DNA of 18,343 nt, from the NCBI GenBank assembly GCA_023488405.1, contig JAMDDW010000004.1, forward strand, positions 1 through 18,343. Reading direction: 5' to 3'. The notes under the pieces are model-generated. The model was not told the origin of the DNA. It saw only the letters and a program-made list of their open reading frames with translations, and did not search any database. Both the position numbers and the translations under genes were made by a program. This document shows, one piece after another, positions 1 to 18,343 of the stretch. The stretch comes from Candidatus Parvarchaeota archaeon (GTDB lineage: Archaea > Nanobdellota > Nanobdellia > Parvarchaeales > Parvarchaeaceae). Every line of letters begins with the position of its first letter. Within the stretch, counting starts at the first letter, position 1.

Positions 1-30
1 TGAAGATGACTTTGCTGGAATTAAAAAACA

Positions 31-36
31 GGAGGT
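31..36 (+). promoter_or_regulatory. Strong Shine-Dalgarno sequence
   Basis: GGAGGT lies five bases before the ATG at 42. It is the only full anti-16S match next to a start that I noticed; most other genes here have a TATA box at the leaderless distance instead. It suggests that the ORF at 42 is an internal gene of an operon whose earlier gene ends at the window edge: one frame, with codons from position 2, reads EDDFAGIKKQEV and stops at 38-40, one base before this ATG. Confidence 0.5.
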
Positions 37-41
37 ATAAA

Positions 42-140
42 ATGGAAAACAAAGGAAAGGAAAAGCAGAAATCGACAAAAATTGGCAGTTTGAATGACGT
101 GCTGTCACAAAACAGTGATTTTGTTCATATCAGAAGCTAA
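42..140 (+). CDS. Small ORF, 32 residues, possibly truncated by an in-frame TAA
   Basis: The ATG at 42 with a good Shine-Dalgarno sequence opens a 32-residue lysine-rich reading frame (begins MENKGKEKQK, ends DFVHIRS) that stops at TAA 138-140. I do not recognise it. The same frame is also open upstream to the window edge, with another ATG at 6, so it could instead be the C-terminus of a gene that starts outside the window. After the TAA the frame continues for 45 more codons to a second TAA at 276-278 and encodes a very basic stretch (KKRKRYK) followed by a CVC motif. It may therefore be a broken longer gene. No promoter was seen within the window. Confidence 0.35.
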   Translation: MENKGKEKQKSTKIGSLNDVLSQNSDFVHIRS

Positions 141-350
141 AAATGGCTTTTGTATAAGAGATTACAGAGAAGATACCAGAAGAAAAGAAAACGCTATAAA
201 ATCAAGTATGTCTGTGTATGTGATTCTACCTATGAACCAAAGCGGTTGTCATCGGACCGCATGCCTCTATACTTTTAAGTGATTTCATTTAATTACTTGA
301 ATGCTGCATATATTTAAGGCTTTCTTTTTCTTTAACCATTTTTATCCGTT
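141..350 (+). other. Stretch without a firm gene; basic ORF remnant
   Basis: This stretch holds no confident gene. Bases 141-278 are the in-frame continuation after the TAA at 138-140 (45 codons, basic, with a Cys-x-Cys pair and no ATG near its start). An overlapping frame at 94-282 gives a different 62-residue product without recognisable features. Bases 279-350 are AT-rich and include pyrimidine runs around 321-332. It could be the decayed end of a mobile or small gene; no transposase motif was recognised. Confidence 0.3.
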
Positions 351-388
351 TAGACTATAGATAAGTCTAATCAAAAAGGTCTATAGTC
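351..388. repeat. Compound inverted repeat at a gene end
   Basis: GACTATAGA at 353-361 is the exact reverse complement of TCTATAGTC at 380-388, with an 18-base spacer. Inside it, TAGACT (351-356) also pairs with AGTCTA (364-369), so alternative hairpins are possible. The right arm overlaps the stop codon (387-389) of the minus-strand HExxH gene. It may be a terminator stem-loop for that gene. Arms of this size are expected about once by chance in a window this long. Confidence 0.35.
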
Positions 389-1079
389 AAAGTACATTCA
401 TTGACTTTAGGTGCTTTATTTCGTCATAACTTACTTTCAGGAGTTCAGCAAAATCTGAATTGTAATCTATATACATTTTTCTAAAATGCTCCATTATGCT
501 TTCATTTTCTTCATTTATTTTCGTTTTGTAATATCTTTCGTAGGCTTTTGCAGTACTAGGTACTAATCTCTTTAGGATAGGATCTTCATTTATCGGTTCA
601 ACAAGTATTTCACTGAGGTTCCATGCCAACCCTGGCTTATTGAACTCTTTTTCGTTGAAATTCTTAAATACCTGCTTCCACTTCTCAAAGAAAAGAAAAT
701 GAGTTATTTCATGTAGACATATCCCTTTTCGTGCCTCAACATTTGCAAATGCTTCAACAAAAAACGACCAAGTGTCTAAATCTCTTGGGCATATTTCATT
801 GAGAGTCATAAACCCTGTTATATTTTTATCAGGCCATTCAATGTCCATAATCTCCCGTAGCCTTTTCATGACTTTATAGTGTATTTTGCCCCACTCGATT
901 TGCAGTAACTGCCTGCTTGCTTGTATATCCTTTAATCGTAGTTCGTAAACACTTTCAACGTATTTTATGATTTTTGCCTTTCCACTTATTTTTAATGGTA
1001 TACCATTAGGATGTTCTATGCATACTATTTCATCTTTTTCCTTAGATATCTCAAAGCTGATATTGGGGTACTCTGCCAT
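387..1079 (-). CDS. Putative HExxH zinc metallopeptidase-like protein
   Basis: This is a protein of about 230 residues with an HEITH motif at residues 123-127 (numbered from the start at 1079), the HExxH signature of zincin metallopeptidases. The two His would bind zinc and the Glu would activate water. A possible third ligand is a Glu about 30 residues later, in the segment NLSEILVEP. No signal peptide or membrane segment is visible, so it is probably cytoplasmic. The rest does not resemble a family I can name, and it could also be an inactive homologue. An ATG two codons upstream at 1085 would add MI. I prefer 1079 because the TATA box (1100-1108) is centred 25 bases before it, the spacing seen for most neighbours. 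The function is unknown, and the neighbours give no hint of a substrate. Confidence 0.75.
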   Translation of the reverse strand: MAEYPNISFEISKEKDEIVCIEHPNGIPLKISGKAKIIKYVESVYELRLKDIQASRQLLQIEWGKIHYKVMKRLREIMDIEWPDKNITGFMTLNEICPRDLDTWSFFVEAFANVEARKGICLHEITHFLFFEKWKQVFKNFNEKEFNKPGLAWNLSEILVEPINEDPILKRLVPSTAKAYERYYKTKINEENESIMEHFRKMYIDYNSDFAELLKVSYDEIKHLKSMNVL

Positions 1080-1099
1080 TATCATTCTATTTAATTTAT

Positions 1100-1108
1100 G
1101 TATTTAAG
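1100..1108 (-). promoter_or_regulatory. TATA box of the HExxH gene
   Basis: On the minus strand this reads CTTAAATAC. Its centre is 25 bases before the ATG at 1079 but only 19 before the ATG at 1085, which favours the shorter start. Confidence 0.5.
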
Positions 1109-1196
1109 TTTAAATTAGTTTTATGCAGTTTATTTAATGAATTAGACCTTTTACTTTTAAGCATTAACGTCTTGATAAATAACGTGTATTCTACTT

Positions 1197-1742
1197 TCAA
1201 CTTATGTTCTTCAACATTATAATTTCATCGAAATATCTGCCTTTATCTTTTAAAGTACCTTTCAGTAAACCCGCTTTCTTAAATCCTAATTTTTTATATA
1301 AGTGTATTGCTCTATAATTGTTTGCGAAAACGGAAAGCGTTACGATTTTTATTCCTTCTTTACGTGCATATTTCAGTGCTTGATTCATCATCAATTTACC
1401 TATTCCCCTGTCTCTGTACTCTTTTTTTATGGATATGCCCAACTCTCCAACATGCATCGATTTTCCATGTAATCTCTTTATTTGGATATTCCCTATTAGG
1501 TTGTTGTCGGCTTCGGCTAAAAATTGAATCCTATTTTTTTCCTTAATCTCTTTTATAGCCTTTTTAACGTGTTCTTCCTCCTCCTTTCTATTCACTTTTG
1601 CATTTGAGCCTATGGGGGCATGCTCTTCAACTAATTCATTTATAAGGTTCATCAATTGAATTGAATCATTTTTAGAAGGGTAACGCAATAAAATTATAGT
1701 GCCGTCTTTGGCCTTATAAAACGTTCCTTTCTGTAAGTCCAT
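1197..1742 (-). CDS. GNAT family N-acetyltransferase
   Basis: The 181-residue protein covers a complete GNAT fold. Such enzymes transfer acetyl from acetyl-CoA to an amine on a protein, polyamine or small molecule. The acetyl-CoA pyrophosphate-binding motif A is visible as R110-DRGIGK, preceded by the beta-4 strand (VGELGISI). Motif B follows as ANNYRAIHLYKKLGF (140-154), and a C-terminal strand (FDEIIMLKN) closes the domain. The pattern is like RimI and related small-molecule acetyltransferases, but the substrate cannot be told from sequence. The N-terminus carries an extra strand and a charged helix (residues 50-70). It is a single gene with its own TATA box and is not overlapped by its neighbours. 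Confidence 0.9.
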   Translation of the reverse strand: MDLQKGTFYKAKDGTIILLRYPSKNDSIQLMNLINELVEEHAPIGSNAKVNRKEEEEHVKKAIKEIKEKNRIQFLAEADNNLIGNIQIKRLHGKSMHVGELGISIKKEYRDRGIGKLMMNQALKYARKEGIKIVTLSVFANNYRAIHLYKKLGFKKAGLLKGTLKDKGRYFDEIIMLKNIS

Positions 1743-1763
1743 TATATTGTTTTTATCTTTCAG

Positions 1764-1772
1764 TATTTAAGT
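1764..1772 (-). promoter_or_regulatory. TATA box of the GNAT gene
   Basis: The minus strand reads CTTAAATAC, centred about 25 bases before the ATG at 1742. It is the same nonamer as at the HExxH gene, and the spacing implies a leaderless transcript. Confidence 0.55.
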
Positions 1773-1775
1773 TTT

Positions 1776-2561
1776 CTAATTTTGCAATAGTGACTTAACA
1801 ACTCTAAAAATAACCTCTCTACTTTCGTTTCTTTTGTTTTTCTTGTTTTTGTGCTTTTGGGAGAAAAATTCTTCCTTGTGCAGGGGCCTATCTCCAACTT
1901 CTAGTATACCTGCTGCTTTCTTATCAAAAGCTGCAGACAAACGGTACAAAGCGGATAGTTCCATGTCTATCGTAGAAATATTCATCTGCTTAAAAAATTC
2001 CAATAGCTCAGTAGTCTCTCCATAGAATAATTCCACGGTTGCATTGTTGTCGTTTTTAACCTTTAGACTATAGTTCTGTGCAAATCTATTTGTTTCTTTT
2101 GTAAGTTTGTCAACAAGGGCGTTGTTTCCAACAGGTAAAAATTCAAAGGCATTGACATATTCTGAACTTAATTCTTCCCAAGGAAGTACAAATTTAGGTA
2201 TATTTATATCCCCAGTATCAAGATCATCAATTAATGATGCAGATGTTCCTAAAAATATAATCTCTTTAACCTTTGGATTTTTAGCCAATATATAAAATCT
2301 GTCGGTTGCTTCAGCTATGCCTCTGTTTATGAAAAGGAAAAGGGTGTCTTTTATCCTATAATTGTTCTCCAGTTTGCTCAGATGCCTGTCACCAGTCTTT
2401 AAGATTTCAACTTTGAATTCCTTTCTTAGTCTGTCAATCCAATCATTGGGGAATACTCTGTCCCATTCTATTGGGCAGACTATGACCCTTTTGGTCAGCT
2501 CTTCAACGCCGAACTCTTCAATTAAAATCTCCTTTTTATTGACCTGCGAATAGTATACCAT
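1776..2561 (-). CDS. Nucleoside phosphorylase/nucleosidase family protein
   Basis: This 261-residue protein belongs to the PNP/UDP phosphorylase superfamily, enzymes that cleave the glycosidic bond of nucleosides with phosphate or water for salvage. Visible family features are the GTSASL loop (105-110), the following GDINIP (117-122), the ribose-binding Met-Glu (M200-E201) in IDMELSALYRLSA, and the position of the base-binding Asp (D224) in EVGDRP, where most members have SD or ND. Strand-rich spacing and length fit the family (usually 230-280). The C-terminus has a Lys/Asn-rich loop (238-246), so it is slightly unusual. Whether it acts on uridine, a purine nucleoside or methylthioadenosine cannot be decided. 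It has its own TATA box near 2586. Confidence 0.8.
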   Translation of the reverse strand: MVYYSQVNKKEILIEEFGVEELTKRVIVCPIEWDRVFPNDWIDRLRKEFKVEILKTGDRHLSKLENNYRIKDTLFLFINRGIAEATDRFYILAKNPKVKEIIFLGTSASLIDDLDTGDINIPKFVLPWEELSSEYVNAFEFLPVGNNALVDKLTKETNRFAQNYSLKVKNDNNATVELFYGETTELLEFFKQMNISTIDMELSALYRLSAAFDKKAAGILEVGDRPLHKEEFFSQKHKNKKNKRNESREVIFRVVKSLLQN

Positions 2562-2581
2562 TTTTTGTTATACCATTACTG

Positions 2582-2590
2582 ATTTAAATT
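2582..2590 (-). promoter_or_regulatory. TATA box of the nucleoside phosphorylase gene
   Basis: The minus strand reads TTTAAAT, centred 25 bases before the ATG at 2561. The octamer ATGGTATA occurs twice at the gene start, once in the presumed initiation region and once over the start codon. Confidence 0.5.
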
Positions 2591-2660
2591 TCTTTTAAAT
2601 ATTGGATTTATTGAAATCATTGGAGAATTTACCGTTTTTCGATTAAAATTTGGCAAACAC

Positions 2661-2668
2661 TTTTATAT
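2661..2668 (+). promoter_or_regulatory. TATA box of the C2H2 zinc-finger gene
   Basis: TTTTATAT is centred 24-25 bases before the ATG at 2689, with no Shine-Dalgarno sequence between them. This is consistent with a leaderless mRNA. Confidence 0.6.
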
Positions 2669-2688
2669 GATTAACTGTTTAAACTAAT

Positions 2689-2991
2689 ATGGAATTATTC
2701 CACAGAAAATTTAAGTGTGAAACATGCGGAGAAGAGTTCAAAAGCAAGGAAGAACTCGAGGAACATATGAAGGTGCACATGCAGCCTGAACAGCAGGAAC
2801 CTCAGCAAAATGCTGAGCAGCCTATGGAACCCCAACAGGGGATGGGCCAACAAGAGACTGTGCAACCAAGTGTTTCGGAAAAACCTGAAGAGGAAAAGCA
2901 GGAAACTGCAGCGGATTCAAACCCTAGTGCAGAGTCAAATCCTGAAGCTCCTTCAGAAGAACCGCAGCAGGATCAGGGTAACCAGCAGTAA
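2689..2991 (+). CDS. C2H2 zinc-finger protein with disordered Gln/Pro/Glu tail
   Basis: This 100-residue protein has two parts. Residues 8-30 form one classical C2H2 zinc finger, C10-x2-C13-x12-H26-x3-H30, with the hydrophobic Phe and Leu of the finger core in place. Residues 31-100 are a low-complexity acidic tail rich in Gln, Pro and Glu (repeated EQ, PQQ and EEP words) with no predicted fold. Single-finger proteins of this kind are known in archaea and may bind DNA, RNA or protein; one finger alone usually gives weak DNA binding. The gene stands alone, with its own TATA box and a T8 tract directly after the stop, so it is probably monocistronic. The tail may be a linker or interaction region; its role is unknown. 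Confidence 0.85.
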   Translation: MELFHRKFKCETCGEEFKSKEELEEHMKVHMQPEQQEPQQNAEQPMEPQQGMGQQETVQPSVSEKPEEEKQETAADSNPSAESNPEAPSEEPQQDQGNQQ

Positions 2992-2999
2992 TTTTTTTT
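2992..2999 (+). terminator. Oligo-T terminator of the zinc-finger gene
   Basis: Eight T follow the TAA stop immediately. Archaeal RNA polymerase terminates on T-rich tracts without needing a hairpin. Confidence 0.6.
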
Positions 3000-3033
3000 G
3001 GTGATTCTGCAAAGAATTAACATTCATTTATTA

Positions 3034-3054
3034 AGGGTTGTGAAATTCAACCCT
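3034..3054. terminator. Hairpin between convergent genes
   Basis: AGGGTTG (3034-3040) and CAACCCT (3048-3054) are perfect reverse complements around a 7-base loop. The hairpin lies between the ends of the zinc-finger gene (2991) and the convergent HEPN-like gene (3067). It could act as a two-way terminator or mRNA 3' end. Confidence 0.45.
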
Positions 3055-3066
3055 GCTTTATTTTCA

Positions 3067-3708
3067 TTATATATCTACAATAAACTCACCAATGTTGTTG
3101 AAGTATTCTGAACTATTAGGACATTTCAGCATTATCCTGTTGCCTATGAAATAATCCTTTGAGTCTATATCTATGCTGTGCTTTTGTCCACATAAACGGC
3201 AGGTTTCTACCGTTATAGTCAGAGTTTTGAATGAAAAAAGCTCGTTTAAAACGTCGGTCACATGCCTTATTGCTTCCAATGCATGGAAGTCCTCAACTAG
3301 TTTGTCTTCATGAGTATAATTCCTAAGTGATTTAAGGTACTGCAGTATCTCCTTGTCCTTTACAGGGTTTTCGTCGCATTGGATTAAATCAAACAGCCTT
3401 GCATAGCTTAATTTTATAATTCTTTTGTTATTGTTTTTGTCTTTGTAGTGTATTTCTTTGATGTTGTTTTCATTCAAGTAGTGTTTGAGGCCTTGCTCTA
3501 AGCATCTAACAGCTAAGGATAATGCTGCATCTGGGCACCCATAAAGAAATGAATGTATTGTTTCGGAGTAAAGCAGCTTGAACTCGTTTTTTGTGTTTGA
3601 AAAATTGTGGGGATAAACAACCCTAGTTTGTATCAGCATGTTAAGCCTGTTGCTGTAATTATCAACTGTCACAAGGTTTGGAACCGCTGGAAAGGATATC
3701 CCTGCCAT
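3067..3708 (-). CDS. HEPN/DUF4145-like helical protein with C-terminal Cys motif
   Basis: Residues 45-160 of this 213-residue protein are helical and resemble the DUF4145/HEPN group: a first helix pair with a PDAALSLAVRCLEQGLKHYL core (59-78), then LKSLRNYTH (125-133) and a final helix (142-158). The RN...H element is like the HEPN active-site motif R-x(4-6)-H, but with one residue fewer between R129 and H133, so nuclease activity is doubtful. Residues 170-196 have CRLCGQKH and a single later Cys (C196), a partial zinc-ribbon look. HEPN proteins are often RNases in toxin or defence systems or nucleotide-binding accessories. Here no antitoxin-like partner (for example a nucleotidyltransferase) is next to it. 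The TATA box (3728-3737) supports this start. I cannot name a function. Confidence 0.7.
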   Translation of the reverse strand: MAGISFPAVPNLVTVDNYSNRLNMLIQTRVVYPHNFSNTKNEFKLLYSETIHSFLYGCPDAALSLAVRCLEQGLKHYLNENNIKEIHYKDKNNNKRIIKLSYARLFDLIQCDENPVKDKEILQYLKSLRNYTHEDKLVEDFHALEAIRHVTDVLNELFSFKTLTITVETCRLCGQKHSIDIDSKDYFIGNRIMLKCPNSSEYFNNIGEFIVDI

Positions 3709-3727
3709 TTATTATTATGCCTTGCTG

Positions 3728-3737
3728 GATATATTAA
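3728..3737 (-). promoter_or_regulatory. TATA box of the HEPN-like gene
   Basis: The minus strand reads TTAATATATC, centred 25 bases before the ATG at 3708. Confidence 0.5.
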
Positions 3738-3754
3738 TTATTGTTTAACTAAAA

Positions 3755-5104
3755 TCAACTGCATTTCAAAGTATTTCCTATCAAAGAATAGGAAGAATCA
3801 AATATTTTTTCATTGCTAGATGAAAAATCTGCGCCGAATTCAAAACAGATAGTTGAGTTCTTAACATACAATTCAATAGCTGCCGAATAAAAGGGTACTC
3901 TTGTAATATTGAATATCTTGCTGCTTCCGTATATTAATTGTATTCCTACATTATTTGACATATTCACAAAGAACATCTGTGAAGGCAGGTACTTTCCTAG
4001 GTTTTTGCCACTTTCACTAGAGTATAGATATTTTGTAGCATTTATCGGAAAGCTGGAATTTACTAAAGTTATGTTGAGTCTTTTAAGGTAAGATTCGAAT
4101 TTAGAGGGGGAAAGACTCAGTATGCTTATGTTATCCGAAGAGTTTATTTTTTGCTTACCGGTTATTATGAAGTAAAACTGGCTTAACTCCGGGAAATATC
4201 CATCTAAGTAAGCTCTGGCGTTTTTGGAGTTGTTTTGTTTGGTGTATTGGGTTATGTTTAATGCCTTCAGATTAGACGCAAATTCGGGAGAGTTGCCGAT
4301 GGCAGAAACTATAAATGAAGTGGGCAATAAAACGTTTATACTGGTATTTTTGAGTATTCTTGTAAGGTTATTAGTGCTTGCGTTTGAGGAGTTGCTTAAT
4401 GAAAGCAATGGGCCTGCAGATGCAAAAATGCCATTCAAGTTTATATTTACAAGGGAGTTTGGATAACTGTAATTTATAGCTGTGGAATGAAAAGTGCTCC
4501 TTCCTAAGGAGCCTGTAAAGATAGAAAACAGTGACTGGCTGCCAAGGTTTGATAATGAGCTAGATTGGAGCGGGAAAAAAGCATACAATACTGCAAAAAA
4601 CACAAATATAAGAAAAGCGGCTGCAAAAAAGAAGCCCACTCCCGGGAGAACATCTTCAAGCCCACCATTCATATCTTTCCAGCTGGTTAGAATTGATATT
4701 ATTATTGCAGCATAAACTAATATCAGTATATAAAAAATATACCCTGATAAGGTAAGGTTAAACGAAATTCCCGCTATAGTTATTCCTATCAATGAAGAAA
4801 CAGACAAAAGGATTGCAAGTATCCCTCCTTTTACTCTCCTTTCCTTTAGCCATTTACTGCTGGTATGGAAAAGCCTGCTTAGTATGATAATTGAAATGCC
4901 CAATACTATCCCCACTCCTGATATAAATCCTATATCTGAAGGCAAGAATACGGAGATTACTGACTTAGGTAGGAATGTACTTAATACGTTTACACCCAAA
5001 AAAATAAGCAGCCCAGTGAATAGAAACGCCAATCCAATTATTAGTGAGATAAATCCTATTATTGATAGAAGGATACGTGCGGCGCCGGCGGTATTTCCTT
5101 TCAT
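3755..5104 (-). CDS. Five-TM membrane protein with glycosylated ectodomain
   Basis: This 449-residue protein has five hydrophobic segments in its first half (about 11-37, 58-77, 92-112, 120-140 and 155-176) and a C-terminal domain of about 270 residues. That domain is rich in Ser, Asn, Ile and Tyr and has about 15 N-x-S/T sequons. The odd number of segments with the basic loop RLFHTSSKWLKERRVK (77-92) inside places the C-terminal domain outside the cell, where archaeal N-glycosylation would occur. Two Cys near the end (TICFEF and the final LKCS) could form a disulfide. I do not recognise a family. A short stretch (YFPELSQFYF) resembles FPGLNQIYL in the 531-residue surface protein at 6550-8145, so the two may be distant relatives. 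A surface or envelope role is inferred. Confidence 0.8.
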   Translation of the reverse strand: MKGNTAGAARILLSIIGFISLIIGLAFLFTGLLIFLGVNVLSTFLPKSVISVFLPSDIGFISGVGIVLGISIIILSRLFHTSSKWLKERRVKGGILAILLSVSSLIGITIAGISFNLTLSGYIFYILILVYAAIIISILTSWKDMNGGLEDVLPGVGFFFAAAFLIFVFFAVLYAFFPLQSSSLSNLGSQSLFSIFTGSLGRSTFHSTAINYSYPNSLVNINLNGIFASAGPLLSLSNSSNASTNNLTRILKNTSINVLLPTSFIVSAIGNSPEFASNLKALNITQYTKQNNSKNARAYLDGYFPELSQFYFIITGKQKINSSDNISILSLSPSKFESYLKRLNITLVNSSFPINATKYLYSSESGKNLGKYLPSQMFFVNMSNNVGIQLIYGSSKIFNITRVPFYSAAIELYVKNSTICFEFGADFSSSNEKIFDSSYSLIGNTLKCS

Positions 5105-5120
5105 ACAAATTAATAAAGTT

Positions 5121-5133
5121 CTTTATATAAAAA
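5121..5133 (-). promoter_or_regulatory. TATA box of the five-TM protein gene
   Basis: The minus strand reads TTTTTATATAAAG, centred about 23 bases before the ATG at 5104. The divergent SDR gene has a separate TATA box 60 bases away. Confidence 0.6.
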
Positions 5134-5187
5134 TATCTAACTGCCAGAGTAGTAATAGGTTATTGATATTGGTTTTTAATAATTAAC

Positions 5188-5200
5188 TATTTAATATAAA
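5188..5200 (+). promoter_or_regulatory. TATA box of the SDR-Nudix operon
   Basis: TATTTAATATAAA is centred 22-25 bases before the ATG at 5217. This supports the upstream ATG over the internal one at 5244, which would give MFDLTGK. Confidence 0.5.
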
Positions 5201-5216
5201 ACTGCATATCAATAAA

Positions 5217-6005
5217 ATGGATGAAAAATCGGAATTAATTAAAATGTTTGATTTAACTGGAAAGTCAGCTATAGTAACCGGCGCTTCAAGCGGTTTGGGT
5301 ATAAGTTTCACGGAAGCTTTGGCAGAAGCCGGCGCTGATGTTGTAATATGTGCTAGAAGGGACGAAAAATTGATAGAAAATGCAAACAGAATAAGCAAGT
5401 ACACAAATAGAAAGATAATACCCGTAAAGGCAGATCTGACAAAAGAAGAGGATATAATTAATGTTGTTAAGGTTGCAGAGGAAAAACTTCAGAAAATAGA
5501 CATACTAATAAATAATGCCGGCTCTGCCGTAGCGGGGCCCTCTTTAAACTTAAAAAAGGAAGATTGGCAGAAAGTTCTTGACGTTGATATCTCTGCGGTA
5601 TTTGTCTTTTCACAGAAGGTAATAGCAAGCATGATTGCTCACAACTTAAAGGGGAGCATAATAAACATAGCATCAATTTATGGGTTATTCGGAGATATAA
5701 TACCTGCTGCACCCTATTATGCCAGCAAAGGTGCGGTGGTAAATCTTACGAGGGCAATGGCGGTTGAATTTGCTGGCCAGAATATAAGGATAAATGCAAT
5801 TGCCCCCGGATTTTTCCCAAGCGAAATGACAAATGATCTATTAAAAGACAAAGCTATACTTGATCATATTACACAGAGGACTCCAATGGAAAGAGTAGGG
5901 AATCCTAATGAACTTAAGGGTGCAGCAGTATTTCTTGCTTCCAATGCTTCTTCTTATATTACAGGACACATTCTTGCAGTTGACGGAGGATGGAGTGCAG
6001 TCTGA
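5217..6005 (+). CDS. Short-chain dehydrogenase/reductase (SDR)
   Basis: This 262-residue classical SDR is an NAD(P)-dependent oxidoreductase for an alcohol/ketone substrate. Residues 21-28 are the TGASSGLG nucleotide-binding motif, 99-102 the NNAG motif, S153 the catalytic Ser (IASIYG), and Y167-x3-K171 the catalytic pair. The C-terminus GHILAVDGGWSAV is typical. The closest subgroups by look are gluconate 5-dehydrogenase/KduD and 3-oxoacyl-ACP reductase (FabG); the substrate cannot be fixed. The usual catalytic-tetrad Asn (VNL in most members) is Asp124 here (LDVDIS). CARRDE after the second strand places Arg residues where NADP-preferring members have them. It is the first gene of a likely operon, with the MTH1-like Nudix gene starting 30 bases after its stop. 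Confidence 0.93.
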   Translation: MDEKSELIKMFDLTGKSAIVTGASSGLGISFTEALAEAGADVVICARRDEKLIENANRISKYTNRKIIPVKADLTKEEDIINVVKVAEEKLQKIDILINNAGSAVAGPSLNLKKEDWQKVLDVDISAVFVFSQKVIASMIAHNLKGSIINIASIYGLFGDIIPAAPYYASKGAVVNLTRAMAVEFAGQNIRINAIAPGFFPSEMTNDLLKDKAILDHITQRTPMERVGNPNELKGAAVFLASNASSYITGHILAVDGGWSAV

Positions 6006-6035
6006 CCCTATACGGTAGAATCAAATGATAAAAAT

Positions 6036-6545
6036 TTGAAGTACTACATTGAAAATTACAGAAACTTAAGGGATGTAACCTTATGCTATCTTTTTGATAA
6101 AAATACAAATAAAATACTCATAGCAATGAAAAAAAGGGGATTCGGTGCCGGAAAGCTTAACGGTGTAGGCGGTAAAGTTGAAAAAGGAGAAAGCATAACC
6201 GATGCACTTCTTAGGGAAACAAAGGAAGAAATCAATGTAAATCTTAAGGAGTTTGAAAAAGTTGCAGTGATAAATTTTTATTTTAAGAATAATCCATCAG
6301 ATAAGGATTTTAACCAGAGAGCACACGTATTTATTGCTTATAAGTGGGAAGGAGAACCGGTTGAAAGCGAGGAGATGGCTCCGCAATGGATGGATATTAA
6401 GGGATTACCGCTTGAAAAAATGTGGTCTGACGATAAATATTGGCTGCCCGATATTCTTTTGGGAAAAAAGATAACCGCATATTTTTTGTTTAATGATGAT
6501 AACAGCATAGCGGAAATGGAAATAAAGGAAACAGATAGCTTTTAA
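6036..6545 (+). CDS. MTH1-like Nudix hydrolase (8-oxo-purine nucleoside triphosphatase)
   Basis: This Nudix hydrolase of 169 residues closely resembles animal MTH1 (NUDT1), which removes 8-oxo-dGTP and 2-OH-dATP from the nucleotide pool. The KKRGFGAGKLNGVGGKVEKG segment aligns with MTH1, with N42 at the position of its base-recognising Asn33. The Nudix box spans G46 to V68 (E52, R60-E61, E64-E65), but the usual final Gly is N67. MW130-SDD133 matches the MTH1 Trp117 and Asp119/Asp120 pocket, and VESEEM and the ITAYFLF end also match. No ATG fits: the ATG at 6025 is out of frame and the frame is closed upstream at 6003-6005. The TTG at 6036 is the best start and has a weak CTATAC element about 25 bases before it. 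It probably also reads through from the SDR gene. Confidence 0.88.
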   Translation: MKYYIENYRNLRDVTLCYLFDKNTNKILIAMKKRGFGAGKLNGVGGKVEKGESITDALLRETKEEINVNLKEFEKVAVINFYFKNNPSDKDFNQRAHVFIAYKWEGEPVESEEMAPQWMDIKGLPLEKMWSDDKYWLPDILLGKKITAYFLFNDDNSIAEMEIKETDSF

Positions 6546-6549
6546 TCTT

Positions 6550-8145
6550 CTAATTTAAATAGTCCAGTTTAAAATTTTTGATGAAATTAGCCATTCCAGA
6601 ATTAACTTCATTTATGTAGACTTTGCCAGTAGAAACTGCTGAAATTTCATAAAGACTTGAATTTGTTACTCCTAAAACAGTTATTACATCATAGGATGAC
6701 AGATTTGCTACTACTTTTATCGCAGGTATGGCGTCTAAGGTTATGTTGGATATGGAGATGCTAGGTATGCCTAAAAAGGTATGGTAGTAGTAACTAAGAT
6801 TTTTAGTGGTGTTCGACACTCCCAGCAATATGGTTGTGCCATTTATTCCATTAGTTGAAGAGCCATTTTCCATTGCTAATACGGCATTTCCTGCCCCAAA
6901 AAGATAGTAATTTTCAAATACCCCTGGATTAATTCCCTCATCAGCAGCTGCAGTGGGAGACAGATATATTTGATTCAGTCCTGGAAAGCTGTCTGAAACC
7001 AAGGCAGTCAAATCAGCGTTTGCAGCAAGGGCTTTAGTGCTATTTGTAGGAGCTGCCGGCATAATATTTAGCTCTCCAATAGTTTGTAATAAACTGCTTT
7101 CGTTCAAAGTATAAGAGCCGGATGGAAGAGAAGACAGAATTGAGACTGATGACGGAGCAGGATTAAATGCCGATTTAAAGGAAGCAGATAGCACTATATC
7201 GGAGAAGTTTGGCATTGAACCCGCGTTTCCATATGAATTAAAGAGACTTGTTATTGCTGATGAATCTCTTGTCAGGTTAAGCACAAAACTGCCATTCAAA
7301 GGTATGCCATAGGTATTTGAAAAGCAGAAATTGAAGTGCATTGAAGAGTTATATTTGCTTTCAAATGCAGGCGTAGTGTTTATGCCCAGCAAAGAGCAAG
7401 AATTTCCGTTATAACTCTCGCTTTTCATGTATTTGACCCGTACATAATCGTTGAATTGACTTATGTTTGATATGTTTGCTGACGCCATTGATGTGCTTAA
7501 AATGCTTGAAAGAGCGCTTGAATTTGCCAGATTATTTGTTTTTAATGAGACACAAAGCAGTGAATTATTGCCTATCTTGGAGTCATTCATTGCATACCCT
7601 ACGATAGATAAGCTGGTATTTTCCGCGGAAGCCAGCATTGAGAAAGGAATGCACAATGTACCGTAAGAGATATTTGATAATAAAGTAAGGTTCACTGTAT
7701 CAAGGAACTTTGGAAATGAAGACAGGTTTATACTTTTACTTAAGCTGTCTATATCTTTTACAAGCGCACCTAAGTTAATATCGGCCGTTTGTCTTATATA
7801 CGGCTTATAATGGGCGATATAACCGTTAATTGGCAGATTAAAGGAGAAAACTGAAGTTCCAGAAGTGGCGCTTAGGCTTAGAAGCAAACTATATGAAAGA
7901 TTGAATGGGCCGCTGGAATTCTGCAGCTTTGAAATAGTCGAACTTAATTGCTGCACATTAGCAATACTGTAATACGGATTAACAGAAGTTGAAAGCTTGA
8001 GGAAAGGGATATACCCTTCATATGATGCGAAGACGAATACCAAAACAGCTAATAATACTATAATTACTATTATACCAGCAGTTTTATGTCCTATTTGACC
8101 TTTATTCGGTTCTGAACTTATTTGTATATTTTTTGGATTATCCAT
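6550..8145 (-). CDS. Secreted, membrane-anchored glycoprotein-like surface protein
   Basis: This 531-residue protein has a short polar N-terminus (1-22), one membrane segment (about 24-41) and a large outer domain of about 485 residues. The outer part is low in charge, rich in Ser, Asn, Leu and Ala, and has about 25 N-x-S/T sequons. This points to a type II orientation with a heavily N-glycosylated ectodomain. Six Cys occur, three of them between residues 250 and 290, so disulfides are possible. No family recognised; the repeated pattern of Ser/Asn-rich strands suggests a beta-rich fold. It ends four bases from the convergent Nudix gene (stop at 6545), so its 3' end has almost no room for a separate terminator. 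It may form a surface set with the 102-residue protein upstream and the 449-residue protein. Confidence 0.8.
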   Translation of the reverse strand: MDNPKNIQISSEPNKGQIGHKTAGIIVIIVLLAVLVFVFASYEGYIPFLKLSTSVNPYYSIANVQQLSSTISKLQNSSGPFNLSYSLLLSLSATSGTSVFSFNLPINGYIAHYKPYIRQTADINLGALVKDIDSLSKSINLSSFPKFLDTVNLTLLSNISYGTLCIPFSMLASAENTSLSIVGYAMNDSKIGNNSLLCVSLKTNNLANSSALSSILSTSMASANISNISQFNDYVRVKYMKSESYNGNSCSLLGINTTPAFESKYNSSMHFNFCFSNTYGIPLNGSFVLNLTRDSSAITSLFNSYGNAGSMPNFSDIVLSASFKSAFNPAPSSVSILSSLPSGSYTLNESSLLQTIGELNIMPAAPTNSTKALAANADLTALVSDSFPGLNQIYLSPTAAADEGINPGVFENYYLFGAGNAVLAMENGSSTNGINGTTILLGVSNTTKNLSYYYHTFLGIPSISISNITLDAIPAIKVVANLSSYDVITVLGVTNSSLYEISAVSTGKVYINEVNSGMANFIKNFKLDYLN

Positions 8146-8163
8146 TTAATTATGATAAGAAAC

Positions 8164-8174
8164 GAATATAAAAG
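8164..8174 (-). promoter_or_regulatory. TATA box of the 531-residue surface protein gene
   Basis: The minus strand reads CTTTTATATTC, centred 24 bases before the ATG at 8145. The gene can therefore be transcribed apart from the 102-residue gene upstream. Confidence 0.55.
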
Positions 8175-8189
8175 CCTATTCTTTGTTTA

Positions 8190-8498
8190 TTAAGCAGAGC
8201 CTGGTGTGCTTAAACCAAGCGTATGCCTTACAAGTATCCTTACTCCAAGGATGTTATAATGGTAAAGAAAATACGCAATTACAAGAAGTATTATTATAAC
8301 AACTACTGCAATTATCAGGTATTTGTTTATCTTAATTTCATTTCCGGGAGTATTGGGTATCCTGTCATCTGAAGGAAGCATGCCGCTTTTTGAATCGTTC
8401 ACTTCTGGTTTATTTTGATTACCATTTACTGAAGCACTTTTATTATTGTTATCTTCTGTTATGCTTTCACTTTCTGGTTTGTTAAGTGTTCCCTCCAT
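8190..8498 (-). CDS. Small single-TM protein with disordered N-terminus
   Basis: This 102-residue protein has a polar, Asn/Ser/Glu-rich, probably disordered N-terminal half (1-54), one strongly hydrophobic segment (about 58-79, rich in Ile and Val) and a short basic and Gly/Ser tail (RILVRHTLGLSTPGSA). No family recognised. The architecture, a polar N-terminal tail before a membrane segment, parallels the downstream 531-residue protein, whose gene begins 44 bases later on the same strand; a joint surface role is inferred. It has its own clear TATA box. The coding reality rests on the promoter position and the protein-like composition. Confidence 0.75.
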   Translation of the reverse strand: MEGTLNKPESESITEDNNNKSASVNGNQNKPEVNDSKSGMLPSDDRIPNTPGNEIKINKYLIIAVVVIIILLVIAYFLYHYNILGVRILVRHTLGLSTPGSA

Positions 8499-8518
8499 TT
8501 TATATCAAAATTTTGTGT

Positions 8519-8528
8519 GTATTTAAAC
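8519..8528 (-). promoter_or_regulatory. TATA box of the small TM protein gene
   Basis: The minus strand reads GTTTAAATAC, centred 25 bases before the ATG at 8498. It is one of the best matches in the window to the local TATA consensus. Confidence 0.6.
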
Positions 8529-8570
8529 ATTATTTACAGCGTAGCATTTCATCTTTTTAGTACCAAACGA

Positions 8571-8580
8571 TTTAAATATC
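8571..8580 (+). promoter_or_regulatory. TATA box of the methyltransferase gene
   Basis: TTTAAATATC is centred 28 bases before the ATG at 8603. The next codon is also ATG; the box fits the first one better. Confidence 0.55.
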
Positions 8581-8602
8581 CCAATTACTTAAAAAATATC
8601 TT

Positions 8603-9109
8603 ATGATGGATAAAATCAGAGAAATGAGTGGGTTAACTGATAAAAGTATAATAGATTTCCTTGACATTAAAAAAGGTTATAGTATAATTGATATAGGAGG
8701 AAGAGACGGCTTCTTCAGCAAGAAAATGCTTGAGAAAAGCGAAAATGTTACCGTTTTGGATTTAAATGATATCTATTTTGATGAGCTTAAACAAGCGGGG
8801 ATAAAAACCGTAAAGGCAGACATTTGTGACTATTCCTCAGGTTCTTTTGATCTGGTTTTTATGTCAAATGTTTATCATGACCTTGTGCAGGAATGCCGGG
8901 ATAAAGCACTGAAAAACATAAATAAAATAGCAAAGAGATACATAGCCATACTTGATTTTAAGCCTGAAGATACTATGTTCGGCCCCCCAGTAAGCATAAG
9001 ACTAAGCAAGGATAAAGTCATAAACGATATGAAAAGCATAGGCTTCAAACTAGTAAAAGAGAAGGAATTAAAATTCCATTACCTTCTGCTTTTTGAACGG
9101 GAAAGCTAG
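8603..9109 (+). CDS. Class I SAM-dependent methyltransferase
   Basis: This small Rossmann-fold methyltransferase of 168 residues transfers a methyl group from SAM; the acceptor is unknown. Motif I is IIDIGGRDG (28-36) and the acidic end of strand 2 is D53 (VLDLND). KADICD gives the adenine-contacting Asp, and SFDLVFMSNVYHDL is the motif IV region, followed by the beta-5 strand (YIAILDF). The length is near the minimum for the fold, with no added substrate domain beyond a short beta-6/7 hairpin at the C-terminus. The group resembles small UbiE/MenG-like archaeal methyltransferases. The kinase-like gene starts 39 bases after its stop on the same strand but has its own TATA box, so co-expression is possible and not certain. 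Confidence 0.88.
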   Translation: MMDKIREMSGLTDKSIIDFLDIKKGYSIIDIGGRDGFFSKKMLEKSENVTVLDLNDIYFDELKQAGIKTVKADICDYSSGSFDLVFMSNVYHDLVQECRDKALKNINKIAKRYIAILDFKPEDTMFGPPVSIRLSKDKVINDMKSIGFKLVKEKELKFHYLLLFERES

Positions 9110-9117
9110 AATTAAAG

Positions 9118-9128
9118 TTATAAATACC
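9118..9128 (+). promoter_or_regulatory. TATA box of the kinase-like gene
   Basis: TTATAAATACC lies between the methyltransferase stop and the ATG at 9149 and is centred 26 bases before the start. It marks a promoter separate from the methyltransferase gene. Confidence 0.55.
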
Positions 9129-9148
9129 CTTTATAATCTTTAAATTTA

Positions 9149-9775
9149 ATGGTCTTAAGTCAAGTACTGATACAGGAAGAGAAAGACCGCAAGATAATCA
9201 AGAAGAAGTATAACAGCTTTAATTCTTACAAGTGGCTTTTTTCCCCTTTATTACAGCTATTTTATCCATTTGCAGCGTTATCAAAAAGTAGACTTGAGAG
9301 AGAGTTGGAGTTCCTTAATTCCAACAACGACATAAAAAAGCCAAAGATCTACTCCTTTGATCTTAATAATAAAGAGCTAAACAGAGAATACGTTGATGGA
9401 AAAGTAGATTACTGCGAAGGGTCAAAATTGGGAAAATTGTTTTCAGAGATACACCGGGAGGGGTATTCTTTAGGGGATTCAAAGCTTGATAACTTCATAT
9501 GTAATTCCGAAGGAGCATATATAATAGATTCAGAACAGGCAATAAAAACTCAGAAAGAAAGGTACAGGTATTGGGATGTGTCTCTGCTAATACTATCAGC
9601 TGCATACTATAACTATTCAAATAAAACAGGTTTTAAGCAGTTTCTAGATGGCTTTTCTAAGGAATATATATACTGGAATGATTATCAAAAAAGAGCAATA
9701 AAGGGCTTGTATTCCATGCTGTTTCTACTGATGCCCATACAGCATATTAACAGCCTAAAAAATGCCCTACGCTAA
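9149..9775 (+). CDS. Divergent protein kinase-fold phosphotransferase (Bud32/RIO-like)
   Basis: This 208-residue protein has the core of the small archaeal kinase-fold families (Bud32, RIO, LPS kinase). LGKLFSEIHREGYSLGD leads into the catalytic loop G109-D110-SKLDN115, with the catalytic Asp and metal-binding Asn. YIIDSEQA (124-131) is the metal-binding DFG position with D127 kept but FG changed to SE. The HRD/HGD His is replaced by Leu. The N-terminal lobe is short: a Lys cluster at 18-20 and a helix with E50/E52 (RLERELEF) may supply the Lys-Glu pair, but the glycine loop is not evident. It may phosphorylate a protein or small molecule, or be atypical. A C-terminal helical stretch (180-205) is hydrophobic. 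It is unlikely to be Bud32 itself because it lacks that family's signature spacing. Confidence 0.7.
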   Translation: MVLSQVLIQEEKDRKIIKKKYNSFNSYKWLFSPLLQLFYPFAALSKSRLERELEFLNSNNDIKKPKIYSFDLNNKELNREYVDGKVDYCEGSKLGKLFSEIHREGYSLGDSKLDNFICNSEGAYIIDSEQAIKTQKERYRYWDVSLLILSAAYYNYSNKTGFKQFLDGFSKEYIYWNDYQKRAIKGLYSMLFLLMPIQHINSLKNALR

Positions 9776-9792
9776 TGCAATAGTCATTATAA

Positions 9793-9798
9793 TTTTTT
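9793..9798 (+). terminator. Oligo-T tract after the kinase-like gene
   Basis: T6 begins 18 bases after the stop of the kinase-like gene, in the 81-base gap before the convergent radical SAM gene. It is a plausible archaeal terminator. Confidence 0.4.
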
Positions 9799-9856
9799 CG
9801 CCTTAAAAATTTCAGCTGAAGCTATTTGGCATATAAATTTATTAGCTATGTACCTA

Positions 9857-11056
9857 TTACCTATTTGCTATCCTAGAATAAAAACATGCGGGATCCGATG
9901 CAAGAATGTCGTGTTCGGAATAGTATGTTCTAGCCCTGCTTCCCCCGCACTGCCATTTGAATTCGCATTTTCCACAATAACCAGAGAAATCTCTTGCACG
10001 TATGCTTCTCATGATGCTGTTGTTTCTGTAGATCTCTACAATGTTATCCTTTCTTACATTACCAAGTTTTACTGGCAGAAAACCTCCTGGAAAGATAGTA
10101 CCGTCATTTCCTACAAAGATTATGCCATCACCATCCAATGTTCCGACTGGAGAGATGGTCGAATTATACTTTGGTTCTCCCTCCAAATTCATAAGCTCTG
10201 AATGCAAATGATCATAGAAAGGATCTCTCCAATAACTACCCTTCTTTATCCGCATGCTAACGACTCTCCTTTCAAATGGCGCTTCTACTGTTCTTATTAC
10301 CACCCCATATTTAGATGCATCGTAAAGGAAGTTACATACACTTTCGTATTCAGAGGGACTTATCTCCTGAAGCCCTGCTCCACGGCCAATTTTTATTAGG
10401 AAAAAAACCTCCCATACCTTTACTCCCAAGCTTTTTATAAGGTTGAATATTCGGGGAAGTTCATTTACATTGCTTTTCATAACTGTAGTATTTACCTGTA
10501 TGTTCAATCCAGCATCTATGGCATTTTTTATCGATTTTATAGTTGCATCGAATGTTCCATCAATTGATCTTATGTCATCATGTGTCTCCTTCACTGCGCC
10601 GTCCAGACTAATTGATATTGAAGTTGCGCCCAACTCCCGTATTTTTACCATTGCATTGTATGTTAGCAGGTTTGTTACAGCAGGTGATAAAGCAAATTTT
10701 ACGCCAAGTTCTTTTGCATGCTTCATAAGTTCAAATATATCCTTTCGCATAAGTGGGTCCCCGCCGGTGAATACTATAACGGGGTAAGGAATTCCGAATT
10801 CTGTGATTTTATCAATTAAGGCTAGCCCTTCTTCTGTTGTCAGTTCTCCAGGAAGAGCAGAATGTATCGCCGATGCCCTGCAATGCCTGCAAGCAAGCAT
10901 ACATGCTTTTGTAGTCTCCCAAAATACAAGTATTGGCTTTTGCGCGAATGAATGTGTGTTTGATTTCTTTGCTTCTTCACTGGCTGTGTAGCTACTGTTC
11001 TTTTTTTCTGATGTCTTTTCTGTTATAATTGCAGAACTACTGCCTACATGTGACAT
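9857..11056 (-). CDS. Radical SAM/SPASM protein, TIGR04053-like
   Basis: This is a 399-residue radical SAM enzyme. C52-x3-C56-x2-C59 (ACMLACRHC) binds the [4Fe-4S] cluster that cleaves SAM, and TGGDPLMRKD is the GGE-like motif. The ordered set SPAVTNLLT, ISISLDGAVKETHDDIR, INVNTTV-like strand, WEVFFLIKIGRGAG and EAPFERRVV matches the TIGR04053 radical SAM/SPASM family as I remember it. The C-terminal SPASM/twitch part has C361-x2-C364-x5-C370 and C391 for an auxiliary cluster, and GGFLPVKLGN before it. Residues 1-38 are a Ser/Lys-rich extension, probably disordered. The reaction is not established; relatives include peptide- and heme-modifying enzymes (NirJ/AhbD group). The nearby cytochrome b makes a heme role tempting but unproven. 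Its TATA box overlaps the stop of the upstream FMN reductase gene. Confidence 0.9.
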   Translation of the reverse strand: MSHVGSSSAIITEKTSEKKNSSYTASEEAKKSNTHSFAQKPILVFWETTKACMLACRHCRASAIHSALPGELTTEEGLALIDKITEFGIPYPVIVFTGGDPLMRKDIFELMKHAKELGVKFALSPAVTNLLTYNAMVKIRELGATSISISLDGAVKETHDDIRSIDGTFDATIKSIKNAIDAGLNIQVNTTVMKSNVNELPRIFNLIKSLGVKVWEVFFLIKIGRGAGLQEISPSEYESVCNFLYDASKYGVVIRTVEAPFERRVVSMRIKKGSYWRDPFYDHLHSELMNLEGEPKYNSTISPVGTLDGDGIIFVGNDGTIFPGGFLPVKLGNVRKDNIVEIYRNNSIMRSIRARDFSGYCGKCEFKWQCGGSRARTYYSEHDILASDPACFYSRIANR

Positions 11057-11076
11057 TAAATAAATTTAAGTTCTGT

Positions 11077-11087
11077 GAATAAATACT
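11077..11087 (-). promoter_or_regulatory. TATA box of the radical SAM gene
   Basis: The minus strand reads AGTATTTATTC, centred 26 bases before the ATG at 11056. It overlaps the stop codon (11086-11088) of the FMN reductase gene. Confidence 0.5.
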
Positions 11088-11640
11088 ATTTTCTCAGCCT
11101 TATGGCCCATTCTGCAAGCTTTTGCACAAGATCTTTTATCAATGTTACTGTATCTTCATCTACAAACAGGCCGTTTTCAATTTTATCGCCTGCTCCCCCT
11201 ATAAAAATCTGAGGCCTTTCTAAAGGATGCGCGTTGAGAAATGAAAATATTTGCCTTAAATGGTACTGTGCTACCGCTGTTCCTATTATAGCACCGCCGC
11301 TTGCTCCTATAGTTGCAACGGCTTTGTCGTCAAATGAATTGTCGCCGTAAGGCCTAGAAGCCCAGTCTATTGCATTTTTTAGAACCCCTGGTATGGACCT
11401 GTCATATTCTGGTGTGGCTATTAGTACAGCGTCTGCTTTCTTTATCTTATCCTTGAATATCTTTACACTTTCAGGCATTTCCTTTTCTTCATCTTGATTG
11501 AACAAAGGTATATCTTTCAAGTCAAGTATCTCTATTTCTATGTTTTCAGGCGCATATTTTTTAGCAGTATTTATTATTGCCTTGTTGAACGAGTCCTTTC
11601 TAAGGCTTCCTGCGATTGCTGCTATTGTTATTTTTTCCAT
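11086..11640 (-). CDS. NAD(P)H-dependent FMN reductase family flavoprotein
   Basis: This 184-residue flavodoxin-fold reductase belongs to the NADPH-dependent FMN reductase family (ChrR, azoreductase and quinone reductase relatives). AGSLRKDSFNK (10-20) is the FMN phosphate loop, and TPEYDRSIPGVLKNAIDW is the isoalloxazine-contacting segment; most members have PEYN where Asp stands here. SRPYGDNSF and the GASGGAIGT-like turn are also characteristic. The length is the family norm. Likely activity is two-electron reduction of quinones, metals or azo compounds, or supply of reduced flavin, in the cytoplasm. A perfect 8-base inverted repeat sits just upstream of its TATA box, so regulated expression is plausible. 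The radical SAM gene starts 30 bases downstream. Confidence 0.93.
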   Translation of the reverse strand: MEKITIAAIAGSLRKDSFNKAIINTAKKYAPENIEIEILDLKDIPLFNQDEEKEMPESVKIFKDKIKKADAVLIATPEYDRSIPGVLKNAIDWASRPYGDNSFDDKAVATIGASGGAIIGTAVAQYHLRQIFSFLNAHPLERPQIFIGGAGDKIENGLFVDEDTVTLIKDLVQKLAEWAIRLRK

Positions 11641-11660
11641 TTTTTAATCATGCACTAAAT

Positions 11661-11670
11661 GCATATAAAT
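11661..11670 (-). promoter_or_regulatory. TATA box of the FMN reductase gene
   Basis: The minus strand reads ATTTATATGC, centred 25-26 bases before the ATG at 11640. Confidence 0.6.
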
Positions 11671-11677
11671 CTTTCGC

Positions 11678-11699
11678 TAATATCGTAAGAGCGATATTA
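11678..11699. promoter_or_regulatory. Candidate operator: 8-base inverted repeat
   Basis: TAATATCG (11678-11685) and CGATATTA (11692-11699) are perfect reverse complements around six bases. The site lies just upstream of the FMN reductase TATA box, where an archaeal activator or repressor dimer could bind. It also overlaps the stop codon of the upstream Nudix-methyltransferase gene and could instead be a 3'-end hairpin, although no T tract follows. Confidence 0.4.
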
Positions 11700-12764
11700 C
11701 TTGATAAATGAAAGAACATCTGTTTTTATGTTATTAAGTCTGTCTAGAGGAAAGCTGTATAATTCATCAAATTCGAGGCCAAAATCTGCAAAAAACTGCT
11801 TGTAAGAATCCAAAGCTTTTATGGAATGGCGGTAAGCTACATACGATGAAGGCAAGATGTGGCGTTTTATACTAAGCGGTGAAAATACTAGTTTTCCATT
11901 TGGATTAATTGAAGAAAGAATGCTTTGCGCAAATAAGATGTAAGAAGGCTGGTATATAAAAGAGTTCAATGCTACTATGCTATTATATTTTTTGTTTGAA
12001 TGAAAACTCTCAGCTATTCCTTTTATAAAATGCAGTTTATTACCGAAATTTTTAATTAGATGGTACCTTGCTTCGGGAGAAAGTTCAACAATGTCAACAT
12101 TGCCGAATTTTTCTATCAATTTTTTCGTTATTTCCCCGAAGCCAGGATTTATCTGGAGCACGGGTGGCCTGAGTTTATCCAAAATATCTTCAATTTTGTC
12201 CGCAAGTCTTCTATCCAGATAGTTTTTATACCTGAAAAAAGAGGATAGTTTTCCAGACCAATAAGAAAGCTGCTCAAATGAATACACTGCACGGTTATCA
12301 AATGCGTTTCTTATTTTGTAGTATTCCGTTTTTAAGCCCGGAAAACGAAGCGAAAGGAAGTACATGGCATCTACTACTCTCCAACTTATATTTAGCATTG
12401 CTTTTATATCGCTTATCCTTGCCCATTTTACTTCAAGGGTTTCCTTGTCTTCCAGATCAACTGCCTTTGGCTCTCCTGCAAATGAATTTGACAAGAAAAA
12501 ATGGTCTATTTCCGTATTTATCCAGTGTATCCCCTGGTTTTTTGCGCCTAACCATATTGGATTCTTTAGGTCTATGTTTACTTCCTCCTTTGTTTCTCTT
12601 CTAACAGCTTCTTCAGGCGTTTCTCCTTCTTTTATTCCACCACCAGGAACCTCCCAAATGTGGCCATGTTTTGCTTTTCTCAAATCAAGAAGTATATAGT
12701 TTCCTTTTTTTACTATGCTTATTGCTCCCTGCCCTTCCAGCCTTTCCATATAATAATAGAGCAT
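11697..12764 (-). CDS. Nudix hydrolase fused to a methyltransferase-like domain
   Basis: This is a two-domain protein of 355 residues. Residues 8-135 are a Nudix hydrolase: GHIWEVPGG is followed by the Nudix box from G42 (E48, R56-E57, E60-E61), whose final Gly is N63; WAR and the following helix close the domain. Nudix enzymes cleave nucleoside diphosphates linked to another group. Residues 136-195 are a helical linker. Residues 196-355 resemble a Rossmann methyltransferase: VLQINPGFGEITKKL for motif I, VDIVELSPEA for strand 2, a FIKGIAES turn, a VALNSFIY motif IV region and NGKLVFSPL. The first motif I acidic residue is replaced (IN-PGFG), so SAM binding is uncertain. The ATG at 12764 is favoured by the shared TATA box; an internal ATG (MERLEG) is 15 bases later. 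I know of no such fusion with a defined role. Confidence 0.8.
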   Translation of the reverse strand: MLYYYMERLEGQGAISIVKKGNYILLDLRKAKHGHIWEVPGGGIKEGETPEEAVRRETKEEVNIDLKNPIWLGAKNQGIHWINTEIDHFFLSNSFAGEPKAVDLEDKETLEVKWARISDIKAMLNISWRVVDAMYFLSLRFPGLKTEYYKIRNAFDNRAVYSFEQLSYWSGKLSSFFRYKNYLDRRLADKIEDILDKLRPPVLQINPGFGEITKKLIEKFGNVDIVELSPEARYHLIKNFGNKLHFIKGIAESFHSNKKYNSIVALNSFIYQPSYILFAQSILSSINPNGKLVFSPLSIKRHILPSSYVAYRHSIKALDSYKQFFADFGLEFDELYSFPLDRLNNIKTDVLSFIK

Positions 12765-12792
12765 ACAAAACTAATATGTTTTACTGGTAAAA

Positions 12793-12802
12793 GAATATAT
12801 AC
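12793..12802. promoter_or_regulatory. Shared TATA box of two divergent genes
   Basis: GAATATATAC is the only good TATA-like element in the 60-base divergent gap. It is centred about 27 bases before the plus-strand MFS ATG (12825) and about 33 before the minus-strand Nudix-methyltransferase ATG (12764). The near-symmetric core could serve both directions, which would make the two genes compete for it. Confidence 0.45.
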
Positions 12803-12824
12803 GGTATGCTGTGATAATAAATGA

Positions 12825-14033
12825 ATGAATAGAGTAAGCAAGGAAGAAAAGACATTCAAGTTCTTTCTGGTTTCTAGGGCATCTAGAAGCGTAGCTCTCA
12901 TATTTGTCACATTGTCCTTGCCCCTTTACCTTTTTGCACTACATTATAACATAATCTCAATAGGAATAATATATTTTGTCATAATGGCATTCAATGCCGG
13001 CCTGTCATTACTTCTTGGTGCTTTAGGCGACAGAATAGGGTATAAGAAATCACTTATAATAGGAGAAGTTTTTCCACTCGCGGCCTTGATATTGCTTACT
13101 CTCTCAGTGAATTTTTTTGCAATAGTCATAGCGGCAATAATTGGAGGAATAGCAGGTGCTGCGGGAGGAATGAGAGGGACTTTTTCACCAGGGTCTACGG
13201 CATTGATAGTGAGCAACTGGAAGGATAGCAAAGAGAGAGTAAAGAAACTAGCGGATACTACGTATGTTGGTTCTGCATTTGCAATATTCGGCAGCCTCAT
13301 GCTTTATTTCAAGGCTTTTTTTGTTAATTCAGTGGGTATAATAGACAGTTTCAGAATATTGTTTGGGCTCTCAGCTTTCATGATTTTTATCTCACTATTC
13401 GCACTATTGTTTGTCGCAGAGGTAAAGAGACCGAAAAAAACGACCAGAGTAATGAAGCGGCAAAGCATACACTACTCTATTAAGGTTATCATCGCTAATT
13501 CCTTCAACGGTTTGGGATTGGGTATGGCAGTTCCTCTTCTCCCCCTATGGTTTGAACTGCGTTTCGGTGTAAACAGTAGCCTTATCGGTATAATATATAC
13601 TATTTCATATGCAGCTACTGCGCTTGCCGCATTTGCAGCCTCAAGAAAAGCATATTCTCCAAGGTTTTCCACGCTTTTTACTGCCTCTTATACAAGGGCA
13701 TTGCAGGGAGTGATGCTAATAATAATAGCATTTTCTCCGTTGTTTATTCTTTCATCTCTTTTCTTTACTATCCGTTCATTTATAGCGGGTTTCGGCTCCC
13801 CATCAAGAAGTGCAGTAAACATGAGCGGCGTGGATTCTCAGGATTATGGGACGGCATCAAGCGTGATGGGTCTAGCAAACAGGTTGGCACAGACAAGTTC
13901 AGGTTTATCCGGTTACTTGATGGATGTTTCACTGCCATTTCCAGTTCTTTTTGGGGGGGTTCTCCAAACAGTTGGCGGATTTATCTACTTTAAAGTATTA
14001 TCTCAAAATAAAAAAAGGGTTTATAAGCGATGA
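12825..14033 (+). CDS. Major facilitator superfamily transporter
   Basis: This 402-residue MFS permease has about 12 membrane segments in two sixes, split by a basic cytoplasmic loop (KRPKKTTRVMKRQ). Motif A is GALGDRIGYKK (65-75) between TM2 and TM3. The GGIAGAAGGMRG stretch is a glycine-rich TM4 region, and a second-half counterpart of motif A is weak (AASRKAYSPR). The sixth and eleventh segments look normal. The family moves small solutes or drugs by proton coupling; sequence alone does not tell the cargo. An ATG at 12821 gives only the three-residue peptide MNE before TAG, so 12825 is the start. The next gene begins 15 bases after this stop. Confidence 0.92.
   Translation: MNRVSKEEKTFKFFLVSRASRSVALIFVTLSLPLYLFALHYNIISIGIIYFVIMAFNAGLSLLLGALGDRIGYKKSLIIGEVFPLAALILLTLSVNFFAIVIAAIIGGIAGAAGGMRGTFSPGSTALIVSNWKDSKERVKKLADTTYVGSAFAIFGSLMLYFKAFFVNSVGIIDSFRILFGLSAFMIFISLFALLFVAEVKRPKKTTRVMKRQSIHYSIKVIIANSFNGLGLGMAVPLLPLWFELRFGVNSSLIGIIYTISYAATALAAFAASRKAYSPRFSTLFTASYTRALQGVMLIIIAFSPLFILSSLFFTIRSFIAGFGSPSRSAVNMSGVDSQDYGTASSVMGLANRLAQTSSGLSGYLMDVSLPFPVLFGGVLQTVGGFIYFKVLSQNKKRVYKR
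14019..14028 (+). promoter_or_regulatory. TATA-like box inside the MFS gene end
   Basis: GTTTATAAGC is centred about 25 bases before the ATG at 14049, within the last codons of the MFS gene. It could give the DUF5658-like gene its own leaderless transcript. A T6 run (14034-14039) lies between. Confidence 0.4.
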
Positions 14034-14048
14034 TTTTTTAAAGGTATA

Positions 14049-14609
14049 ATGGGCTTAGATTCCATAATCGACGATGAAAACAAAGAGGTTTATGCGAATA
14101 AAAACCTCAAATATTACCTTAGTAAGGCCTTTTCCGGTTTGAAAAAATTCTATAAGGATAACCTGGCAGTTAAATTTAAGTTTCTTTATGAAAGCGCAGC
14201 GATGTTTTCCGACAGAATACTTACTTATTTTGGCTTGGAATACCAAGGGGGCCAGGAAGCGAATCCTATAATGGCAAAGCTGTTCAACTACATAGGAATA
14301 ATTCCCTCTGCTATAAGTTCCTATATAATAGCGAACGTTTCTATGTATATCTTCTCTTCCAAGATACATAAAAAAGTTGGCTTGAAAGACAAGCAAATGC
14401 TTGGAAGTATATATCTTGGTATGGGCGGATCCGAATCCCTAGTTTCACTACATAATTATCTTTCAATGAACAACTATAACAACATAATAGCAAATATGAG
14501 CTATGCCCAGTCTTTTATACCGCTTACAATAATCTGTGTATCCCCATTTTTATATTATTGGGGCAGAGAATACTTGCATAGAAAGAAAGACGCCAAAACA
14601 AATGTTTAG
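14049..14609 (+). CDS. DUF5658-like membrane protein
   Basis: This is a 186-residue membrane protein. After a soluble, charged N-terminus (1-40) it has hydrophobic segments at about 50-65, 80-103, 115-135 and 152-170. The segment SDRILTYFGLEYQGGQEANP (54-73) matches the signature of the DUF5658-type family (Asp-x-x-x-T, then E-x-N-P) found in archaeal and bacterial membrane proteins of unknown function. The C-terminus is basic and cytoplasmic (REYLHRKKDAK). It is adjacent to and possibly co-transcribed with the MFS transporter, so it could be an accessory of it. Its stop overlaps by four bases the stop of the convergent nitrilase-family gene, TTAG being read both ways. Confidence 0.75.
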   Translation: MGLDSIIDDENKEVYANKNLKYYLSKAFSGLKKFYKDNLAVKFKFLYESAAMFSDRILTYFGLEYQGGQEANPIMAKLFNYIGIIPSAISSYIIANVSMYIFSSKIHKKVGLKDKQMLGSIYLGMGGSESLVSLHNYLSMNNYNNIIANMSYAQSFIPLTIICVSPFLYYWGREYLHRKKDAKTNV

Positions 14610-15481
14610 AGATCGAACTGCAAATTAAATAAGTGTAGATCATTTGATTTTTCGATAGGTCTTAACTTCGGTGCATATTTACCGGACACATTTATTTCTA
14701 CACCTTTAAATCCATCCACGGCCGCAATGTATCCACTATTGTTTATAACGCTATCCGTAGATGAATTACCACATGAAGAAAGCACCTGCAGATCTAAATT
14801 ATCTATGCCATATTTTTTTAGTATCCCCGCATCGGCACATATCTCAACCGAAGTGTTTATGCCTTCAAAGTTTACTATTGGGTCTTCCCCATAAGATAAT
14901 GAGTATTTCCCTTCGCAATATTCATCATTGTTTGTTTCAGAGGGATATAACTTTAATGCTCCTTCTAAATTGAATTTTGAACCGAGGCCATCATTGAACT
15001 TGTAAACGCTTTTTATCACTTCGCCGTTTCTAATCACTGGCATTACGTTATACAGCGCCTTATTTTCATCATAAAACATGGCAGTTCCTGGAAAAATAAG
15101 CATATCTGAACCCCTGCTTGCCATCTTAAGACCTTTTAACAGCTTTTCGTATTCTCTTTTCGAGTAAGGTATTCTCGGAACCTCTTTAAACAGTGATTCA
15201 TCATTTATTTTTTCTTCAAGTATTTTCTTTGCATCCCTAGGTGCATATTCGCAGTAATCCGGAGCATTGAACAGCATATTAATTGCATCCTTTGCCTTGT
15301 TGTTTCTGATAAATTTCTGAACATATACTCCTGAAGCGGATGTAAGGCTCCATTCCGGCCCTATCAGTATATCTATTTCTCTGTCTTTAGCACGGTAAAT
15401 ATTCGCTATTACTTCGTAAGGGTTTCCATTATGGGTGGTTTCAATATTGCTCATTGCCCCAAGGATCATTTCTATTTTCAT
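14606..15481 (-). CDS. Nitrilase-superfamily carbon-nitrogen hydrolase
   Basis: This 291-residue protein has the Glu-Lys-Cys triad of the nitrilase superfamily, which hydrolyses amides, nitriles or carbamoyl groups by a thioester. E43 lies in GPEWSL, K161 in SVYKFNDG and C215 in SVEICADAG. The Glu-Lys and Lys-Cys distances are longer than is common in the family, with an insert at about 52-115 (KFIRNNKAKD and YAPRDAKKILEEK). This may be a lid or an oligomer contact. The end of the protein (261-291) has VEINVSGKYAPKL, matching the last strands. The subfamily is not identified; an aliphatic amidase or N-carbamoyl hydrolase role are guesses. TATA-like TAATATTAA (15502-15510) lies 25 bases upstream. 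Confidence 0.8.
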   Translation of the reverse strand: MKIEMILGAMSNIETTHNGNPYEVIANIYRAKDREIDILIGPEWSLTSASGVYVQKFIRNNKAKDAINMLFNAPDYCEYAPRDAKKILEEKINDESLFKEVPRIPYSKREYEKLLKGLKMASRGSDMLIFPGTAMFYDENKALYNVMPVIRNGEVIKSVYKFNDGLGSKFNLEGALKLYPSETNNDEYCEGKYSLSYGEDPIVNFEGINTSVEICADAGILKKYGIDNLDLQVLSSCGNSSTDSVINNSGYIAAVDGFKGVEINVSGKYAPKLRPIEKSNDLHLFNLQFDL

Positions 15482-15501
15482 TTTCTCTATCAGAAAGTAA
15501 A

Positions 15502-15510
15502 TAATATTAA
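15502..15510 (-). promoter_or_regulatory. TATA-like box of the nitrilase-family gene
   Basis: The minus strand reads TTAATATTA, centred 25 bases before the ATG at 15481. It is a less typical sequence, and the assignment rests mostly on the spacing. Confidence 0.35.
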
Positions 15511-15546
15511 TAGTTTTTGCTTCCTTAGAAACTAAAAGTTAACCAA

Positions 15547-16188
15547 TTAAGGAGGAGCTGCGAGGTGGGCAGGAATCGCGGCTCCGCCGGTATAGGCTGC
15601 AAGCAGTGAGCCCAATGTTAAGAAGACTAAGAATATTACTATGTAAATGATCCAACTTTTATTTAATGGTTTATTGCTGCCATTCTCTCTATATTTGTCC
15701 ATTACCAATGTGGTTGGATAAGCGAATATTCCTGCAATGCCAAAAGCTGTATACAAACCAAGAAGTGCTATTGGAGATTTAGTATACCCTAGATTATAAC
15801 CGGAAATACCATATTCTATTAGGACTAAGCCCATGAATAATGCAATAAGTCCAACGTACTGCAATTTCTGATTATATTTAACTGATAATACGAATCCAAG
15901 GGTTACTATTCCCAACATTATGAACGGATCATAGAATAGTAAATTATATGCACCGGGTAAATTCCAGGTCATTTCTCCATAAAAGCCCATTACAAGAATG
16001 AATACTGCTATAGCCGCAAACATGTATATAGAGCCCTGTAAGTGTGATTCTATGCTCAATTTTGAATTTGATTTAGTTACATATCTTGCTTTGTAATCCC
16101 TATAAATAGCAATCACAGTATAATCCATAAGAAATCCGATAAATGCAACGAAGAACAATTCCAATGCCAATTCATCTACGAATCCCAT
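15547..16188 (-). CDS. DUF981 family membrane protein
   Basis: This 213-residue protein has six likely membrane segments (about 9-28, 54-70, 87-103, 110-126, 140-160 and 179-199). The block WNLPGAYNLLFYDPF (75-89) is the mark of the DUF981 family as I remember it, a set of archaeal membrane proteins seen in Sulfolobales and Thermoplasmatales. A role in the respiratory membrane is suggested by its position 55 bases downstream of the cytochrome b gene on the same strand. No heme-binding His pairs or metal motifs are visible, and the two His (49 and 208) are too far apart to suggest heme. It has its own TATA-like box, so the pair can be expressed together or apart. Confidence 0.82.
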   Translation of the reverse strand: MGFVDELALELFFVAFIGFLMDYTVIAIYRDYKARYVTKSNSKLSIESHLQGSIYMFAAIAVFILVMGFYGEMTWNLPGAYNLLFYDPFIMLGIVTLGFVLSVKYNQKLQYVGLIALFMGLVLIEYGISGYNLGYTKSPIALLGLYTAFGIAGIFAYPTTLVMDKYRENGSNKPLNKSWIIYIVIFLVFLTLGSLLAAYTGGAAIPAHLAAPP

Positions 16189-16208
16189 AATTAATGTAAT
16201 ATTTTATT

Positions 16209-16218
16209 GTTTATAAAC
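16209..16218 (-). promoter_or_regulatory. TATA box of the DUF981 gene
   Basis: GTTTATAAAC is a perfect 10-base palindrome centred 25 bases before the ATG at 16188, in the gap after the cytochrome b gene. Confidence 0.5.
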
Positions 16219-16243
16219 CTTTATTATCCATTTGGTTACGGCT

Positions 16244-17677
16244 TTACTTTTTCTTCCGCATTTCAGGATTTGTGTACTTGTTCCAAAACAGCTTGTACAT
16301 CTTCAGTTTATCAGGCAATTTATTCAAATATGGAATAAATGGAAACAGCATCAATATGAAAAAGATGCTTATTGCTACCAATCCATTCTCAAGGTCATTC
16401 CACCATGAAATATTTGATGTTGCTATCTCAAGGGCATCGTATGGTATAAGCCAATATTCTATAGACCAGGGGGGTGCGCCTACCTTTAGCATTCCCCACT
16501 GTGCAGTCCTTAAGCCATAATGCGTTGCAGCAGTCGTCAACGCACCTGTATCGTACAAAAATCTTAAAACATACGTTTCATCCAATCCACTGGAGCTTTC
16601 ATTTTGTACCACTAATTGATATTCTCCCGATTCCGCCATTTTAGTCAAACTGGCAGTCGCAATTATTAATGGGTTTTGAGAATTCATTGCACTTGAAATT
16701 GAGCCATTGTTGCTAAAGTAATTATACGCTTGCATAAACTGCGCTTTTTGTTGCGAAGGGCTTTCATTAAAAAATATTGAAAGTTCATTTGTTTTATTTT
16801 CAAGGTTTACATAAGTGTAATATGGAACTGTGAAGTAAACTGCCCTAGTACTAAAAGTATACGGATCTATACTGTCAAGGTAAGTAGCAGTCCCCGATGA
16901 AAAGTTGAATTCCTGCAGCAAAGTAGTTGCAACTCCAGAAGGATTAGAATTTGCTGCCTGACTAATTGTCAAAGGTGCTATATACGGTGAGCTGAATACA
17001 AATGCAAACACCAATACTATTATGAAAATATAAATCATTCTTCTGTACATCTTTTTATGGTCTGCCTTTACCATCTTATAAGGTATGTCTTTTCTATAAG
17101 GAGTGCTTAATCCGTCTTTTTTTACCAATGAATAATGCATAAACATAAGCAGAATCAAAAGAATAGGGATTATGGCTACATGCCAGCCTAAAACGGCCCC
17201 TTGATTCAATGGATTTACCCAAAAGCCTAAGCCCATGCCATTCCATAGGTCCGCACCTGCCTTGTCGTTCCACTGTGAAAGCAGCCCCCCTTGGACTCCT
17301 ATACCAAATGCAAATTCTAGTAAAACCAAAAGAAGAAGCACACTGCCAATCATCCAAACAAGCTTTTTCTTTCTGAATGCAGACGTTGAAAAATTAACGA
17401 AAAGATGGATAAACATCAATGTCACAAAGGCTTCTGCTGCCCATAAATGTAAGCTTCGGAAGAAGGTACCGATTGCAGTAGTATCCCACCAGTAAGGGCC
17501 AAAAATTAGCATTATCATGCCGCTTATTGCCAATATTACGAATAATTCTAAAAGGTATATTCCTATCGTGAAAAAGAAGCTGTTGCCATAAGATGGCACA
17601 TATTTTATGTACTGATCATGCATTAAATCGATCAAAGGGCTAAAAAATGAGCTATTGCCTTTTTTATCCTTGTCCAT
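16244..17677 (-). CDS. Cytochrome b (b6/bc1 type) with enlarged quinol-site loop
   Basis: This is a di-heme cytochrome b of 477 residues, the membrane subunit that passes electrons from quinol in bc-type complexes. Helix A is about 35-60; helix B carries H77-x13-H91; helix C is 108-128; helix D carries H166-x14-H181, a b6-like spacing. R74 and nearby Gly residues fit the heme b sites. Helix E is 213-232. The next loop usually leads directly to PEWY, but here about 150 residues (roughly 245-395) rich in Asn, Ser and Tyr come first, with a few N-x-S/T sequons. IEYWLIPYDAL (406-416) stands at the PEWY position, and only one helix (430-450) follows. Residues 451-477 are basic. No Rieske protein gene is in the window; it may lie elsewhere. 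The large loop would be outside the cell. Confidence 0.88.
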   Translation of the reverse strand: MDKDKKGNSSFFSPLIDLMHDQYIKYVPSYGNSFFFTIGIYLLELFVILAISGMIMLIFGPYWWDTTAIGTFFRSLHLWAAEAFVTLMFIHLFVNFSTSAFRKKKLVWMIGSVLLLLVLLEFAFGIGVQGGLLSQWNDKAGADLWNGMGLGFWVNPLNQGAVLGWHVAIIPILLILLMFMHYSLVKKDGLSTPYRKDIPYKMVKADHKKMYRRMIYIFIIVLVFAFVFSSPYIAPLTISQAANSNPSGVATTLLQEFNFSSGTATYLDSIDPYTFSTRAVYFTVPYYTYVNLENKTNELSIFFNESPSQQKAQFMQAYNYFSNNGSISSAMNSQNPLIIATASLTKMAESGEYQLVVQNESSSGLDETYVLRFLYDTGALTTAATHYGLRTAQWGMLKVGAPPWSIEYWLIPYDALEIATSNISWWNDLENGLVAISIFFILMLFPFIPYLNKLPDKLKMYKLFWNKYTNPEMRKKK

Positions 17678-17701
17678 ACCTTATCAAATAACTAATTATC
17701 C

Positions 17702-17711
17702 CTATAAATAG
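17702..17711 (-). promoter_or_regulatory. TATA box of the cytochrome b gene
   Basis: The minus strand reads CTATTTATAG, centred about 29 bases before the ATG at 17677, so a leader of a few bases is possible. Confidence 0.5.
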
Positions 17712-17760
17712 TTCAACTGCAAAAAAATGCAGCTTTACTGCCTTATTTTAAAAAGGTATT

Positions 17761-18138
17761 TTATATTTTTATAGGATTGCTAACTTCTTGGTTATTACCG
17801 TTTGGTCCATTTTGGCATTCTCCGCAGTTCTTAACGCTTTCTGAACCATTGCAATTGACTTTTTTAAATGTTTCAAATGCAGAAACTAGTGATTTGCCAG
17901 TTTCAGTCATGCTGTATTCACTCCTTTTCATGTTATTGTTATATGATACCTTCTTGGTTATGAGCCCTCTTTTCACTAAATCATTTAACGCTTTATTAAG
18001 CGTTTTAGGGTATATCTTAGGATTCAATGAAAGCAGCTTGTCGAAGTTTATGCCATCATTTTTGGTTATTTCCTCTAATACTGTTGCGTCCCACTTCTTT
18101 CCAAGCACATTCAAAAGGTCTAAAGTATTGCATGCCAT
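17761..18138 (-). CDS. HxlR-type winged-helix regulator with Cys-rich tail
   Basis: This 125-residue transcription factor fits the HxlR family: LLNVLGKKWDATVLEEI at the N-terminus (8-24), YPKTLNKALNDLVKRGLITKK as recognition helix and wing start (43-63), and YSMTETGKSL (75-84) as the wing end. Such proteins bind DNA as dimers, and many sense redox or electrophiles through Cys. Here C3 stands before the domain, where HxlR members often keep a sensing Cys, and C95, C104 and C107 (CGEC) follow in a Gly/Asn-rich tail, so metal or disulfide sensing is plausible. It could act on the redox genes in the window, for example at the inverted repeat upstream of the FMN reductase, or on the gene upstream. 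The promoter is weak (TGCATTAAAG about 18161-18170). Confidence 0.88.
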   Translation of the reverse strand: MACNTLDLLNVLGKKWDATVLEEITKNDGINFDKLLSLNPKIYPKTLNKALNDLVKRGLITKKVSYNNNMKRSEYSMTETGKSLVSAFETFKKVNCNGSESVKNCGECQNGPNGNNQEVSNPIKI

Positions 18139-18170
18139 ATAAATTATTGATTTTCTCTGCTTTAATGCAT

Positions 18171-18341
18171 TTAGTTTATCTTCTCTTCCTTGAAATTATA
18201 GCTGTTTATCTTGTCTTCATTCTTTTTATGCTGTTTTGCTATCGGCTCAGTGTAGTATTTTCCTTCCAAACTTGAAAGAAAATCTAGGTCTTCTTTATTA
18301 AGCTTTATTTTAGCCGCTTCAAGGTCTTCTTTCATGTGAGC
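18171..18341 (-). CDS. Partial gene, C-terminal end, possibly aldo/keto reductase
   Basis: A reading frame enters from the right window edge and stops at 18171-18173 (TAA on the minus strand), giving the last 56 residues of a protein. The part AHMKEDLEAAKIKLNKEDLD resembles the C-terminal end of aldo/keto reductases (…enL.a..ikLs.eDl..L), and the final stretch (residues 38-56) is charged and polar. The match is short, so this assignment is weak. A short gene of 54 residues starting at the in-frame ATG at 18335 is the alternative. It lies 32 bases upstream of the HxlR start on the same strand; HxlR regulators are often next to genes they control. Confidence 0.5.
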   Translation of the reverse strand, partial: AHMKEDLEAAKIKLNKEDLDFLSSLEGKYYTEPIAKQHKKNEDKINSYNFKEEKIN

Positions 18342-18343
18342 TG

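Follow-up and report, generated by a model that had tools for sequence, protein, structure and literature searches.

What does a cytochrome b do in an ultrasmall archaeon for which an iron-sulfur partner protein is hard to find? According to the accessible parts of published surveys, PetB, called there an LGT-derived subunit of complex III, is encoded in 60.5% of Parvarchaeota and 33.7% of Micrarchaeota (PMC8407392), petB is present in 4 MAGs without the iron-sulfur and c1 subunits (PMC7779479), and the cytochrome b, found mostly without an iron-sulfur partner, has had its respiratory role doubted (PMC5864196, PMC7779479). The PetB of the surveys is very probably the product of the gene considered here. 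In the same accessible parts, the surveys listing PetB without Rieske make no mention of an outer domain, a missing acid or an actinobacterial kinship, and titles and abstract openings in the literature searched, mostly papers outside subscription, do not describe a family of cytochromes b with an insert.

An Insert-Bearing Cytochrome b Family in Ultrasmall Archaea

The window, by which we mean the whole stretch of 18,343 nucleotides analysed, belongs to a draft genome of 419,610 bases in 49 contigs that is 71% complete; the named close relatives are Candidatus Parvarchaeota, including ARMAN-5, with some records labelled Nanoarchaeota. The open reading frame at 16244..17677 (stop included) proved to be a real gene on the minus strand encoding 477 aa, and translation of the same positions from the plus strand gives many stops. 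The protein matched PF13631 (Cytochrom_B_N_2) with 57 bits, the Pfam gathering cut-off being 27, and scored 40.6 bits with the ExtP family of cytochromes b from selenite/tellurite operons (NCBIfam NF040969), below the cut-off of 290. Its best sequence match among solved chains is cytochrome b6 of the b6f complex (1q90, E 5.5e-8).

The first family search returned 226 proteins, the best 120 of which were considered; the named family members among the matches listed were labelled Parvarchaeota, Micrarchaeota-type (including Mancarchaeum), Marsarchaeota or mine drainage metagenome. Acid mine water is the source of many of these archaea. The archaeal-side alignment, consisting of the window protein and 130 relatives (P0001-P0131, with P0119 left out for its length), has 131 rows. 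The gene is carried by Nanobdella aerobiophila (P0124), which has been cultivated with its host, and a protein labelled Acidilobus (P0131) nevertheless groups with the Nanobdella clade. Another insert-bearing member, P0058, is recorded as "cytochrome b subunit of the bc complex" of Candidatus Mancarchaeum acidiphilum, which is at odds with the statement, in the accessible text on Mia14, that the latter has no complex III (PMC5498576).

The feature that sets these proteins apart follows helix E: a stretch that measures 170 residues in the window protein and leads up to the supposed PEWY position (residues 236-405; 16463..16972, minus strand). Its unusual length had been noticed in the window protein, and indeed the corresponding loop measures 168-187 residues in all 131 rows. 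As the insert is present in every row, it is a trait of the family and not a product of chance. The first-pass annotation had held that an insert standard in its family would speak against its reading; what was found counts against a unique anomaly of the window protein, and not against a modified quinol site.

Matches were obtained in 27 of 55 genomes, the own genome included. After removal of G005, the cytochrome b of which is without the insert, 26 gene-carrying genomes remained, one of them (G024) with a piece at a contig end. G005 belongs to the same genus, and its 433-aa cytochrome b (L030, 4106-5404) is accompanied by no insert-bearing match in that genome. In the set around G055, the genome to which a Micrarchaeota-labelled locus belongs, matches came from 70 of 295 genomes, and in 58 the match spans most of the model; the other 12 matches, partial or of the ordinary type, were left out of the partner counts.

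Bacterial Relatives with a Homologous Insert

A profile search reached two insert-bearing proteins of 600 residues, P0132 (E 4.5e-57) and P0133 (7.5e-55). A search with these two gave 3220 matches, the best 120 of which span 95% or more of the query, and the alignment of the bacterial group comprises 120 sequences; the named bacterial members among the 120 listed are three, labelled Actinomycetota bacterium and Trebonia (twice; a genus of Actinomycetota). These bacterial "cytochrome b N-terminal domain-containing" proteins of about 600 aa (P0132, P0206 and kin) have the same dihaem core and a homologous insert, and they likewise end after helix F. In contrast to the window protein, they possess an extra N-terminal hydrophobic helix with a linker, and a longer DE loop. 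No match of the insert-bearing actinobacterial type was found on plasmids.

Although identity between archaeal proteins and those of the actinobacterial group is 22-28%, the common ancestry of their inserts is shown by profile comparison: insert-only profiles of the two sides aligned with an hhalign E-value of 3.3e-8, and the core profiles with one of 2.1e-29. The same residue occupies at least 90% of both groups in 59 columns, including those of the four haem-ligand His, E256, S261, T263, Y266, P272, P285, F321, D376, G395 and D428. In a tree built from helices A-D, without the insert, 39 insert-bearing rows separated from 9 ordinary ones with a support of 100/99, at a place where the tool flags long branches as joining, and with a midpoint root that serves as a drawing aid only.

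The Dihaem Core and the Helices that Follow It

Helices A-F of the cytochrome b fold are all present. Helices A-D, which form the dihaem core (residues 38-188; 17114..17566, minus strand), superpose on QcrB, and the haem ligands H77 (17447..17449), H91 (17405..17407), H166 (17180..17182) and H181 (17135..17137), all on the minus strand, are invariant in the 131 archaeal-side and the 120 actinobacterial-group rows. Thus, both haem-ligand pairs, H77/H91 and H166/H181, are intact, as had been noted at first, with 14 residues between H166 and H181. The two His pairs lie in helices B and D, and the protein, judged from its sequence, would bind two b haems. In the structure model, helix E spans residues 207-227 (16997..17059, minus strand), and helix F (residues 428-443; 16349..16396, minus strand) is the last transmembrane helix and the only one after the insert; the rows of relatives that were inspected look alike by eye.

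QcrB has further helices G and H, as well as a short stretch between E and ef. With the QcrB of Mycobacterium bc1 (9gy6), the window protein has helices A-F and both haem pairs in common, but helices G/H are absent from its model. Cytochrome b6, in turn, ends after helix D, and subunit IV holds the rest, including PEWY. The window protein resembles b6 (1q90) in the spacing of the second haem pair and in the end of helix D, and no separate subunit IV was named by Pfam among the 30 nearest neighbours in divergent loci.

The Insert as a Putative Outer Domain

Structure prediction of the insert alone gave an all-helical domain, and no convincing relative of it turned up among solved structures. 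Two of its acids, E256 (16910..16912, minus strand) and D376 (16550..16552, minus strand), are invariant in 131/131 archaeal-side and 120/120 actinobacterial-group rows. The richness in Asn, Ser and Tyr described in the first-pass annotation is real, these residues making up 27% of residues 236-405 in the window protein versus 15% elsewhere. The outer loop contains 7 Lys/Arg in 196 residues, compared with 8 in the 25 residues of the DE loop, and the insert has a higher density of N-glycosylation-like sequons (3.4 versus 0.6 per 100 residues), partly because it is so rich in Asn and Ser. Both the distribution of Lys/Arg and the density of sequons fit a location of the insert outside the membrane, where it would probably reside. 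Residue M396 is Met in 117 of the 131 rows, and its conservation makes a role of the insert in metal binding possible; no conserved His or Cys was found in the insert in the family alignment. Nothing was found to support the suggestion that the insert shields the site in acid surroundings; the domain is also conserved in the actinobacterial group.

The Supposed PEWY Position Lacks a Conserved Acid

The tetrapeptide IEYW (residues 406-409; 16451..16462, minus strand) had been equated with PEWY and said to keep the Glu in place. Residue 407 is Glu in only 9 of the 131 rows, the others having mostly Gln (49) or Ser (47), or else Ala (8) or Met (8), although single rows may be shifted at this column because of small gaps nearby. 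In the actinobacterial group, the column holds Gln in 120/120 rows, and hence no acid. Conserved instead are Y408 (120/131), W409 (124), P412 (130) and Y413 (129). When the C-terminal profile was compared with seven ordinary cytochromes b, only helix F was aligned (E 0.012) and the IEYW motif was not placed against PEWY; the equivalence of the two thus failed by profile comparison. A position of IEYW at the Qo site is supposed from the structure model, in which a helix of residues 408-419 follows it like an ef helix. No PEWY/PDWY-type motif with a conserved acid was detected, and E417, E256 and D376 are the candidate acids. An acid slightly downstream of position 407 is possible, as residue 417 is Glu in 112 of the 131 rows.

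A modified quinol site on the outer (p) side, as proposed at the outset, is supported at the level of the family, in which there is no conserved PEWY acid, helices G/H are lacking and no membrane Rieske was detected, even though the retained Glu is not. We give about even credence to the view that the family is a distinct branch of cytochrome b, probably a transmembrane conduit for electrons that is linked to quinone and operates without a Rieske Q-cycle. Its anatomy, as seen in the sequences, comprises helices A-F with the ligand pairs for two b haems, a conserved and predicted helical domain of ~170 residues placed after helix E and before the ef helix, and a PEWY position without a conserved acid; helices G/H are lacking. 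Electrons would be passed across the membrane, linking the quinone pool to an outside agent, which may be Fe(III), the quinol of a host or a soluble partner, while the outer domain would close the haem bL side and select the partner, possibly in place of Rieske docking. The conduit fits better than a Rieske-dependent Q-cycle, which the protein presumably does not perform, because the two haems would lie in series across the membrane, the inner end is b6-like and the outer end has no conserved PEWY acid, no detected membrane Rieske and no recognisable metal site.

The protein could, however, still be a bifurcating quinol oxidase of the Qo type, in which E417, E256 or D376 replaces the Glu of PEWY, and an unlinked one-electron carrier, for example blue copper, replaces Rieske. 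In the accessible text on QcrB, the PEWY equivalent is the acidic PDFY, the partners are Rieske and cytochrome cc, and the acid of ordinary actinobacterial QcrB is a shifted one, Asp309 (PMC8361435); as QcrB manages with a shifted acid and E417 is largely conserved, a working Qo site is possible. The ef-position helix and helix F of the model, the invariance of E256 and D376, and the rusticyanin clusters reported, in the part of the survey available, from six Parvarchaeota genomes (PMC5864196) all point the same way. Nevertheless, we regard such an oxidase as rather unlikely: helices G/H are lacking, the actinobacterial group has nothing that matches E417 (a gap in the rows inspected), and Pfam named no electron-carrier family among the 30 nearest neighbours in 16 divergent loci (30 of 31, the 94-aa neighbour in L033 being left out), 12 of the 30 being without any match. 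The nearest thing to an electron carrier is a rubrerythrin-like gene adjoining in L014.

Rieske Matches in Gene-Carrying Genomes Are of the Soluble Type

No Rieske protein was found in the own genome (71% complete). Rieske matches were present in 9 of the 55 genomes, 6 of which carry the gene (6/26), and in 21 of the 58 gene-carrying genomes around G055. All 32 matches were inspected. The 29 located in 27 gene-carrying genomes are of the soluble type, and none of them shows a membrane segment, bearing in mind that the genomes are drafts and that L082 is cut by a contig end; absences are soft for the same reason. The single membrane-like match, L072, which has a lipoprotein-like start, comes from a genome without the gene (G033). 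Also left out were chance frames of L059, L060, L061 and L068, which are not the family-match frames; one of those in L068 was flagged as membrane-like.

The presence of these matches in 6/26 and 21/58 gene-carrying genomes would suit a cytochrome b working with a soluble Rieske ferredoxin. Proteins without a membrane segment are probably cytoplasmic, and thus on the wrong side to be a p-side partner; in addition, they are missing from most gene-carrying genomes and present in 3 of 29 without the gene. Such a partnership was therefore judged unlikely, and we think it highly improbable. As a separate observation, soluble Rieske occurs in 6 of the 13 gene-carrying genomes without CydA (G003, G012, G014, G021, G024 and G027) and in 0 of the 13 with CydA, in raw counts that ignore kinship.

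A Possible Exit for Electrons of the Respiratory Chain

No haem-copper oxidase was found in the 55 genomes. Among the 26 gene-carrying ones, CydA is present in 13, PF00346 in 18 and the SDH flavoprotein domain in 17. PF00346 can also match hydrogenase-like proteins. Six genomes, each at least 88% complete, combine the gene with PF00346 and show neither of the two oxidases. If the protein is a conduit, the likeliest direction of flow in Parvarchaeota would be outward, giving quinol an exit in those cases in which a terminal oxidase was not found, and outward flow from quinol would be the simplest use in genomes without any oxidase match. Alternatively, electrons could flow inward from an outside or host donor, notably in Nanobdella, in which CydA is present and no match for complex I or SDH was obtained. 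The direction of flow, the binding of quinone and the acceptor are all putative. With an outer domain of its own and no iron-sulfur partner detected, the family is a possible missing exit of the respiratory chain. It is not the sole answer, because 13 of the 26 genomes also have CydA, and 3 of the 28 family genomes with PF00346 or SDH have neither the gene nor CydA (G005, G023 and G029).

The outside agent may be iron or the host, with the protein acting as a ferric reductase or exchanging electrons with the host via a surface haem bL, and the outer domain serving as the docking face. As reported in the accessible text, the archaea of an ARMAN-containing consortium require ferric sulfate to grow, and undetected respiratory components are postulated by the authors (PMC5468238), which agrees with this idea, as do the PF00346-containing genomes without any oxidase match. 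Yet iron reduction in the same consortium was shown, in that text, for B_DKE and not for the ARMAN member (PMC5468238), the insert has no conserved His or Cys, and a life on iron need not be assumed for the actinobacterial group; we consider this form of the reaction doubtful.

Returning to a conduit, the kinship with bacteria allows a broader and more tentative proposal, to which we lend limited credence: that there is a second Rieske-independent lineage of cytochrome b, spanning Actinomycetota and ultrasmall archaea, in which the outer domain replaces the PEWY acid and Rieske, and the dihaem core serves as an electron port linking the quinone pool to a host or an external acceptor. If this is true, then in ARMAN-type archaea lacking an oxidase, this cytochrome b would be the missing respiratory exit. 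The question of how such archaea respire gains a concrete, testable protein with a conserved outer domain, found in a named species, N. aerobiophila, and in bacterial relatives where genetics may be possible.

Neighbouring Genes

No fixed gene neighbourhood was observed: in the 11 loci compared, no neighbour was common to more than 5. The gene of a DUF981 membrane protein (15547..16188, minus strand) is the downstream neighbour in close relatives, and a fixed partnership with its product had been implied. By coordinates, it is directly adjacent in 10 of the 26 gene-carrying genomes and present in 23; no match was found in 3/26, nor in G056. Being adjacent only in close relatives and missing in some genomes, DUF981 was rejected as an obligate partner in general. 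On the other side, a gene for an HxlR-type regulator (17761..18138, minus strand) adjoins the cytochrome b gene in close relatives. HxlR genes adjoin it also in the divergent loci L014 (863-1207) and L028 (3934-4317), a hint of shared regulation.

The lack of a neighbour common to most loci and the adjoining HxlR-type regulator would also be understandable if the protein were an accessory or relict haem protein, non-catalytic and engaged in redox sensing or haem storage. We find this improbable, as the haem ligands and residues of the insert are conserved across the archaeal and bacterial groups, and as the gene is retained in small genomes (about 0.4-1.3 Mb).

Elsewhere in the window, a radical SAM/SPASM protein (9857-11056, minus strand) scores above the cut-off of TIGR04053 and reaches 282 bits with the haem b synthase AhbD (cut-off 500); encoded near the gene of a haem protein, it is possibly haem-related. 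The protein at 11697-12764 (minus strand) combines a NUDIX hydrolase with a methyltransferase-like domain that follows it. Hydrophobic stretches mark two long proteins rich in Asn and Ser (3755-5104 and 6550-8145, minus strand), which are without a match in Pfam and are perhaps surface proteins.
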